A DNA stretch of 64,000 nt from Flavobacteriaceae bacterium (GTDB lineage Bacteria; Bacteroidota; Bacteroidia; Flavobacteriales; Weeksellaceae), in assembly GCA_004359435.1 (NCBI GenBank), contig PTET01000001.1, positions 208,307-272,306 of the forward strand, read 5' to 3'. Shown piece after piece: positions 1 through 64,000 of the stretch (its first letter is position 1; the number at the start of each line of letters is the position of its first letter). The translations under genes and the position numbers were made by a program. The notes beneath the pieces are model-generated. The model worked only from the letters and a program-made list of their open reading frames with translations. It was not told where the DNA came from and made no database searches.

Positions 1-2
1 TT

Positions 3-842
3 ACCGTGGTGATAAGCATTGCTCTGATTCTTTTTTTACTTGGAATATTTGGAATTATTGTCATCAACTCTAAACAGTACTTCGATTATCTCAAAGAGCA
101 GCTAACCGTCGAGGTTTTCTTTAAAGAAGTTTTAGATCAAAGAGACATGGGAAAAGAAGTAGCCATGCACAAAAACTATATTTCGGGCATACAAAAACAT
201 AAATTCATTAAAAAAGTTCAGTATATCAGCAAAGAAAATGCTGCGGTTATCGCCAAAAGAGAGCTTGCCATTGCCACCGATGATATTTTCGAAGAGAACA
301 TCTTTCCAGCTTCGGCAGAAATCACCCTTAAATCAGAGTTTGTAAATCCCAAAACCGTAGACAGCATCAAGACCATTTTAAGAAATAGTCCCATAGTAGA
401 AGATGTGGTGAACGACAACGAACTGATGACTTCGGTTTACAGAAACATATCCAAAATAACCATGTGGATTATTGGTTTTAGCATTCTACTTTTGCTGATT
501 GTGATTGTTTTAATCAACAATTCTATCAGGCTTAGAATTTTTTCCAAACGATTCTTAATCAAAACCATGAGATTGGTGGGTGCCAGAAGAAGATTCATTA
601 TCATGCCTTTTGTTAAAACAAGCGCTTGGCTAGGGTTCTTTGGTGCTTTGCTTGCAATTTTGGCATTAACGGGATGTTGGTATTATTTTACCCAATATAT
701 CAATGCTCCTTTTGTAAACAACCAATATCTTCTTTTGCTTTTGGTACTTATTGTTACTGGAATTGGCATTGCGGTTTTAAGCACAGCCCTTTCTACTTGG
801 AATTTCTTAAAATTAAAAACAGATGAGCTCTACACAGACTAA
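3..842 (+). CDS. ftsX: Cell-division ABC transporter permease FtsX (5' end cut by window)
   Basis: FtsX is the membrane partner of the ATPase FtsE and couples divisome activity to septal peptidoglycan hydrolysis. The visible part begins inside the first membrane helix; the cytoplasmic N-terminus lies before the window, so the in-frame GTG at base 6 is not the real start. A periplasmic domain of about 120 residues follows, then three C-terminal helices of the FtsX permease fold, with the coupling segment containing MRLVGARRRFI between the second and third regions. The stop overlaps the start of the DUF3098 gene by 20 bases, implying translational coupling. Identity rests on topology and on its DUF3098-truB neighbours. 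Confidence 0.9.
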   Translation, partial: TVVISIALILFLLGIFGIIVINSKQYFDYLKEQLTVEVFFKEVLDQRDMGKEVAMHKNYISGIQKHKFIKKVQYISKENAAVIAKRELAIATDDIFEENIFPASAEITLKSEFVNPKTVDSIKTILRNSPIVEDVVNDNELMTSVYRNISKITMWIIGFSILLLLIVIVLINNSIRLRIFSKRFLIKTMRLVGARRRFIIMPFVKTSAWLGFFGALLAILALTGCWYYFTQYINAPFVNNQYLLLLLVLIVTGIGIAVLSTALSTWNFLKLKTDELYTD

Positions 843-1083
843 TACAAAGGCCCATTTGTTTGGATCAAACAATTATAAATGGATGTGGATAGGACTGGGG
901 CTAATCTTTCTGGGTTTCGCTCTTATGACTGGGGCAGACGCCAACACAAGACCAGATGGGGAACCAGACTCTAATTATTTCAATCCAGATATTTTTAGTT
1001 TTACCCGTATTAGGTTGGCTCCTTTTTTGGTTCTTCTGGGGTTTGGTGTAGAGGTTTATGCCATTCTTTTAAAGAAAAAATAA
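823..1083 (+). CDS. DUF3098 family small membrane protein
   Basis: This 86-residue protein has two hydrophobic helices (about residues 19-37 and 66-83) separated by a short polar loop ending in FSFTRIRLAP. That arrangement is typical of DUF3098, a family of unknown function found next to ftsX in Bacteroidota. Its start codon lies inside the 3' end of ftsX, so the two are almost certainly co-translated, and truB follows 16 bases later. In many relatives an undecaprenyl-diphosphatase gene (uppP) sits between this gene and truB; here it is absent. A role in the cell envelope is inferred from context only. Confidence 0.85.
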   Translation: MSSTQTNTKAHLFGSNNYKWMWIGLGLIFLGFALMTGADANTRPDGEPDSNYFNPDIFSFTRIRLAPFLVLLGFGVEVYAILLKKK

Positions 1084-1099
1084 CAGCCAAAAACACCTT

Positions 1100-1792
1100 A
1101 TGAAGCTCGAAGAACTCTTGGAAGGCAAGACTTTTTTGTTAGACAAGCCCCTAGATTGGACTTCTTTTCAGTTGGTAAACAAGATGAAGTATGCCATCAA
1201 GAACGCATACGGAATTAAAAAGATAAAAATCGGACACGCCGGAACCCTAGATCCCAAAGCTACGGGTTTGCTCTTGGTGTGCGTGGGAAAGTCTACCAAA
1301 CAAATTTCTTCGCTTCAAGGGCAAACCAAAACCTATACAGGAACCATCAAACTAGGGGCAACTACCCCAAGTTATGATACCGAAATGGAAGAAACCCAGC
1401 AGATGGACATTCCAGCATTCAGCATCCAGACACTAACAGAAGCTGCTCAAAGTTTTGTGGGCGATGAGATTTTACAATATCCACCTGTTTTTTCGGCGGT
1501 CAAAAAAGACGGAAAAAGACTTTTTGATTATGCCAGAGCCCAAAAAGAGGTAGAAGTTCCCCCAAGAATTGTACAGGTATATTCTTTTGACATAACCTAT
1601 GTTTCTATGCCTTATGTAGGTTTTAAAGTTGTTTGTGGCAAAGGAACCTACATTCGCTCTTTGGCTTTTGATTTAGGCAAGAGTCTGGGTGTTCCTGCCT
1701 ATTTGGTCTCTCTTAGAAGAACAAGCATTGGGTCTTTTGAGGTTTCAGACGCTAATAACCAACTTTTGAAGCCCGATTTTTATTTGGGCTAA
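1100..1792 (+). CDS. truB: tRNA pseudouridine(55) synthase TruB
   Basis: TruB isomerises uridine 55 in the T-loop of tRNAs to pseudouridine. The 230-residue protein carries the signature GHAGTLDPKATG at about residues 45-56, with the catalytic Asp at residue 51, and the C-terminal KGTYIRSLAFDLG motif near residue 183. Its length is normal for the short bacterial form without a long PUA extension. It follows ftsX and DUF3098 on the same strand with only 16 bases between, so it is probably in the same operon. Confidence 0.96.
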   Translation: MKLEELLEGKTFLLDKPLDWTSFQLVNKMKYAIKNAYGIKKIKIGHAGTLDPKATGLLLVCVGKSTKQISSLQGQTKTYTGTIKLGATTPSYDTEMEETQQMDIPAFSIQTLTEAAQSFVGDEILQYPPVFSAVKKDGKRLFDYARAQKEVEVPPRIVQVYSFDITYVSMPYVGFKVVCGKGTYIRSLAFDLGKSLGVPAYLVSLRRTSIGSFEVSDANNQLLKPDFYLG

Positions 1793-1860
1793 GGCATCTC
1801 AGGGATTAAATGTAATCGTCTTAGAACTAAATTATTGAAAGCCCTTGCTCTTTTTGCTTT

Positions 1861-2256
1861 TTATGACCACCAAATTGTCAAAAATACAAAGCTTAAATAC
1901 GCCCAAAGTATTGAAAATAAGACGTGCATTGAGGTTTCAAATGTTTTTCCTTTCCAAAGTTCTGCTGAATAACCGAAAAATTGAATAAAAAGTCGAACGA
2001 TCCAAAAGATACCAAAACCAAGTGCTATTTTTTTCCCAAGAACTGTTTCAACAAGTTCTTTCGCAGATGTTAGGCAAAGTAAGCCCATAAGAAAAACGGT
2101 AAAGGCAATAAAAAAAGTATGAACGGTCATCATTTGTCTGTTTATAAGACTCAATGATTTAAGCTCTTTGTCCCAATTGAAATACTTTGGAAAGAAAATA
2201 TGAATTAAGCCTAAAGCCATCAAAAGAAGGCTGATTATTTTTAGATGTATCTGCAT
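1861..2256 (-). CDS. Small four-helix membrane protein, unknown function
   Basis: The 131-residue protein has four predicted membrane helices (about residues 5-22, 43-63, 77-95 and 108-129) and no recognisable catalytic motif. It is the last gene of a minus-strand block with a methyltransferase, a DUF2071 protein and a DoxX-like protein; its ATG follows the methyltransferase stop codon immediately, so the genes are co-translated. The size and topology resemble small DoxX-like or DUF-type integral membrane proteins, but I cannot assign a family. The block looks more A+T rich than its neighbours by eye. Confidence 0.65.
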   Translation of the reverse strand: MQIHLKIISLLLMALGLIHIFFPKYFNWDKELKSLSLINRQMMTVHTFFIAFTVFLMGLLCLTSAKELVETVLGKKIALGFGIFWIVRLFIQFFGYSAELWKGKTFETSMHVLFSILWAYLSFVFLTIWWS

Positions 2257-3009
2257 TTAAGGGCGACTGTTAAAGATGGACATAAAAGGTGTAAATTTTT
2301 GTTCGGTAAATGTTGAAAACCCTGCTGCTTGAAATGCTTTTTTCCAAGTGCTTTTGGAAAAGAAATGTGTAAAGCCAATAGTAAATGCAACAAAATTTGG
2401 AAAGTCTCGCAAGTGTTCAATCATAATTACGTTGGCATCTGGTTTGCAAACTCGATTACATTCTTTTAAAAATTGTATTTTCTCTTCTTGTGAACGAATT
2501 TCGTGAGCTGCTGACAACAAGAAAATCAAATCAACTGAATTATCTTTTAAAGGAATTGAATTTGAATTAATTTGTTGCGTGTTTGGATAAACCATACTCA
2601 CTTTTCTTGCTCTAATAATCGCTGGTTCTGTATGTTGCTTGGCATTATAAAAGTCAAAAACGTGCAATTCTGATTTTGGAAAATTGTTTTTAATAATAAA
2701 ACTTGTTTCGTCAAATCCTGCATTAATATTCAAGATTTGTTTGCCTACAGCATCCTTAAAATTGTAATTTTTCAACCAATCGAAATTATAATAACCCGAA
2801 AAGTCGTAAACATAAGCCGAAACAATTAATGGCATTATTAAGCCATACAGAAAAGACAAAATAGTAATCCAAAGGAATAGAGTCGACCAATTAAAAATTA
2901 AAAAACTTAAAATGATTAAACTTAAAGCAATTAATCCAAACACATAAAAATGTCTGTTAAAGCTCAAGATATTTAGTGCTCCTTGAAAATTTCGTCTTTT
3001 TATTTCCAT
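2257..3009 (-). CDS. Class I SAM-dependent methyltransferase with N-terminal membrane anchor
   Basis: The 250-residue protein starts with two hydrophobic helices (about residues 20-70) and continues into a Rossmann-type methyltransferase domain. Visible elements are the motif I-like segment ILNINAGFDETS, the acidic strand end ELHVFDFYN, a motif IV-like VDLIFLLSAAHEI, and the late RVCKPDANVIMIEH strand. Motif I is degenerate compared with the usual GxGxG. The substrate is unknown. Its 5' end overlaps the DUF2071 gene by 10 bases and its stop abuts the next start, so it belongs to a tightly packed four-gene unit. Confidence 0.75.
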   Translation of the reverse strand: MEIKRRNFQGALNILSFNRHFYVFGLIALSLIILSFLIFNWSTLFLWITILSFLYGLIMPLIVSAYVYDFSGYYNFDWLKNYNFKDAVGKQILNINAGFDETSFIIKNNFPKSELHVFDFYNAKQHTEPAIIRARKVSMVYPNTQQINSNSIPLKDNSVDLIFLLSAAHEIRSQEEKIQFLKECNRVCKPDANVIMIEHLRDFPNFVAFTIGFTHFFSKSTWKKAFQAAGFSTFTEQKFTPFMSIFNSRP

Positions 3010-3737
3010 TTTTCAATTTTGCCTTTTTTCCAATGGTAAGGGATATCTCTAATTACAAATGCGTTTGCCAGTACAATATTTTGAAGTTGTAAGCTTTGTA
3101 AAAACTCAAAATTATAATCCATCACTCTTAATGGATTTGGTGTCCAATTTTGCCGAACACCTTCAATGATTAAAACTTCTTTCGTTTTTTGGTTGTACGT
3201 AAATGTAAAAGGCAACGGTCCTGCATATCTTCTTGCCTCTTTCCAATCTGCAAAAGGTGAGTGTTCTGGCAATGAAATGTTTTCTTCGGACTTATCTATT
3301 TTTAATTTAAAGTTCGATTTTGTTGAAGATATTTCTTTGGTTTTATCTTGTTCCGATTGTTGAATGTCGGTAGTTGTGTAATTGTAATGAGTGAAAATGT
3401 TGCCCAAAAATTCCATTTTTGATTTGTCAGTTTCTGATTTTAAAATGTACAAGCCACGCAAATTTTTTCCAGCGTTGGTAGTGTACCTCACAAATACACG
3501 ATAACCAATTAGAAAGAAGTCGTTACCCATAAATCTTGGAAAACCTTTTGGTCGCAAATCTTTGGTTTGAACCATTGCAATAGCGATGAAAGCCCATTTG
3601 TTCTCAAATGTGTCCAAGGTTAAACATTCTGGAATTAGATTTTCAATTTGTTCTTTTGGAACAGCAAAAGTTAAAACGGTTGAGTTTTCAAAAAATGCTT
3701 CAACCGCAAAAGGATGATTTTTTAGGAATGAAAGCAT
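3000..3737 (-). CDS. DUF2071 (YqjF-like) family protein
   Basis: The 245-residue soluble protein fits the DUF2071/YqjF family: an N-terminal segment with VPKEQIENLIPECLTLDTF, then AFIAIAMVQTKDLRPKGFP and a beta-rich domain with the GYRVFVRY strand. Members resemble acetoacetate-decarboxylase-like folds, but no reaction is established for this group. It overlaps the downstream methyltransferase gene by 10 bases, implying coupled translation, and the DoxX-like gene lies directly upstream. DUF2071 and DoxX-like genes often occur together in Bacteroidota accessory blocks. Confidence 0.8.
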   Translation of the reverse strand: MLSFLKNHPFAVEAFFENSTVLTFAVPKEQIENLIPECLTLDTFENKWAFIAIAMVQTKDLRPKGFPRFMGNDFFLIGYRVFVRYTTNAGKNLRGLYILKSETDKSKMEFLGNIFTHYNYTTTDIQQSEQDKTKEISSTKSNFKLKIDKSEENISLPEHSPFADWKEARRYAGPLPFTFTYNQKTKEVLIIEGVRQNWTPNPLRVMDYNFEFLQSLQLQNIVLANAFVIRDIPYHWKKGKIEKWK

Positions 3738-3738
3738 A

Positions 3739-4128
3739 CTATGTTTGTTGAGATAATCTTTTGTTCAAGTAAAATTCGTTGAAATAAACGATAAGAATAA
3801 ATATAAATGCAAAGAACGAATTTAACTTACCCCAAAGCAAAAGGTCAGGAACAAGAAGGAATTCTAGAATGTTCATTGTAGCAACAATTGCAATTTGAGC
3901 AATGGCATTCAGTCGTGTTTTAATTCTGCTCAATATCCAAATCGCCATAAAAATTTCAGAAATTCCAATTAAAATTGTCAAAATTCGAGAATAATCTGCA
4001 CCTAAAATTCTTGAAACAATTTCTTGATGTCTAGGCACAAGATTTAAAACTTTACAAAAAAGCCCGTTCGCTACCCAAACTGTCGCAATCAAATAGGTCA
4101 AAAACTGATGTTTTGTTCTGTCGGTCAT
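3739..4128 (-). CDS. DoxX-like family membrane protein
   Basis: The 129-residue protein has four predicted helices and the N-terminal pattern WVANGLFCKVLNLVPRHQEIV that is typical of DoxX-like proteins, small membrane proteins related to the DoxD/DoxX quinone-linked group. Function is unproven in this subgroup. It is the first gene of the minus-strand block and its stop lies one base from the start of the DUF2071 gene. I saw no convincing TAnnTTTG promoter directly upstream. Confidence 0.75.
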   Translation of the reverse strand: MTDRTKHQFLTYLIATVWVANGLFCKVLNLVPRHQEIVSRILGADYSRILTILIGISEIFMAIWILSRIKTRLNAIAQIAIVATMNILEFLLVPDLLLWGKLNSFFAFIFILIVYFNEFYLNKRLSQQT

Positions 4129-4196
4129 ATTTTTAAGGTGTCGATACTTTACAATTTGCAGGCAGCTTGTTTGTTAGATTTAAAAAGTAAGAAGAA

Positions 4197-4508
4197 TTAT
4201 TTAAAATCCTCTATAATTTCTAAAGTCGTGCTAAAATCAACGAGTTTTCCTTGAAACTTTTGGTAAATTTTAGATCGATAAAACGTTTCTTTTTCTTGAA
4301 GAAATTTCTCTAAAGTTTCCTTTTTACAAGTAAATTGAATGGAATAGCCAATACCCTCTATCCCTTTTACAGGATCAATTTTACAAAGTCTTGCATTTTC
4401 AAAGTTTTCGTGCTCCAAAAGAGGAGAAACCAAATTTTCCTTGATATAATCTAACCAAAGATCTTGGATGGTTTCTTCTATTTGATAGGTGAGGTTGTAG
4501 ATAAACAT
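4197..4508 (-). CDS. DUF4286 family protein
   Basis: This 103-residue protein matches the small DUF4286 family common in Bacteroidota: an N-terminal strand MFIYNLTYQIEE, a middle FENARLCKID, and the segment GYSIQFTCKKETLEKF. The fold is probably a ferredoxin-like dimeric alpha-beta barrel, inferred from the strand-helix pattern. No catalytic residue stands out. It lies two bases downstream of the EamA exporter on the same strand, so the two are co-transcribed. The function is unknown. Confidence 0.8.
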   Translation of the reverse strand: MFIYNLTYQIEETIQDLWLDYIKENLVSPLLEHENFENARLCKIDPVKGIEGIGYSIQFTCKKETLEKFLQEKETFYRSKIYQKFQGKLVDFSTTLEIIEDFK

Positions 4509-4510
4509 AA

Positions 4511-5434
4511 TTAATTGGATTTGCTTTGGGTTTCTTTGAGCTGTCTAAGATTCAAATATACAATAGAGGTTACAATAATAATTCCCCCCAATATTTGGTA
4601 AACACCTAGGGTTTCTCCAAGTATAAAATAGGCCAGAATTACAGTAGAAAGAGGGCCAAAACTAGCCAAAACACCAAAATTCGAGGCGCCAATTTTTTGG
4701 ATGCAATAAGAGATTAGAAAAGAAGGTAAAACTGTACAGAAAAAGGCCATAATCGCCCCAATTTGATATACCGAAGTAGGATATTTAAGTAGAGTCTCTG
4801 GTTTGGTCTGAAACGCAAAATGAATTCCAACCCCAAGGGTAGAAAAAAACATGACATAGGCCGTGTAGGTATTGCTAGAGATTTCCTGGAGCAAAGATTG
4901 ACTCCCCACCAAATACAAGGCATAAAAAACAGAAGCCAAAAACACATATATAACCCCTATCCATGCAAAATCTTGCTTTTCCTCAGAGAGTAGAACAGGC
5001 AAAAAAAGACACAGAACCCCAAGATAGGTAAACAAAATAGCCTTTTTTTGGTAGCCATAAATTTTAGATTTGAGTAAAACAGCAGAAAAAATCAGTACAA
5101 AAGTGGGATATACAAAAAGAATGAGACGCTCCAAACTGGCCGAGACGTATCGAAGTCCTTCAAAATCGAAAAAAGAAGAAAGATAGTAACCGATAAGACC
5201 TAGAAAAATCATTTTGCCGTATAGCCTAAGGGGAAGCAACCCTTCTTTGAAAAGATGCACCAAAATAATTACCAAGTAAAAAGGCAAAGAGAAAAACATG
5301 CGCAAGAACAAAAGGTCTACACTGCCGGCGCCTTCCTTGTAGCCAATCTTTACCAAAATGGCTTTGAGTGAGAAAAGAATGAGACCCAAAAGACCCAATA
5401 AACTATACAGTAGGGTTCGGTTTTGGGTTTTCAT
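4511..5434 (-). CDS. EamA/DMT family transporter
   Basis: The 307-residue protein shows ten predicted membrane helices in two homologous halves, the hallmark of the drug/metabolite transporter superfamily with two EamA repeats. The second half ends with the typical GETLGVYQILGGIIIV segment. Substrates of this group range from amino acids to metabolites and cannot be predicted here. Its start lies inside the 3' end of the upstream DUF4230 gene (overlap 32 bases), and the DUF4286 gene follows directly, so the three form one minus-strand transcript. Confidence 0.88.
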   Translation of the reverse strand: MKTQNRTLLYSLLGLLGLILFSLKAILVKIGYKEGAGSVDLLFLRMFFSLPFYLVIILVHLFKEGLLPLRLYGKMIFLGLIGYYLSSFFDFEGLRYVSASLERLILFVYPTFVLIFSAVLLKSKIYGYQKKAILFTYLGVLCLFLPVLLSEEKQDFAWIGVIYVFLASVFYALYLVGSQSLLQEISSNTYTAYVMFFSTLGVGIHFAFQTKPETLLKYPTSVYQIGAIMAFFCTVLPSFLISYCIQKIGASNFGVLASFGPLSTVILAYFILGETLGVYQILGGIIIVTSIVYLNLRQLKETQSKSN

Positions 5435-6056
5435 GGCTCAAGGCTGGTTTGTTGGGTAGGGTTAAATTTTCTTTGGGCTCATCTAACAAAAGTCCATCAA
5501 CCTCTAAAGTCCATCCGATGGTTTCCACCAATTTTTCCATGATGAAAATCGCCGAAAGCGCTTCTTTTTTTGCGCTTTCTAATAGGCCACTTTGGGGTAT
5601 TTTTTCGGAGATAAAGTCTTTGGCTTCTTGGTTTAGAAGCGTCATGTCGTTGGCATCAAAACGGTTTAAAAGCGAATCTTTGGTGTCGTAGTATTTGTAG
5701 TCTGTTTCTAGGTGAAGCACTTGGGGCTCTGGAAATGCGCTGAGGTAAACCTTTTTGTTTTTGTCATCTGCCCGAAGAACAATTTTAGAAAGATCGTAGC
5801 CCACACTGGCTTTGGCCTGCACAATAACCAAGGCTTTTTTCTTGCCTAAGAAATCTAATAAACTAGACTGCTTGCTTTGATAATGATAAATTTCTGAGAA
5901 ATTTCCTTCAACGGTAACCAGTTTGCAAACGGTTTTTAATTTGTCTAGAATAATACCAGCCTGCAATTGGTTTTGCTCTTCTTTCTTTTTTCGAAGGAAA
6001 AAGTACCAGCCCGAGCCAACGATGAGAATCAGAAAAAAAATCAATACAAATTCCAT
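5403..6056 (-). CDS. DUF4230 domain membrane-anchored protein (copy 1)
   Basis: The protein has one N-terminal helix (EFVLIFFLILIVGSGWYFF) and then the DUF4230 core with KLVTVEGNFSEIYHYQ, LVIVQAKASVGYDLSKI and a late Ala/Glu-rich helix. A GTG at 6071 would add five residues, but a TATCTTTG promoter element lies at 6061-6068 between the GTG and the ATG at 6056, so I take the ATG. That places the start codon close to the expected transcription start. A paralogue lies at 18299-18895. Function is unknown; it probably works at the inner membrane facing the periplasm. Confidence 0.85.
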   Translation of the reverse strand: MEFVLIFFLILIVGSGWYFFLRKKKEEQNQLQAGIILDKLKTVCKLVTVEGNFSEIYHYQSKQSSLLDFLGKKKALVIVQAKASVGYDLSKIVLRADDKNKKVYLSAFPEPQVLHLETDYKYYDTKDSLLNRFDANDMTLLNQEAKDFISEKIPQSGLLESAKKEALSAIFIMEKLVETIGWTLEVDGLLLDEPKENLTLPNKPALSHENPKPNPTV

Positions 6057-6060
6057 AAAC

Positions 6061-6068
6061 CAAAGATA
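6061..6068 (-). promoter_or_regulatory. Bacteroidota -7 element TATCTTTG upstream of DUF4230 gene
   Basis: Read on the minus strand this is an exact TAnnTTTG. It sits only a few bases before the ATG at 6056, so the transcript may have almost no leader. I did not find a clear -33 TTG at the expected spacing. Confidence 0.45.
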
Positions 6069-6168
6069 CACAAAGCATACTCTTGGAGGAACATTGTGTT
6101 AAAAATTTTTTTTGCCCCAGTGGGTCTCAATAATTTTTGTAAATTTGTAACTAATCCCGTAACAATTG

Positions 6169-6203
6169 CGGGATTTGTTTTTTTAATATACGCTATACAA
6201 TGT
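6169..6203 (+). repeat. 35-base direct repeat, copy 1 (greA leader and start codon)
   Basis: This stretch covers the end of the greA leader and the ATG at 6200. An exact copy is present at 6403-6437 inside the greA reading frame, 234 bases downstream. The identity ends sharply at both sides (g/t before, c/a after), with a shared aatt just before the left edge. Confidence 0.9.
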
Positions 6204-6643
6204 CAACACAGTACGTAACCCAAGAAGGATTAGACAAATTAAAAGCAGAGCTTTCTGATCTTATTTCTGTACAAAGACCCAAAGTGTCTGCCCAAATCGC
6301 TGAGGCAAGAGACAAAGGAGATTTGTCTGAAAACGCAGAATACGATGCTGCCAAAGAAGCGCAAGGTCTTTTGGAGATGAAAATTTCTAAACTAAAGAAT
6401 TTCGGGATTTGTTTTTTTAATATACGCTATACAATGTAAAAAATTAAAAATCTAGACAACAATTCACTTTTAGATTACACCCTAGTACCAGAAAGTGAGG
6501 CTGATTTGGCCTCTGGAAAAATTTCGGTGAATACCCCTATCGCCAAAGGGCTTTTGGGCAAAAAAGTAGGAGAAAAAGTAGACATTACCCTTCCTAATGG
6601 CAACACCCTTCATTTGGAGGTTTTAGAGATTTCTCTTTCTTAA
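6200..6643 (+). pseudogene. greA: Transcription elongation factor GreA, interrupted
   Basis: GreA rescues backtracked RNA polymerase by stimulating transcript cleavage. The 5' part (6200 to about 6399) encodes the coiled-coil domain including ARDKGDLSENAEYDAAKEAQ with the acidic tip. The 3' part (6440-6643) encodes the FKBP-like C-terminal domain with ESEADLASGKISVNTP and KGLLGKKVGEKV. Between them about 27 codons are missing compared with normal GreA (about 157 residues) and an exact 35-base copy of the greA leader is present instead, ending in an in-frame TAA at 6437-6439. The two halves remain in the same frame. The peptide that could be made is 79 residues and lacks the C-terminal domain. 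The HIT gene follows. Confidence 0.9.
6403..6437 (+). repeat. 35-base direct repeat, copy 2 (inside greA)
   Basis: An exact copy of 6169-6203, in the same orientation, fused to greA codons on both sides. It carries a second ATG at 6434 in a short dead-end context. The copied bases replace roughly 80 bases of greA. Confidence 0.9.
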
Positions 6644-6666
6644 AAGTTTTACAAAAAGCTAAAAAA

Positions 6667-7065
6667 ATGGCATCTGTATTTACCAAAATTATTCAGAAAG
6701 AAATTCCGGGGTATATAATCGCCGAAACTGAGGATTGTATTGCTTTTTTGGATGTTTTCCCTCTGGCTTTGGGACATGTACTGGTGGTTCCCAAACAAGA
6801 AGTAGATAAACTTTTTGATTTAGACGAATCTGTTTATCTAAAACTCATGGCTTTTTCCAAAGAAGTGGCCACAGCCCTAGAAAAAGCAGTTCCTTGTAAA
6901 AGAGTGGGCGTGGCAGTTATTGGTCTTGAAGTTCCCCATGCCCATGTGCATCTCATTCCGCTACAAAGCGTAGAAGATATCAATTTTTCTAGGCCGAAAA
7001 TGCAGTTTTCTGAACAAGAAATGAGAGAGGTTCAAAACAAGATTATCGCCGAACTCAACAAATAA
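6667..7065 (+). CDS. HIT family nucleotide-binding hydrolase
   Basis: The 132-residue protein belongs to the histidine-triad superfamily, which hydrolyses nucleotide-phosphate linkages. The signature HAHVHLI is at residues 91-97, with His91, His93 and His95 forming the triad; the N-terminal part has the IIQKEIP and DVFPLALGHVLVVPK segments typical of HinT-like proteins. Length is normal. It follows the broken greA by 23 bases, a common pairing in flavobacteria, so damage in greA could affect its expression if both share one promoter. Confidence 0.93.
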   Translation: MASVFTKIIQKEIPGYIIAETEDCIAFLDVFPLALGHVLVVPKQEVDKLFDLDESVYLKLMAFSKEVATALEKAVPCKRVGVAVIGLEVPHAHVHLIPLQSVEDINFSRPKMQFSEQEMREVQNKIIAELNK

Positions 7066-7068
7066 ATC

Positions 7069-8196
7069 TTATAAAATCAGTCTTCTAGGCAGGATGATTT
7101 TGATTTCTGTACCTAAACCAACGGAGGTTTTTTCTACGTAAATCTGCCCGTTGTGGTATTCTTCAATAATCCTTCTGGCAAGCGAAAGCCCAAGTCCCCA
7201 ACCTCTTTTTTTGGTGCTATAACCCGGCTCAAAGATTTTTTGTTTGAATTGATACGGAATCCCAGAACCCGAGTCAATCACACTTAGGTTTACATACCTA
7301 GAGGTTTTTTCAATCAGAATTTTGATGGTTCCTTCGCCTTTAATCGAGTCGATAGAATTCACGCATAAATTTTCAATTACCCAAGCATAAAGCGTTCTGT
7401 TTAGTGGAATAACAAGAGATTCGGCCTCGCAGATAAACTCAAATTTGATTCGAGAACTAGCCCTACTTTTGATATAATCCATGGTTTTTCGGGTTACCTC
7501 TACGATGTCTAAATCAATCAAACTAGGAGTAGAACCCACCATAGAAAACCTTTCTGCTATGTTGTTGAGTCGGTTTAGATCTTTGTCCATTTCTTGGATG
7601 ATGCTTGGATCTATGTCTTCAAGCTTTAATAGTTCTAGCCAGCCAAGCAAACTTGAAAGCGGTGTTCCAATTTGGTGGGCAGTTTCTTTGGTCATTCCCA
7701 TCCAAAGTAGGTTTTGTTCGGCTTTTCCCAGCCCTTGAAGGTTAATATAACTGGCTACCACAATAAAGATCATCAAAAAGATAAGCAGATGAGGAATAAA
7801 TTCTAATATCTGAATTAGGGTAGAATGTGAATAGAATAAGCGGTAGTTGGGATCTTGAAGTGAAATTTCTTCAAATCCTTTTCTTTCTAGTTTCTGAACC
7901 GAAAATCTCACTAGCAAAGACTCGTCCAAATATTTCCAGTACACAGGTTTCCCTAGTTTGTTTAAGATAACAAAAGAAACATTGGGATTGTTTTCGACAA
8001 TAAAGTGGTTTAAAGAAGAAGTCTCAGACTTATTTTTTAGATATTCTTTATGGGCGAAATAACTCAGTTTGGCGGCAGTTTCCTCGTTTTTTTTCACTCT
8101 TTCAATTAAATTCATGGAGATAGCCCCTCCAGAGATCACCGTAAATACGACGATGAAAAATAGCCATCGGGTGATAAGAGGTTTGTTGTTGAACAT
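7069..8196 (-). CDS. Sensor histidine kinase, two membrane helices
   Basis: The 375-residue protein has a first helix at about residues 9-30, an extracytoplasmic sensor of about 100 residues, a second helix at about 133-153, and a kinase core. The phospho-acceptor is His174 in KETAHQIGTPLSSLLGW; the N box (ENLCVNSID), the G1 box (DSGSGIPY) and the G2 box (GWGLGLSLARR) are all present. No HAMP or PAS domain is obvious. No response regulator lies next to it, so it is an orphan in this window. It converges with the HIT gene with 3 bases between stops. Confidence 0.92.
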   Translation of the reverse strand: MFNNKPLITRWLFFIVVFTVISGGAISMNLIERVKKNEETAAKLSYFAHKEYLKNKSETSSLNHFIVENNPNVSFVILNKLGKPVYWKYLDESLLVRFSVQKLERKGFEEISLQDPNYRLFYSHSTLIQILEFIPHLLIFLMIFIVVASYINLQGLGKAEQNLLWMGMTKETAHQIGTPLSSLLGWLELLKLEDIDPSIIQEMDKDLNRLNNIAERFSMVGSTPSLIDLDIVEVTRKTMDYIKSRASSRIKFEFICEAESLVIPLNRTLYAWVIENLCVNSIDSIKGEGTIKILIEKTSRYVNLSVIDSGSGIPYQFKQKIFEPGYSTKKRGWGLGLSLARRIIEEYHNGQIYVEKTSVGLGTEIKIILPRRLIL

Positions 8197-8265
8197 AGCA
8201 AAAAAGAAGAAAATGAATTTTAAATCTAAGATATATCTTAACTTGCAATAAACGAAATTAACCCG

Positions 8266-9663
8266 ATGAAAAACATAGAAACTTATATAGAAAATAACAA
8301 AGATAGATTTGTAAGCGAGCTTTTTTCTCTTTTAAAAATCCCTTCGGTAAGTGCAGATTCTACCTTTTCGGATAAAGTTAAAGACTGCGCCCAGGCGGTT
8401 TGTCAGCAGTTACAAGCCATAGGGGTAGATGAAGCTCAGGTGTATTCTACCCCTGGGCATCCCATTGTTTTTGGTCAAAAAATGATCGACCCAAAACTTC
8501 CAACGCTTTTGGTGTATGGCCACTATGATGTTCAGCCCGCAGATCCTCTAGAACTTTGGGATACAGATCCTTTTGAGCCAACCATAAAAATAACAGACAT
8601 ACATCCCGATGGAGCCATTTTTGCCCGAGGTTCTGCCGATGACAAAGGCCAATTCTTTATGCACATCAAAGCCTTTGAAGCCATGGAGAAAACAGGAGAG
8701 CTTCCTTGTAACTTTAAATTTCTCATCGAAGGAGAAGAAGAAGTAGGATCTATTCATCTGGAAGAATTCATCAAATCGCACAAAGAAATGCTTTCCAATG
8801 ATTTGATTGTAATTTCGGATACCGAGATGATTGCCCAAGATCAGCCCACCATTTGTACAGGGCTTAGAGGTCTAAGTTATTTAGAGGTTGAGGTTACAGG
8901 CCCCGATTTAGACCTACATTCAGGGGTTTACGGAGGAGCGGTTCCTAACCCAATTAACATTCTTTCTAAAATGATTGCTTCACTTCATCAGAGCGATGGA
9001 AAGGTAAGTGTCAAAGGGTTTTATGATGGAGTTTTAGAAGAATCTACCCAAAGCAGAGCCCAGTTAAATGCGGTTCCTTTTTCCCTTGAAGAATTCAAAA
9101 ATAGCATAGGCATAGCCGACATTGTGGGGGAAGAAGGTTATACCACCATAGAGCGAACCGGTATTAGACCTACCCTTGATGTCAATGGAATCTGGGGCGG
9201 ATATACTGGAGAAGGAGCCAAAACGGTAATTCCTTCTAAGGCTTTTGCCAAAATTTCCATGAGATTAGTACCCGGGCAAGATCCCGATAAAATTACCCAA
9301 AAATTTGTGGAGCATTTTCAGAGCATTGCTCCCCCAAGTGTAAAGGTAAAATGTACGCCCCACCATGGTGGATGGCCTTATGTCTTGCCAGAGGATCATT
9401 TTGGCTATAGAGCTGCAAAAATCGCTTTAAAAGAGGGCTTTGGCAAAGAGGCTCTTCCGCTTCGAGGAGGTGGAAGCATCCCAATTGTAGCGCTTTTCGA
9501 AAAGGTATTTTTAACCAAAACCGTTCTTTTGGGCTTTGGACTAAATTCAGATGTTATCCACTCTCCCAACGAAAACTTTGGCCTTAGAAACTTCTTTAAA
9601 GGCATCCAAACTTTGCCTATTTTCTATAGGGTTTTCTCTGAGCTTAAGATGGGGAAAATGTAG
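8266..9663 (+). CDS. M20 family dipeptidase/metallopeptidase
   Basis: This 465-residue enzyme has the M20 family layout: metal-binding LLVYGHYDVQP at about residues 81-91, SADDKGQFFMH with the second Asp, the catalytic GEEEVGS near residue 156, and a lid domain followed by the C-terminal VIHSPNE metal ligand. It is closest to cytosolic dipeptidases of the CNDP type that release amino acids from short peptides. There is no signal peptide, so it is cytoplasmic. It is transcribed divergently from the histidine kinase gene, and its 3' end faces a hairpin repeat element. Confidence 0.93.
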   Translation: MKNIETYIENNKDRFVSELFSLLKIPSVSADSTFSDKVKDCAQAVCQQLQAIGVDEAQVYSTPGHPIVFGQKMIDPKLPTLLVYGHYDVQPADPLELWDTDPFEPTIKITDIHPDGAIFARGSADDKGQFFMHIKAFEAMEKTGELPCNFKFLIEGEEEVGSIHLEEFIKSHKEMLSNDLIVISDTEMIAQDQPTICTGLRGLSYLEVEVTGPDLDLHSGVYGGAVPNPINILSKMIASLHQSDGKVSVKGFYDGVLEESTQSRAQLNAVPFSLEEFKNSIGIADIVGEEGYTTIERTGIRPTLDVNGIWGGYTGEGAKTVIPSKAFAKISMRLVPGQDPDKITQKFVEHFQSIAPPSVKVKCTPHHGGWPYVLPEDHFGYRAAKIALKEGFGKEALPLRGGGSIPIVALFEKVFLTKTVLLGFGLNSDVIHSPNENFGLRNFFKGIQTLPIFYRVFSELKMGKM

Positions 9664-9728
9664 GGTGAATTATTGAAAGACAATTTTCAAACACTAATAA
9701 CCTTAAAAAAAGTATTTTTCTCCCTTTT

Positions 9729-9797
9729 AAGCCTTCAAAATTTTCACTTGTGAAAATTTTGAAGGCTTTTGGATTGTGGGCTTCCGCCTAGAGGGTT
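9729..9797 (+). repeat. Two-hairpin intergenic element, copy A
   Basis: A perfect 19-bp stem (9729-9747 with 9750-9768) closes a two-base TT loop; the inner half reads AAAATTTTCAC. About ten bases later comes a short hairpin GGCTTCCGCC followed by TAGAG. Related copies are at 24448 and 31172. This copy lies between the convergent ends of the M20 peptidase and DUF2461 genes, where it could act as a terminator, although it lacks a long T tract. Confidence 0.85.
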
Positions 9798-9852
9798 TAT
9801 TGTTAAATGTTGGAGGAAGAAAGTTTTTTATGTTGGCTTTTATATATTTCCT

Positions 9853-10527
9853 CTACCCCCAAGCAGATCTAAAAAAATCGGTCAAGGGTTTGGCGGCTTT
9901 GTATTGTTCTAAAATTATCTCCACCAAATTGTCTTGCAAAACAAAAGATTCATCGGTGTAATCTTTGATAAAATAAAAGCGTTTGTTTAAAATAAGCGGC
10001 TTTTCTGCCACTTGGTCTTGCCACTCTTTGGGTAGTCTTTTGTTTTGTTCGGTTGGGTTTAGCCCACCTGGATAATAGGCCAAAAAATTAGGATCTTTTA
10101 AAAGAGACTCAAATTTCGAGTAATTTTCTAGCAAGAAAGCTCTCAAGTTTTGCAAATCTTCTTTGGATAGATTATAGCAGCCTCCGCCTACAAAATTTTC
10201 TCCAGGTCCAAAATGTATATAAAGACCCGGGAAAGAGGTGTTTTTGGTTCCGTAGTTAGAAATTATAGCGCCTTTGTGCAATTTGTAAGGGCTTTTGTCG
10301 GCCGAAAAACGAATGTCTTTGTTGATTCTAAACTGAGCATTTTTGGGCTCCAAAGGGCATTGAGGCTCTATTTCTCTGTAAGCCGAAAGTAGATCGGTCA
10401 AAAATCTATCAAAAGGCTTTTTGACCGATTCTTGGTATCTTTCGTTGTTCTGTTTAAACCAAGCCGTATGATTGTTCTTTGCAAGGTCTTTGAAAAACTG
10501 GTTGAAATCGGGGCTAAAGTATTTCAT
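9853..10527 (-). CDS. DUF2461 domain protein
   Basis: The 224-residue protein matches the DUF2461/TIGR02453 family across its length: an N-terminal FLKDLAKNNHTAWF-like segment (here FFKDLAKNNHTAWF), the central RINKDIRFSADKSPYK motif at about residues 68-83, and FPGLYIHFGPGENFVGGG. The biochemical role is unknown. It lies 3 bases downstream of the GH3-like gene and both continue from the M23 peptidase gene, so the three make one minus-strand operon. Confidence 0.9.
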   Translation of the reverse strand: MKYFSPDFNQFFKDLAKNNHTAWFKQNNERYQESVKKPFDRFLTDLLSAYREIEPQCPLEPKNAQFRINKDIRFSADKSPYKLHKGAIISNYGTKNTSFPGLYIHFGPGENFVGGGCYNLSKEDLQNLRAFLLENYSKFESLLKDPNFLAYYPGGLNPTEQNKRLPKEWQDQVAEKPLILNKRFYFIKDYTDESFVLQDNLVEIILEQYKAAKPLTDFFRSAWG

Positions 10528-10530
10528 TCT

Positions 10531-12033
10531 TTATAGTTTTTTTTGCAGGTCTATTAAACTTTGGGCGATGTTTCTGTCGTTGGAGAGCCTTGGGGTTTTG
10601 TTCTGCCCACCAAGCTTACCAATGCTTTTCATGTACTGGTTAAAACTTCCTTTTTTAACAGGATAGATTTCCAGTTCTTTTAGCACATTTCCTTTGATCA
10701 GGTCTTTGTAATATACGTTTAAATTTTGTAGCTGAAGATCTAGTTCTTTGATAAAAGCAGCCATGTTTTCTGGCTCTTTGGAAAACTCTATGAACCATTG
10801 ATGAAAAGGAAGTCCATGGGAAGGATTTACCTGTGGTGCGACGGTAAATTCTTCGATGTGTGCGGGAAATTTTTCTAAGGTTCTTTCAAGAGCCGTTTCA
10901 ACCTCATAGGCAATCACATGCTCTCCAAAGGCTGAGGTAAAATGTTTGATGCGTCCAGAAACTTTTATTTTAAAGGGATAAAGCTGGGTAAAACGGACTG
11001 TATCTCCAATGTTGTATCCCCAAAGTCCAGCGTTGGTATTTAGGATAATTACATAATCTTTGCCTAATTCTACTTTTTCAAGGTTTATACGCTCGAAATT
11101 GCCTTGGTTGAAATTCTCCACCGAGATAAACTCATAGTAAATTCCATTGTTAAGAAGAAGAAGCATGTCGTCCTTTTCAGGATCGATTTGATAGGCAATA
11201 AACCCTTCAGAGGCGGGATAGGTCTGCAAAATATCCAGTTTTTTTCCAAGGAGTTGGTTCATCTTGGCTTTGTAGGGCTCGTAATTAACCCCGCCAGTTA
11301 CCATCAGACTTAGGGATGGAAAAATTTCAGAGATGGATCTTTTTCCTGTTGCCTCAAGCAGTTTTTCATAATACATGATTAGCCAAGGAGGAATCCCACT
11401 AATCAATCGCATGTCTTTGGTTTTGGTTTCTTCTACAATGGCCTCCACCTTTTTTTCCCAATCTTCCATGCAGTTTACCTCCCAAGAAGGTTCTCTGTTT
11501 TTTTGGAGATAAGAAGGAACATAATGCGCCGAAATTCCCGAAAGTCTGCCCAAAAGCACTCCGTTTTTTTCTTCAAGTTCTGGGCTTCCTTGCAAAAAAA
11601 TCATCTTTCCATCTACAAAGTTTGCTTTCTTGGTTTGGTGAATGTAAAACAGCAAAGCATTTTTGGCAGAATCCACATGAAAAGGCATAGATTCTTTGCT
11701 GATCGGAATGTATTTCGAACCTGAGGTAGTACCCGAGGTTTTGGCAAAATAGAGGGGTTTTCCTGGCCAAAGAATGTCTTTTTCTCCCGCCACCATTTTT
11801 TCGATCCAAACTCTTAAGTTTTCGTAATCGGCAAGGGGAACTTTTTGAACAAAATCTTGGTAGTTTTGGATATTTGAGAAGTGATGCTCTTTTCCAAAAG
11901 CCGTATTTTGGGCTGTTTTCAGTAAATATTTTAGAGTTTTTTTTTGGGTTTCAAGGGGTTTAGAAATCCATTTTTGTTCTTTTTTAACCTGAATTTTGGC
12001 ATACAAAAGGGCGGCCAAAGATTTGATAGACAT
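10531..12033 (-). CDS. GH3-family acyl-acid-amido synthetase-like protein
   Basis: The 500-residue protein has the GH3 fold, an adenylate-forming enzyme family known in plants for conjugating hormones to amino acids and also widespread in Bacteroidota with unknown substrates. Visible motifs are the phosphate-binding KTSGTTSGSKYIPIS at about residues 108-122, VTGGVNYEPYK, the adenine-side YPASEGFIAYQ, and NIGDTVRF. Length is typical. It sits between the M23 peptidase gene (3 bases) and the DUF2461 gene (3 bases). The substrate cannot be predicted. Confidence 0.9.
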   Translation of the reverse strand: MSIKSLAALLYAKIQVKKEQKWISKPLETQKKTLKYLLKTAQNTAFGKEHHFSNIQNYQDFVQKVPLADYENLRVWIEKMVAGEKDILWPGKPLYFAKTSGTTSGSKYIPISKESMPFHVDSAKNALLFYIHQTKKANFVDGKMIFLQGSPELEEKNGVLLGRLSGISAHYVPSYLQKNREPSWEVNCMEDWEKKVEAIVEETKTKDMRLISGIPPWLIMYYEKLLEATGKRSISEIFPSLSLMVTGGVNYEPYKAKMNQLLGKKLDILQTYPASEGFIAYQIDPEKDDMLLLLNNGIYYEFISVENFNQGNFERINLEKVELGKDYVIILNTNAGLWGYNIGDTVRFTQLYPFKIKVSGRIKHFTSAFGEHVIAYEVETALERTLEKFPAHIEEFTVAPQVNPSHGLPFHQWFIEFSKEPENMAAFIKELDLQLQNLNVYYKDLIKGNVLKELEIYPVKKGSFNQYMKSIGKLGGQNKTPRLSNDRNIAQSLIDLQKKL

Positions 12034-12036
12034 GGT

Positions 12037-12798
12037 TTAGGGTAGATTAAGATAGGTTCTGGGATCTACGGATTTTCCGTGGAGAAAAAGTTCGAAATGA
12101 AGATGTGGGCCAGAAGAAAGAGAGCCTGTAGAGCCTACGGTAGCAATGTTCTGTCCTGTTGAAACTGAGTCACCTTGCTTAACCAAAATACTTTGGCAGT
12201 GCATGTATTTGCTTAAAAATCTATCGGGATGAGAAATTTCTATTAGATTCCCAAAAAGGGGATCGAAAGTGGCTTTTTCAACTTTACCTTTTTGGATACT
12301 TACAATGGGCGTTCCGCTTTGGGCAGCAAAATCTAGGGCTTTGTGCTTGTCGTTGGTTTCGAATTCTCGGGTGAGCATTCCGTTTGTAGGCACCACAAAA
12401 GATGAAGAAACATTGGGGTGATGGGCTTTGTTTTTCCCCTCAGGAACAATAATGTTTTTGAGGTTTTCCAGATAGATTTGGTCTGATTTCATTTGCTGTT
12501 CTAGCTCTGTAACTTGTCTTTTGAGCGATTGTATTTCTTGTTTGTTGCTGTGCGCGGCAAACTCTGAATCTGGAGAAATCCATCTACCAAGAGGCGAAAA
12601 CAAAAGCAAAAGCAGACTCAAAACAAAACCTGCGAAAAAAAGAGAAAGCAGAGCCAGCAAAAGATCCAAAGGCCTAAAATTCTTGCTGAATTTTTCTTGC
12701 AAAGTATCTGGGTCTAAAACAATTCCTTTAAAAGGTTTGTCTTTGATGGATAAAAAAAGTTGCCAATAGTTCTTCATAAATTCTCTCCAGAAAGCCAT
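12037..12798 (-). CDS. M23 family (LytM-type) metallopeptidase, membrane anchored
   Basis: The 253-residue protein has a cytoplasmic N-terminus, one membrane helix at about residues 45-68, a coiled coil at about 85-115 and a C-terminal LytM domain. Zinc ligands are His152 and Asp156 in HKALD and the HLHFE pair at about 232-236, so the active site looks complete. Such proteins cut peptidoglycan cross-links or regulate amidases. It is the first gene of the M23-GH3-DUF2461 unit and is transcribed divergently from the PorW/SprE gene. Confidence 0.93.
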   Translation of the reverse strand: MAFWREFMKNYWQLFLSIKDKPFKGIVLDPDTLQEKFSKNFRPLDLLLALLSLFFAGFVLSLLLLLFSPLGRWISPDSEFAAHSNKQEIQSLKRQVTELEQQMKSDQIYLENLKNIIVPEGKNKAHHPNVSSSFVVPTNGMLTREFETNDKHKALDFAAQSGTPIVSIQKGKVEKATFDPLFGNLIEISHPDRFLSKYMHCQSILVKQGDSVSTGQNIATVGSTGSLSSGPHLHFELFLHGKSVDPRTYLNLP

Positions 12799-12898
12799 TT
12801 AAAGGTTTTATGGTGTAAATATACTCAACGGATTTGTAAAAAAGAAAAAAGCTGACAGCTAGCCGGTAAGAAGATTTTTTTTTATTCTAAGGTTTAAC

Positions 12899-12906
12899 TA
12901 GATTTG
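12899..12906 (+). promoter_or_regulatory. -7 element TAGATTTG upstream of porW/sprE
   Basis: An exact TAnnTTTG ending 7 bases before the ATG at 12914. At the usual spacing, transcription would start near or at the start codon. No good -33 TTG was seen at 19-21 bases upstream, which lowers confidence. Confidence 0.4.
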
Positions 12907-12913
12907 TTAGGTT

Positions 12914-15115
12914 ATGAAAAACCGCTTGTTACTTCTTTTTGGGGTTTTGTTTTTGCTTGGCTGTTCGACCCGTAAGAACAATTTCTTTACCCGAAACTAC
13001 CATAAAATCACCGGTCAATACAATGCATTGTACCATGGAGAAAATGCGCTTTTAAAAGAGTTGGAGTCTAGAAAGGTAGGTTCGGTTTTTAAAGAAGACC
13101 AAATCTTACAAATGTCTCCCTACACCATAGAAAAAATTCCTTTCGATCAGGTAGTTGATCTCCAAGAAATCAACCAAAAGGCTAGTTTATTTAAGGAAGT
13201 TAAGGACAGCACGGAGCAAGAAGAGGTGCTTTCGGATATGCAAATTGCAAGAAACAAAGCCATCAAAACCATAGAAGAGCATTCCATCCAGATTAAGTCC
13301 AAAGAATTTAATCCAGATGTGGCAAAAGCCTATCTGCTTTTAGCCAAAACCCAGTATTTTCAAGGAGAATACATTCAAGGATTAACCTCCCTAAATTACA
13401 TAGAGAAAAACCTTTCTGACTACAAAGATTTTCATCAGGTCTATCTTTGGCTTGGGCTGCATCATGGCGCCTTAGAAAATCCCGAAAAAGCCCAAGAATA
13501 TTTTAACAAACTCATCAAAGAAAAAACCACCAGAAAGCAAAGAGCAGAAAATCTTTCTTATTACGCCCAACATTTGATTCAAACCCAAAATTGGCAGTCT
13601 GCTTATGATTTGTTAGAGGCCAACAAAGAGGTTTTTCCAAGAAAGGAGCAAGACAAAATTAAATTTGTTCAAGGACAATTGTTAGAAAAATTGGGTCAAA
13701 CCGATAAAGCGACGGCTGTTTTTATGGCCTTCGATCAGAAGAAAAAATCGGCCTATTTCGAAGACTCAAAAGTGGAGCTGGCTAAACTTTATCCTGCCAA
13801 TACAGGTAATTTTGATAAAATAGAAAACCAGTGGCTAGCCCTGGCTTCTGAAAAAAACACCACAGAAAACAAGCAGGCCACTTTGTACTATGCCCTAGCC
13901 AAAGCGGCGCAAAGGGCGGGTCTTTCCGAAAAAGAGTCTTTGTATTTGAGTAAAACTTTAGCCCTTTCCAAAGACAACCCCGCTTTTAAGGCCAGCATTT
14001 ACCAAAGCAAAGCTGAGGTTTTATACAAACAAAAGGATTATTATTCTGCCAGTTTGTATTTTGATTCTGCTGCTTCTCAAAATGTAAATCAATCTGAAAG
14101 TTACAGAGACAAACAGTTGGTTTTAAAGAATTTGGTAGAAAAACAAGATAGCCTTAGGGAAATTCAGACCTTACTTGCTCTTCAAAAATTGGAGCCAGAG
14201 GCTCAATTGGAACAAATCAACCAGTTGATAGAGCAGGCAAAACAAAAGTCGCAAAAATCGTCTCCTCAAGGTACTGAAAGTCAAAAGGAAAAGTCTGTAG
14301 AAAAAGAAACCTCGGCTTGGTATTTTTATAACCCAGAACTGTTGGAATCTGGGAAAAAAGCCTTTGCTCAAAAATGGGGAGATCTAGCTTGGAAGGCCGA
14401 TTGGAAGTTTGAAAGAAGCCTAAAACAAAACCAGTCCACAGAACAAATACAAGAGCAATCCAGTACAGAAACACCCCTAGAACAAACCCAAACCGCCGCC
14501 TATTGGCAAAACAAAATCCCAACTAGTCCAGAGCAAATCAAGGCCTTAAACCTAGAAAAAGAGGCTCTAAGCTTTGATATTTTCGAGATTTTCGATCAAA
14601 AATTAAAGGATAAAACCTCCAGTGTTCAAACCTTAGAATCGCTTTTGTCATCAGGGGTTGAATCTTCCCTAATCAAGCAAAGAACCTACTATCAGCTTTA
14701 CAAATTAACCCTTGAGGAAAAATATAAAAAACAGCTTATAGAAGAATATCCGGGTTCTGTTTTTGCTCAAAAACTCTCTGAAAATTCGGAGTCATCAAGT
14801 TCTGCTTCCAAAGAGAAAGCCCAAGAAATTTACGAAAAAGCTCTTCAGGCATACCAAAACAAAAAGTACGATATCGCAGGGGAAGAGCTTAAAAAAATAC
14901 AAAATCTCTCTACTCAAAAAGATAGCCAATGGGGTCCCAAAATTGAGTTCCTTGGCGGGATGATTCTTCTAAAACAAAATCTTTTGTCTAGCTCAGACCA
15001 AAGTGTAGAAGAAATGAAAGCACGATTCCAAGGTTTGATTTTAGATTATCCGGGCAGCGAAGAAGCGATAAAGGCCAAAGAGATTTTAGAAACCATCAAA
15101 AACCAAAACCCTTAA
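12914..15115 (+). CDS. sprE: Type IX secretion / gliding lipoprotein PorW/SprE-like, TPR-rich
   Basis: PorW (SprE) is an outer-membrane-associated periplasmic lipoprotein required for type IX secretion and gliding. The 733-residue protein has a lipoprotein signal (LLFLLGC, with the lipidated Cys at residue 17), followed by STRKNNFFTRNYHKITGQYN and YHGENALL, which match the N-terminus of this family. Many TPR-like helical pairs follow (about residues 100-420), then a low-complexity Gln/Glu/Ser-rich stretch near 470-520 and another helical repeat region. It is somewhat shorter than the roughly 870-residue family norm as I recall it. The bactofilin gene follows 5 bases later. Confidence 0.82.
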   Translation: MKNRLLLLFGVLFLLGCSTRKNNFFTRNYHKITGQYNALYHGENALLKELESRKVGSVFKEDQILQMSPYTIEKIPFDQVVDLQEINQKASLFKEVKDSTEQEEVLSDMQIARNKAIKTIEEHSIQIKSKEFNPDVAKAYLLLAKTQYFQGEYIQGLTSLNYIEKNLSDYKDFHQVYLWLGLHHGALENPEKAQEYFNKLIKEKTTRKQRAENLSYYAQHLIQTQNWQSAYDLLEANKEVFPRKEQDKIKFVQGQLLEKLGQTDKATAVFMAFDQKKKSAYFEDSKVELAKLYPANTGNFDKIENQWLALASEKNTTENKQATLYYALAKAAQRAGLSEKESLYLSKTLALSKDNPAFKASIYQSKAEVLYKQKDYYSASLYFDSAASQNVNQSESYRDKQLVLKNLVEKQDSLREIQTLLALQKLEPEAQLEQINQLIEQAKQKSQKSSPQGTESQKEKSVEKETSAWYFYNPELLESGKKAFAQKWGDLAWKADWKFERSLKQNQSTEQIQEQSSTETPLEQTQTAAYWQNKIPTSPEQIKALNLEKEALSFDIFEIFDQKLKDKTSSVQTLESLLSSGVESSLIKQRTYYQLYKLTLEEKYKKQLIEEYPGSVFAQKLSENSESSSSASKEKAQEIYEKALQAYQNKKYDIAGEELKKIQNLSTQKDSQWGPKIEFLGGMILLKQNLLSSSDQSVEEMKARFQGLILDYPGSEEAIKAKEILETIKNQNP

Positions 15116-15120
15116 ATATC

Positions 15121-15558
15121 ATGTTCGGAAAAAAATCAAACCCTCCAACACCCGTTTCAAATTTTGCCCCTAAACCCGTTAGCCCAAGCCCTTCTGTATC
15201 ATCTTCGTCTCATACCATCATTGGAGAGTCTGTAATCATTGAAGGAAACCTTGTTTGCAAAGGAGATCTGAGGGTAGATGGTATTATCAATGGAAACATC
15301 AAGGCAGCTGGAAGATTAGTACAAGGAAACAAATCGATTATTACTGGCGACATTCATTGCGGGTCTGCCGATCTAGAAGGTACCACTCAGGGAAAAATTC
15401 TCTGTCAAGATCTTTTGAGTGTTAAATCTACTGCGGTGATCAAAGGTGAAGTATTAATGAGCAAACTCTCGGTAGAACCGGGGGCTGTATTTAATGTAAA
15501 TTGCCAAATTAACCAAGGAAAAACCGTTACTAACCTTGTGGAATCCGCCGCTGTTTAG
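15121..15558 (+). CDS. Bactofilin (polymer-forming cytoskeletal protein)
   Basis: Bactofilins polymerise without nucleotide into filaments that help place cell-envelope machinery. The 145-residue protein has a Pro/Ser-rich N-terminal tail (residues 1-35) and a right-handed beta-helix core with regular short repeats such as VIIEGNLVCKGDLRVDGII and KSIITGDIHCGSADLEG, then a short tail. Length is typical. It lies directly after porW/sprE and overlaps the convergent nuclease gene by 4 bases. A link to envelope assembly is inferred from this pairing. Confidence 0.93.
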   Translation: MFGKKSNPPTPVSNFAPKPVSPSPSVSSSSHTIIGESVIIEGNLVCKGDLRVDGIINGNIKAAGRLVQGNKSIITGDIHCGSADLEGTTQGKILCQDLLSVKSTAVIKGEVLMSKLSVEPGAVFNVNCQINQGKTVTNLVESAAV

Positions 15559-18251
15559 TAGAATTTTTCCTCAATTTTCTCTTCAAAAACATGCGATGGA
15601 TCCATCCATTGGTCTATAATTGTGTGGAGCTGCTGCATCAAATTCTCTATGGTTTTTGGGCTAAATTCTTTTTCTCCTAGTATCAGCAAAGGCCTTTCTA
15701 TTTGGTTTTTGGTTAGGTCGAACATGCTCATGGAAATTATTTGGCCTGGTTTTTCTGCTGCCCAAAGGTAACCGTAGAAAAGTAGTTGAAAAATCCCCTT
15801 TTTATTGTTGTCAAAGATATTTTGCTCTTCTTTGGTTATTTCTAAAGAATCAACTTTCCCCGTTTTGAAATCTACCAACCGGTACATCCCGTTGAGTCTA
15901 TCAATTCGGTCTATTTTCCCCGTTAGATTGATTGTATAATTGGGATGTTCAAACTCCCTAGAGACAGAAACTTCTAGTTTTTCGATGCAGAGTTCGTTTC
16001 CTTTTTGTAGGGTTAAAAGATCTTGTTTAACTACTTTTTTGAGATAAGACAAAACCACCATTTTTTGGAGATGATTCTCGCCCTTGGTGTTGGTTCCAAC
16101 CATATTTATAAAATGCTTTTCTAGCATAGGTTCTATTTCTTTCTCAATTTTTAATAGGTCAGATCCAACCAGAGTTTTCCCAATAAGCGGCGTGTAGAGT
16201 TCCTCTAAACACAGATGGGTTAAAGTTCCAATACTTTGACTAGATAGATTTTCTTCAACCGATAAATCGTCTTGTTTAATGCCCAAAACATAGCGTTTGT
16301 AGAAGTCTAATGGATAACCCAAAAAAGAAGCTATAGCAGAGGCAGAAATGCCTTTTTCCATGTATTGTTTAAGTGCCAAAACGCCCCCCTTGGTTTGGGC
16401 GATTTTTTTCTGACTCTCAAGGGTAGTTAAAAGCGAACTTTGCACAATTTTGGTTACAATTTTGTGTGGGCTTTCTATTTCTAGCTGTGAAAGAAATCTG
16501 CTTTTTTCTCCCGAACCTAAACCTTGGGTGTCTGTGTTGTAAATAAAATAGATGTTTTTGGCTCTTTGAACGAGTCTGTAAAAATGGTAACCATAAATAG
16601 CATCGTTGTCTACAAAAGTATTTAGTCCTTTTTCTTTTCGAACATCAAAAGGAATAAAAGTGTTTTCTTTTTTTCCGAGTGGTAAAACTCCTTCGTTCAC
16701 AGAAGTCATAATTAGATTGTCAAAACTTAGTAGACGGGTTTCTAATATACCTAAAATTTGCAAGCCAGAAAGAGGATTCCCAATAGAATTAAGGGTCTGG
16801 GAAGAAAGTTCTCCCTGATAAAGCAAGTATAAAACCTTAAAGCTTCCTATCCAATCAGGATGCTGGATTATTTTTTTGTGCAGCGATTCAAATAGTTCAC
16901 AAAATAGGATTAAGGCATTCTTTTCTAGTTCGCTTTTTGCAGTCTCAAGAAGGCTTTCCGACCATTTTTTCAAAACTTCGATAAGCGATGAAGGTTTTTC
17001 GAAAACAGAGAATAGAGCTGCAAAATCTGGGGTTTCTTGTAATTTTTCCTGAACCCAAGGGCCATCTAAAAACAGCAAATTGTTTTTTTCAATGGCACTT
17101 ATCATTCCGCCCATGGCATTTTGATAACTGGTGGGCAAATGCAAGTTTTTGCCTAAGCTTAGAATGTTTTTGTAATAAAAAGCCTTGTTTTTTCCTAGTT
17201 TTTCTCGGTTTTTGTGAAGATCGAAAACCTGCTGAAAAAGCGTAGAAATCCCTTGTTTGCCAAGAGGGATCCCCATGGTGAGGTTGATGGTATCTATCTC
17301 TGGGGTAAGGCCACCAAGTACAGGTTCTAAAAGGAGTTCATCGGCCAAAACAAGCGCTGTGTTTTCCTTTTGAAAAGTGAGATCTTCCAAAAGTACGCCC
17401 GCTACTTTTCCTTGGCTAACATTATTGGGAACTTCGACAAATCCAATGTTTTTCTCTTGAATAAATTTAGCAGACTCACTGATGAATCCTTTAGAAAAAT
17501 ATGGATTTTCTTTGTGTTTTCGAAGGAAAAAACCGGCCTCTTGAAGGTCTTGATCCAAATAATAGGGGTCTGAATCAAAGAGAATTTCCCCAGAATTGTT
17601 CTTGATAATTTGAACAATCATTTTTTCTTCTAAAACCGTGAAAGCGTTAAAACCGATAAAAACGAACTGGGTTTGGTTTTGTTTTAAAAAATCATTTATG
17701 TTTTTATGCGCCTGTCTGATAACGGCTCCTTTGTAACCCAGATTTTTGTCACTCAAATCTTGGTTTAAAACCAGATAGGCCGATTTGAGTTCTCTCCAAA
17801 AATTAAGCTGATTATACATCAAGGTCTTTTGCTGTTCTTCTAGGGACTGACTGTTTTCGCCCCAACGCTCAATTTGGTGGATGTCGCTTAGATAATCAAA
17901 AATATCCAATGGATCTTTAGCATTGGCATCAATGTCATCGAAATCTTTCAGGGCGATGCTTTGCCATTTTAAAAAATCTTCAAAATTCGCCTTGGTTGGG
18001 TTCGCCTTGGCATAAGCCTCAAAAAAGGCAAAGCAAAGGTCTAATCCTCCGAGCATATTTAGGCCAGAGATTTCTTCCATGAGCTCTTCTATGGTACAAA
18101 AACTAGGCAAAACCCCTTTGAAATTTCTAGTCTGAAATTCTTTCTTGAAAAAAACAATGGGTCTTTTCCCGGGCAAAACAAAGCGGGTAGAAGAAAAATC
18201 GCAAGAATTTTTCATCAAATGGTCTAAGGTTTCTTCAATAAAAGATTTCAT
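15555..18251 (-). CDS. PD-(D/E)XK nuclease family protein, AddB-like
   Basis: The 898-residue protein resembles the AddB/RexB type of repair nuclease: a long helicase-like but degenerate N-terminal region (with no clear Walker A) and a C-terminal PD-(D/E)XK nuclease domain with YRLVDFKTGKVD near residue 795 preceded by the GKIDRIDRL motif. The ISASAIASFLGYPLDFYKRYVLG segment near residue 630 is typical of the entry to this nuclease domain. Such proteins work with an AddA/UvrD-type helicase in double-strand-break processing, but no helicase gene lies in this window. It is transcribed divergently from the second DUF4230 gene. Confidence 0.85.
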   Translation of the reverse strand: MKSFIEETLDHLMKNSCDFSSTRFVLPGKRPIVFFKKEFQTRNFKGVLPSFCTIEELMEEISGLNMLGGLDLCFAFFEAYAKANPTKANFEDFLKWQSIALKDFDDIDANAKDPLDIFDYLSDIHQIERWGENSQSLEEQQKTLMYNQLNFWRELKSAYLVLNQDLSDKNLGYKGAVIRQAHKNINDFLKQNQTQFVFIGFNAFTVLEEKMIVQIIKNNSGEILFDSDPYYLDQDLQEAGFFLRKHKENPYFSKGFISESAKFIQEKNIGFVEVPNNVSQGKVAGVLLEDLTFQKENTALVLADELLLEPVLGGLTPEIDTINLTMGIPLGKQGISTLFQQVFDLHKNREKLGKNKAFYYKNILSLGKNLHLPTSYQNAMGGMISAIEKNNLLFLDGPWVQEKLQETPDFAALFSVFEKPSSLIEVLKKWSESLLETAKSELEKNALILFCELFESLHKKIIQHPDWIGSFKVLYLLYQGELSSQTLNSIGNPLSGLQILGILETRLLSFDNLIMTSVNEGVLPLGKKENTFIPFDVRKEKGLNTFVDNDAIYGYHFYRLVQRAKNIYFIYNTDTQGLGSGEKSRFLSQLEIESPHKIVTKIVQSSLLTTLESQKKIAQTKGGVLALKQYMEKGISASAIASFLGYPLDFYKRYVLGIKQDDLSVEENLSSQSIGTLTHLCLEELYTPLIGKTLVGSDLLKIEKEIEPMLEKHFINMVGTNTKGENHLQKMVVLSYLKKVVKQDLLTLQKGNELCIEKLEVSVSREFEHPNYTINLTGKIDRIDRLNGMYRLVDFKTGKVDSLEITKEEQNIFDNNKKGIFQLLFYGYLWAAEKPGQIISMSMFDLTKNQIERPLLILGEKEFSPKTIENLMQQLHTIIDQWMDPSHVFEEKIEEKFY

Positions 18252-18298
18252 CGGTGGGAGTTAGGTTTAGAATTACTAAAATATGTAATTTAGAGCTT

Positions 18299-18895
18299 AT
18301 GAGACAGAAGTTATTTTGGTTATTCATTGGCCTTGTGTTAGGCCTTTTGGTTTTTAAGTTTTTTCCTTTTTTTGATTCTAAGAAAAGCAATGTTAGGCAG
18401 GAATCTCAAATGATTTCTTTTGAGCTTCAAAAGCTCAACAAAATGGTGGCGGTAGAAAAACAGTACGCCAATTTGTATTCTCACCAAGACGCCTACGATT
18501 TTTTAGATTTTTCTTTTGGAGAAAAAAAAGTGATTCTGCTTGTTAAAACCAAAGTCCAGGTTTCTTATGATTTAAACCAAATGAAAGTTGAGCTAGATAG
18601 CATTAACAAAAAAATTGTAATTCAAAAGCTTCCTGATGCCAAATTTGAATCTTTCCCAAGTGTAGAATTCAAATCTTTAGACCAAAGCATCATCAATCAA
18701 TTCACCAAAGATCAGCTGAACCAAATCAAAAACAAAGCAGCCCTTGAAATCGAAAAAAACATAGACAAAAAAGAGCTTGAAGAGGCGGCAGAAGTTCAGC
18801 TTATGGAAAATCTGTCTAAGGTCTTTCTTTTGGCCAAAGTATACAACTGGCAAATAGAAAATCAGACACCCATCAAACTTATTCCTTTCGACTAA
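18299..18895 (+). CDS. DUF4230 domain membrane-anchored protein (copy 2)
   Basis: I start this gene at the ATG at 18299; an upstream GTG at 18254 would add 15 residues but overlaps the neighbouring promoter space. The protein has one N-terminal helix (LFWLFIGLVLGLLVFKFF) and the DUF4230 core with VAVEKQYANLYSHQD and VILLVKTKVQVSYDLNQM, parallel to the motifs of copy 1 at 5403-6056. The C-terminal helix is Glu/Lys rich. The two copies are clearly related in layout, yet diverged. Its function is unknown. Confidence 0.85.
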   Translation: MRQKLFWLFIGLVLGLLVFKFFPFFDSKKSNVRQESQMISFELQKLNKMVAVEKQYANLYSHQDAYDFLDFSFGEKKVILLVKTKVQVSYDLNQMKVELDSINKKIVIQKLPDAKFESFPSVEFKSLDQSIINQFTKDQLNQIKNKAALEIEKNIDKKELEEAAEVQLMENLSKVFLLAKVYNWQIENQTPIKLIPFD

Positions 18896-18900
18896 AAGAC

Positions 18901-20094
18901 TTAAATGCTTTTGTTAAATCCGGTGATGGCTTTGACAATTCCCCATCCGATGATAAGGGTAGTTACAAGTACCATTAGGTAATTTTTGAGCTTAAAGACA
19001 ACCGGAAATGGCGTACTTGGGTTGATCATTTGGAAAGGAAAATGTTGCTGGATAAAAATCACCAATGTCCCTAAAACAATACCCAGACTCGTTCCAATCA
19101 GGATGATAAGAAGACCCGTGTAATAAAAGATTTGACGGATGTCTTTTTTGGTCATTCCCATGGAAACAAAAGTCTGAATTTGTTTCTTTTTATCGACCAT
19201 TATCACCACGATGGCTCCCGCCAAGGTAAAATAGGCAATAATAATGATAAGGGTAAAAATGAGATAGATCACAAAATTTTCTGTGTTCATCACTTTGATA
19301 AATACACCGCTTTGCTCGGTTTTGGTTTCGACCTTATACAAAGAGGCAAAGGTTTTATCACCCAAAAGTTCTTTTTTCACTTGTTCTGGCTGGGCATCTT
19401 TTTTTAGTCGAACCTCAATTTGGTAAGCCGTTTTGGTATCTACTTCTCTAAGAGACTGGATAGATTCTAGGCTGGTTAAAATAAAAGGATCCCAGTTTTC
19501 GTTCAGGCTAAAAATTCCAATTGCATAACTGTCTTGAAAGGAGAAAGCTTCTTCTTCCGATTTAATCATTCCTTTTCCAGGCTTGGGCATAAAGATTCTA
19601 AGGGGTCTTTCCTCAGATAGAATCAGGCCTGTTTTATAGGCGATTTCGGCCGAAACAAGCAGTTCGTTTTGGTACACAAATGGCAGATATTCTCCAACTT
19701 TAACAGCGGTATCTATTTTGATAACCTTTCTAAAATTTTCGTCTACCCCTTTTAACGCACAGATTTGCTCTTTGCCTTTGTAGGTAAAATACACTTTTTC
19801 TTCTAAGGTTTTGGCGTAAACCTCCACCGATGGATGGCGGTCTAAATCTGCGGTGAGTTTATCTATTTCAGGTAGAATTTTGCCTTTTTGGGCAGAAATT
19901 TTAAGATCAGAATTGGTTTGGGTGTACAGAGATAAATTCAGGTCTTCTAAACCAGAAAAAGCCGAAAGCACAATGAGCATGGCAGAAGATCCAACCAGAA
20001 TAGCAAGTACCGTAATTGAGGTAATGATATTTACAATGTTGGTGTTTTTTCTAGAGAGAAAATACTTTTTGGCGATAAAAAAGGGTAGATTCAC
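18901..20094 (-). CDS. ABC transporter permease, LolC/LolE-type (FtsX fold)
   Basis: The 397-residue protein has an N-terminal helix (about residues 20-47), a large periplasmic domain and three C-terminal helices, the MacB/FtsX-like permease layout used by LolCDE lipoprotein-release complexes. The start FFIAKKYFLSRKNTNIVNIIT and the cytoplasmic loop MVDKKKQIQTFVSMGMTKKDI are typical. No ATPase gene is next to it. It follows rbfA by 17 bases, a conserved pair in Bacteroidota, and is probably co-transcribed with it. Confidence 0.9.
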   Translation of the reverse strand: MNLPFFIAKKYFLSRKNTNIVNIITSITVLAILVGSSAMLIVLSAFSGLEDLNLSLYTQTNSDLKISAQKGKILPEIDKLTADLDRHPSVEVYAKTLEEKVYFTYKGKEQICALKGVDENFRKVIKIDTAVKVGEYLPFVYQNELLVSAEIAYKTGLILSEERPLRIFMPKPGKGMIKSEEEAFSFQDSYAIGIFSLNENWDPFILTSLESIQSLREVDTKTAYQIEVRLKKDAQPEQVKKELLGDKTFASLYKVETKTEQSGVFIKVMNTENFVIYLIFTLIIIIAYFTLAGAIVVIMVDKKKQIQTFVSMGMTKKDIRQIFYYTGLLIILIGTSLGIVLGTLVIFIQQHFPFQMINPSTPFPVVFKLKNYLMVLVTTLIIGWGIVKAITGFNKSI

Positions 20095-20111
20095 AAAAAG
20101 TTGGGGGTCAA

Positions 20112-20471
20112 TTAGGCAATTGGATTGTGGGCTTTTCCGTCTAAATCTTGTTGAATTTTATCCATCTTTTCGAAAGTTTCATCCAGATAGAAAATGAGAT
20201 CTGGAATAATTCTAAGTTGGTTTTTGAGCTGGAGGCCGAGTTTTTTTCGGTAATCGCTTTTTTGCGCTTGAATTTCTTTGAAAATAGCCTCCCCATGATC
20301 TGTTGGGAAGATGGAAAGATAGATTTTGGCGATGGAAAAATCTACGGTAACCCGCACTTCTGTTACAGTAATTAAAATGCCTTTCAGCAAATCTTTGGAT
20401 TGCTTCTGAAAAATCTTTGCAAACTCCTGTTGAAGCAAATTGGCTACTTTCTCTTGTCTTGTTGTGCTCAT
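20112..20471 (-). CDS. rbfA: Ribosome-binding factor A
   Basis: RbfA helps mature the 30S subunit and process 16S rRNA. The 119-residue protein has the family KH-like pattern: N-terminal RQEKVANLLQQEFAKIFQ, ITVTEVRVTVDFSIAKIYLSIF in the middle, and the C-terminal RIIPDLIFYLDETFEKMDKI. Length is normal. The LolC/E-type permease gene lies 17 bases downstream on the same strand, the arrangement usually seen in flavobacteria. Confidence 0.94.
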   Translation of the reverse strand: MSTTRQEKVANLLQQEFAKIFQKQSKDLLKGILITVTEVRVTVDFSIAKIYLSIFPTDHGEAIFKEIQAQKSDYRKKLGLQLKNQLRIIPDLIFYLDETFEKMDKIQQDLDGKAHNPIA

Positions 20472-20522
20472 AGGACAAATTTACGAATTCTAGTTTAGTT
20501 AAAATTTTATTGCCTTAAATTT

Positions 20523-20554
20523 TTTGCGTGATCTCCAATTATATTGTAATATTG
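20523..20554 (+). promoter_or_regulatory. Promoter of the CAT-anticodon tRNA gene
   Basis: TTTG at 20523-20526, a 20-base spacer and TAATATTG at 20547-20554 (one mismatch to TAnnTTTG) match the Bacteroidota primary promoter. Transcription would start near 20560, about 30 bases before the tRNA. Confidence 0.65.
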
Positions 20555-20589
20555 CACTTCCAGCCACTTGCCTTGCAAGAAAAAGGAGA

Positions 20590-20663
20590 GGTCCTATAGC
20601 TCAGCTGGTTAGAGCACCTGACTCATAATCAGGTGGTCCCTGGTTCGAGCCCAGGTGGGACCA
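20590..20663 (+). tRNA. tRNA with CAT anticodon (elongator Met or Ile2)
   Basis: A complete cloverleaf of 74 bases: acceptor GGTCCTA pairs with TGGGACC, the D arm reads GCTC...GAGC, the anticodon stem CCTGA pairs with TCAGG around loop CTCATAA, and the T arm holds GGTTCGAGCC. The first pair is G-C, so it is not initiator tRNA. CAT can be Met or, if the C is lysidine-modified, Ile for AUA codons; sequence alone leaves this open. CCA is not encoded in full (the 3' end reads ACCAC). Confidence 0.95.
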
Positions 20664-20672
20664 CAAAAAAAC

Positions 20673-20706
20673 AAAAGGGTTGCTAATTTTAGCAACCCTT
20701 TTTTGG
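20673..20706 (+). terminator. Rho-independent terminator after the tRNA
   Basis: The stem AGGGTTGCTA pairs with AGCAACCCT around a short T-rich loop and is flanked by A and T tracts, giving a terminator usable from either strand. It separates the tRNA from the convergent TPR gene. Confidence 0.85.
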
Positions 20707-20724
20707 TTTAAGTAGGGTTCGGAA

Positions 20725-22107
20725 TTATTTACACATTTCATCTATGAGCTCCTGAGCATCAGTGTCTCCTAGTTCTTTGGCTTTGTTAAAACTTGTACAG
20801 GCTGCTTTCTTTTTGTTTAGTTCTGATTCTGCCAATCCTTTGTAGAAGAATGTTGTAGGATCAGTTGGGTCAATTTCGGCTGAAGTAGTTAAATCTTGCA
20901 AAGCTTGTTTAAAATCGCCCATATCTCCATAGGAAATTCCTCTTATCCGATAGACAAATGCGTTTTTGGGAGAAAGTTCTAATGCTTTATTATAATCTAC
21001 TATGGCAGCAGAATCTAGATCTTTTTGTGCCAAAGCAAGTCCTCGGTTAAGATAGGCATAATGGTTCTTTGCGTCTAACTCTAGTGCTTTGTTAAAGTCT
21101 AAAATGGCTCCGTTGAGGTCTTCTAACTCTCTTTTGCAGTTTCCACGAGCATTATAGGCATCACTGTGTTTAGGGTCTAGCTCTATGGTTTTGTTAAAGT
21201 CTATAATTGCGCCAGAGTAATCTTCCATGTCATGAACAGCAGCTCCACGAAAATAATAGGCTTCAACATTTTCTGGGTCTAGTTCTATGGCTTTGTTGTA
21301 GTCTTTTACAGCGTCTAAATACTCTTTTTTATTATATCTTACACTGGCTCTTTCCATGTAGGCGACTACATTTTTCGGATCTACTTCAACGGCCTTATCA
21401 AAATCTAATAAAGCACCACTGTGGTCTCCCAGCTGGAATTTAGAATTCCCTCTCATCGCATAGGCATAGCTGTATTCTGGATCTAAATTTATGGCTGAAC
21501 TTAAGTCTTTTATCGCTTCTTTGTACTGACCTAAATCTAACTTGCAAGTACCTCTGCTGGCAAAAGCAGAGCTATTTTTAGGATCTAGAGATATGGCTTT
21601 GTCATATAGAACCATCGCGCCTTTTAAGTCTTGGCTTTTGATCTTAAAGTCGCCCATATAGACATAGGCATTGCTGTATTTTGGATCTATTTTGAGGATT
21701 TTTTCCAAATCTTCTTGCGCTCCTTGTAAATCACCTAAAGCCAGCTTGTAGTCGCTTCGGTTGAGATAGGCTTTTTTGTAATTTGGACTTAATTGGAGGG
21801 CTTTGTTTACATCTTCTAAAGCGCCATTGGTGTCTCCTGTTTGATTTTTGGCGTATCCTCTTTTTCTGTATGCGATATAGTGATTCGGATCTAATTCTAT
21901 TACCTTGTCAAATCCAGGAAGAGATTCTTTGTACTGATCGTTGTGATAACCTATTACAGTTTTTTCAAAAAGTTCATTGGCTTCTTTGCTTGGCGAAGTA
22001 TAGTTTTCGTCTGGGTCTTTTTCTGGTGTGCTGCTCTGTGCATTTGCTTGCAAAGCAAAGCCCAAAAACAGTAAAAGAAGCATCAGGGGTCTAAGGAAAT
22101 TTTTCAT
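20725..22107 (-). CDS. Secreted tetratricopeptide-repeat protein
   Basis: The 460-residue protein has a signal peptide (PLMLLLLFLGFALQANAQS) and about twelve TPR units of 34 residues from about residue 45 to 445. The units are unusually regular, with the recurring pattern DPKNxxAYxxRGxxKxxLGDxxGAIxDFNKAIEL, so the array probably expanded by internal duplication. TPR arrays bind proteins; no enzyme domain is present. It is likely periplasmic. It is a single gene between the tRNA terminator and the M19-like dipeptidase gene. Confidence 0.9.
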   Translation of the reverse strand: MKNFLRPLMLLLLFLGFALQANAQSSTPEKDPDENYTSPSKEANELFEKTVIGYHNDQYKESLPGFDKVIELDPNHYIAYRKRGYAKNQTGDTNGALEDVNKALQLSPNYKKAYLNRSDYKLALGDLQGAQEDLEKILKIDPKYSNAYVYMGDFKIKSQDLKGAMVLYDKAISLDPKNSSAFASRGTCKLDLGQYKEAIKDLSSAINLDPEYSYAYAMRGNSKFQLGDHSGALLDFDKAVEVDPKNVVAYMERASVRYNKKEYLDAVKDYNKAIELDPENVEAYYFRGAAVHDMEDYSGAIIDFNKTIELDPKHSDAYNARGNCKRELEDLNGAILDFNKALELDAKNHYAYLNRGLALAQKDLDSAAIVDYNKALELSPKNAFVYRIRGISYGDMGDFKQALQDLTTSAEIDPTDPTTFFYKGLAESELNKKKAACTSFNKAKELGDTDAQELIDEMCK

Positions 22108-22192
22108 GATTAGGTTGGTTTTGTTCTATCTAAGGTAGATTAATTTTTGAATTAATTTGAACAAAATCAAGAAAAAAATCGATCAAATCCTT

Positions 22193-24361
22193 TTACTTCA
22201 AATATTTAAGACCTTTTTCCTGTTGCAACCTTAGGGAAACCTCTTGTGCTTGCTCCCAAATTCTGATGTACATTTCGGCTCCGTTAAAAAGGGGTTGAAT
22301 CTCCTCTGGGGTGTATCCTTGTGCCTGAATGTCGGCAATCAAATCGGGCAAAAGCCCAATGTTGGCAAGTCCATCCCCATTGAAATCCCAAGTTTTTTCT
22401 CCCGTGGAAAGCTTATCAAAAACCACATCACCACCAAAAGAAGTAAAGGGATAAGACATAGGGTTTGCCTGTTTTGTTTTGCAAGGATTGGTTGTAGGGT
22501 TGAACCTTGGCCCAGTTCCAATCAAAGTTCCAAAAAAATCTGTGCTTATCATTTTGGCAGGAAAATTCTGGTATTTTTCTGTAAGTTGTGCAGTGGTTTG
22601 TGTGTAAAACATCAAATCTTCTGTGGTGGCGTACTTGCAAGCATTTTTTTCTGTTGGAGCTTTGGTTTGCAAGGTGGTTGTCATAAATCCATCTTCCTGG
22701 GTTCGGATTTCATTGTCCGAATCCAACAGGTGTTTGCTGTGGGTGTACAGGGCTGGGTAACCTTCTTGTTTGAGAAGTTCTTCCAATTCTTTTCTGGCTC
22801 CTTCTGCGTTGTGGTCTAGGTCTATGAGCATGCCCATTTTCATCATTTCCACTGCCAAAATCCTTCCTTTTTCTGGCAGGGGATTTTTCTGGCAATATTT
22901 TTTGCTTGGGTCAATCAGGGGAAGTTCTTTTTGGTTCTTTTCCAAATATCGGGTGACGATTTTTTTTCTGATTCCCTTTAAATTGTTCACTTTGTTTTGG
23001 GTTAAGGCAGGGGTAATGCCGTTTTCACACTCATCCCAATCGATTTTTTTTCCACTTCCCAAAAATTGCATCAGCTCAAAAGCGGCTCCAATGTGGTGTC
23101 CGTCCGAAAAATCGTTGTCTATATGGTGTACGGGAAACATTACACTCACACCGAGTTTTTTGTATTCAAAGAGTTTTTCTCTGATGTATTCCTCTGTACA
23201 CTCTGCTCTGCCTGGTATGTCTGCACAGGCCATGGGCGTTGGCATTTCCATGCCCAAAACCAGTGCCAGATTTCCTTTGGAGATTTCTTCCCTTGCCTCT
23301 TTTGGACTGGTGACAATGCGAAGCCAACCTTTGCCTTTTCCTCCTTCTTGCGCATCGATATAGCTTTCCAAATCTCTGTAAAATTGCAGATATTCCACCG
23401 TTCTTTTTTCCATGTTGTAGGTGGAAGGGTCGGTTTTTTGGTTTTCTACTTTTCTATCGAAACGGGTTAGGGGATAAACAAAATTCCCAATGGTATTGGT
23501 CGCCCAAGAATCTTCTACATACGCCACCAGAAGCCGAAGTCCGCCCAGTCTGGCTCTCTCCAGCCATTTGTAGTAGGACATTTGGTGGGTGGGCATATCA
23601 AAGGCGGGATACTCTTCAAAACTGGGATAGCCTTTTGTGTTGTGCCCTGACAAAATATCCAGAGGATTGAGCTTGGAAATGTCTTGCCCACTCATCCGAA
23701 TCTGGTTTCCACCTATGTCAAAAATCCCGTGTTTTCCATGTACTGCTTGGCAACTTCCAAGGGCATCTTCAATTCCTAAAGGAGAAAAGGGTTTCCCCGC
23801 ATTGATTCTAGAATTGGCCATGGTAAAGGCTCCCATATGGTTGTGCACATCCGCCAGTCCATAGAGGGTTCCATCTGGATTTTGGGTTTTTAGAGGATGG
23901 TTGATTTTGGCATCCAAATCGGCTTCTGGAAACGGTACACACTGGATACTGGGTTGTAAACCAAACCTTTTTGCAGAAGGTTTCACTCTTGTCAGGGTAT
24001 TGTTTTCACCCAAAAAAAGTCCTTTGTTGTTGTGAAAAAGGGTGATTTTTCCGTCTTTTTCTTGTTCTATTTTCCAAATGATTTCGCTGGACCTTTCCCC
24101 AGAAAGAATCAATCGGTATTTGGAATCTAGGCTGAGGTATTTTTGGTTTTTGCTATACAAAATGTATTCTCCAAGTCCGCTGGCTTTGAAGTAAAAAGGA
24201 GTATCCATTTCACCAGTTTGCACAAAACCGTCAAGGGTGAAACAACCACCAGCCAAAACCATTTCTTCTTTTGAAATTTCTGTATTTTGAGCAGAAACCA
24301 AAAAGAAACAAAGGAACAAAGCCAAAGAAAGGCTTCGGTTTAAGAGTTTAAGAAAATTCAT
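22193..24361 (-). CDS. Secreted M19 (renal dipeptidase)-like metallohydrolase with N-terminal extension
   Basis: The 722-residue protein has a signal peptide (LSLALFLCFFLVSA), a beta-rich region of about 120 residues, then an amidohydrolase-type domain. Metal-binding candidates are GLADVHNHMG near residue 170, MFPVHHIDNDFSDGHHIG near 410, LIDLDHNAEGARKELEELL near 515, and YTHSKHLL near 540. These match the membrane dipeptidase group only loosely, and the domain is longer than the usual 350-400 residues. The likely role is hydrolysis of peptides or related amides outside the inner membrane; the substrate is unknown. Its 5' flank holds hairpin element B. Confidence 0.72.
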   Translation of the reverse strand: MNFLKLLNRSLSLALFLCFFLVSAQNTEISKEEMVLAGGCFTLDGFVQTGEMDTPFYFKASGLGEYILYSKNQKYLSLDSKYRLILSGERSSEIIWKIEQEKDGKITLFHNNKGLFLGENNTLTRVKPSAKRFGLQPSIQCVPFPEADLDAKINHPLKTQNPDGTLYGLADVHNHMGAFTMANSRINAGKPFSPLGIEDALGSCQAVHGKHGIFDIGGNQIRMSGQDISKLNPLDILSGHNTKGYPSFEEYPAFDMPTHQMSYYKWLERARLGGLRLLVAYVEDSWATNTIGNFVYPLTRFDRKVENQKTDPSTYNMEKRTVEYLQFYRDLESYIDAQEGGKGKGWLRIVTSPKEAREEISKGNLALVLGMEMPTPMACADIPGRAECTEEYIREKLFEYKKLGVSVMFPVHHIDNDFSDGHHIGAAFELMQFLGSGKKIDWDECENGITPALTQNKVNNLKGIRKKIVTRYLEKNQKELPLIDPSKKYCQKNPLPEKGRILAVEMMKMGMLIDLDHNAEGARKELEELLKQEGYPALYTHSKHLLDSDNEIRTQEDGFMTTTLQTKAPTEKNACKYATTEDLMFYTQTTAQLTEKYQNFPAKMISTDFFGTLIGTGPRFNPTTNPCKTKQANPMSYPFTSFGGDVVFDKLSTGEKTWDFNGDGLANIGLLPDLIADIQAQGYTPEEIQPLFNGAEMYIRIWEQAQEVSLRLQQEKGLKYLK

Positions 24362-24447
24362 TTTTTACCATGCCAAAGAAAGTTCTTTAAAGTTAAATAA
24401 ATATCTGGCTATGATTGAGGTTTATAGGATGATTTTTAATTTTTCTT

Positions 24448-24520
24448 AAAAGCCATCAAAATTTTCACTTGTGAAAATTTTGATGGCTTTTGGAAGTGAG
24501 AGGCTTTCGCCTAGAGATTT
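24448..24520 (+). repeat. Two-hairpin intergenic element, copy B
   Basis: A perfect 21-bp stem (24448-24468 with 24471-24491) around a TT loop, then a short hairpin AGGCTTTCGCCT and TAGAG. Compared with copy A, one stem position has changed from CTT/AAG to CAT/ATG with both strands altered together. It lies between the 3' end of tyrS and the 5' end of the M19-like gene. Confidence 0.85.
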
Positions 24521-24543
24521 TGTTGGATTTAATAATAATCTAC

Positions 24544-25839
24544 TTAAGAATTCTTCACCGAAATCAAAAAGTAACTTTTCTTACCTTTTCTCAGCAACAG
24601 ATATCTGTGGTTTAACAAATCGTCCGTTCCAATTTGGGACTCCAACCCGATTTTTTCTTGATTCAAAGAAAGGCTGTTTTCTTCCAATGCCCTTTTGATT
24701 TCACTCTTGGATTGGAAAAAAGTAGTTTGAGCCAGAAGCTCCAGTGCATTTGGGTTTTTCTCTAGTTCTTCTTTGGGAATTTCGAAGGTGGGAACGCCTT
24801 CAAAAACAGACAAAAATGTATCTGTGTCTAGGCTTTTGAGGTCTTCTAGGGAAGATTTTCCAAAAAGGATTTCGCTGGCTTTCAGTGCCATTTCCAATTG
24901 GCTTTCCCCATGTACCCAAAGGGTGATTTCTTTTGCCAAGGTTTTTTGAAGTAACCTCTGGTGAGGTGCTTCCCCATGAACCAAAATCAGTTTTTCAATT
25001 TCGTCCAGTGGCAAAAACGTATAGATTTTGATGTATTTTTCAGCATCTGCATCGGTTTGGTTTAGCCAAAATTGGTAGAATTTGTAGGCGGAAGTTCGGT
25101 TCAAATCCAGCCAGATGTTTTCTCCACCTTCACTTTTTCCGAATTTGGTTCCGTCTGCTTTGGTGGTCAGCGGGCAAGTTAAGGCGTGGGCTTCTCCTCC
25201 CAAAATTCTTCGAACCAATTCTGTTCCCGTGGTCATGTTTCCCCACTGGTCAGACCCTCCCATTTGCAGGGTACAACCTAGGGTTTTGTAGAGATGAACA
25301 AAATCGTATCCTTGGAAGAGTTGGTAGGTGAATTCGGTAAAGGACATTCCTGTTTTGGAGTCTTCACCCACTCTTTTCTTTACAGATTCTTTGGCCATCA
25401 TGTAATTTACGGTGATGTGTTTTCCGATGTCTCTGGCAAAATCGATAAAGGAAAAATCTTTCATCCAATCATAATTGTTCACCAGAATGGCGGCATTTTT
25501 TTCACCGCTTTCAAAATCCAAAAATCGCTCCAATTGGGCTTTGATTCCCGATACGTTTTTGGCTAGGGTCTGTTCGTCCAAAAGATTTCTTTCGGCAGAT
25601 TTTCCAGAAGGGTCTCCAATCATCCCTGTGGCTCCACCAATTAAGGCGATGGGTTTGTGTCCGTGTCTTTGCAGATGCACCAAAAGCAAAATGGGCACCA
25701 AACTTCCTACATGGAGGGAATCTGCGGTGGGGTCAAACCCGATATAACCTGTGGTTAAGCTGGAAAGTTGGGATTCTACCCCTGGGGTATGGTTGCTAAG
25801 TAGGCCTCTTTGGGAGAGTTCTTCTAGAAATGGATTCAT
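24544..25839 (-). CDS. tyrS: Tyrosyl-tRNA synthetase
   Basis: TyrRS charges tRNA-Tyr. The 431-residue protein has the class I signature HVGS (HIGH variant) at about residues 42-45 within [11 protein letters not shown], the [14 protein letters not shown] segment, the tyrosine-binding YQLFQGYDF and [11 protein letters not shown], and the KFGKSEGG (KMSKS variant) near residue 234. A C-terminal S4-like RNA-binding domain follows. Length is normal. It is a single gene on the minus strand. Confidence 0.97.
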
Positions 25840-25943
25840 CTTTATGCAATAATTTTAGGCTGAATAATCTTTTGTGATGGATTTTTCTATTCAAAGAGCA
25901 AAGATAGTTTTTCTCGCTGTTTTTTTTGGCTACCTTCGGCATT

Positions 25944-26579
25944 ATGTTGCATCAGAAAACCTATGTTGTTCCCAAAATTGAAACAGAAGAAAATCTGCAA
26001 AGACTTGTTCTGCCAATTGACCAACTAAATTGGCCTCAGTTTGATTATAAGCCCAATGCCAAAGTAAGCCTTTGGTATTCTACTTTGTCTTTGTGTTTGT
26101 TTTTTGAAGTAGAGGAAAATCATCTATTAACTACAACCCAAGAAATCTCAGCCTCGGTGTGTCAGGACAGTTGTGTGGAGTTTTTTATGTCTTTGGATAG
26201 AGGAAAATCGTACTATAACTTTGAGTTTAATGCCACAGGAACCCTTTATATGGCCTATAGACAAAGCCAAAACCGCAAGCAAAAATGCCTTTTTTTAGTA
26301 GAAGAAATTCTTGAAGTAAAAACAGCGCCCAGTTTGCTCAAATACAGTTTAGTAAACCAAAAGGGGAAAAATATTCCTTGGTCTTTGCAGGTGGAAATTC
26401 CCTTTTCTTTTTTTGGAGGGATAGAAAAGTTCAGCCAAGGTTTTTCGGCTAATTTTTACAAATGTGCAGATAAGGCAGACCAGCGGCATTATCTAACGAG
26501 TTTTCCAATCGATGGTGCCTGTCCAGATTTTCATCGTCCCGACTGTTTTGCCTCTTTTACACTTGAAATGACCCAGTAA
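25944..26579 (+). CDS. CBM9-like carbohydrate-binding-fold protein
   Basis: The 211-residue protein (ATG at 25944; a TTG at 25926 would add six residues but lies before a TACCTTCG promoter-like box at 25930-25937) has the beta-sandwich pattern of CBM9-like proteins of Bacteroidota: FFEVEENHLLTT, QDSCVEFFMSLD, YNFEFNATGTLYMAYR, and WSLQVEIPFSFFG. There is no signal peptide, so it is probably cytoplasmic or exported in a non-standard way. No ligand is known. The MscS gene follows 30 bases later with its own promoter. Confidence 0.75.
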   Translation: MLHQKTYVVPKIETEENLQRLVLPIDQLNWPQFDYKPNAKVSLWYSTLSLCLFFEVEENHLLTTTQEISASVCQDSCVEFFMSLDRGKSYYNFEFNATGTLYMAYRQSQNRKQKCLFLVEEILEVKTAPSLLKYSLVNQKGKNIPWSLQVEIPFSFFGGIEKFSQGFSANFYKCADKADQRHYLTSFPIDGACPDFHRPDCFASFTLEMTQ

Positions 26580-26593
26580 TTTTAATACCTTTG
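26563..26593 (+). promoter_or_regulatory. Promoter of the MscS-family gene
   Basis: TTG at 26563-26565, 20 bases, and an exact TACCTTTG at 26586-26593. The -33 element lies inside the last codons of the CBM9-like gene and the start codon is 16 bases after the -7 element. Confidence 0.65.
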
Positions 26594-26609
26594 AAGAAGA
26601 TCTAACGGT

Positions 26610-27788
26610 ATGATATTCAAAAATTCTTTTGTAGACTCAATCTCAGCTTATCTGTCTATGTATTTAGACGGAAGCTTACTGAAGTTTGTTGAGGCCATAG
26701 TCTTAACCTTAATTTTGTGTCTACTTTTCTTTGCGATAAATTTTATCATAAAGCTCTTTTTAATGCCCATTATCAAAAGAATCGTGGCTTCTACCAAATT
26801 TTCTTGGGACAATATTTTGTACCAAAACGGTGTGTTTGTTTCCATTATCAGCATTCTTTCGGTAAGTGTCATCAGTAGAGCAACTCCTTATCTCTTTTAC
26901 AAAAGCACTTTTCTTTCTCAGCATATAGGCAAAGGTTTATCCATTGTAACTTTTGTTTTGCTGATTAACTTTTTTTACCGACTCATGGATTCTTTGCAAG
27001 AGATTTCTACCGACCAGAACAATTACCAAACCATTGCGGTAAGAACTTTTACCCAAATGATAAAAATTGTTCTTGCCATTCTAGGGTTTTTCCTTGTTTC
27101 ATCGGTGCTTTTTGATTTCAATTTGCAGACCATCTTGGCCAGTTTGGGAGCCTTTACCGCCATGGTGCTTTTGGTTTTTAAGGATGTAATTTTAGGCTTT
27201 GTTTCGGGGATACAAATCGCTTCTTCTAAGTTGGTAAAGGTGGGAGATTGGATAGAGCTTCCAAAACAGGGTATCGAAGGCACGGTACAAGAAATCAATC
27301 TGGTTTCGGCCAAGATTCTAAATTTCGATAAAACCATCACTTCTGTCCCTACTTATGATCTTATCTCAACCCCGGTAACCAATTACCAGGCCATGAAAGA
27401 CATCAACCGAAGAAGAATCAAAAAGGCACTTTATTTCAACATTAAATCTTTTTATTTTTTAGATCCGGAGTCTCGTGAATTTTTGTCGAAAAAACCACTT
27501 CTTCAAGGGTATTTAGAGCATAAAAAACAGGCCGAACTCACCAACATAGGGGTATTTAGAAAGTATGTAGAACTCTATTTAAAAAGCAACAAACATATAG
27601 ATCAAAACGAGGTAATTATGGTTCGTCAGCTCAATGTTGGACCCCATGGATTGCCTCTTGAAATATATTGTTTTACCCAAACCTCCGATTGGCTGGTCTA
27701 TGAGCAAATTCAATCTGATATTTTCGATCATATTTTAACCCTTTCCAAAGATTTTAAATTAGAACCCATACAGAACATCAGTCAATAA
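26610..27788 (+). CDS. Mechanosensitive ion channel, MscS family (YbdG-like)
   Basis: The 392-residue protein has about five membrane helices: four in the first 180 residues, then the pore-lining helix ILASLGAFTAMVLLVFKDVILGFVSG, which opens into the MscS beta domain with VGDWIELPKQGIEGTVQEINL. The extended C-terminal part with two further cytoplasmic segments resembles the YbdG/MscM group. It protects against osmotic downshock. It has a separate promoter and is followed by mvaD. Confidence 0.92.
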   Translation: MIFKNSFVDSISAYLSMYLDGSLLKFVEAIVLTLILCLLFFAINFIIKLFLMPIIKRIVASTKFSWDNILYQNGVFVSIISILSVSVISRATPYLFYKSTFLSQHIGKGLSIVTFVLLINFFYRLMDSLQEISTDQNNYQTIAVRTFTQMIKIVLAILGFFLVSSVLFDFNLQTILASLGAFTAMVLLVFKDVILGFVSGIQIASSKLVKVGDWIELPKQGIEGTVQEINLVSAKILNFDKTITSVPTYDLISTPVTNYQAMKDINRRRIKKALYFNIKSFYFLDPESREFLSKKPLLQGYLEHKKQAELTNIGVFRKYVELYLKSNKHIDQNEVIMVRQLNVGPHGLPLEIYCFTQTSDWLVYEQIQSDIFDHILTLSKDFKLEPIQNISQ

Positions 27789-27889
27789 AACAAAGGACTT
27801 TAGGCCAATTTCTTTTGAAACAGAGCCCAAATGTTATATCTTTATTGCTTGGAACAACAAACCCAAAACCTCAATTATAACCCCAAAAG

Positions 27890-28972
27890 ATGGAAGAAAT
27901 CTCTACAATAAGGTCGGCAGAATTTTTGCCAGATTTAGCAGAATATACCCTCATCCAAAGCGCCAAGGTAAGCCAAGAGGCTCCCTCTAACATAGCCCTT
28001 GTAAAATATTGGGGAAAAAAGGAAATTCAAATTCCAACCAATTCTTCCTTGAGTTTTACCTTAACCAAGGCCAAAACCAAGACTGAGGTTGGTATTGAAA
28101 AAAAATCGGGCGAAGGATTCGAAGTGGTGGTGTATTTTGAAGGGAATCAAAACGAAAAATTCAAAGAGAAAATTTTAAAGTTCTTTGAGAGAATTCATCC
28201 TTTTGTTCCGTTTTTGCAGTCTTATCGATTTGAAATTCATACAGAAAACACTTTCCCCCACAGCAGTGGAATTGCTTCATCGGCCTCTGGATTTGCCGCT
28301 TTGGCACTTTGCTTGGTGGAGATAGAAATACTTTTGGGTGCCGATTTTTCGCCTCAAAAAAAGCAGCTCAAGAGTTCATTTTTGGCCAGATTGGGTTCGG
28401 GTTCGGCCTGTAGATCTGTCTACAAAGGGTTGGTGTATTGGGGTGAAAATCCCAACATCAAAGGGTCTAACAAACGTTTTGCCATAGAAGCTCCTTTTGA
28501 GGTTGCTCCTGTTTTTAAAACTTTTAGAGACACCATTTTGCTCATTGAAGAAGGCCAAAAGAAAGTTTCTTCAACAGCAGGACATGCGCTTATGGAAAAT
28601 CATCCTTACAGAGACAGAAGGTTCGAACTGGCAGAAGAAAACATCTTGAAGTTTCAAGAAATATTTAAAAATGGTGATTTAAAGGCCTTTGTTGCTCTTG
28701 TCGAACAAGAAGCCTTGGGGCTTCATTCTCTAATGATGACTTCTTCTCCGCCCTATTTGCTGATGTCAACCAATACACTGGTTGCCATTAACCTGATTTG
28801 GGAATACAGAAGACAAACCGATCTTCCCCTATGTTTTACCTTAGACGCTGGGGCCAATTTGCATCTTTTGTATCCTGAAAGCTGCCAAGAAGAAGTAGGT
28901 GAATTTGTCAAAGAAATGTTGGCGCCTTTATGTTCAGATAAAAAATACATAGAGGACACCATTTGCTGGTAA
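27890..28972 (+). CDS. mvaD: Diphosphomevalonate decarboxylase
   Basis: MvaD converts mevalonate 5-diphosphate to isopentenyl diphosphate with ATP. The 360-residue GHMP-kinase-fold protein shows APSNIALVKYWGK near residue 35, the ATP-binding HSSGIASSASGFAALA near residue 125, LARLGSGSACRS near 165, and the late FTLDAGANLHLLYP. Flavobacteria make isoprenoids by the mevalonate route, so this fits. The first about 28 residues precede the usual family start, so an internal start is possible, but no better ATG is present before the conserved region. pth follows. Confidence 0.95.
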   Translation: MEEISTIRSAEFLPDLAEYTLIQSAKVSQEAPSNIALVKYWGKKEIQIPTNSSLSFTLTKAKTKTEVGIEKKSGEGFEVVVYFEGNQNEKFKEKILKFFERIHPFVPFLQSYRFEIHTENTFPHSSGIASSASGFAALALCLVEIEILLGADFSPQKKQLKSSFLARLGSGSACRSVYKGLVYWGENPNIKGSNKRFAIEAPFEVAPVFKTFRDTILLIEEGQKKVSSTAGHALMENHPYRDRRFELAEENILKFQEIFKNGDLKAFVALVEQEALGLHSLMMTSSPPYLLMSTNTLVAINLIWEYRRQTDLPLCFTLDAGANLHLLYPESCQEEVGEFVKEMLAPLCSDKKYIEDTICW

Positions 28973-29057
28973 ATCAAAAGATGAGGGTTTGATTTTTACC
29001 GGATTTCTTCAAAAATTTTTCAAAGCCAAACCAGATTTTTGGCAAAACGATTCCCCG

Positions 29058-29627
29058 ATGAACAAATATTTAATTGTAGGGCTCGGAAACATTGGGCCAG
29101 AGTACGTGTATACCCGTCACAATATAGGTTTTTTGATTGCCGATGAGCTAGCCTCAAGCCAAGGACTTACTTTTTCGCCCACTTCTTTTGGTGTTAAAAT
29201 TCAGTTCAAGTATAAAGGAAGAAGCGTGATGGTTCTAAAGCCTGATACCTACATGAACCTATCTGGAAAAGCCATCAAATACCATTTGGGCAAAGAAAAT
29301 ATTCCTTTGGAAAACTTGCTTGTGATCACAGACGATTTGAACCTTGAATTTGGAACTTTTCGCTTAAAAGCAAAGGGTTCGGATGGAGGCCACAATGGTC
29401 TTAAAAGCGTTCAATCTCTTCTAAATACTACCCTTTATCCTCGTTTTAGATTTGGGGTGGGAGATTCTTTCCAAAAAGGAAAACAGGTAGATTATGTGCT
29501 TGGAAAGTGGACCGAGCAAGAAATGCAAACCCTCGCTGATCGAATTGAAAAAGCCAAAGACGCAGCGCTTAGTTTTGTCTTTGCAGGCCTTTCCAATACC
29601 ATGAATCAGTTTAACGGGAAAGAGTAA
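29058..29627 (+). CDS. pth: Peptidyl-tRNA hydrolase
   Basis: Pth releases peptides from stalled peptidyl-tRNA. I use the ATG at 29058; an earlier in-frame start at 28989 would add 23 residues not seen in the family. The 189-residue protein has the catalytic His21 in YTRHNIGF, the KPDTYMNLSG loop with the Asn, and TDDLNLEFG with the catalytic Asp. The KGSDGGHNGLKS segment is also present. Length is normal. It is probably transcribed with mvaD. Confidence 0.96.
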   Translation: MNKYLIVGLGNIGPEYVYTRHNIGFLIADELASSQGLTFSPTSFGVKIQFKYKGRSVMVLKPDTYMNLSGKAIKYHLGKENIPLENLLVITDDLNLEFGTFRLKAKGSDGGHNGLKSVQSLLNTTLYPRFRFGVGDSFQKGKQVDYVLGKWTEQEMQTLADRIEKAKDAALSFVFAGLSNTMNQFNGKE

Positions 29628-29637
29628 ACTCTATATT

Positions 29638-30411
29638 TTAAGTGAAATTTGGCTTTCTTTTTTCCACAAAGGCCAAGGTACCTTCTTTAAAATCATGGGT
29701 ATCAAATAAAGAGGCAAATCCTTCAATTTCCTTTTTGAATCCTTTTTCAGGTTGATTGCAAAGGTTGATGGCCTCAATGGCTTTGGCAATTGCCGTAGAA
29801 GAATTTCCGATGATTTTTTCTGCCATTTTTTTAGCGGTTTCCAAAAGCAAATCTCCCGAAACCACCTGATTTACCAGCCCCATTTCATAGGCTCTTTGTG
29901 CCGAATAAAACTCTGCGGTAAATATGGCTTGCATGGCTCTACCTTTTCCGATGATATTTGCCAGTCTTTGGGTTCCGCCGTATCCAGGAATAAGACCTAA
30001 AGTAACCTCTGGAAGACCCATTTTTGCATTTTCCGAGGCGAGGCGAATGTGGCAAGCAAGGGCCAATTCTAAACCACCGCCAAGGGCAAAGCCACCAATG
30101 GCCGCAATGACAGGTTTGGGTGAGTTTTCAATCTTGTCAAAAACGTTTTTGTGTCCTGTTTCGCCTAAAATTCTGGCTTTTTCTATGTCTAAATCTAAAA
30201 ATTCTTTGATGTCTGCCCCAGCAACAAAGGCTTTGTCTCCAGCTCCAGTGATGACAATTACTTTTACTTTTGAGTCGCCAATAAGCATATCTAATCCATG
30301 GCTAAGTTCTTGCATGGTTAGGCTGTTTAAGGCATTTAATGCACTTGGTCTGTTGATGGTTAAAACCGCAAGTTGGTTTTCAATTTCGATGTTTAGATTT
30401 TCAAAGCTCAT
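29638..30411 (-). CDS. Enoyl-CoA hydratase/isomerase family protein
   Basis: The 257-residue crotonase-fold protein carries the oxyanion-hole segments AFVAGADIKEFLDL near residue 61 and IGGFALGGGLELALACH near residue 105, followed by GLPEVTLGLIPGYGGTQRL with the catalytic Glu. It hydrates 2-enoyl-CoA or acts on a related acyl-CoA substrate in fatty-acid or amino-acid breakdown. No beta-oxidation partner lies beside it, so the exact substrate is open. It converges with pth with 10 bases between stops. Confidence 0.93.
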   Translation of the reverse strand: MSFENLNIEIENQLAVLTINRPSALNALNSLTMQELSHGLDMLIGDSKVKVIVITGAGDKAFVAGADIKEFLDLDIEKARILGETGHKNVFDKIENSPKPVIAAIGGFALGGGLELALACHIRLASENAKMGLPEVTLGLIPGYGGTQRLANIIGKGRAMQAIFTAEFYSAQRAYEMGLVNQVVSGDLLLETAKKMAEKIIGNSSTAIAKAIEAINLCNQPEKGFKKEIEGFASLFDTHDFKEGTLAFVEKRKPNFT

Positions 30412-30555
30412 TTTAAGGGATAAGATTTAGATAAATTTTAAAGCTTGAAAATAGCAAATATTTCTTAGATAAAAGACATAAAGAAGGTTTGTATTTTATT
30501 GAATGCAAGTGTCTAAAAATGTATATCTTTAAATAAACCCATTTAACTTTTTTAG

Positions 30556-31119
30556 ATGAGCAAAAATTTAATTTATTTATTTTTGATACTGGTTTCATGT
30601 AATTCTAAACCTACAGAAAAGCACGACGCGATTTCATCTTCACAATCTCAAAACATTGAAGTTGAAAAACCATATATTGAAGACTCAGGTTTCATTGACT
30701 TGGATAAATTGTTTATTAACGACAATTTAAAATATACAGACAAAAACCTTTCTGAATCGAAAATATTTGATAATATCGGAATGCCTGATTCTATAAAAAT
30801 TGACACTGTAAATTATAATATAAAGACTTTCTATTATGGCAAAAGTTATCTTGAATTTTTAGATCATCGAATTGTTGGTTTTCATTTTGTAGATAAAAAC
30901 CTTAGGTTCACAGATTATTTTTGGGTTGGAATGCCAATTAAACAATTAAAGGCAAAATATCCACAACTTTATAGTAGTAGGGAGGATGATGGTTTTCACG
31001 TTGTCAAAACTGGATGGGATGTGTTGTATGTAATCGATAAAGATTGGAGTCAAAGAATATTGGTGTTTTTTGACCATGAAAAGGTTAGGGAAATATCCGT
31101 TTCATTTTATGAAGACTAA
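30556..31119 (+). CDS. Hypothetical lipoprotein
   Basis: The 187-residue protein starts with a short lipoprotein signal (LIYLFLILVSC, Cys at about residue 15) and NSKPTEK. The mature part has alternating strands and acidic helices and resembles small solute-exposed lipoproteins, but I recognise no family. The segment YFWVGMPIKQLKAKYPQLY suggests an SmpA/BLUF-unrelated two-strand repeat; this is only an impression. It is followed by hairpin element C and then the penicillin-acylase pair. Confidence 0.7.
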   Translation: MSKNLIYLFLILVSCNSKPTEKHDAISSSQSQNIEVEKPYIEDSGFIDLDKLFINDNLKYTDKNLSESKIFDNIGMPDSIKIDTVNYNIKTFYYGKSYLEFLDHRIVGFHFVDKNLRFTDYFWVGMPIKQLKAKYPQLYSSREDDGFHVVKTGWDVLYVIDKDWSQRILVFFDHEKVREISVSFYED

Positions 31120-31171
31120 GGCAATATAACTTCTTTCTATAACTAGATTCAAATCAGAAAAAACAATCTCC

Positions 31172-31240
31172 AGCCATCCTAAATTTTCACAAGTGAAAAT
31201 TTAGGATGGCTATGTCTCCTGGGCTAGCCCTAAAGGTTAT
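31172..31240 (+). repeat. Two-hairpin intergenic element, copy C
   Basis: A perfect 19-bp stem (31172-31190 with 31193-31211) around an AA loop, then the small self-complementary GGGCTAGCCC and TAAAG. The inner core ATTTTCAC/GTGAAAAT is shared with copies A and B, while the outer stem has changed in paired fashion. It lies between the lipoprotein gene and penicillin-acylase gene 1. Confidence 0.8.
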
Positions 31241-31289
31241 TCTTTCTGAAATTTAACAGACTGCAAAAGCAGACAAATTCCTCTTTTTC

Positions 31290-31297
31290 TATATTTG
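31290..31297 (+). promoter_or_regulatory. -7 element TATATTTG of penicillin-acylase gene 1
   Basis: An exact TAnnTTTG, 15 bases before the ATG at 31313. The surrounding bases, including GCAGACAAATT upstream, recur before gene 2 (about 33440-33470, with TATATTTA), so promoter and gene were duplicated together. Confidence 0.55.
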
Positions 31298-31312
31298 CCA
31301 AAACCAAGTACC

Positions 31313-33403
31313 ATGAAAAAACGCAAAGCCTTGAAAACCCTAGGGATATTTTTGTTATCCCTACAATTGGTTTTTTCCCAAGAAATTGACCCATCCAAAA
31401 TAGACATTGTTCGCGACGCTTATGGGGTTCCAGATATTTTTGCCAAGACCAACAGAGAGGCAGCTTATGGAGTAGCATGGGCACAATGTGAGGACAACTT
31501 CAAAACCTTACAAGATTTGATGATTACCGTCTCTGGGATTCACTCCAAATATGACAACAAAGGAATCATTTTTGACCTCACCTACCAGATGTATGACTTT
31601 GAAGGTCTGATTCAGAGTCAATATTCCAAGGACATCACCCCAGAATTGGAATCGATTTTGGAAGCCTACTGCCTTGCCATAAACCAATACGCCAAAACCC
31701 ACCCAGAAAAAGTGGTTTACAAAGAGCTTTTTCCTTTGAGTCCAAAGCAAATTCTCAAGGTATATTCCATGGCTCTTTTCGCCCCAACGGCTTTTCCATC
31801 TATCGCCAAAGTCTTCAAGAACAAAACTTTGGATACGCGCAAAATCCTCGTTGATGCTACCCAAAAGGGTTCCAATGCTTTTGCCCTAAGCAGTCCCAAA
31901 ACCGCCGATGGCAAAACCTATCTCATCGGGAATCCGCATCAGCCCATTGGAGGGCCGTATGAGTTTTGGGAAGTGGGCGTGCACACAGAGGAAGGTCTGG
32001 ACATCCATGGAGTTACATTTTCGGGAGGTGGGGTTTTCCCAACCATTGGTACCACCCCCAATTTGGGTTGGACCCACACGGTGAATTACCTCAACAATGT
32101 GGATACCTACAAACTGGAAATGCATCCCACAAAGAAAAACACCTACAAGTATGATGAAAAGTGGATAGAACTGGAGGAAAAAACAGCTCGAATTACTTTG
32201 CATTTAGGGGGAATGAAAATTCCATTGAAGAAAAAATATTATCTCAGCCAATATGGTCCAACCCTCAAAAACAAAACGGGATACTATAGTGTAAAATCTA
32301 GTGTTTTAAGCAACCTAAGGCATTTTGAACAGTGGTATGAAATGGCCAAATCTACCAATTTGGAACAGTTTACAAAAGCTTTGGAAATCCAAGGAATCGG
32401 TTTTTTTACCGTTACCTATGCAGACAAAGAGGACAACATCTTTTTGCTCAACAATGCCCTGATTCCCATTCGGGACGAAAGTTTTGATTATACCGAGGTT
32501 TTGGTTGGAAATACCTCCAAGAACAATTGGAATGCAAAGCAAGTTCACCCCATACAAGCTCTGCCATGGACAAAAAATCCTGTTTCTGGATATGTTTACA
32601 ACACCAACAATTCACCTCTTTCAGCTTCCTCAACAGGGGACAATCCAAAATACGAGGACTTTCCCAAGAGCTTTCGAATCCACAAACCAGACAATAGCAG
32701 ATCGAGGGTTCTGTATTCTCTCTTAGAAAATTCACCCAAAATTTCTTTTGAAAAGGCAAAGGAAATTCGGGACAATGTGTATGTGGACAAAAACCATCTG
32801 TCTGAATGGAATTGCATGAACTGCGATGTGATTCCCAAACTTCTTGCCGAAACTCCAGAGCTGGCTCCCGCCAAAGCGGTGTATGACAAATGGAACGGAG
32901 AGTTTTCCATAGACAACAAACAGGCTCCCTTGGCTGCTTTTGCTGCGATGAAAATCACAGATTATGTTTATGCTGAATATGCCAATCCAGACAGAGACAT
33001 TCCCGAGGAGGTTTTGGTCCAAATTTTGTTGGATTCGCAAAAATTTCTACTGAAACATTATGGAACTTTGGAATTCCCTTTGGGTGATTTACAGAAAGTC
33101 AGCCGTTTTGGAGAGGAAAGACCCATGTATGGATGTCCTTTCACCCTTGCCAATTCTAAGTTTGAACTTCAAAAAGACCATACTTTGAAACTCATCTACG
33201 GAGATACCTACATCTTCTATGCGAAATACGGAAAACAAGGTTTGGAAGAGCTCAGAACCATCAACACCGTAGGAAATAGTTTGGAAGAGGGAAATCCACG
33301 TTCCACCAACCAAATGGATTTGTACGTCAACAAACAAACCAAAAACATAGAACTGGACAAAGAAAAAATTCGGGTTAATGGAACTTTGAGCCATCCCCAA
33401 TAA
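31313..33403 (+). CDS. Penicillin acylase family N-terminal-nucleophile hydrolase (paralogue 1)
   Basis: The 696-residue protein has a signal peptide (LKTLGIFLLSLQLVFSQ) and the penicillin-amidase/AHL-acylase layout: an alpha-chain start VRDAYGVPDIFAKTNREAAYG, then Ser187 in KGSNAFAL, which should become the N-terminal nucleophile after self-cleavage. Downstream GNPHQP, LDIHGVTFSGGGVFPTIG and LGWTHTVN match the beta chain. It should hydrolyse an amide of a small acyl compound in the periplasm or outside; the substrate is not predictable. I use the ATG at 31313; an earlier TTG at 31295 lies in the -7 box. A close paralogue follows. Confidence 0.92.
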   Translation: MKKRKALKTLGIFLLSLQLVFSQEIDPSKIDIVRDAYGVPDIFAKTNREAAYGVAWAQCEDNFKTLQDLMITVSGIHSKYDNKGIIFDLTYQMYDFEGLIQSQYSKDITPELESILEAYCLAINQYAKTHPEKVVYKELFPLSPKQILKVYSMALFAPTAFPSIAKVFKNKTLDTRKILVDATQKGSNAFALSSPKTADGKTYLIGNPHQPIGGPYEFWEVGVHTEEGLDIHGVTFSGGGVFPTIGTTPNLGWTHTVNYLNNVDTYKLEMHPTKKNTYKYDEKWIELEEKTARITLHLGGMKIPLKKKYYLSQYGPTLKNKTGYYSVKSSVLSNLRHFEQWYEMAKSTNLEQFTKALEIQGIGFFTVTYADKEDNIFLLNNALIPIRDESFDYTEVLVGNTSKNNWNAKQVHPIQALPWTKNPVSGYVYNTNNSPLSASSTGDNPKYEDFPKSFRIHKPDNSRSRVLYSLLENSPKISFEKAKEIRDNVYVDKNHLSEWNCMNCDVIPKLLAETPELAPAKAVYDKWNGEFSIDNKQAPLAAFAAMKITDYVYAEYANPDRDIPEEVLVQILLDSQKFLLKHYGTLEFPLGDLQKVSRFGEERPMYGCPFTLANSKFELQKDHTLKLIYGDTYIFYAKYGKQGLEELRTINTVGNSLEEGNPRSTNQMDLYVNKQTKNIELDKEKIRVNGTLSHPQ

Positions 33404-33513
33404 TTCTCTTTCAAACTGAAAATATAACACACTATAAGTGCAGACAAATTAATCTGCATTTTTTATATTTACAAAAACTAACCTTCAAACCGTTGAACCA
33501 AAACCCACTAAAA

Positions 33514-35610
33514 ATGAATAAAAACATCTTTTTGAAAACCCTAGGGATATTTTTGATGTCCCTGCAATTGGCTTTTTCCCAAGAAATTGACCCAACCAAA
33601 ATAGACATCGTTCGGGATGCCTATGGAGTTCCAGACATTTTCGCCAAAACCAACAGAGAAGCCGCTTATGGAGTAGCATGGGCACAATGTGAGGATAATT
33701 TTTTCAACATTCAAGAACATATCAAAGGAGTTTCAGGGAGTTTTTCTGAGCATTCCAACATGGGAATTTTGCTGGATTTGATTACACAAATGTTCGAGTT
33801 CGACAAAATGGCGAACGAAAGATACGCGCAAGACATTTCTCCAGAGATGGACGCAAACATGAAGGCTTACTGTTTGGCCCTCAACAATTACGCAAAGGCT
33901 CATCCAGACAAAGTGGTGTACAAGGATATTTTTCCCATCAAACCACAGGACCTTGTTAAAGGATATGCAATTGTTTTGCTTTCCAACCATTTTGCAGACG
34001 TCGCCAAAGTAGCATTTAACAAGACGGACGATGTAACCCAAAAATTCTTAGAAGAAAATATGGGCAAAGGTTCCAATGCCTTTGCTTTTAATGCCCCAAA
34101 AACTGCAGACGGAAATGCGTTTTTGATTGGGAATCCCCACAATCCAACTCAAGGACCATATTCTTATTGGGAAGTGGGCGTGCACACAGAGGAAGGATTG
34201 GACATTCATGGGGCAACTTTTGCTGGAGGAGGAGTGTTTCCTAGCATTGGAGTAAACCCCAATTTGGGTTGGAGCCATACTGTGAATTACGTCAACAACT
34301 TCAATACCTACAAACTGGAAATGCATCCGACCAAAAAGAATACCTACAAGTACGATGACCAGTGGTTGGAATTGGAAGAGAGAACAGCCAAACTCACACT
34401 CAATCTCAAAGGTGTAAAAATCCCAATCAAAAAGAAATATTTCATCAGCAAATACGGTCCCACTTTGAAGAACAAATCGGGGTATTATTCTATGAAAACT
34501 TCTGTTCTCACCAATGTTAGAGCTGCAGAACAATGGTACAGAATGGCTCTTTCTACCAATCTGCAAGAATTCAAAAAGGCTTTGGAAATCAACGGATTGG
34601 GAATGTTTACCATCACTTATGCAGACAAGGACAAGAACATCTTCAAACTCAGTCAGGGTATTTTTCCCGTTGTGGATGAAACCCAGAACTGGAGTGGGGT
34701 ACTTGTTGGAAATACCTCCAAAAACAACTGGGATGGAAAAAAATTCTATCCAGTAAAGGATATGGTTTGGGTAGAAAATCCCTCCAGTGGATATGTGTAT
34801 GACACCAACAATGCTGCAATCAAAACCTCTGGTCCCATGGACAACCCCAAAATAGAAAACTATCCCAAAAGTTTTGGACTCCTCACAATGGACAATACCA
34901 GAGGGAAGACTTCACATCTTTTATTGAGCAAACCAGAAACCTTCACTTTTGAGCAGGCCAAAAACTTCAAAAACAGTGTTTTCGTGGATGTAAAAGATCT
35001 GGATTTCCACAACTGCACCAACTGTTCCATCGTTCCAGAATTGATTGCCAAAACACCTGAGCTGGCTCCTACCAAAGCCGTATTTGAGGCTTGGAATGGT
35101 GAATTTGCTCCAGACAACAAACAGGCACCTGTGATGGCCATGTTCATACACAATATGGTGGAATATATCTTTAAGAATTTTGGAAACTACGAAAGACCAA
35201 TCCCAGAAGCTGAATTATTGGGATTTTTGCTAGATGCACAAAAATTTCTTTTGAAACACTATGGAACCCTTGAATTTCCACTTGGAGATCTACAAAAAAC
35301 CAGAAAATTTGGAAAAGAGTACCCCATGTACGGTTCAACTGCGACCATTGCTGCAAGCACTAGACAGGAATTGGATAAGAAAGATCACAAACTCATTTTT
35401 GTAGACGGAGACACCTTTATTTTTGCCGCCAAATTCACCTCTGAGGGTTTGAGTGAACTGAGTACCATCAATCCTTATGGAAATAGCAATTATGAAGAAA
35501 GTCCACACAGCACAGACCAAATGGAGCTTTTTTCAAAACAAAAGACCAAAAACATAGAACTGGACAAAAATAAAATTCGTGAGAAAGGAACATTGAGCCA
35601 TCCGAGGTAA
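33514..35610 (+). CDS. Penicillin acylase family N-terminal-nucleophile hydrolase (paralogue 2)
   Basis: The 698-residue protein parallels paralogue 1 from the signal peptide (LKTLGIFLMSLQLAFSQ) to the final GTLSHPR. The nucleophile Ser187 in GKGSNAFAF is at the same residue number, so both copies should be processed and active. The middle of the alpha chain (about residues 45-180) and the last 100 residues have diverged most, which may reflect different substrates. The ATG at 33514 is preferred over a TTG at 33493. The upstream region is also related to that of paralogue 1, showing a tandem duplication of the whole unit. Confidence 0.92.
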   Translation: MNKNIFLKTLGIFLMSLQLAFSQEIDPTKIDIVRDAYGVPDIFAKTNREAAYGVAWAQCEDNFFNIQEHIKGVSGSFSEHSNMGILLDLITQMFEFDKMANERYAQDISPEMDANMKAYCLALNNYAKAHPDKVVYKDIFPIKPQDLVKGYAIVLLSNHFADVAKVAFNKTDDVTQKFLEENMGKGSNAFAFNAPKTADGNAFLIGNPHNPTQGPYSYWEVGVHTEEGLDIHGATFAGGGVFPSIGVNPNLGWSHTVNYVNNFNTYKLEMHPTKKNTYKYDDQWLELEERTAKLTLNLKGVKIPIKKKYFISKYGPTLKNKSGYYSMKTSVLTNVRAAEQWYRMALSTNLQEFKKALEINGLGMFTITYADKDKNIFKLSQGIFPVVDETQNWSGVLVGNTSKNNWDGKKFYPVKDMVWVENPSSGYVYDTNNAAIKTSGPMDNPKIENYPKSFGLLTMDNTRGKTSHLLLSKPETFTFEQAKNFKNSVFVDVKDLDFHNCTNCSIVPELIAKTPELAPTKAVFEAWNGEFAPDNKQAPVMAMFIHNMVEYIFKNFGNYERPIPEAELLGFLLDAQKFLLKHYGTLEFPLGDLQKTRKFGKEYPMYGSTATIAASTRQELDKKDHKLIFVDGDTFIFAAKFTSEGLSELSTINPYGNSNYEESPHSTDQMELFSKQKTKNIELDKNKIREKGTLSHPR

Positions 35611-35696
35611 AGGGGGCGAGGTTTTTAAATGAGGATGGAATTATTAGGAAATAATAGATTGTTTATAAGCTTTGTTCTAACGATTTTTTATAAAAA

Positions 35697-36578
35697 ATGA
35701 TAAAAATAAGTTTCCTAGTAAAGGCATCTTTGATATTTCTGTTGGTTACATCTTTTGTCGGAAATACAATTACTAAAAGAAATAGTAGGAAAGATTTCAT
35801 AACCCAACTCAACAAAGAATTAAAATATTTTGTTGAAAGTCACGAAAAAATCAATTTTTCGTTGATATTTAGTAGAGACTCTTTGGTAGAGAGTCAAATG
35901 AATATTCATGTAATATATGAAAATTCAATACATTACAATGGTTATCGAGGGAAAATCAAAATTGGCAACAAATTTATAGATGTCTATTGTCATGACGATG
36001 CTAAAAAGTACTTAAGAGATTTAAAATTAGTTGATAGGAGAAAGAACAATACTCTAGATGGTCGTTTGTATCTTTCATCTGATGAAAAGAAGTACTCAAA
36101 ACCTTTTTTTAAGGTTATAAATAATGAGTTAGAACTTTTTGATGAAGATTCTACGATCATTGATACAAGATATATTTCAAACAGGTATGGACCTTTGATT
36201 TGGGAAATAAACACTTTGGAAGACTTGATTGCAGAAATGAATCTAATTTTACCTGTTTCACAGAATGATAAAAAAGACATTAATCTTAGACTTTCTAATA
36301 AATATATTGAATTTGACCCAATAATTTACGAACAGAATATATGTTTTGAGACAGATAGATTTAATGTCTATTTGAAAAAGGAAGAATTAAAGAAAAGTCA
36401 ACTGGAAATAGGGAAAGGACTATCAGAATGTACTATGCCTGATTATGAATTTCGAACTTTTGAAGTATATCCATTGATGTATCTTGTTTTTAAAAAGAGG
36501 GATTATAATCTATATGAACTAGATGGCGGTGTTCCATATACATATTTAAAAGAAAGATATGGAGTAGATTGGTGGTAA
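35697..36578 (+). CDS. Hypothetical secreted protein between penicillin-acylase sequences
   Basis: The 293-residue protein begins with a hydrophobic signal-like helix (ISFLVKASLIFLLVTSFVG) and then a Lys-, Asp- and Asn-rich body with many predicted strands. I recognise no family. It is much more A+T rich by eye than the acylase genes. It lies between the end of paralogue 2 and a short copy of that gene's 3' end (36600-36663), so it is bracketed by related sequence and probably arrived by insertion or survived the loss of a third acylase copy. Its function is unknown. Confidence 0.7.
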   Translation: MIKISFLVKASLIFLLVTSFVGNTITKRNSRKDFITQLNKELKYFVESHEKINFSLIFSRDSLVESQMNIHVIYENSIHYNGYRGKIKIGNKFIDVYCHDDAKKYLRDLKLVDRRKNNTLDGRLYLSSDEKKYSKPFFKVINNELELFDEDSTIIDTRYISNRYGPLIWEINTLEDLIAEMNLILPVSQNDKKDINLRLSNKYIEFDPIIYEQNICFETDRFNVYLKKEELKKSQLEIGKGLSECTMPDYEFRTFEVYPLMYLVFKKRDYNLYELDGGVPYTYLKERYGVDWW

Positions 36579-36599
36579 AAGAGACAGAGCATCATCGGC

Positions 36600-36663
36600 A
36601 ATAGCAATTATGAAGAAAGTCCACACAGCATAGACCAAATGGAACACTTAGCCATCCATTGTA
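36600..36663 (+). pseudogene. 3' relic of a third penicillin-acylase gene
   Basis: Bases 36600-36643 match 35482-35525 in paralogue 2 with one mismatch, and the following bases up to a TAG at 36661 match the last about 20 bases of that gene (GAGCCATCC region), with about 60 bases missing between. Only the extreme C-terminus is left, with an internal deletion. It lacks any start and cannot be functional. Confidence 0.75.
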
Positions 36664-36830
36664 GAAATCCCATTTTACTACTACTTTGCTTTTAGAATGA
36701 CTTTTGTTTGTAAGGCCAAAGGTTTTATAGAGAGATTTTTAACTTACTGAAAAAAAGACAGTTGATAAATAAATTTAAGTTTGTAGATTTTTTTTGATAC
36801 TTTTATCACACGAACCAAATCTTTGGGATA

Positions 36831-37301
36831 ATGAAAAAATCACTCTCTATATTATTTTTATTTGGCCTATCAATGGTCTTTTTTTCTTGTAACAAATCGG
36901 ACTCCGATGAACAGCTCGGGGTTTCTGCACCCGAAAACACCATTGTTTATAGAAACGAGAGTTATCAAAGCATCCAAATGAAGGGATACAAAAACGGGAC
37001 TCTCATCAAAACCTCAAGTCTTAAAAAAAGAACTGAATTAAATCCTGAAATCATCGATTCTTTGGTTTTGAAAGAAAATTCTTCTTTTTCAAATAGCGCC
37101 ATAGATTCCATTGTTATTTTGTACAATGTAAATTCGGGATGTTTCTATCAAACTTTCGGAAAGACATCAGACTTAGCAAATCCTCGAAACCCATTAGCGG
37201 CAGGAGTTAAATCTGAAAAAGCAAATGCAGATGGAAGTTATACCTACACCTTTACCTTCCCAGAAGATGTGTTTTCATCAGATGTTAAAGTCTGTAACTA
37301 A
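36831..37301 (+). CDS. Hypothetical lipoprotein
   Basis: The 156-residue protein has a lipoprotein signal (LFLFGLSMVFFSC, Cys at residue 20) followed by NKSDSDEQ. A run of Ser, Lys and acidic residues directly after the lipidated Cys resembles the export signal that sends lipoproteins to the cell surface in Bacteroidota. The mature part shows NTIVYRNESYQSIQMKGYK and a strand-rich C-terminal half with no known domain. The terminator at 37324 follows, so it is monocistronic. Confidence 0.75.
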   Translation: MKKSLSILFLFGLSMVFFSCNKSDSDEQLGVSAPENTIVYRNESYQSIQMKGYKNGTLIKTSSLKKRTELNPEIIDSLVLKENSSFSNSAIDSIVILYNVNSGCFYQTFGKTSDLANPRNPLAAGVKSEKANADGSYTYTFTFPEDVFSSDVKVCN

Positions 37302-37323
37302 ATCTAGCTAAAATAAAATTTTC

Positions 37324-37356
37324 GCCCTGCTTGATGATTTAAGTAGGGCTTTTTTA
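37324..37356 (+). terminator. Terminator after the lipoprotein gene
   Basis: The stem GCCCTGCTT (37324-37332) pairs with AAGTAGGGC (37341-37349), one G-U pair included, and is followed by six T. Confidence 0.85.
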
Positions 37357-37435
37357 TGGAAAAAATTTAATTATTTATAAAGTTCACATTTTAAGTGTGG
37401 ACTTAAAAAGTACATTAAAACCAGTGAGAAAAGCC

Positions 37436-37443
37436 TATCTTTG
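37436..37443 (+). promoter_or_regulatory. -7 element TATCTTTG of lepA
   Basis: An exact TAnnTTTG, 19 bases before the lepA ATG. No clear -33 TTG was found. Confidence 0.5.
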
Positions 37444-37462
37444 AAGTTCAACAACAAAGGAC

Positions 37463-39259
37463 ATGAAAAACATTCGCAACTTTTGTATTATCGCTCATAT
37501 CGACCACGGGAAAAGCACCTTGGCAGATCGATTGCTCCAAGAGACCAAAACCGTTTCGGATAGAGACCTTCAGGCCCAAACTCTAGATGACATGGATTTG
37601 GAGAGAGAAAGAGGGATTACCATAAAAAGCCATGCCATTCAAATGGATTATGTGTACAAGGGCGAAAAATATGTATTAAACCTGATTGATACCCCAGGAC
37701 ACGTAGATTTTTCTTACGAAGTTTCAAGAAGTATTGCTGCCTGCGAAGGAGCGCTTCTGATTGTTGATGCCGCTCAAAGCATACAGGCGCAAACCATTTC
37801 TAACTTGTATTTGGCCTTGGAAAACGATTTGGAAATCATTCCAATTCTCAACAAAATAGATTTGCCTTCTGCCAATCCAGAAGAAGTAACCGATGACATT
37901 GTAGACCTTTTGGGTTGTGATCCTTCGGAGGTAATTCATGCCAGCGGAAAAACCGGAGCGGGAGTTTTGGATATTCTCTCTGCGGTTATCGAGCGGATTC
38001 CTGCCCCCAAAGGCGATCCAGAGGCTCCCCTTCAAGCCCTTATTTTTGACTCTGTCTACAATTCTTTTCGAGGTGTTGAAACCTATTTTAAGGTGGTGAA
38101 TGGAAGCATCAAAAAAGGTCAAAAAATTAAATTTATGGCCACCGGTGGAAAGTTTGATGCCGATGAGGTTGGAACGCTCAAACTTACCCAAGCCCCCAAA
38201 AATGAAATCAAAACCGGAGATGTGGGTTACCTTATTACCGGTATCAAAGACGCCAGAGAAATTAAAGTAGGAGACACCATTACCGATGCCCAGAATCCAA
38301 CTTCTGCTGCCATTGATGGTTTTGAAGATGTAAAACCCATGGTTTTTGCTGGAATCTACCCAGTGGACACCGAAGAGTACGAAGAACTAAGGTACTCTAT
38401 GGAAAAGCTTCAACTCAATGACGCTTCACTTGTTTTCGAGCCAGAAAGTTCTGCAGCCTTGGGATTTGGTTTTAGATGTGGATTCCTTGGAATGCTACAC
38501 ATGGAAATTATCCAAGAAAGGCTAGAAAGGGAATTTAACATGACGGTGATTACAACGGTTCCCAACGTGTCTTACCATGCATTTACCAAAAAAAATACAG
38601 AAGAAATTATTTTGGTGAACAATCCATCGGATCTTCCAGACCCTTCTTCTTTGGACAGAGTAGAAGAGCCATTTATCAAAGCTTCTATCATCACCAAATC
38701 GGACTTTGTGGGTCAGGTGATGAGTCTTTGTATCGAAAAAAGAGGCCGAATTACCAATCAGGTATATCTTACCTCTGACAGGGTAGAACTCACTTTCGAT
38801 ATGCCTCTGGCGGAAATTGTGTTTGATTTCTATGACAGGCTTAAAACAGTCTCCAAAGGATATGCTTCTTTTGATTATTCACCCATTGGTATGCGAGCTT
38901 CCAAACTGGTAAAAGTGGATGTGCTTTTGAATGGAGAGGTGGTAGATGCGCTTTCATCTCTTTTGCACCAAGATAATGCCTATGAAATTGGGAAGAAGAT
39001 GTGCGAAAAACTCAAGGAACTCATTCCTCGCCAACAGTTCGATATTCCCATCCAGGCCGCCATCGGTGCGAAATTCATCGCCAGAGAAACCATCAAAGCC
39101 CTTCGAAAAGACGTAACGGCCAAATGTTACGGAGGAGACATTTCCAGAAAGAGAAAACTACTCGAAAAACAGAAAAAAGGAAAAAAACGTATGAGAGCGG
39201 TGGGGAATGTAGAGATTCCACAGGAAGCCTTCATGGCGGTTTTGAAGCTCAATGACTAG
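37463..39259 (+). CDS. lepA: Elongation factor 4 (LepA)
   Basis: EF4 is a ribosomal GTPase that acts on stalled or mis-translocated ribosomes and in ribosome biogenesis. The 598-residue protein has all G motifs: AHIDHGKST at residues 11-19, ERGITI with the switch I Thr, DTPGH, NKID, and a later SGKTG. Domains II, III, V and the EF4-specific C-terminal domain follow, ending in [20 protein letters not shown]. Length and start are as expected. Confidence 0.98.
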
Positions 39260-39291
39260 CATCGCCAGTTTGATACCTTATTTGAAAACCC

Positions 39292-39328
39292 CAAAAAGTC
39301 CTTTTTATTCTTAAAAAGGGCTTTTTTG
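39292..39328 (+). terminator. Terminator after lepA
   Basis: AAAAAGTCCTTTTTA pairs with TAAAAAGGGCTTTTTT across a three-base loop, followed by a T tract. The 5' A-rich arm also gives weak symmetry for the opposite strand. Confidence 0.75.
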
Positions 39329-39377
39329 CTTAAAATGAATTCCTTAGCTTTGATTGAAATCCTTTAGAAAAAATAGA

Positions 39378-40199
39378 ATGAAAAAAATATTTACTCTTTG
39401 TGCCATTGCTTTGTTAAGTCTTGCTTCGTGTGGAAAAGATGAAGGGCCAGATTTGCCTCCAATAAGTAGTTCTTCTGTTTTGCCTAAGAGAGTAACGTAT
39501 ATAGAAAAATCAAATGATGAAAATGATCAGGATGAAGATAAATCAATAAAAAATATTACATATAACGGCAATAAGATTAATGAAATCACTACTTCGGTTG
39601 GTTCAAGAGATGTTTACACCTATACTGGTGATTTTATAACCAAGATAACATCCCTTAATGTCAAAAATGAGATTATAGAGACTGATGATTTTAGTTATGA
39701 TCATAATGGGAAATTAATATCTGTTGTAACTATTTCAAATAATATGAATAGTGAGGGAGAATTAATTACTACCAAAAATAAAGATGTGTATACTCACAAC
39801 AGTGATGGCACTATTGTTCAGGAATCGTATCGATTCGATTTAGATGGCAAAGAAGTAAAAGATGATGGCTCAACTATATTTACTGTTTCTAATGGAAACG
39901 TAATCAAAGAAGTGCGTACCAGTGGCGATCAAAATAACATAAATGTCAATATCTATGAGGATGAATATGACAATAAAAAATCACCATTTTCCAATATAAC
40001 AGGATTTGACAGATTGATATTTGATGCTCCAACCTCTAGAAACAATCCTCTAAAAAGTAAATACCAACATATTTACAATAATGTTGTTCAAAGTTCAAGT
40101 ACACATATCTATACTAATACTTACAGTACAGATGGTTACTTGTTGTTTTCTAGTTTTGTAGGTGATGATTACTCTGGAAGTGAGTCATACGAATATTAA
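39378..40199 (+). CDS. Hypothetical lipoprotein with YD-like beta repeats (tandem copy 1)
   Basis: I use the ATG at 39378; a TTG at 39354 would add eight residues. The 273-residue protein has a lipoprotein signal (LCAIALLSLASC, Cys about residue 19) and then GKDEGPDLPP, a surface-export-like patch. The mature part is built of short strand repeats such as ITYNGNKINEITT, YTYTGDFITKITS and FSYDHNGKLISV, like RHS/YD-type or LVIVD-like repeats. The next gene shares signal, patch and repeats, so the pair arose by tandem duplication. The function is unknown; surface exposure is inferred. Confidence 0.78.
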   Translation: MKKIFTLCAIALLSLASCGKDEGPDLPPISSSSVLPKRVTYIEKSNDENDQDEDKSIKNITYNGNKINEITTSVGSRDVYTYTGDFITKITSLNVKNEIIETDDFSYDHNGKLISVVTISNNMNSEGELITTKNKDVYTHNSDGTIVQESYRFDLDGKEVKDDGSTIFTVSNGNVIKEVRTSGDQNNINVNIYEDEYDNKKSPFSNITGFDRLIFDAPTSRNNPLKSKYQHIYNNVVQSSSTHIYTNTYSTDGYLLFSSFVGDDYSGSESYEY

Positions 40200-40224
40200 A
40201 GTTTAATTAGATAAAAGAAACCAG

Positions 40225-41040
40225 ATGAAAAAAATATTTGCCCTATTTGCCATTGCTTTGTTAAGTTTTACTTCTTGTAAGAATGACGAAGGTGAAATTC
40301 AAACTCCACCAAGCAGTTCTACTATATTGCCTACGAAAATTTCGTTTATTAATAAAGAAGATCAGGCGGGGAGTACTAAGATTATCTACAACGGAAATAA
40401 GATTGTTGATGCCACACATGCTGATCTAAGTAGAACTGTTTATAGCTATACTGGAGATTTGATTACACAAATTACAGAATATGATAGCACTGGTAAAATT
40501 TCATTTAAAGATTTTTATACGTATCAAAATGGAAAATTGAGTGAGAATAATCATCAATCGATTGATTCAATTGGTGCAATTAAATCTAAAAAGAGAGAGA
40601 CCTATACCTACAATTCAGATGGAACAATTCTTTTAGAATCCTATTCCATAGATCCTACAACAAATGTTGAAACAAAAGATGATCATGGTACAGAGGTTTT
40701 AACCCGCTACAATGGAAATATAATTAAATGGGTTCATATATCTTCACATACCTATTCAGGAAAAACATATACTCATACAACTACCTATGATTATAAGTAT
40801 GACGATAAAAAGAGTCCCTTTGCAAATGTTATAGGTTTTGATGCACTTATTGATGTTTTTAGTGATAGAAACAACCTTGTAAGTGAAACTGAAACAACTG
40901 AAGAAAAAGTAGATGGAATAGTTACATCAACCCGAACAGAAACCGTCGATTATGCAAACCAGTACAATGAAAACGGTTTCCTAACCAAATCTAGTTACTT
41001 TAAGTATGATTTCCTTTTTCAAGAGGAATACGAATACTAA
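40225..41040 (+). CDS. Hypothetical lipoprotein with YD-like beta repeats (tandem copy 2)
   Basis: The 271-residue protein parallels the preceding gene: signal LFAIALLSFTSC, the patch KNDEGEIQTPPS, then IIYNGNKIVDATH, YSYTGDLITQITE and FYTYQNGKLSE. Its C-terminal ending EEYEY matches the ESYEY ending of copy 1. The copies are clearly diverged, so the duplication is not recent. It lies 25 bases after copy 1 and is probably in the same transcript, ended by a terminator at 41060. Confidence 0.78.
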   Translation: MKKIFALFAIALLSFTSCKNDEGEIQTPPSSSTILPTKISFINKEDQAGSTKIIYNGNKIVDATHADLSRTVYSYTGDLITQITEYDSTGKISFKDFYTYQNGKLSENNHQSIDSIGAIKSKKRETYTYNSDGTILLESYSIDPTTNVETKDDHGTEVLTRYNGNIIKWVHISSHTYSGKTYTHTTTYDYKYDDKKSPFANVIGFDALIDVFSDRNNLVSETETTEEKVDGIVTSTRTETVDYANQYNENGFLTKSSYFKYDFLFQEEYEY

Positions 41041-41059
41041 AACCAAGTCAAAACTCCAC

Positions 41060-41098
41060 AAAAAAGTCCTCTTTTGATTGTTCAGAAGAGGATTTTTT
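41060..41098 (+). terminator. Terminator after the tandem lipoprotein genes
   Basis: AAAAAGTCCTCTTTT pairs with AGAAGAGGATTTTTT with wobble pairs and an eight-base loop, followed by T-rich sequence. Confidence 0.75.
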
Positions 41099-41160
41099 GT
41101 TTCAAAATGCCCTATTTTTGTCAGTGAATTTCTTGAACAAAAAATCCCCAAACTCCAACT

Positions 41161-41508
41161 ATGGAAACCCTGATAGACAAAATCGTAGCCAACCCGAAAC
41201 TCCACAGCAAATGGCTCAATTCTCTTTCTATGATGGAAAACGTTGGGGCAAAGAAAATCAAGAATTGTGAAGACCCTGTTTTTGTGTCGGAAATGATTCT
41301 CAAACATGCTTCAGAGGAAGCCCGTCATGCTTATTTTTTGAAAAAACAAATCGTAAAGATTGAAGAGAATGCTTGTCCTACCTACGAAAAACAATATTTG
41401 ATTAGGCACCGTAGCTTTTATTTCTATTCTGAAATACAATTTCCTCCAAATTGGAATGGTTGTATTTTTTTTCTTCTGCCATTTTTGTCTATTTTATGGT
41501 TGAATTAA
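41161..41508 (+). pseudogene. Ferritin-like protein, truncated
   Basis: The first about 80 residues match a ferritin-like family of flavobacteria: LHSKWLNSLSMMENVGAKKI, then the ligand motif KHASEEARHAYFLKKQI, and CPTYEKQYLI. In relatives, as I recall them, this is followed by about 100 more residues with the second half of the four-helix bundle. Here the frame goes on from about 41404 into RHRSFYFYSEIQF and a hydrophobic tail with no ferritin pattern, reaching a stop at 41506-41508. So the second helix pair is missing and no metal site could form. The loss looks like a single junction. Confidence 0.65.
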
Positions 41509-42059
41509 TTTGATGGGCTTTTAGCCCCAACTTTCTTTTCGTAAATGGCTTTTTCCCAAGGTTTGATCTCGGTAACTCCATATTTTCCACTGTTGGTGAT
41601 GGCCATTTCGTCCAAGATGTCAACAAAGTTTTTGTATACAGCATCATCTGAGGGTTTGATGATAACGGTAAAATAATCCTTATTTTCAGCTGAATTCTTT
41701 GCTTTTTCAATCACTTTTCGGATTCCTTCTCTATCAAAAGTTGTTTCGTTAAGGTTGGCTTCCGTTAGTGAGATGTTGTCTTGTTGGTGCCAAAAAATTC
41801 GGTTGTCTTCTCCAAGTATAATAGAGATGGAGTTAGACAATTTAATTTCTGTGTCTGGCCTTTTTTGGTCTTTTTTGGGTTTGGCTGGAAGTCCCAAATC
41901 CATCACGTTGGGTTTGCTAAAGGTGGTGGTGAACATAAAAAATGTAATCAAAAGAAATCCCAAATCCACCATAGGTGTCATATCCACACGGGTGTTTTGT
42001 TTTTTAGAACGAACCTTTCCACCTTTGTTTCCTTTGTCCTGTACCTGTATATCTGCCAT
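41505..42059 (-). CDS. exbD: ExbD/TolR family biopolymer transport protein
   Basis: The 184-residue protein has a short cytoplasmic start, one membrane helix with the functional Asp in VDMTPMVDLGFLLITFFMFTT at about residues 25-45, and a periplasmic domain with DTEIKLSNSISIIL and YFTVIIKPSDDAVYKNF. ExbD uses the proton gradient with ExbB to energise TonB. It is complete, unlike the exbD remnant directly upstream (13 bases away). Two different exbD genes after exbB are usual in Bacteroidota. Confidence 0.92.
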   Translation of the reverse strand: MADIQVQDKGNKGGKVRSKKQNTRVDMTPMVDLGFLLITFFMFTTTFSKPNVMDLGLPAKPKKDQKRPDTEIKLSNSISIILGEDNRIFWHQQDNISLTEANLNETTFDREGIRKVIEKAKNSAENKDYFTVIIKPSDDAVYKNFVDILDEMAITNSGKYGVTEIKPWEKAIYEKKVGAKSPSN

Positions 42060-42072
42060 GTTGTGTAAGTGT

Positions 42073-42360
42073 TTAATTTGGTATTCCTTCCTGAGAAGTG
42101 ATAAGCCAAAATTTCAGAAAGTTGATATCCCTAAGTCCTTCAAACAAATTTTTCATCTTGGGATACTCAGTGGTTACATCTCCTTTGATGGCCAATTTGT
42201 AATTGGGATTCACAGCCAAACTTTGTTCTACCCAGTCAATGAGTTCCTTGTTAACACTGTCGATAGGAATTCCCGTTGGATCTTTGTACAATTTTTGCTG
42301 CTCAGAAGGTAAGTTCAAATAAAAGGCTGTTCTTTTTAAGAAATCAGTGGAATTCAGCAA
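42073..42360 (-). pseudogene. ExbD/TolR family protein, N-terminal half missing
   Basis: This 95-residue frame covers only the C-terminal part of the first ExbD of the usual pair: YLNLPSEQQKLYKDPTGIPI, DWVEQSLAVNPNYKLAIKGD and FLKFWLITSQEGIPN. The membrane helix with the functional Asp and about 60-90 residues after it are absent. The frame starts inside the last codons of exbB (an ATG at 42360), which is not a natural start. The junction lies near 42345, so one deletion took the exbB-exbD spacer and the 5' half of this gene. The product, if made, could not function. Confidence 0.85.
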
Positions 42361-43204
42361 AAGTTTGTTGAATGCTCATAGCGATTTCATCAATCTTGTA
42401 GGTCAACTCATCAATTCTAGAGGTAAAGTAGTTGTACAAGATAATGGCCACCGCTGAGGTACCAATTCCTAGTGCGGTATTGATAAGCGCCTCAGAGATA
42501 CCCGTTGAAAGTGCTGCAGCATCGGGTGTTCCTCCTCCAGATCCTAACGCGTAGAAGGCTTTGATCATCCCAATTACAGTTCCCAAAAGGGCTATCAAAG
42601 TTGCTACAGATCCTAAAGTAGAAAGAATCATCATGTTTTTTTCTAGCATAGGCATCTCTAGGGTTGTTGCCTCTTCGATAGATTTGTTAAGGGCTACCAT
42701 TTTTTGTTCTTTGTTCATGGAAGTGTCTTTAGAAAGTGCTTTATAGGTTATAAGCCCTTCTTTGAGTACATTTCCAACAGAACCTTGTTGCATTTCACAT
42801 TCTGCCAAAGCTTCATCTACTTTGTTTTGGTTAAGTAAACTTCTCACTTTCATCACAAATCCATCCAAGTTTCCTTTTCCAGCGGCTTGTTTGATTACAA
42901 AAAATCTTTCAAAAGAGAATACAATTACAGTAATCATAAAGGTAATGAGGATCGGAACGATGAACCCTCCTTTGTAAATGATTCCCAGAAAGGATTCTGG
43001 ATGTATGTCTTTGGTTTCAACATCAGAAAAAGCCACAGAGCCGCTTCCCAATTTGTCAGCATCTTTAAAGTTTCCTGGGTTCCCCAGTACAAATAGATAG
43101 ATGAAAACTCCTACCAAAAATAAAATAGGAATAATCATTGCAGGGTTCAGTCCTGATTTTTTTGCAACAAATTGCTCTTGGTTGTTTGAAACATTCATTT
43201 CCAT
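42344..43204 (-). CDS. exbB: MotA/TolQ/ExbB proton channel family protein
   Basis: The 286-residue protein has an extra N-terminal helix (about residues 20-42), then the ExbB core: a helix around IVPILITFMITVIVFSFERF, a long cytoplasmic stretch, and two helices ATLIALLGTVIGMIKAFYALG and SEALINTALGIGTSAVAIILYNYF. It forms the proton channel with ExbD. The last few residues (EFH) sit at the deletion junction and may not be original, since relatives end slightly differently. The promoter lies at 43260-43289. Confidence 0.93.
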   Translation of the reverse strand: MEMNVSNNQEQFVAKKSGLNPAMIIPILFLVGVFIYLFVLGNPGNFKDADKLGSGSVAFSDVETKDIHPESFLGIIYKGGFIVPILITFMITVIVFSFERFFVIKQAAGKGNLDGFVMKVRSLLNQNKVDEALAECEMQQGSVGNVLKEGLITYKALSKDTSMNKEQKMVALNKSIEEATTLEMPMLEKNMMILSTLGSVATLIALLGTVIGMIKAFYALGSGGGTPDAAALSTGISEALINTALGIGTSAVAIILYNYFTSRIDELTYKIDEIAMSIQQTFAEFH

Positions 43205-43259
43205 TGTTGTATTATTAGGTTGTTTAAATTAAAGATAAATTTTCCGTTTTTTTCTGACA

Positions 43260-43289
43260 CAAAGCTATTCAAAATTAGAAGATGGTCAA
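43260..43289 (-). promoter_or_regulatory. Promoter of the exb operon
   Basis: On the minus strand TTG (43289-43287), 19 bases, and an exact TAGCTTTG (43267-43260), i.e. the full Bacteroidota promoter. The exbB ATG is 56 bases downstream. Confidence 0.7.
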
Positions 43290-43446
43290 TGTTAAATTTA
43301 CGTGTTTTTTAGGTTAAGAAATAACATTTAAGAAATTTTCTATAGATTTTTTAAATTTATTTTATACAAGATTCAATTAAACTTTGTTGGGGTGTGAGCA
43401 TTAAAGATCCTTTTAATACAAAGATGTCTCTGGGTTATAAAATAAA

Positions 43447-43470
43447 AAAACCAGCAAATCTGCTGGTTTT
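43447..43470 (-). terminator. Terminator of the thrS-infC-rpmI-rplT operon
   Basis: AAAACCAGCA pairs with TGCTGGTTTT around AATC, and on the minus strand it is followed by a long T tract. It ends the ribosomal-protein operon 30 bases after the rplT stop. The rest of 43205-43499 shows only the exb promoter. Confidence 0.85.
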
Positions 43471-43499
43471 AAAAATTTAAGTAAAGTAAGTGGATTGTG

Positions 43500-43844
43500 T
43501 TATTTTATTTTCTCTACGATGGATTTGAAAGCCTCTGGGTTGTTAAGGGCCAAATCTGCTAATACTTTTCTGTTTAGCTCGATGTTGGCTTTTTTAAGTT
43601 TCCCCATAAAAGCAGAATAGGAAAGTCCATATTCTCTTGCTCCGGCGTTGATTCTTTGTATCCAAAGCGCTCTGAAGTTTCTCTTTTTGTTTCTTCTGTC
43701 TCTGTAGGCGTAAACCAAACCTTTTTCAACGGCATTTTTGGCTACGGTCCATACATTTTTTCTTCTACCAAAGTATCCTTTGGCAAGTTTCATTACTTTT
43801 TTTCTTCTATTTCTAGAAGCTACTGAATTTACTGATCTAGGCAT
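43500..43844 (-). CDS. rplT: 50S ribosomal protein L20
   Basis: L20 binds 23S rRNA early in 50S assembly and can repress its own operon. The 114-residue protein has the basic N-terminal arm [36 protein letters not shown], and the C-terminal [18 protein letters not shown]. It is last in thrS-infC-rpmI-rplT. In the 90-base gap to rpmI, GTTGTGG (43861-43867) can pair with CCACAAC (43894-43900), a possible but unproven L20 target. Confidence 0.97.
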
Positions 43845-43934
43845 AATTTTTAATTTTTTTGTTGTGGGCGGTAAGATTTACACTTTTTTGGCGCCACAAC
43901 AGGGTTATACATTTTAGGTTAACCAATCACTTAA

Positions 43935-44132
43935 TTACTTAAGTCTTAGTTGCAATAAAACACTTGGTGTGTCTACTTTGCTTACCAAACCGCTTTTGGT
44001 TAGATTACGTTTTTGTTTGGTTTCTTTCTTTGTCAAGATGTGGCTTTTGAAAGCATGTTTTCTTTTAATTTTACCAGAACCGGTAAGCTTAAAACGCTTC
44101 TTAGCACTTGACTTTGTTTTTAACTTTGGCAT
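43935..44132 (-). CDS. rpmI: 50S ribosomal protein L35
   Basis: The 65-residue basic protein starts [20 protein letters not shown] and continues with [27 protein letters not shown], the standard L35 pattern. It lies between infC and rplT in the conserved operon. Confidence 0.97.
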
Positions 44133-44166
44133 TTTGTTTCTATTTATATTACTTTACTTAATTTTT

Positions 44167-44724
44167 CTATTTTATTTTCTTCTTGCTGGCCATCATCATG
44201 ATCATCTTTTTTCCTTCCAGCTTAGGCATTTGCTCTACTTTTCCAACTTCTTCTAGATCTGTGGCAAGTTTTAAAAGCAAAATTTCGCCCTGATCTTTAA
44301 ACACGATAGACCTTCCTTTGAAAAACACATAGGCTTTCAGTTTAGAGCCTTCTTCCAAGAATTTTTGTGCATGGTTTTTCTTGAATTCGTAATCGTGTTC
44401 ATCGGTCTGAGGTCCAAATCGAATCTCTTTAACCACAACCTTTACTTGTTTGGCCTTGAGCTCTTTTTGTTTTTTCTTTTGTTCGTACAAAAACTTTTTG
44501 TAGTCTGCAATTTTACAAACCGGAGGGTCGGCCTTTTCGGTAATCATAATAAGGTCTAGCTCCAATTCGGCAGCCAATTCAAGGGCAGCCTTGGTTTGAT
44601 AAACCCCTACCTCTACGTTGTCTCCTACCAATCGAATTTCGTCTACATAGATCTTTTCGTTGATCTTATGCAGAACTTCTACTACTCGAGGAGTGTATCC
44701 TCTTTGTTTTTTTAGTGCGATAAT
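44167..44724 (-). CDS. infC: Translation initiation factor IF-3 with ATT start
   Basis: IF-3 binds the 30S subunit and checks start-codon selection. No ATG precedes the conserved N-terminal domain; reading back gives [20 protein letters not shown] and the in-frame codons ATT (44724-44722) and ATC (44721-44719) just before it. infC commonly starts with such rare codons because IF-3 represses initiation from them, so I start at the ATT, giving about 185 residues. This start overlaps the thrS 3' end by 13 bases. The C-terminal domain shows [16 protein letters not shown] and the [11 protein letters not shown] ending. Confidence 0.88.
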
Positions 44725-46652
44725 GTACCAGTTTTTGTTTCTATTTCTTTTTGTACCAGGGCAACAAAATCTTGCAAAGCGAAGTCTCCTAGATCTCCCT
44801 GGCCGTGTTTACGAACCGATAAGCTTTCTGTAGACTGTTCTTTTTCGCCCACAATCAGCATAAAGGGAACCTTGCTTACTTCTGCATCTCGGATTTTTCG
44901 TCCTGTTTTCTCGTTTCTGGTGTCAACCAGGCTGCGAATATCGTTATTTTCGAGCAATTTTGAAACTTTTTCTGCATATTCTACATAATTTTCACTAATT
45001 GGCAGAATCATCACCTGGGTTGGGGTGAGCCAGAGGGGAAGGTTTCCGCCGGTGTTTTCTAGTAAAATTGCAATAAATCTCTCCATAGAGCCAAAAGGCG
45101 CTCGGTGTATCATCACCGGTCTATGGCTTTGGTTGTCTGCTCCTTTGTAAGACAAATCAAAACGCTCGGGAAGGTTGTAATCTACCTGAATGGTCCCCAG
45201 TTGCCAACTTCTGCCTAGGGCATCTTTGATCATAAAATCTAACTTGGGCCCATAAAATGCAGCCTCTCCGTACTCTACCACGGTGTTGAGCCCTTTTTCT
45301 TTGGCCGCCAAAATGATGGCAGACTCTGCTTTTTCCCAGTTTTCATCAGAGCCTATGTATTTTTTTGGGTTTTCTGGATCTCGAAGCGAAACCTGAGCCG
45401 TATAATCATCAAATCCAAGCGCTTTAAATACGTATAAAGTTAGGTCAATTACACTTTTGAACTCTTCTAATAGCTGATCTGATGTACAAAAAATGTGTGC
45501 ATCGTCTTGGGTAAAACCTCTCACGCGGGTTAAACCATGTAGCTCTCCACTTTGTTCATAACGGTAAACTGTCCCAAATTCTGCGAGCCTTTTAGGCAAG
45601 TCTTTGTATGACCATGGCGAAGAATTGTAAATTTCGCAGTGGTGAGGACAGTTCATGGGTTTGAGCAAAAATTCCTCGTCTAGGTTCGGTGTTTTGATGG
45701 GCTGAAAAGAATCTGCTCCGTATTTTTCGTAGTGACCAGAGGTAACATAAAGCTCTTTGTGTCCGATGTGTGGGGTTACCACCATTTCGTAACCTGCTTT
45801 GGTTTGGGCTTTGGTTAAAAAGTCTTCTAGTCTTTTTCTAAGTGCCGCTCCTTTGGGAAGCCAAAGAGGAAGTCCCGCGCCTACCTTTTCTGAAAACGTA
45901 AAGATCCCCAATTCTTTTCCTAATTTTCTGTGGTCTCTTTTTTTGGCCTCTTCTAGTCTTTCTAGATATTCGGTGAGGTCTTTTTGTTTAGGGAAAGTGA
46001 TTCCGTAAACCCTTGTGAGTTGAGGATTGTTCTCGTTTCCTCTCCAGTACGCACCGGCACAGCTTAAAATTTTGGCAGCTTTCACAAAGCTTGTATTGGG
46101 TAAATGTCCTCCTCTACAAAGATCTGTGAAATCATCGTGGGTGCAGAAAGTGATGCTTCCGTCCTCTAGATTTTGTATAAGTTCTGTTTTGTAGGGATTG
46201 TCACGGTACGTTTCTAAAGCCTCTTTTTTAGAAACTGCATAAAGTTTGAATTCTGCCTTTTTTCGGGCATTTTCAATCATTTTCTGTTCGATTTTCTCAA
46301 AATCTTTGTCTCCAAAAGTTTCGCCTCCAAAATCTACGTCGTAGTAAAATCCATTTTCAATGGCTGGACCAATGGTGAGTTTGGCATTGGGATAATAAAA
46401 AGTGATAGCCTGCGCCAAAAGGTGTGCCGATGAATGCCAAAAGGCTTTTTTCCCTAAATCTCCCTCAAAAGTATACAAAACCAGATGGGCGTCCTCTTGG
46501 ATAGGTGTGGTAATTTCTACTTGATTTCCATCTACAGAAGCAGAGAGAATTTCTCTTGCTAATCCTTGACTGATTTGCTGTGCAACCTCTAAAGGGGTAA
46601 CTCCTTTGGGATGTTCTTTGATAGTGCCATCTGGAAGCGTAATTTTAATCAT
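44712..46652 (-). CDS. thrS: Threonyl-tRNA synthetase
   Basis: The 646-residue class II synthetase has an N-terminal TGS domain ([15 protein letters not shown]), the [10 protein letters not shown] editing-domain histidines near residue 75, and the catalytic domain with [11 protein letters not shown] (zinc Cys and His), [30 protein letters not shown] and [17 protein letters not shown]-terminal anticodon-binding domain follows. It is first in thrS-infC-rpmI-rplT and overlaps infC by 13 bases. Confidence 0.98.
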
Positions 46653-46671
46653 GAAAGTAGTTTTAGAAATG

Positions 46672-46679
46672 CAAATTTA
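46672..46679 (-). promoter_or_regulatory. -7 element TAAATTTG of the thrS operon
   Basis: An exact TAnnTTTG on the minus strand, 19 bases before the thrS ATG and just past the stop of the upstream LptF/G gene. No -33 TTG is obvious, so read-through from upstream may contribute. Confidence 0.45.
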
Positions 46680-46683
46680 GGAT

Positions 46684-47787
46684 TTATTGGTTGGCTCTCC
46701 TAATAAAGAGATATAAAGCAAGGGCGCCAAAGAGAAAATTAGACATCCATGTGGCTAAAACAGGCGATAGAATTTCATTTTTAGAAAAAGAAATTAAAGA
46801 TTCTCCCAAAAAGATATACATAAATGCTATTAAGAGTCCAATGGCTAGATTCAGCCCAATTCCACCCCTTCTTTTTTCTGAGGCAAGTGAAAGCCCTAAA
46901 AAAGTGAGTACCAAAACAGAAAATGAAATGCTACTTCTTCTATGAAATTGGGTTTTGTAACTCCCTAAATTGGTGGAACCTTTTTCTTGTTCTCTTTCAA
47001 TAAATCGAAGTAGTTCTGGGCTTGTCATTACTTCAGAGGCGTATCCTTCTGGCAAGAGTTCGTCAGGAGTAACTTTCAGCGGGAAACTCATCTGTGTGCC
47101 AGAGGAAAGTTTTTCTCTGCCCTTTTTGTCTATCTCTCTAATATAATAATTAGAAAGCAAAAAAGTAGAATCATTGGGCTGCCAAGTAATTTGATCGGCC
47201 CGAAGATTTTTGATGAGTTTCAGTTTGTCTTTTTGGTCGAATTTTTGGTACAGAAACCCAGCTCCACTTTGAGGCTCTCTTCGGTACTCATTGACAAAAA
47301 GATATTCATCTTTAGAGAGTAAAACAGAAATACTTTTAACTTGGGTATAATCCATTTTCTTGCTTTCAGTAAGCAGGTATTTGTACTCAAATTCGTTTTT
47401 CTTTTTACTGGCTTTGGGCAGTAAAAAATGGTTGACTCCAAGGGATATGAGTCCAAGAAACAATGCAGTAAAAAAATAGGGAGTAGAAAATCTGGGGAAG
47501 CTAATTCCCCCCGAGGTAATGGCAACAATTTCTGTGTTGTTGGCAATTTTAGAGGTAAAAAAGATGACGGTGATAAAAACGGCAATGGGCAAAAATGTAT
47601 TGAAAATCCATACCGACCAATAGGGATAAAACTCTACAAGGGCTTGTTTGACAGATGATCCGTTGTCGTTTAATCGGTTGATTTTGTTGCTTATGTCAAT
47701 AACCACTGTGATGGTTAAAAGCAAAGTAGACATCACCACAAAGGTAACTAAAAACTGTTTGACGATATATTTGTCTAGAATTTTCAA
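46684..47787 (-). CDS. LptF/LptG family permease (YjgP/YjgQ)
   Basis: The 367-residue protein starts with MKILDKYIVKQFLVTFVVMS, has three helices in the first 120 residues, a periplasmic beta-jellyroll region and three C-terminal helices. This is the LptF/G layout of the LptB2FG complex that pulls lipopolysaccharide from the inner membrane. Which of F or G it is cannot be told. It lies 3 bases after the broken tgt on the same strand; tgt followed by this permease is a usual order in flavobacteria. Confidence 0.93.
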   Translation of the reverse strand: MKILDKYIVKQFLVTFVVMSTLLLTITVVIDISNKINRLNDNGSSVKQALVEFYPYWSVWIFNTFLPIAVFITVIFFTSKIANNTEIVAITSGGISFPRFSTPYFFTALFLGLISLGVNHFLLPKASKKKNEFEYKYLLTESKKMDYTQVKSISVLLSKDEYLFVNEYRREPQSGAGFLYQKFDQKDKLKLIKNLRADQITWQPNDSTFLLSNYYIREIDKKGREKLSSGTQMSFPLKVTPDELLPEGYASEVMTSPELLRFIEREQEKGSTNLGSYKTQFHRRSSISFSVLVLTFLGLSLASEKRRGGIGLNLAIGLLIAFMYIFLGESLISFSKNEILSPVLATWMSNFLFGALALYLFIRRANQ

Positions 47788-47790
47788 AGC

Positions 47791-48737
<947 letters not shown>

Positions 48738-48782
48738 TCAATTTCGCACAGAAAAATATGTAACTTTGCCAAAAGTACCATT

Positions 48783-49168
48783 ATGAATATACTAGACGGG
48801 GTTAAGGTTTCTAATGATTTGAAGAACGAAATCAAGCAAGAAGTAGAAGGATTTATAGCCAAAGGATTACGAAAGCCACATCTGGCTGCGGTTTTGGTGG
48901 GAGAAAATGGCGCAAGTAAGGCCTATGTAAACAGCAAAATAAAAGACTGCCAGCAGGTAGGTTTTACCTCTACCCTTGTCAAGCTTCCCTCCGAAATAAA
49001 TGAAGAAGCACTAGAGGATACAAATTGGTGGGAGATGTAGATTATAATTCTGTCGCCCCGCTTTGTAGTTTCATTACTCCAGTACCTGGTGGTGTAGGTC
49101 CTATGACCCGTGCCATGCTGCTAAAAAATACGCTGCTTTCATACAAGCGAAAAGAAAATTTGGTTTAA
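48783..49168 (+). pseudogene. folD: Methylenetetrahydrofolate dehydrogenase/cyclohydrolase FolD, internal deletion
   Basis: FolD interconverts one-carbon forms of tetrahydrofolate. The 5' part (48783 to about 49018) has the N-terminal domain with PHLAAVLVGENGASKAYVNS and the catalytic Lys in VNSKIKDC. The 3' part (49019-49168), in another frame, encodes [12 protein letters not shown] and the final [20 protein letters not shown]. About 160 codons, including the whole NADP-binding Rossmann part, are missing. FolD is often essential, so a second source or an artefact is expected. A TAACTTTG promoter box (48761-48768) is intact upstream. Confidence 0.92.
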
Positions 49169-49176
49169 AATCACCT

Positions 49177-49791
49177 ATGCAAAATCAAGCTGAAGGAGAA
49201 TTTCTCCCCATCATGGAACATTTTTACACCATTCAGGGAGAAGGTTTTCACTCTGGAAAGGCTTCGTATTTTATCCGCATTGGAGGTTGCGACGTAGGTT
49301 GTCATTGGTGTGATGTAAAAGAAAGTTGGGATCCAAAGGCTCATCCACTTTTACCTGTAGATTCCATTGTAGATATCGCTACGGCCCATTCTAAATGGAT
49401 TGTTTTAACCGGTGGAGAACCAACCATGTGGAATTTACACTATCTAACCCAAAAATTAAAAGCCCAAAATTGCACAGTCTGTATGGAGACCTCTGGTGCT
49501 TATCCTATTTTAGGGGAAATAGACTGGGTTTGTCTTTCTCCTAAAAAAAATCAACTTCCTATCGAAGAAAATTATCCCAAAGCTCAGGAGCTAAAAGTAA
49601 TTATCCACAACCAAAACGATTTTGTTTTTGCCTTACAACAAGCAGAAAAGGTCTCAGCGTCTTGCCATCTTTTTTTGCAGCCAGAATGGAGCAAAGAAAA
49701 AGAAATGACTCCCTATATCGTAGATTTTGTTCTGAAGAATCCTCAGTTTAAAATCTCCCTTCAGACCCATAAGTACCTTAATATTCCTTAA
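49177..49791 (+). CDS. queE: 7-carboxy-7-deazaguanine synthase (radical SAM)
   Basis: QueE makes the 7-deazaguanine core of queuosine precursors. The 204-residue protein has the radical-SAM cluster motif as C38, C42 and C45 in GGCDVGCHWCDV, a CX3CX2C spacing, preceded by YTIQGEGFHSGKASYF. The GGEP motif (VLTGGEPTMW) and a C-terminal Pro-rich end follow. It is intact and lies 8 bases after the folD remnant. Its partner enzyme Tgt is broken nearby, so queuosine would not be inserted if that damage is real. Confidence 0.93.
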   Translation: MQNQAEGEFLPIMEHFYTIQGEGFHSGKASYFIRIGGCDVGCHWCDVKESWDPKAHPLLPVDSIVDIATAHSKWIVLTGGEPTMWNLHYLTQKLKAQNCTVCMETSGAYPILGEIDWVCLSPKKNQLPIEENYPKAQELKVIIHNQNDFVFALQQAEKVSASCHLFLQPEWSKEKEMTPYIVDFVLKNPQFKISLQTHKYLNIP

Positions 49792-50858
49792 AATCCAAAG
49801 CGTTTTTTGAGCTGATAAAAGAAACTTTCTTCTTCTTTGATGCTTTCTTCAAACTTAGAAAGTGCCTGTTGGGCGGTATCTGGGAAGTCGGTGAAAACCC
49901 CATCTATCCCTAAATTAAAGAAGTGCAAATACTCGTTGATGGGATCGTTTTTGTATTCAAGAGGAAGTCTATACCATTCGTTTCGAAAAGAATATGCAAA
50001 TACTTGTAAATTTCTTTGGTGGGCTCTCTCAATGAGGTTGGTGGCTACCAGGTTGGTTCTTTCCTCTCCGTTGTAAGAAACAATATAAGGTTTCCAAACT
50101 CCAATGGCCTGTGCGTAGGTTTTAATTTCGTCTAGACCTTTGTTGGAGATAAGATCTCCGTAGTTTCTGGCATCATTGTATTTACCAAAATCATCGGGTG
50201 CTCCAAATTGATTGTCGTAAACCAGTTCTCCTTTGTGGTTCAAAAGATCGGCATCGATGAGTTGAACCAATTTCACTTTGGATTCGGTTCGAATTTTTTT
50301 CAGGTTCGAAACCTCGAAAGATTCAATATAAACAGGGGATTCTGCATTGTTCCAACCGTGTTTGTTTAGCACTTTTAAGGTTTGGTCTTCTATGTTGAGG
50401 TTGTTTCTGTGGTGGAAACTCGCGTTTTTAATCTCTAAAAAAAGCTGAATAGGTTTGGTCTTTGGATAAGCCTTGATTTGGTCGATAAGCTCGGAGAGGG
50501 TTGTAAGAGAATATTTGTAATTGTGTTCTTGCGGCCGGTCTTCAAACACTTGTTTTACACGTAGTTCTTTGAGTTCTTCTAAGGTAAAATCGCAAATAAA
50601 CCAATCCGAAACAGGTTTTCCTTGAAGGGTTCTGATGGTTTTTCTGTCTTTGAATTTAGGAAAGCTAGCAATATTGGTGCTGTTAGAAAGATACAAATCA
50701 TGTCGAAGGATCAGCGCGCCGTCTTTGCACATGGCCAAATCTACCTCAAGGGCATCCACACCCATTTCAAGCGCAAGGGCAAAACCTTCTTTGGTGTGCT
50801 CGGGCAAAATTCCGCTTGCGCCACGATGTCCGATGATATAGGGTAGATTTTTTTTCAT
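49788..50858 (-). CDS. Glycerophosphodiester phosphodiesterase family protein
   Basis: The 356-residue protein has the GDPD motif GHRGASGILPEHTKEGF near residue 9, then DALEVDLAMCKDGALILRHD with the metal and catalytic residues, and LFLEIKNASFH. It should hydrolyse glycerophosphodiesters to glycerol 3-phosphate and an alcohol. No signal peptide is obvious (the start is MKKNLPYIIG), so the location is uncertain. The last 4 bases overlap the convergent queE end. Confidence 0.92.
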   Translation of the reverse strand: MKKNLPYIIGHRGASGILPEHTKEGFALALEMGVDALEVDLAMCKDGALILRHDLYLSNSTNIASFPKFKDRKTIRTLQGKPVSDWFICDFTLEELKELRVKQVFEDRPQEHNYKYSLTTLSELIDQIKAYPKTKPIQLFLEIKNASFHHRNNLNIEDQTLKVLNKHGWNNAESPVYIESFEVSNLKKIRTESKVKLVQLIDADLLNHKGELVYDNQFGAPDDFGKYNDARNYGDLISNKGLDEIKTYAQAIGVWKPYIVSYNGEERTNLVATNLIERAHQRNLQVFAYSFRNEWYRLPLEYKNDPINEYLHFFNLGIDGVFTDFPDTAQQALSKFEESIKEEESFFYQLKKRFGF

Positions 50859-50877
50859 GGTTTTTTCTCCTCTAAAA

Positions 50878-51150
50878 TTAGCCTAAAAGGTCTTTTTCAC
50901 TAGGATTCTTGGCAAAATAATGCACAGCGTAACTGCACTGAGGCTGAACCTTGTAGCCATTTTTTCTGGCAAAATCTAAGGCAAAAGCGGTGAGTTTTTC
51001 TGCATATCCGTTTCCTCTAAACATCGAAGGAACCCCAGTGTGGCTAATGATTAGGGTTTGACCTTTTAAAAAATAATTTAGTTCTGCTTCAAAGCCTTCG
51101 CCTAAATCTAAGACAAACCTAAAGTTTTCTTTTTGATGCTCAACTTCCAT
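50878..51150 (-). CDS. GNAT-like N-acetyltransferase domain protein, short
   Basis: I start at the ATG at 51150; a TTG at 51165 would add five residues. The 90-residue protein matches the small YjdJ/Gtn-type acetyltransferase group: LNYFLKGQTLIISHTGVPSMFRG, then GNGYAEKLTAFALDFARKNG (the acetyl-CoA loop) and PQCSYAVHYFAKNP. Substrates of these small proteins are mostly unknown. It is monocistronic or follows the GDPD gene upstream on the other side. Confidence 0.85.
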   Translation of the reverse strand: MEVEHQKENFRFVLDLGEGFEAELNYFLKGQTLIISHTGVPSMFRGNGYAEKLTAFALDFARKNGYKVQPQCSYAVHYFAKNPSEKDLLG

Positions 51151-51210
51151 GGGGTAAAAATACAAATAACCAACTTTATTTTCTATTTTTGAAGATAAAC
51201 AATTCCATCA

Positions 51211-51882
51211 GTGACAAAAAAAATACTCATTGTAGACGACGAAGCCGACATTGTGGAGCTTTTAGGGTATAATTTGGCCAAAGAAGGATATCAGATTTTT
51301 ACTGCCCATAACGGGATGCAAGCGGTTGAAATGGCCAAAAAAAATCTTCCAGATTTGATTTTGATGGATGTCATGATGCCTGTGATGGATGGCGTAGAAG
51401 CCTGTAGGCAAATTAGGGCTTTAAGGCTCTCTCCTAGTGCGTTGGTGGTTTTTTTAAGTGCAAGAGACGAAGAATTCACCCAGCTTGCTGCCTACCAAGC
51501 AGGTGGAGATGATTTCATTAACAAACCCATCAAACCAAGAATATTAATCAGCAAGATAGAAGCACTATTAAAACTTACCACAAGGGAAAATGCTGATATT
51601 TTAGAAGTTGCAGACATCAAAATCAATCGAGAAAATTATCTGGTTTATTATAATTCAGAGACTTTTACCTTGCCCAAAAAAGAATTTGAACTGTTGTGTG
51701 TTTTGTCTGAAAATCCTTCCAAAGTTTTTGGAAGACATGAAATTTTAGACAAAGTTTGGGGCAGCGAGGTGGTGGTAGGAGATCGAACCATCGATGTGCA
51801 CATACGCAAACTAAGAGAAAGATTTGGCAACGAGAGGTTTACTACCATCAAAGGTGTAGGTTATAAAATAAACCAAGACTAA
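51211..51882 (+). CDS. Response regulator, OmpR/PhoB family
   Basis: The 223-residue protein has a receiver domain with acidic pocket D9, D10 and E11, phospho-acceptor D53 in LILMDVMMPVMDG, and a late FINKPIKP Lys. A winged-helix DNA-binding domain from about residue 125 to 222 includes FELLCVLSENPSKVFGR and DVHIRKLRERFG. It starts with GTG at 51211; a TATTTTTG box lies at 51184-51191. The cognate kinase gene follows 10 bases later, as in PhoB/PhoR pairs. Confidence 0.95.
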   Translation: MTKKILIVDDEADIVELLGYNLAKEGYQIFTAHNGMQAVEMAKKNLPDLILMDVMMPVMDGVEACRQIRALRLSPSALVVFLSARDEEFTQLAAYQAGGDDFINKPIKPRILISKIEALLKLTTRENADILEVADIKINRENYLVYYNSETFTLPKKEFELLCVLSENPSKVFGRHEILDKVWGSEVVVGDRTIDVHIRKLRERFGNERFTTIKGVGYKINQD

Positions 51883-51892
51883 GGCCAAGAAG

Positions 51893-52780
51893 ATGAAAAA
51901 AAACCTTGGCTTGGCGCTGGTTTTTTCCTTGGTAGGGGCAGGTTTTCTATGGCTTATTTTTGTGCTTTTTTCTGTAGAATTCCCTGCTTTTCTCCTTGCT
52001 GTTTTCTGGCTCTTTTTGCTGTTGTGTTATTATTTGATCATTCATCTTTTAAAGCCCAAAAACCCTGTTGAGCCTCAAGAAAAAGAATCGGAGTCGGTTT
52101 TTAGAAGGGAGTTTATGGGTAATATTTCCCATGAGCTAAAAACCCCACTATTTTCCATTATGGGATATACAGAAACCCTTATGGATGGAGCAGCAGAAGA
52201 GCCCATGATTCGAGAAAAATATTTGTCTCGTATTAAAAACGCCTCTGAAAGATTGGTACATCTGCTCAAAGACATCGATTATCTTTCTCAAATAGAAAAG
52301 AAAACCATTTCTTTAGAAAATTCCATTTTTAATATTCAAACCTTGGTCCTTGAAGTCTACGAATTTTTGGAGATGAGGGCTGAAAGTCATAACATCGAGC
52401 TGCTAATCGAAGAAAATTATCCCCAGTACAAAGTGGTGGCCGACAAAAACAAAATAGAACAGGTGCTTATCAATCTTTACGTGAACGCCCTAAAACACGC
52501 CCAGTGTACTGAGATTGTTACCGCTTTACTGGTGAAGGACGATCAGTTGGAAATTCGAATAGCAGACAACGGAATTGGAATTTCGGAAAAGGAGTCTTCC
52601 CGAATTTTTGAAAGGTTTTACCGGGCAGACCAAAGCAGAAATAGCCAAACAGGAGGTTCGGGACTTGGACTTTCTATTGTGAAACACATTTTATTGGCCC
52701 ACAATCAAACCATAGAATTAGACCAGAGCTACACCAAAGGCGCCTGCTTTGTTTTTAGACTTCCACTTTACCAAAAGTAA
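51893..52780 (+). CDS. Sensor histidine kinase, PhoR-like
   Basis: The 295-residue kinase has two close membrane helices (about residues 7-28 and 31-52) with almost no extracytoplasmic loop, so it probably senses through the membrane or a partner. The phospho-acceptor is His80 in FMGNISHELKTPLFSIMGY. N box (NLYVNALKHA), G1 (IADNGIGI) and G2 (GGSGLGLSIVK) are complete. It is shorter than typical PhoR because no PAS domain is present. It is paired with the upstream response regulator. Confidence 0.94.
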   Translation: MKKNLGLALVFSLVGAGFLWLIFVLFSVEFPAFLLAVFWLFLLLCYYLIIHLLKPKNPVEPQEKESESVFRREFMGNISHELKTPLFSIMGYTETLMDGAAEEPMIREKYLSRIKNASERLVHLLKDIDYLSQIEKKTISLENSIFNIQTLVLEVYEFLEMRAESHNIELLIEENYPQYKVVADKNKIEQVLINLYVNALKHAQCTEIVTALLVKDDQLEIRIADNGIGISEKESSRIFERFYRADQSRNSQTGGSGLGLSIVKHILLAHNQTIELDQSYTKGACFVFRLPLYQK

Positions 52781-52782
52781 AG

Positions 52783-53157
52783 CTAAAAAAAGGGATGGAA
52801 AGCTTCTTGAGTATGTTCTATAGTTTGGTTTTCAGGATTTTCTCCCACCACAGTAACCACATCAAAGCGAATAGGCAAATCGAGTTTGTGGGTTTCTAGA
52901 TAACCATTGGCGCCCAAAACAAGCATTTTCATTTTTTTGGCATCCACTGCATCAAGGGGTGAAATTAAAAAAGATTCACTTCGGGCCTTTACTTCTACTA
53001 TAACCAGAGTTTTTTGGTGCTCAAAAATGAGATCAATTTCAGATTTGTAATACCTCCAATTGGCGGCCAAAAACAAGTAACCTTTGTCTATAAGAAACTT
53101 TTGGGCAGCTTGTTCGGCTTTTCTTCCAAAGGATAGTGCTTGTAGTTTCTTTTCCAA
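52783..53157 (-). CDS. YraN family nuclease-like protein
   Basis: The 124-residue protein fits the UPF0102/YraN family with a PD-(D/E)XK-type core: GRKAEQAAQKFLIDKGYLFLAANWRY, EIDLIFEHQKTLVIVEVKAR, and the later RFDVVTV. The E-D-EVK residues suggest a nuclease, but an activity is not established. It converges with the kinase gene with 2 bases between stops. Confidence 0.93.
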   Translation of the reverse strand: MEKKLQALSFGRKAEQAAQKFLIDKGYLFLAANWRYYKSEIDLIFEHQKTLVIVEVKARSESFLISPLDAVDAKKMKMLVLGANGYLETHKLDLPIRFDVVTVVGENPENQTIEHTQEAFHPFF

Positions 53158-53186
53158 ATTTTTGTTTTTATAGAGGACTTAAAGGG

Positions 53187-54128
53187 CTAAAATGAAGGCT
53201 TGAATTTTATAACTACTTTGTCTTCTTTGTAGCTGAATTTGGCCTTGCTTTCAAAAATCAGTGGCAAATGATGCGAAATATGCCCGCTTGGAACACCAAA
53301 AAGAACCGGAACTTCTAGGTTTTTAAGTTTTTCACAAATAATTCTGTAGGCCATTTGATCAAAGTCACCCAAATAATTGGGGTTTTCTTCCTTGGTGTCC
53401 ATCTTTGTGAATCCGCCAATTAAAATGGCTTTGGCATCTGCAAAAAGCCCGTTTCTTTTTAGGTTTTCTAACATTCTGTCCAAATGGTAGAAGTCCTCAT
53501 ACCAATCTTCCAAAAACAAGATTTTGTTTTTGGTCTTTACCGCAGAAGGGCTGCCCAAAAGACTATAAACGATAGATAGATTTCCTCCCACTATTTCCCC
53601 AGAAAAATCTTTAAATGGTTTGTTCTTGGGATGAAAGAACTCAATTTGGGTAGATTTTCCTTTGAGAATTGAAAATACATCTTGGTAGGATTCAGGGCTA
53701 TTTCCACCGGGTAAAACTTTGGCCGTAACCCCGTGTATGGTTGGGATGCCAAGTAAATTAATTTGGTTATGAAGGGCAGTGATGTCTGAGTAGCCAATAA
53801 TCCATTTGGGGTTTTTCTTAAAACTAGAAAAATTGAGCTGGTCTAAAAGCTGCACCATACCATAACCACCTCTGGCACACCAAATGGCTTTGATTGTAGG
53901 GTCATCTAATCCTTTTTGCAGGTCTTTTACTCTGTCTTTGGGTTTTCCGCCATAGGCATACCCAAAATTGTATACATCCAAACAATGAGGGGCAATTTTG
54001 GCGGTAAAACCTTTCTTTTCAATCAAGTGCAGCGCAAAATCTAGGTCTTCTTTTTTGAGGGCTCCACTTGGAGCGGTAATGTAAATGCAGTCTTTTTTCT
54101 GCAGGGGTTTTGGGTTTATGCTTTTCAT
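53187..54128 (-). CDS. LD-carboxypeptidase, S66 family
   Basis: The enzyme removes the terminal D-Ala from peptidoglycan tetrapeptides during recycling. The 313-residue protein has WCARGGYGMVQLLDQL near residue 83, the nucleophile Ser114 in IIGYSDITALH, and late Glu and His residues in VGGNLSIVYSLLG and PSGHISHHLPL. There is no signal peptide, as expected for a cytoplasmic recycling enzyme. It is monocistronic or linked with yraN (29 bases). Confidence 0.94.
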   Translation of the reverse strand: MKSINPKPLQKKDCIYITAPSGALKKEDLDFALHLIEKKGFTAKIAPHCLDVYNFGYAYGGKPKDRVKDLQKGLDDPTIKAIWCARGGYGMVQLLDQLNFSSFKKNPKWIIGYSDITALHNQINLLGIPTIHGVTAKVLPGGNSPESYQDVFSILKGKSTQIEFFHPKNKPFKDFSGEIVGGNLSIVYSLLGSPSAVKTKNKILFLEDWYEDFYHLDRMLENLKRNGLFADAKAILIGGFTKMDTKEENPNYLGDFDQMAYRIICEKLKNLEVPVLFGVPSGHISHHLPLIFESKAKFSYKEDKVVIKFKPSF

Positions 54129-54273
54129 CTTTCGGAGTTCTAGACTTTGGTTTTTAAAAATACAAGATTTTGCATTGCGCGTCCTACATTTTTGTCTTTT
54201 TTTATTTCGGGGGAACTTTTTGATAGAAAAACCTTACTTTTAGTTTCAGAAACAAAGATTCTGTTCCAAAAAC

Positions 54274-55230
54274 ATGAAAGAGAAATACACTTTTGCTTTT
54301 TACAATGTAGAAAATCTTTTTGATATCATAGACGATCCCAATACCCAAGATGATGAATATACTCCTTTTGGTAAGAAAAAATGGGATCTCAAAAAATATC
54401 AAAATAAGATCGGTAAGTTGGCGCAAGTAATTTTGGAGATCGGCAAAGATCAAACTGGAACTTCTCCTAGTTTAGTTGGGCTTTGCGAGGTAGAAAATAG
54501 CCATGTGTTAAACGATTTAATCCATCATGTAAATCTCTACGAACTTGGATACGAGATTGTACATTTTGAATCCAAAGACGAAAGAGGGGTTGATACTGCA
54601 CTTTTGTATAAGAAAAGCGATTTTTTCATCACCCACAAAGAACCTATCCGTTTTGAGTTAGAAAACCCAGATGGAACAGAAGACTTTACCCGTGACACGC
54701 TTTTTGTTCAGGGACTTTTTAAAGGTCAGGCAATATCTGTTTTTGTTTCGCATCTTCCCTCCAAAAGACTAGACGATCAGAACAAACCCAAAAGACTTGA
54801 AATTGCGGGTATCATCAAACAAAAATACCAAGAACTCCTTAGCGGCTCTCAAGACAAATATGTACTACTTATGGGCGATTACAACGACGACCCATTTTCT
54901 GAAACTCTGGCTGGTTTTGGCGCCCAAGAAGATCCGTTTAGTTTGCCTTTTGATACTTTATTTAATCCGATGATTTCTCTTGCCAAACAAGGAAAAGGGT
55001 CTTTGGTACACAAAGGAGAGTTTTTTTTGTTCGATCAGATGCTTTTGTCAAAAGCGTTTTTGGGCCCAAATGCCAGTATCAAACACCTAGAAACTTCTGT
55101 TTTTGATGCCCTCTTGGTAAAAGAATGGAAAGGAGTCTTTGAGGGAAATCCATTTAGAACCTATGTTGGGAATAAGTATTTGGGCGGATATAGCGACCAT
55201 TTTCCAATTTATAGTATTTTTGAGAAATAA
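54274..55230 (+). CDS. Endonuclease/exonuclease/phosphatase family protein
   Basis: The 318-residue protein has the EEP superfamily order: FYNVENLFDIIDDP with the metal Asn, GLCEVEN with the metal Glu, FVSHLPSKRLD, LLMGDYNDDPF with the catalytic Asp and Asn, and a final GGYSDHFPIY with Asp-His. No signal peptide is seen, so it is cytoplasmic. Substrates could be DNA, RNA or phosphoesters. An Lrp gene follows 12 bases later. Confidence 0.93.
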   Translation: MKEKYTFAFYNVENLFDIIDDPNTQDDEYTPFGKKKWDLKKYQNKIGKLAQVILEIGKDQTGTSPSLVGLCEVENSHVLNDLIHHVNLYELGYEIVHFESKDERGVDTALLYKKSDFFITHKEPIRFELENPDGTEDFTRDTLFVQGLFKGQAISVFVSHLPSKRLDDQNKPKRLEIAGIIKQKYQELLSGSQDKYVLLMGDYNDDPFSETLAGFGAQEDPFSLPFDTLFNPMISLAKQGKGSLVHKGEFFLFDQMLLSKAFLGPNASIKHLETSVFDALLVKEWKGVFEGNPFRTYVGNKYLGGYSDHFPIYSIFEK

Positions 55231-55242
55231 CAAGGGAAGATT

Positions 55243-55716
55243 ATGAGAATCACAGAAACAGGGATTATAGAGTTAGATGGAATCGACAAAATTATCCTCA
55301 ATGCCATGATGGATGACGCCAAAGCCCCTGTGGCGCAAATTGCAAGAGAAGTTGGGGTTTCTTCTACGGCTATTCATCAAAGAATAAAAAAACTGGATGA
55401 ATCTGGACTCATCGAAAGCACCAAAACCTACATCAACCCCAAAAAATTGGGATATACCACCATTGCCTATGTGGGGGTGTTTTTAGATAAATCTTCTCAA
55501 TATACCTCGGTAGTTAGTTCTCTAAAAGAGCTTCCAGAGGTGGTAGAGTGCCATTTTACCACTGGGAATTATGCCCTATTTATCAAGATTCTGTGTAAAA
55601 ACAACGACCATCTAATGCATATTTTAAATGTGGGTATTCAGCAAATTGAAGGGGTAAACAGAACAGAAACCTTTATTTCTTTAGAACAAGGTATTCAAAG
55701 GCAGGTAAAGCTGTAA
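55243..55716 (+). CDS. Lrp/AsnC family transcriptional regulator
   Basis: The 157-residue protein has an N-terminal helix-turn-helix (PVAQIAREVGVSSTAIHQRI at about residues 29-48) and the C-terminal RAM ligand-binding domain (VGVFLDKSSQYTSVVSSLKE and HFTTGNYALFIKI). Lrp proteins respond to amino acids. It is in tandem with the EEP gene and convergent with the feo genes. Confidence 0.95.
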   Translation: MRITETGIIELDGIDKIILNAMMDDAKAPVAQIAREVGVSSTAIHQRIKKLDESGLIESTKTYINPKKLGYTTIAYVGVFLDKSSQYTSVVSSLKELPEVVECHFTTGNYALFIKILCKNNDHLMHILNVGIQQIEGVNRTETFISLEQGIQRQVKL

Positions 55717-55726
55717 AAGCACTATC

Positions 55727-55855
55727 TTAACCGCATTTGTTGCAACCTTCCGGTTTGCTTTTGGGCTTTAGAAGTCTTAGATATAGAAATCGAAGGCAAG
55801 CGATTAAAACCAGTGCTAAAAGTAGATATTGTAAAACGAGCATAGGTTTTAACAT
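55727..55855 (-). CDS. FeoB-associated Cys-rich membrane protein
   Basis: The 42-residue protein starts at the ATG at 55855, has one helix (VLQYLLLALVLIACLRFLYL) and ends KPEGCNKCG with a C-X2-C pair. That is the pattern of the small proteins annotated as FeoB-associated in Bacteroidota. Its start overlaps the feoB 3' end by 7 bases, so it is translated with feoB. A role in ferrous-iron handling is inferred from this. Confidence 0.82.
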   Translation of the reverse strand: MLKPMLVLQYLLLALVLIACLRFLYLRLLKPKSKPEGCNKCG

Positions 55856-57915
55856 AAAAGTTGATAAGCCAAAAAGGCGAACAAATAAGCCACCAGATTC
55901 ATATACACCAGCTGTGTGATGGGCCAAAACCAACCACCAGTCTCTTTCTTTACCACAGCTATGGTGCTCATGCACTGCATGGCAAAGGCGTAAAAAAGCA
56001 TCAGAGAAACTCCACTGGCAAGGGTATAGGCCTTTTTACCGCTTAGCGGGTTGATTTCGTTTTTAAGTTTTTCCTTTAGTCCCATTTCTTGATCCCCACT
56101 ATTAGAAATATTGTAGATGGAGGCCATCGCACCCACAAAAACTTCTCTTGCAGCAAAAGAAGAAATGATGCCTATTCCCATTTTCCAATCGTAGCCAAGG
56201 GGAGCAATTACCGGTTCTAGGGTTTTTCCTAGGTTTCCAAGAACCGAGTGTTCCAGAGAATAACCTGCAACTTTTTGTTCTAATTCTTGGTCGTGTATAC
56301 CTGGGTTTTGAGAAGAAATGATTTGTTTGGCATTTTTGAATTCTTCGCTATATCCAACTGAGCCCAAAGCCCAAAGAACAATGCTTATAGAAAGAATTAT
56401 TTTTCCAGCATCTAGTACAAAATCTTGGATCTTTTCCCAGACAAAAGCAAGTAGGTTTTTGATTGATGGAAGTTTGAAATCGGGCATTTGCATAATCAGC
56501 TCACTTCCTTTTTCAGCTTTTAGAATTTTTTTGAGTCCCCATCCAGTTAAAAGAGCCATGACTATCCCTAGAAAATAAAGGGCGAAAAGTACAAGCCCTT
56601 GAATGCCAATGCCAAATAATTTAGTTTTTGGAATCACCAGTGAAATGAGCAGTGCGTATACCGGAAGTCTTGCTGCACAGGTAACAAAAGGAGTAGCAAA
56701 AATGGTGATAAGACGCGTTTTTCTCTGTTCGATGGTTCGGGTTGCAAGAATGGCAGGAATGGCACAGGCGGCTCCAGAGATAAGCGGGACCACACTTTTT
56801 CCACTCATTCCAAATGGTTTGAGCCAGCGGTCCATCAAGAACACCACCCGACTCATATATCCGCTTTCTTCCATCAAGAACAAAAAGAAAAAAAGAATGG
56901 AAATTTGTGGGATAAAAATCAGAACACCTCCAATTCCAGGGATCAGCGCTTGACTAATCATCTTAAAAAAAGGTCCTGAAGGTAATATTTCTTGAAGAAC
57001 AGAAGAGAGTTTTCCAAATTTTTGATCGATCCACTCCATGGGAAGCTCAGATAGGCTGAACATAGACTGAAAAATTAAAAACATCAGAAACATAAAAATT
57101 AGGTAGCCCCAAAAAGGATGCGTGCTTAGATGGTCTAATACAGTGGTAAACCTAGAGTTTTCATTTTTTTCAAGGGGAATTTTATCAAGTAACTTATCGA
57201 TTCTTTCATAATGCAAAAGCGTTTCTTTTACTTGAAGTCTTTTGGGAATTAGCCCGTGTTTTTTTCTTTGCTCTTTTAGTATGTTAATTTGGCTTTCAGA
57301 AAGGTTTTTGTTTTGGGTTTGGGCAAGATTGTTCCAGACCCAATTTAGATTTTCTTCTCCGAGTTTTTGGGCGGTTTCCTCTACCGCCAAGGCAAATTGA
57401 TCTGGGTACACCGCTGAGGTTTTCTCAGTAGAAACCTTTTGGCCAAGATAATTTTCTAAGTTTTTTACGTTTAATCCCGTTTTAGAATTTACCAAAAAAG
57501 TAGGCACTTCTAAAAGCTCAGTCCACTTTTTTCCCTCAATACCTTTGGTTTGGTTCTCCATTTGGTTAATAGCCAAAACAATAGGAATTTCTAAGGTTTT
57601 AAGCTGCCTTAAAAGCAGTAATCCTCTTTTGAGGTATTTGGCATCAAGCACCACCAAAAGCTGGTCTGGATGGATGGGAGAGTTTTTGTCTATCAGCGCA
57701 TGGTAGACCACTTCTTCGTCTTTGGAGCTGGGATAAAGGCTATAAATTCCGGGAAGATCAATCAGCTCGATAGAACCCAAGGGATTTTGTAATACTGCTT
57801 TGTAGAAATCTACGGTAATTCCTGGGTAATTTCCTACTCTCTGGTTTGAACCTGTAATGGCATTAAAAAGTGTAGTTTTTCCAGTATTGGGATTTCCAAT
57901 TAAGGCGATTCTCAT
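55849..57915 (-). CDS. feoB: Ferrous iron transport protein B
   Basis: FeoB imports Fe2+ across the inner membrane. The 688-residue protein has an N-terminal GTPase domain with GNPNTGKTTLFNAITG at residues 7-22, DLPGIYSL near 55 and AINQMEN near 115, then a spacer domain and a membrane part with two Gate motifs (PFVTCAARLPVYALL and SGAACAIPAILATRTIEQ). Length is normal. feoA lies 3 bases upstream, and the small Cys-rich gene overlaps its end. Confidence 0.97.
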   Translation of the reverse strand: MRIALIGNPNTGKTTLFNAITGSNQRVGNYPGITVDFYKAVLQNPLGSIELIDLPGIYSLYPSSKDEEVVYHALIDKNSPIHPDQLLVVLDAKYLKRGLLLLRQLKTLEIPIVLAINQMENQTKGIEGKKWTELLEVPTFLVNSKTGLNVKNLENYLGQKVSTEKTSAVYPDQFALAVEETAQKLGEENLNWVWNNLAQTQNKNLSESQINILKEQRKKHGLIPKRLQVKETLLHYERIDKLLDKIPLEKNENSRFTTVLDHLSTHPFWGYLIFMFLMFLIFQSMFSLSELPMEWIDQKFGKLSSVLQEILPSGPFFKMISQALIPGIGGVLIFIPQISILFFFLFLMEESGYMSRVVFLMDRWLKPFGMSGKSVVPLISGAACAIPAILATRTIEQRKTRLITIFATPFVTCAARLPVYALLISLVIPKTKLFGIGIQGLVLFALYFLGIVMALLTGWGLKKILKAEKGSELIMQMPDFKLPSIKNLLAFVWEKIQDFVLDAGKIILSISIVLWALGSVGYSEEFKNAKQIISSQNPGIHDQELEQKVAGYSLEHSVLGNLGKTLEPVIAPLGYDWKMGIGIISSFAAREVFVGAMASIYNISNSGDQEMGLKEKLKNEINPLSGKKAYTLASGVSLMLFYAFAMQCMSTIAVVKKETGGWFWPITQLVYMNLVAYLFAFLAYQLLC

Positions 57916-57918
57916 TGC

Positions 57919-58143
57919 TTATTGTTCTAGGTCAATTAACTCAGCAATGCTTTTTTTGATGGCAAGTTTAGAGTTATCTGATTCCAAAGAAACATACACA
58001 GGTCCGTTTAAAGGCGCTTGGCATTTCATTCTAACTGTGGCTCCTGGGATTAAACCGAGCTCCAGGATTTTAGTAGGTAAATCTTCGCTGAGGTAGCCTT
58101 TGATTTTTGCGGTTCGTCCTATTTCTAGATTAGATAATACCAT
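57919..58143 (-). CDS. feoA: Ferrous iron transport protein A
   Basis: The 74-residue SH3-like protein has the FeoA order: GRTAKIKGYLSEDLPTKILELGLIPGATV, then KCQAPLNGPVYVSLESDNSKLAIKK. It supports FeoB activity, likely by binding its cytoplasmic part. It is first in the feoA-feoB unit. Confidence 0.94.
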   Translation of the reverse strand: MVLSNLEIGRTAKIKGYLSEDLPTKILELGLIPGATVRMKCQAPLNGPVYVSLESDNSKLAIKKSIAELIDLEQ

Positions 58144-58163
58144 GTTGAGTTTCCATTAAGCCA

Positions 58164-58171
58164 CAAAGATA
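58164..58171 (-). promoter_or_regulatory. -7 element TATCTTTG of feoAB
   Basis: An exact TAnnTTTG on the minus strand, 20 bases before the feoA ATG. I did not recognise a Fur or DtxR-type box with confidence. Confidence 0.5.
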
Positions 58172-58314
58172 GACTTATTATTTGGATTAAATATAAATAG
58201 TGTAAAAAATTTCTACATTCCTTTGATTTGGTGGGCGGTGTGGGACCAGTAAAAATCTAGTTTAAACTCCTTTAAATTGATTATTTTTGCCATACATTAT
58301 AACTAACTTAAAAC

Positions 58315-59721
58315 ATGGAGGATCTTTCTAAAATTTTTGTTTCATTTTTCCAATGGATTAGCTCCGTTCAGTTTTTACAGCTGATCTGTTCATTGTCTAT
58401 TCTTGTAGTTTTGCACGAACTTGGGCATTTTATACCTGCCAAGCTTTTCAAAACCAAAGTGGAGAGATTTTTCTTGTTTTTCGATCCTAAATTTGCCCTT
58501 TGGTCTAAAAAAATTGGCGAAACGGTGTATGGAATAGGTTGGCTGCCCCTTGGTGGATATGTGAAAATTGCCGGTATGATAGACGAAAGCATGGATACCG
58601 AGCAACTCAAACAAGAACCCCAACCTTGGGAATTTAGATCTAAACCGGCCTGGCAAAAACTCATCATCATGCTGGGAGGGGTTTTTGTAAATGCCATTTT
58701 GGCTATCCTAATTTTTACTGGAATCCTCATGTATTGGGGAGAAAGTATTTTGCCGCTCAAAGAAGCAAAATATGGAATTTCAGTGAGCGAAACTGCCGAA
58801 AAAATTGGGCTTATGGCTGGGGACAAAATTGTAAAGATTGGAGACGTTACCCCACAAACAATAAACGAAGCCGCAAAAGAATTGGTTTTGGCTGATGTTG
58901 GCTCTAAAATTGTGGTGAACAGAGACGAAAATTTGGTGGAGATTGTAGTAACCGAAGCGCAAAAGAAACTCATTTTTGGAAGCAAAGACAAGAAGGCTCT
59001 TATAGAAAAGCGTGTTCCAGCTTTAATAGGGAAAATTGTTTCAAATTCACCAGCCCATAAAGCGGGGCTTCAAGAAGGAGACGAGATTGTCTCTATCGAC
59101 ATGGAAGAAATCGCCGCGTTTGATCAGGTACCCGATTATCTTACCAAAAATAAACCCAAAGAGGTAGAGGTTACCCTTAGAAGAAACAGCGAAATTATAA
59201 CTAAACCCATTGCATTGGATGCCAAGGGTATTTTAGGTATTTATCCTATGGATGATTATCAATTGGAGAAAGAGAATATCTTTAACTACCAAAACAAAAA
59301 ATACACCAGTTTGTCTGAGGCCATTCCTGCCGGTTATGCCAAAGCCAAAGACATTTTGATGGTTCAACTTCGCTCTTTTAAACTTATGTTTAACAAAGAA
59401 ACAGAGGCATACAAACAAGCGGGTTCTATTTTTTCTATCACCAAAGCCTTCGCCCCAGTTTGGGATTGGCATTCTTTCTGGAGTCTAACCGGAATGCTTT
59501 CTGTGGTCTTGGCTTTTTTCAATCTACTTCCTATTCCAGGTCTAGATGGTGGACATGCCATGTTTGCGCTTTATGAGATGATTGTAGGTAAACCTGCTCC
59601 ACAAAAATTCATGGAAATTGTTCAAACCATCGGTATTGTGTTTTTGTTAGGCCTAATGTTACTTTCCTTTGGATGGGATGGTTACAAAGCCATCAACGAA
59701 ACATTGGGGAATAAAATGTAA
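58315..59721 (+). CDS. rseP: RIP metalloprotease RseP (site-2 protease)
   Basis: RseP cuts transmembrane segments of anti-sigma factors and signal peptides. The 468-residue protein has the zinc motif HELGH at residues 34-38, a helix after GGVFVNAILAILIFTGIL, one or two PDZ segments (about residues 150-205 and 230-300, the second with IVSNSPAHKAGLQEGDEIVS), and the second catalytic motif LPIPGLDGGH near 405. Length is typical. A TATTTTTG box at 58282-58289 may be its promoter. Confidence 0.96.
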   Translation: MEDLSKIFVSFFQWISSVQFLQLICSLSILVVLHELGHFIPAKLFKTKVERFFLFFDPKFALWSKKIGETVYGIGWLPLGGYVKIAGMIDESMDTEQLKQEPQPWEFRSKPAWQKLIIMLGGVFVNAILAILIFTGILMYWGESILPLKEAKYGISVSETAEKIGLMAGDKIVKIGDVTPQTINEAAKELVLADVGSKIVVNRDENLVEIVVTEAQKKLIFGSKDKKALIEKRVPALIGKIVSNSPAHKAGLQEGDEIVSIDMEEIAAFDQVPDYLTKNKPKEVEVTLRRNSEIITKPIALDAKGILGIYPMDDYQLEKENIFNYQNKKYTSLSEAIPAGYAKAKDILMVQLRSFKLMFNKETEAYKQAGSIFSITKAFAPVWDWHSFWSLTGMLSVVLAFFNLLPIPGLDGGHAMFALYEMIVGKPAPQKFMEIVQTIGIVFLLGLMLLSFGWDGYKAINETLGNKM

Positions 59722-59737
59722 TTTTTTAAAATTTATT

Positions 59738-59768
59738 TTTGAAAACTTGCAAATAGGTTTTATATTTG
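59738..59768 (+). promoter_or_regulatory. Promoter of the tRNA-Asn gene
   Basis: TTTG at 59738-59741, exactly 19 bases, and TATATTTG at 59761-59768: a complete Bacteroidota consensus. The tRNA starts 14 bases after the -7 element. It would now drive the tRNA remnant and the dabA-dabB frame. Confidence 0.75.
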
Positions 59769-59782
59769 CAATCCCAAAACAC

Positions 59783-59831
59783 TCCTCCTTAGCTCAGCTG
59801 GTTAGAGCATCTGACTGTTAATCAGAGGGTC
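59783..59831 (+). pseudogene. tRNA-Asn (GTT anticodon), 3' third missing
   Basis: The first 49 bases of a tRNA are intact: acceptor 5' strand TCCTCCT, D arm GCTC...GAGC, anticodon stem CTGAC/TCAG around CTGTTAA, and the start of the variable loop. The T arm and the 3' acceptor strand (expected AGGAGGA) are absent; from about 59832 the sequence encodes DabA residues. It cannot fold to a working tRNA. A second tRNA-Asn must exist elsewhere if the loss is real. Confidence 0.88.
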
Positions 59832-59856
59832 AAGAGAGGTAGAATCCTTAAGCCAT

Positions 59857-62800
59857 GTGAGTTATTTCAAAGGGAAAAGAGCCAAAAAACTTCTTTTTGA
59901 ACCTTTGTCGCTCCAATCTCTGCTCACAGAAATTGTTGGGGACGAATCTCTGTTTGGATTGTATTTGTTCGATGGACAATTTGCCCATCCAGGTTGGAGC
60001 GGTATGGTAGCGATGTTGGATGAAAATCCACAGATGCTCATCCACAAAAAACCGATTTCTTTGGAAGATTTTATTCTTGTTGAGCTGCTTTTGGAAATCG
60101 ATGCTTTGGATGCTCACTTTGGTGGAAACTGGGCACCGCTTGGAATCAAAATGTCAGGAGAAGACAAAGACAGTCTTTCTTTTCCAGATGAAATCCTTGG
60201 CGAGCTAGACAAAGTGTACAGACTTTGGCAAGAAGCCTTCGAATGGACCTATTACGATCAGGTTGCAGCTGGATTTTCTGCTGTTTCTGCTCCACAGAAA
60301 AGTGAAAAACCCAGATTCCAAGCTTTCTTTTGCATCGATGACAGAGAAGAATCCATCCGAAGATATGCAGAAAAAGAAATTCCCCTTTTGGATACCTTTG
60401 GAACCCCTGGGCATTTCAATATCTTGACGCACTTTTTGCCAGAGCATGCCAAGTTTCATACCAAAATTTGTCCTGCACCAGCGGTTGCCAAACACATCAT
60501 TTTGGAAAAGGAGTCATCCAAAAAAATCGCAAAGGAGAAAACTTTTTCCAAAAACAACCACTCATTGCTTTATGGTTGGCTCAATTCTACGACCCAAGGT
60601 TTTGTTTCTGCGTTCAAATTGGTCTCCAATATATTTCATCCCAAACATCAAGAATCTGCAGTGGCAAGTTTTCAGCACATGGGTGAAGATTCGATTTTGA
60701 CCATCGAGAATACTTCTGTGGAAGACAAATACATGGACCTTCAGATTGGGTTTACACCAGAAGAAATGGCCAATTGTGTATATGGTGTTTTTGCAACAAC
60801 GGGACTTTTGAGTGGATATGCACCTCTTGTGTATTTTATTGGCCATGGAGCCAGTTCCATCAACAATACCCATTATGCTGGATATGATTGTGGAGCTTGT
60901 AGCGGAAGACCGGGTTCTGTCAATGCCAGAGCCATTGCATTTATGGCAAATCACCCAAGGGTAAGAGAACTTCTCAGAGAAAAATCTGTTGACATTCCAA
61001 AGGAAACCTACTTTGTAGGTGGCTTGCACGATACCACAAAGGATGAAATCTACTTTTATGATGTCCAAAACATTCCAGAGAATTTGCAAGATTCTCACAG
61101 AGAATTTTCTCGTGGTATGGAAATCGCTCTAGACAAAAACGCTGCAGAGAGGTCCAGACGTTTCATTTTACAATCCGACAAAAAGGACATCCACAAAAAA
61201 CACAAACAGGTAAAAGAAAGGGCAGTATCTCTGTTCGAACCCAGACCGGAATACAACCATGCCACCAACTGTTTGACTTTTATCGGAAGAAGAAATTCCA
61301 TGCACAATTTGTTTTTGGACAGAAGGTCCTTTTTGAACTCCTATGATTATTCCACAGACCCAGATGGAATCTGGCTTGGAAACATTTTGGGAGCAGCCGC
61401 TCCAGTATGTGGTGGAATCAATTTGGAATATTATTTCTCCAGAGTGGACAGAGAAAGATTGGGAGCAGGAACCAAACTTCCCCACAACGTAATGGGACTC
61501 ATTGGAGTTGCCAATGGAGCAGATGGAGACCTCAGACCCGGCCTTCCTTTTCAGATGGTGGAAATTCATGACCCTCTGAGGCTTATGATGGTCATAGAGC
61601 AATTTCCCGAGGTCATTTTGCAAACCTTGGAGAGAAGTGCTCCAAACAATTGGATTTTCCTTCCCCAAAAACACATGATAAGTGAGGAATTTGACATATT
61701 TAAAAATGAACACAACCATTTTTTTCTCTCTTTTTATTATGACAAAATCACGGCGGTGTATTGGGTGATAGGTTCATTTTTGACCTTTCTCATCAGTACT
61801 TATTCTCGGGTTTATCTGCATAGAGAAAAGGGATACAAACGGTTTTTCAACACCATTTTGTTTTTCTTTTTCGGCTACCACGTAATCATTTTCGCAGGAA
61901 ATTTCGAAACCCTGTTTGTGGGTTGGGAAATTTTGGGTCTTTCTTCTTTTCTGCTGATTGCCTTTTACAGAGAGAGATATTTGCCGGTTCGAAATGCACT
62001 CAAAGTCTTTTCAATTTACAGATTGGGCGATGTAGGAATCATTCTTGCCATGTGGGCGAGCCACCATCTTTGGCACGAAAACATCACCTTTATGAAACTC
62101 AACGACCAAACTCTGGTACATGAGCATCTAACGGAACACTCTGGAGTGGGGATTTTCATCTCTTTGATGCTGCTTTTGGCAGCGGCGGCAAAATCGGCAC
62201 AACTTCCATTTTCTTCTTGGCTTCCAAGAGCCATGGAAGGGCCAACACCTTCCAGTGCCATTTTTTATGGCTCTTTGTCTGTGCATTTTGGTGCCTTTTT
62301 GCTACTGAGAACTTTGGAATTCTGGCATGAACAAACCTCAGTGAGAATCATCATTGGACTTTTGGGACTCTCTTCTGCCCTTGTGGCAACGGCCATTTCT
62401 AGGGTGCAGTCTTCGGTAAAAACCCAAATTGCCTATTCTTCCATCGCACAAATCGGAATCATTTTCATCGAAATCGCTTTGGAATTGGAGGTTTTGGCAC
62501 TGGTTCACTTTGCTGGAAATGCCTTCTTAAGAACCTACCAGCTTCTCACTTCCCCTTCTGCGGTGAGTTATTTGATACGGGAGCAAGTGTACAATTACCA
62601 GGAAGAACCCAAAACAGACATTCCCTTTTCCAAAAGAATGGTGGCAACCCTATACCAACTTGGGGTGATGGAATTTAGATTGGATGAGTTCTTGCACAGA
62701 TTTGTCTTTCGACCTCTTCGAAATTTGGGGCACAAATTGGATTTTATCGCTCCCAAAAATGTTTTGTATTTGCTGCTTCCAACCTTCTTGCTGGGATGGA

Positions 62801-63369
62801 GATTGCTTTTGTGCAAAGAAAGCATCCAACTTGGTGAATACGAAAAATGGCTTCCCAACCTTTTTTCATTCTTGGGATTGCTCCTTGTTTTGAGAGCCTT
62901 TGGTGAGAAAAAATCGCCCAAACTGGCATTTCTGCTTTTGATGTTCGGTCATCTGTGGATGACTTTGGCCATCGGTTTTAACGAAACTTTTTCCAATCAA
63001 GAAATTCTGATTTATCTCTCTGGAATTCTTTTGGGAGGATTTTTGGGGGTTTTGAGCCTTTGGATTCTGAGAAACAAAGAGAAGGGAAACTACGGACTAG
63101 ACAAATACTACGGACACGTGTATGAACATCCAAGGCTTGCCTTTGTATTTCTGATTTCTTGTTTGTGTTTGATGGGATTTCCTATTACCAGTACCTTTTT
63201 GGGGGTAGACATCATTTTTAGCCACATCAGACAAGACCAGTTTTTCTTGGCATTTTTCAATGCAATGGCTTTTGTCATTGGTGGGATGGTTTGCATGAGA
63301 ATTTATGGGAGAATCTATCTGGGAAGACACATCAAAACCTATCACGAGGTCCCGTACAAATCCAATTGA
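59857..63369 (+). CDS. DabA-DabB fused reading frame (N-terminally truncated inorganic carbon transporter)
   Basis: Residues 1 to about 610 match DabA (DUF2309), the carbonic-anhydrase-like half of the DAB bicarbonate/CO2 uptake system. The zinc-site residues are present: C159 and D161 in FCIDDREE, H330 in GHGAS, C345 in DCGAC; the His-Cys spacing of 15 equals that of Halothiobacillus DabA (H524, C539). That numbering implies about 190 N-terminal residues missing; coding sense continues back to about 59831, where tRNA-Asn bases begin, so the GTG start is nominal. Residues about 625-1170 match the NuoL-like membrane subunit DabB (YDKITAVY onward), without its first 60-70 residues. The fusion is in frame. 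Confidence 0.8.
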   Translation: MSYFKGKRAKKLLFEPLSLQSLLTEIVGDESLFGLYLFDGQFAHPGWSGMVAMLDENPQMLIHKKPISLEDFILVELLLEIDALDAHFGGNWAPLGIKMSGEDKDSLSFPDEILGELDKVYRLWQEAFEWTYYDQVAAGFSAVSAPQKSEKPRFQAFFCIDDREESIRRYAEKEIPLLDTFGTPGHFNILTHFLPEHAKFHTKICPAPAVAKHIILEKESSKKIAKEKTFSKNNHSLLYGWLNSTTQGFVSAFKLVSNIFHPKHQESAVASFQHMGEDSILTIENTSVEDKYMDLQIGFTPEEMANCVYGVFATTGLLSGYAPLVYFIGHGASSINNTHYAGYDCGACSGRPGSVNARAIAFMANHPRVRELLREKSVDIPKETYFVGGLHDTTKDEIYFYDVQNIPENLQDSHREFSRGMEIALDKNAAERSRRFILQSDKKDIHKKHKQVKERAVSLFEPRPEYNHATNCLTFIGRRNSMHNLFLDRRSFLNSYDYSTDPDGIWLGNILGAAAPVCGGINLEYYFSRVDRERLGAGTKLPHNVMGLIGVANGADGDLRPGLPFQMVEIHDPLRLMMVIEQFPEVILQTLERSAPNNWIFLPQKHMISEEFDIFKNEHNHFFLSFYYDKITAVYWVIGSFLTFLISTYSRVYLHREKGYKRFFNTILFFFFGYHVIIFAGNFETLFVGWEILGLSSFLLIAFYRERYLPVRNALKVFSIYRLGDVGIILAMWASHHLWHENITFMKLNDQTLVHEHLTEHSGVGIFISLMLLLAAAAKSAQLPFSSWLPRAMEGPTPSSAIFYGSLSVHFGAFLLLRTLEFWHEQTSVRIIIGLLGLSSALVATAISRVQSSVKTQIAYSSIAQIGIIFIEIALELEVLALVHFAGNAFLRTYQLLTSPSAVSYLIREQVYNYQEEPKTDIPFSKRMVATLYQLGVMEFRLDEFLHRFVFRPLRNLGHKLDFIAPKNVLYLLLPTFLLGWRLLLCKESIQLGEYEKWLPNLFSFLGLLLVLRAFGEKKSPKLAFLLLMFGHLWMTLAIGFNETFSNQEILIYLSGILLGGFLGVLSLWILRNKEKGNYGLDKYYGHVYEHPRLAFVFLISCLCLMGFPITSTFLGVDIIFSHIRQDQFFLAFFNAMAFVIGGMVCMRIYGRIYLGRHIKTYHEVPYKSN

Positions 63370-63464
63370 CACAGTTTTTTCAAATCAAAATCTTCGGGGT
63401 AAAATAAACACACAACACACTTCACTTTTTCTACTATTTAAATATTATATAAAAAATATACATC

Positions 63465-64000
63465 ATGTTTACAAACGATAAAACCAAAAAAATTCCAGCA
63501 GATGGATTGGCTGGACTCAAAGAAAATTTCAAGGACGATGCCATTTCTGGATTCATTGTCTTTTTGCTTGCTCTTCCCTTAAGTTTGGGGATTTCTAAGG
63601 CATCAGATTTTCCACCCATTATGGGGCTTTTCACTGCTATTATTGGAGGAATTGTGGTGAGTTTGATAATGGGGTCTAAACTCACCATCAAAGGACCTGC
63701 TGCTGGACTGATTGTGATTGTGGCGGGTTCTGTAGCCGATTTTGGAAAAGGAGACCCCATTTTGGGATGGAAATTGGCATTGGGTGCCATGTTTGTTGCA
63801 GGTATAGTGCAGATTCTCTTTGGACTGCTCAAAATGGGAAAATTGGCGGATTTTTTTCCCCTTTCTGCCATTCACGGGATGCTGGCTGCCATTGGAATCA
63901 TCATCATTGCCAAACAGATTCCCATCCTGCTGAACGACAATCCAGCACTAGCCAAAGGACATGGACCTCTGAAACTCATAGCGGACATTCCTACGTTTAT
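63465..64000 (+). CDS. SulP family anion transporter (3' end beyond window)
   Basis: The visible 178 residues begin MFTNDKTKKIPADGLAGLKE and show ISGFIVFLLALPLSLGISKA, IIGGIVVSLIMGSKLTIKGPAAGLI and GMLAAIGIIIIAKQIPILL, the first membrane helices of SulP transporters with the TIKGPAAG motif. In this setting, 95 bases after the DAB frame, bicarbonate is a more likely substrate than sulfate. The C-terminal STAS part, if any, is outside the window. Confidence 0.9.
   Translation, partial: MFTNDKTKKIPADGLAGLKENFKDDAISGFIVFLLALPLSLGISKASDFPPIMGLFTAIIGGIVVSLIMGSKLTIKGPAAGLIVIVAGSVADFGKGDPILGWKLALGAMFVAGIVQILFGLLKMGKLADFFPLSAIHGMLAAIGIIIIAKQIPILLNDNPALAKGHGPLKLIADIPTF

Follow-up and report, generated by a model that had tools for sequence, protein, structure and literature searches.

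Downstream of a tandem pair of acylase genes in an uncultured member of the Bacteroidota, and separated from them by an orphan A+T-rich gene (here X), lies a stretch of about 80 nt that resembles the end of the nearer acylase gene. This raises the question of what this stretch is and how an acylase gene end came to stand on the far side of an unrelated gene. The window, i.e., the whole 64-kb stretch of DNA analysed (C1:208307-272306), belongs to an 83% complete genome whose 5 contigs total 1.65 Mb. Acylase A, acylase B, X, the relic and a lipoprotein-like gene lie in this order on the + strand, followed by lepA:

31313–33403, + strand: acylase A, Penicil_amidase family (Ntn hydrolase), intact, 696 aa (Pfam PF01804, E 2.9e-81)
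33514–35610, + strand: acylase B, Penicil_amidase family, intact, 698 aa, the acylase most similar to the relic (Pfam PF01804, E 1.7e-84)
35479–35525, + strand: 47-nt core of acylase B, repeated in the relic (96% identity)
35526–35589, + strand: 64-nt segment of acylase B absent from the relic, GGA at both edges (35523–35525 and 35587–35589; from the sequence)
35611–35696, no strand: spacer between acylase B and X, G+C 0.279, no terminator-like site listed (sequence composition and terminator scan)
35697–36578, + strand: orphan A+T-rich gene X, 293 aa, hydrophobic N-terminus (ORF list, profile and genome searches)
36584–36596, + strand: relic piece 1, 10/13 identical to acylase B 35457–35469, followed by a 9-nt gap (alignment)
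36597–36643, + strand: relic piece 2, 45/47 identical to acylase B 35479–35525 (repeat family D6)
36641–36664, + strand: relic piece 3, reading GTLSHPL* and closing with TAG where the acylases stop, 6/24 nt different from acylase B, GGA common with piece 2
36831–37301, + strand: small lipoprotein-like gene, not matched (E <= 0.001) in any of 99 further family genomes
37324–37349, + strand: terminator-like hairpin, the sole + strand one listed from the end of acylase B to 37500
37463–39259: lepA, after the lipoprotein-like gene

A decayed acylase gene end

The core of the similarity (36597–36643) matches acylase B at 45 of 47 nt (96%), and the acylase A counterpart of the core at 33272–33318 shows 68% identity. 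Three observations made in a sequence-only reading of this DNA were recovered here: a 44-base piece of the acylase 3' end recurs at 36600 (35482–35525 versus 36600–36643, 97.7%, one mismatch), the last bases of the gene follow after an internal deletion (the 17-mer at 35587–35603 recurs at 36641–36657 with 2 mismatches), and the A+T-rich gene is enclosed by two copies of the same 3' sequence, with X lying between the end of acylase B and the relic. Elsewhere in the window, the acylases and the relic aside, the best match to the core has 20 mismatches in 47 (21 on the other strand), and a chance repeat is therefore excluded. The same 17-mer of acylase B is found in acylase A with 1 mismatch, the next best place on the + strand having 4. 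The similarity also extends upstream of the core, across the 9-nt gap, into 36584–36596 (10/13), a 13-nt match equalled in 1 of 310 background regions of 40 nt.

The 64-nt deletion within the relic is joined at the GGA microhomology and is not a multiple of 3 in length. Beyond it, the relic runs to a TAG at 36662–36664, homologous in position to the stops of acylases A and B (both TAA), such that the three gene ends read GTLSHPL* in the relic, GTLSHPR* in acylase B and GTLSHPQ* in acylase A. As its stop codon falls exactly at the position of those of the two acylases, the relic is the end of an acylase gene. Judged from its sequence, 36584–36664 is thus what remains, after decay, of the 3' end of a gene like acylase B, frameshifted and cut to ~80 nt. 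The two properties by which a pseudogene fragment is recognized are both present, namely homology to an intact acylase (45/47 nt and the tail) and a frame that is broken and truncated. The similarity does not continue past the gene: the DNA after acylase B (35611–35696) and that after the relic (36665–36830) are unrelated.

The substitutions in the relic retain a coding signature. Among the 26 codons alignable with acylase B, 5 changed codons are synonymous and 3 are not, an outcome as good or better being reached in 0.1–0.6% of random-substitution trials. With acylase A as the polarizer, 6 differences fall on the relic branch and 0 on that of acylase B, with 4 more ambiguous. On the relic's own branch, these 6 changes leave 3 codons synonymous and 2 not (1.3–4.7% of random trials), the two sets of p values being based on 10 and 6 substitutions and uncorrected, with several features examined. 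This synonymous excess hints that the ancestor of the relic was coding. The core is also much closer to acylase B than the ends are (2/45 versus 8/33 changed; Fisher p 0.015), a contrast predicted by no simple model.

The relic lies in phase with X beyond the stop codon of X, as expected in a third of random placements. A reading of the end of X in frame into the relic was tried, with a weak tblastn match of acylase A spanning both, and was rejected: the X-internal part of the match is at chance level (503/5000 shuffles as good; 127/500 at the DNA level).

Other repeats in the same genome

In greA, 46 nt of the 5' region including the ATG (6161–6206) recur at 6395–6440 with 93% identity; the copy sits between the N-terminal and C-terminal domains and breaks the frame, and the single match to the GreA C-terminal domain in the assembly is this frame-broken greA. 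A tandem pair of alpha/beta hydrolase genes (L165:13691-14524 and 14545-15159) has a second member with a truncated start, the opening 97 nt of which are identical to part of the first gene; this points to recombination between the two adjacent genes. Three related long palindromes are dispersed in the window (9724–9773, 24445–24494 and 31167–31216), the last of which is also a listed terminator-like hairpin on the - strand.

Short lone local copies are not enriched in this genome: 400 kb of it contain 7, with 3 more in the window, and equal lengths of two relatives contain 6 and 5.

The acylases and the question of a third copy

Acylases A and B, a tandem pair with 59% identical proteins, match the penicillin amidase/AHL acylase family (PF01804) over nearly their full length; with the NCBIfam equivalog model for PvdQ, acylase B scores 143 bits, far below the 950-bit cut-off. 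None of the 98 relatives listed shares the genus, and a single one of them (G087) has acylase matches at E <= 1e-20; the rest of the family, with 319 genomes searched, lacks these acylases at E <= 1e-60. Among named genomes, identity to the acylases reaches 46% at most, the nearest matches coming from Saprospiraceae, Chitinophagales and other MAGs of Bacteroidetes, in a search that may omit records very near the window's own genome. Of 79 acylase loci, 55 were compared, those left out being partial matches and distant non-Bacteroidota loci; in 4 of the 55 a second acylase adjoins the first, either in tandem (L027 and L074) or on the other strand (L049 and L071), and a separate short acylase fragment was seen in 0/55, with many contigs ending soon after the acylase.

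The relic might accordingly be what is left of a full third acylase that once followed X, or was invaded by it, and of which all but the 3' end has been deleted. In its favour are the tandem A–B pair itself, the direct tandem pairs at 2/55 distant loci, and the hydrolase pair of the same genome, in which the truncated second gene begins with 97 nt identical to its neighbour. Against this, no further acylase piece was encountered between 35611 and 36830, elsewhere in the window or when the genome was searched with protein queries. For the two full-length acylases, matches beyond the relic in 35611–36830 are at chance level (best protein E 0.074); in the rest of the window the best protein match has E 0.33, and the nucleotide matches listed are at chance level too. 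Searched at the protein level up to E 10, the genome gave A, B, the relic (E 0.004) and an acylase at C1:79038-81152 (31% identical), though such searches would miss short or strongly diverged pieces, in a genome that is 83% complete. Moreover, a recent tandem copy of acylase B should carry the flank of acylase B, whereas the flank of the relic is unrelated. A lost third acylase is thus unlikely. What stands of the earlier description of a third-acylase relic is the acylase gene end, decayed by a frameshifting 64-nt deletion and a 9-nt gap; a whole third gene would be conjectural, no other piece of one having been found in the window or in the protein search of the genome, and so would the suggested insertion of X into it and an exchange of gene content at this spot.

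The orphan gene between the repeats

X is the sole ORF of at least 100 aa between the repeats. With a G+C of 0.281 (28%), it is the part of the window poorest in G+C at this length: 3 of 1263 X-sized windows are as low, all 3 overlapping X. Several neighbours without an above-cut-off Pfam match are also low (30556–31119, 0.293; 39363–40199, 0.305; 40225–41040, 0.317), and the low G+C is for this reason a weak sign of a foreign origin of X. The last two of these neighbours are tandem lipoprotein-like paralogues (41% identical), the former of which matches Imm42 weakly and below the threshold.

Going by its hydrophobic N-terminus, the product of X may be secreted. Its Pfam matches are confined to Astro_p19 (E 0.046, below the cut-off of that family), PHROGs gave one weak match (E 0.3), and NCBIfam and PADLOC gave none; likeness to a recombinase was absent in Pfam and NCBIfam. 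Of 394 further genomes from the class, 8 contain weak matches (E <= 0.01 and <= 18.9 bits; the best per-genome E is 6.2e-4), as do 8 of the 98 relatives (E 0.019–0.097), all treated as probable chance matches, and at none of the 79 acylase loci was there a match at E <= 0.01. A single-sequence fold model has a mean pLDDT of 32.6 and is unusable, and comparison with solved structures yielded two matches alone (E 0.3 and 0.44). Two candidate identities were rejected: a diverged acylase (best E 1.1 against acylase B, in a single comparison) and a gene of phage or plasmid origin (neither collection yielded a match, and none was confirmed in viral contigs). The exact 24-base core of the relic is likewise absent from the viral contigs.

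No + strand terminator-like site is listed between acylase B and 37324, and acylase B, X and the lipoprotein-like gene may therefore form a single transcript; the region has 7 terminator-like sites versus 4.9 in shuffles. Farther downstream, lepA itself was found in 29/29 relatives, and its neighbourhood is not kept, with 0 of 21 window proteins matched near lepA in these 29 (~1.5 kb to each side, less at contig ends).

How X and the gene end may have come to their present places

We favour, with a probability of roughly 0.4, the reading that the relic is an acylase-B-like gene end left by one recombination event beside the intact acylase B, with X between the two gene ends. One-sided homologous recombination would be the most economical route: incoming DNA carrying the end of acylase B followed by X would pair with the resident acylase B, and its far end would join illegitimately inside the resident gene. 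The cell would end up with a whole acylase B and with X, while the former 3' end of acylase B would be pushed downstream and decay there through the 64-nt deletion at GGA, the 9-nt deletion and point changes. The unrelated flanks of acylase B and the relic are expected under such a displacement because the present flank of acylase B would have come with X. The reading is also consistent with a relic core far closer to acylase B than to acylase A, the retained stop of the gene end, the synonymous excess, and an X without a solid relative and with the lowest G+C. The layout, in this single genome, would fit what is looked for in homology-facilitated illegitimate recombination—homology at one end and none or microhomology at the other. 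An empty or differently arranged version of the locus did not turn up among the relatives, which counts against this reading. The Competence and DNA_processg_A families (ComEC and DprA type) are present in the genome and lend weak support to capture by recombination; both also match 10/14 control genomes. The repeat, its acylase origin, its decay and the order B–X–relic are there in the DNA, whereas a single event that introduced X and at the same time displaced the gene end is an inference.

A close rival, fitting nearly as well, is a local short copy: template switching or repair would have copied part of the 3' end of acylase B ~1.1 kb downstream, between X and the lipoprotein-like gene, with X already present and unconnected. 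The 46-nt repeat (93%) of the greA 5' region within greA, in the same window, shows that such copying happens in this lineage, there without any captured gene, which counts against displacement, as does the uneven similarity of the core and the ends. Likewise, the placement of all 6 polarized differences on the relic branch and 0 on acylase B fits a recent copy of acylase B decaying in place equally well. However, the relic ends at the acylase stop though the flank beyond is unrelated, where a randomly copied piece would rarely stop, and the synonymous excess on the relic branch (P 0.013–0.047), albeit small, also speaks against it. We consider a local copy somewhat less probable than displacement. 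Displacement itself needs a break at the stop codon because alleles of one gene are expected to share their 3' flank, and indeed every route needs a break near the stop codon because the flanks differ.

Site-specific integration leaves the target gene whole, with a second copy of its 3' end farther on. X might thus have arrived on a small element targeting the acylase 3' end, the repeats being its attachment sites, and the layout seen here is the one expected. However, there is no recombinase between the repeats, the 4 Phage_integrase matches of the genome all lie outside the window, the tRNA genes found (at 20590 and 59783) are not at the repeats, and no terminal inverted repeats stand out among the 25 of 33 pairs listed; this origin is very improbable. 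An artefact of assembly is the least probable of all: the sequence is a metagenome-assembled genome, 83% complete and in 5 contigs, but the copies differ by substitutions and deletions and both their flanks differ, whereas the copies produced by a misjoin should be identical.

Parallels in other bacteria

The arrangement at acylase B and X belongs to a known kind of event. For the type VI secretion (T6SS) loci of V. cholerae, one study proposes homology-facilitated illegitimate recombination by which the 3' end of an effector gene is shifted back, and describes the process as rare (PMC5361080). Those effector-immunity arrays resemble the present locus in having a constant upstream gene, a new unrelated gene and an old 3' end downstream; they differ in that the event was inferred there from many strains (PMC5361080), whereas here there is one genome and X is not known as a member of an effector-immunity pair. 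In E. coli conjugation, homology-facilitated illegitimate recombination is reported to occur at low frequency (PMC3240628). Among small variable segments in three species, 10–18% are reported as flanked by direct repeats (PMC2884548); the likeness lies in a short unrelated segment between repeats of the same orientation, seen here in one genome. A more far-reaching version, in which the acylase 3' end is a recurring landing site where strains swap small unrelated genes and leave old gene ends behind, appears quite improbable.

Implications

At present, the locus is a decayed gene fragment beside an orphan gene, i.e., ordinary debris of DNA rearrangement, and its main use is as a caution against inferring a whole third enzyme from 80 bases. 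Nonetheless, the relic may mark how X came in. Should relatives turn out to carry other genes between these two acylase ends, it would become a small record, open to dating, of how a Bacteroidota lineage not yet in culture captures genes.
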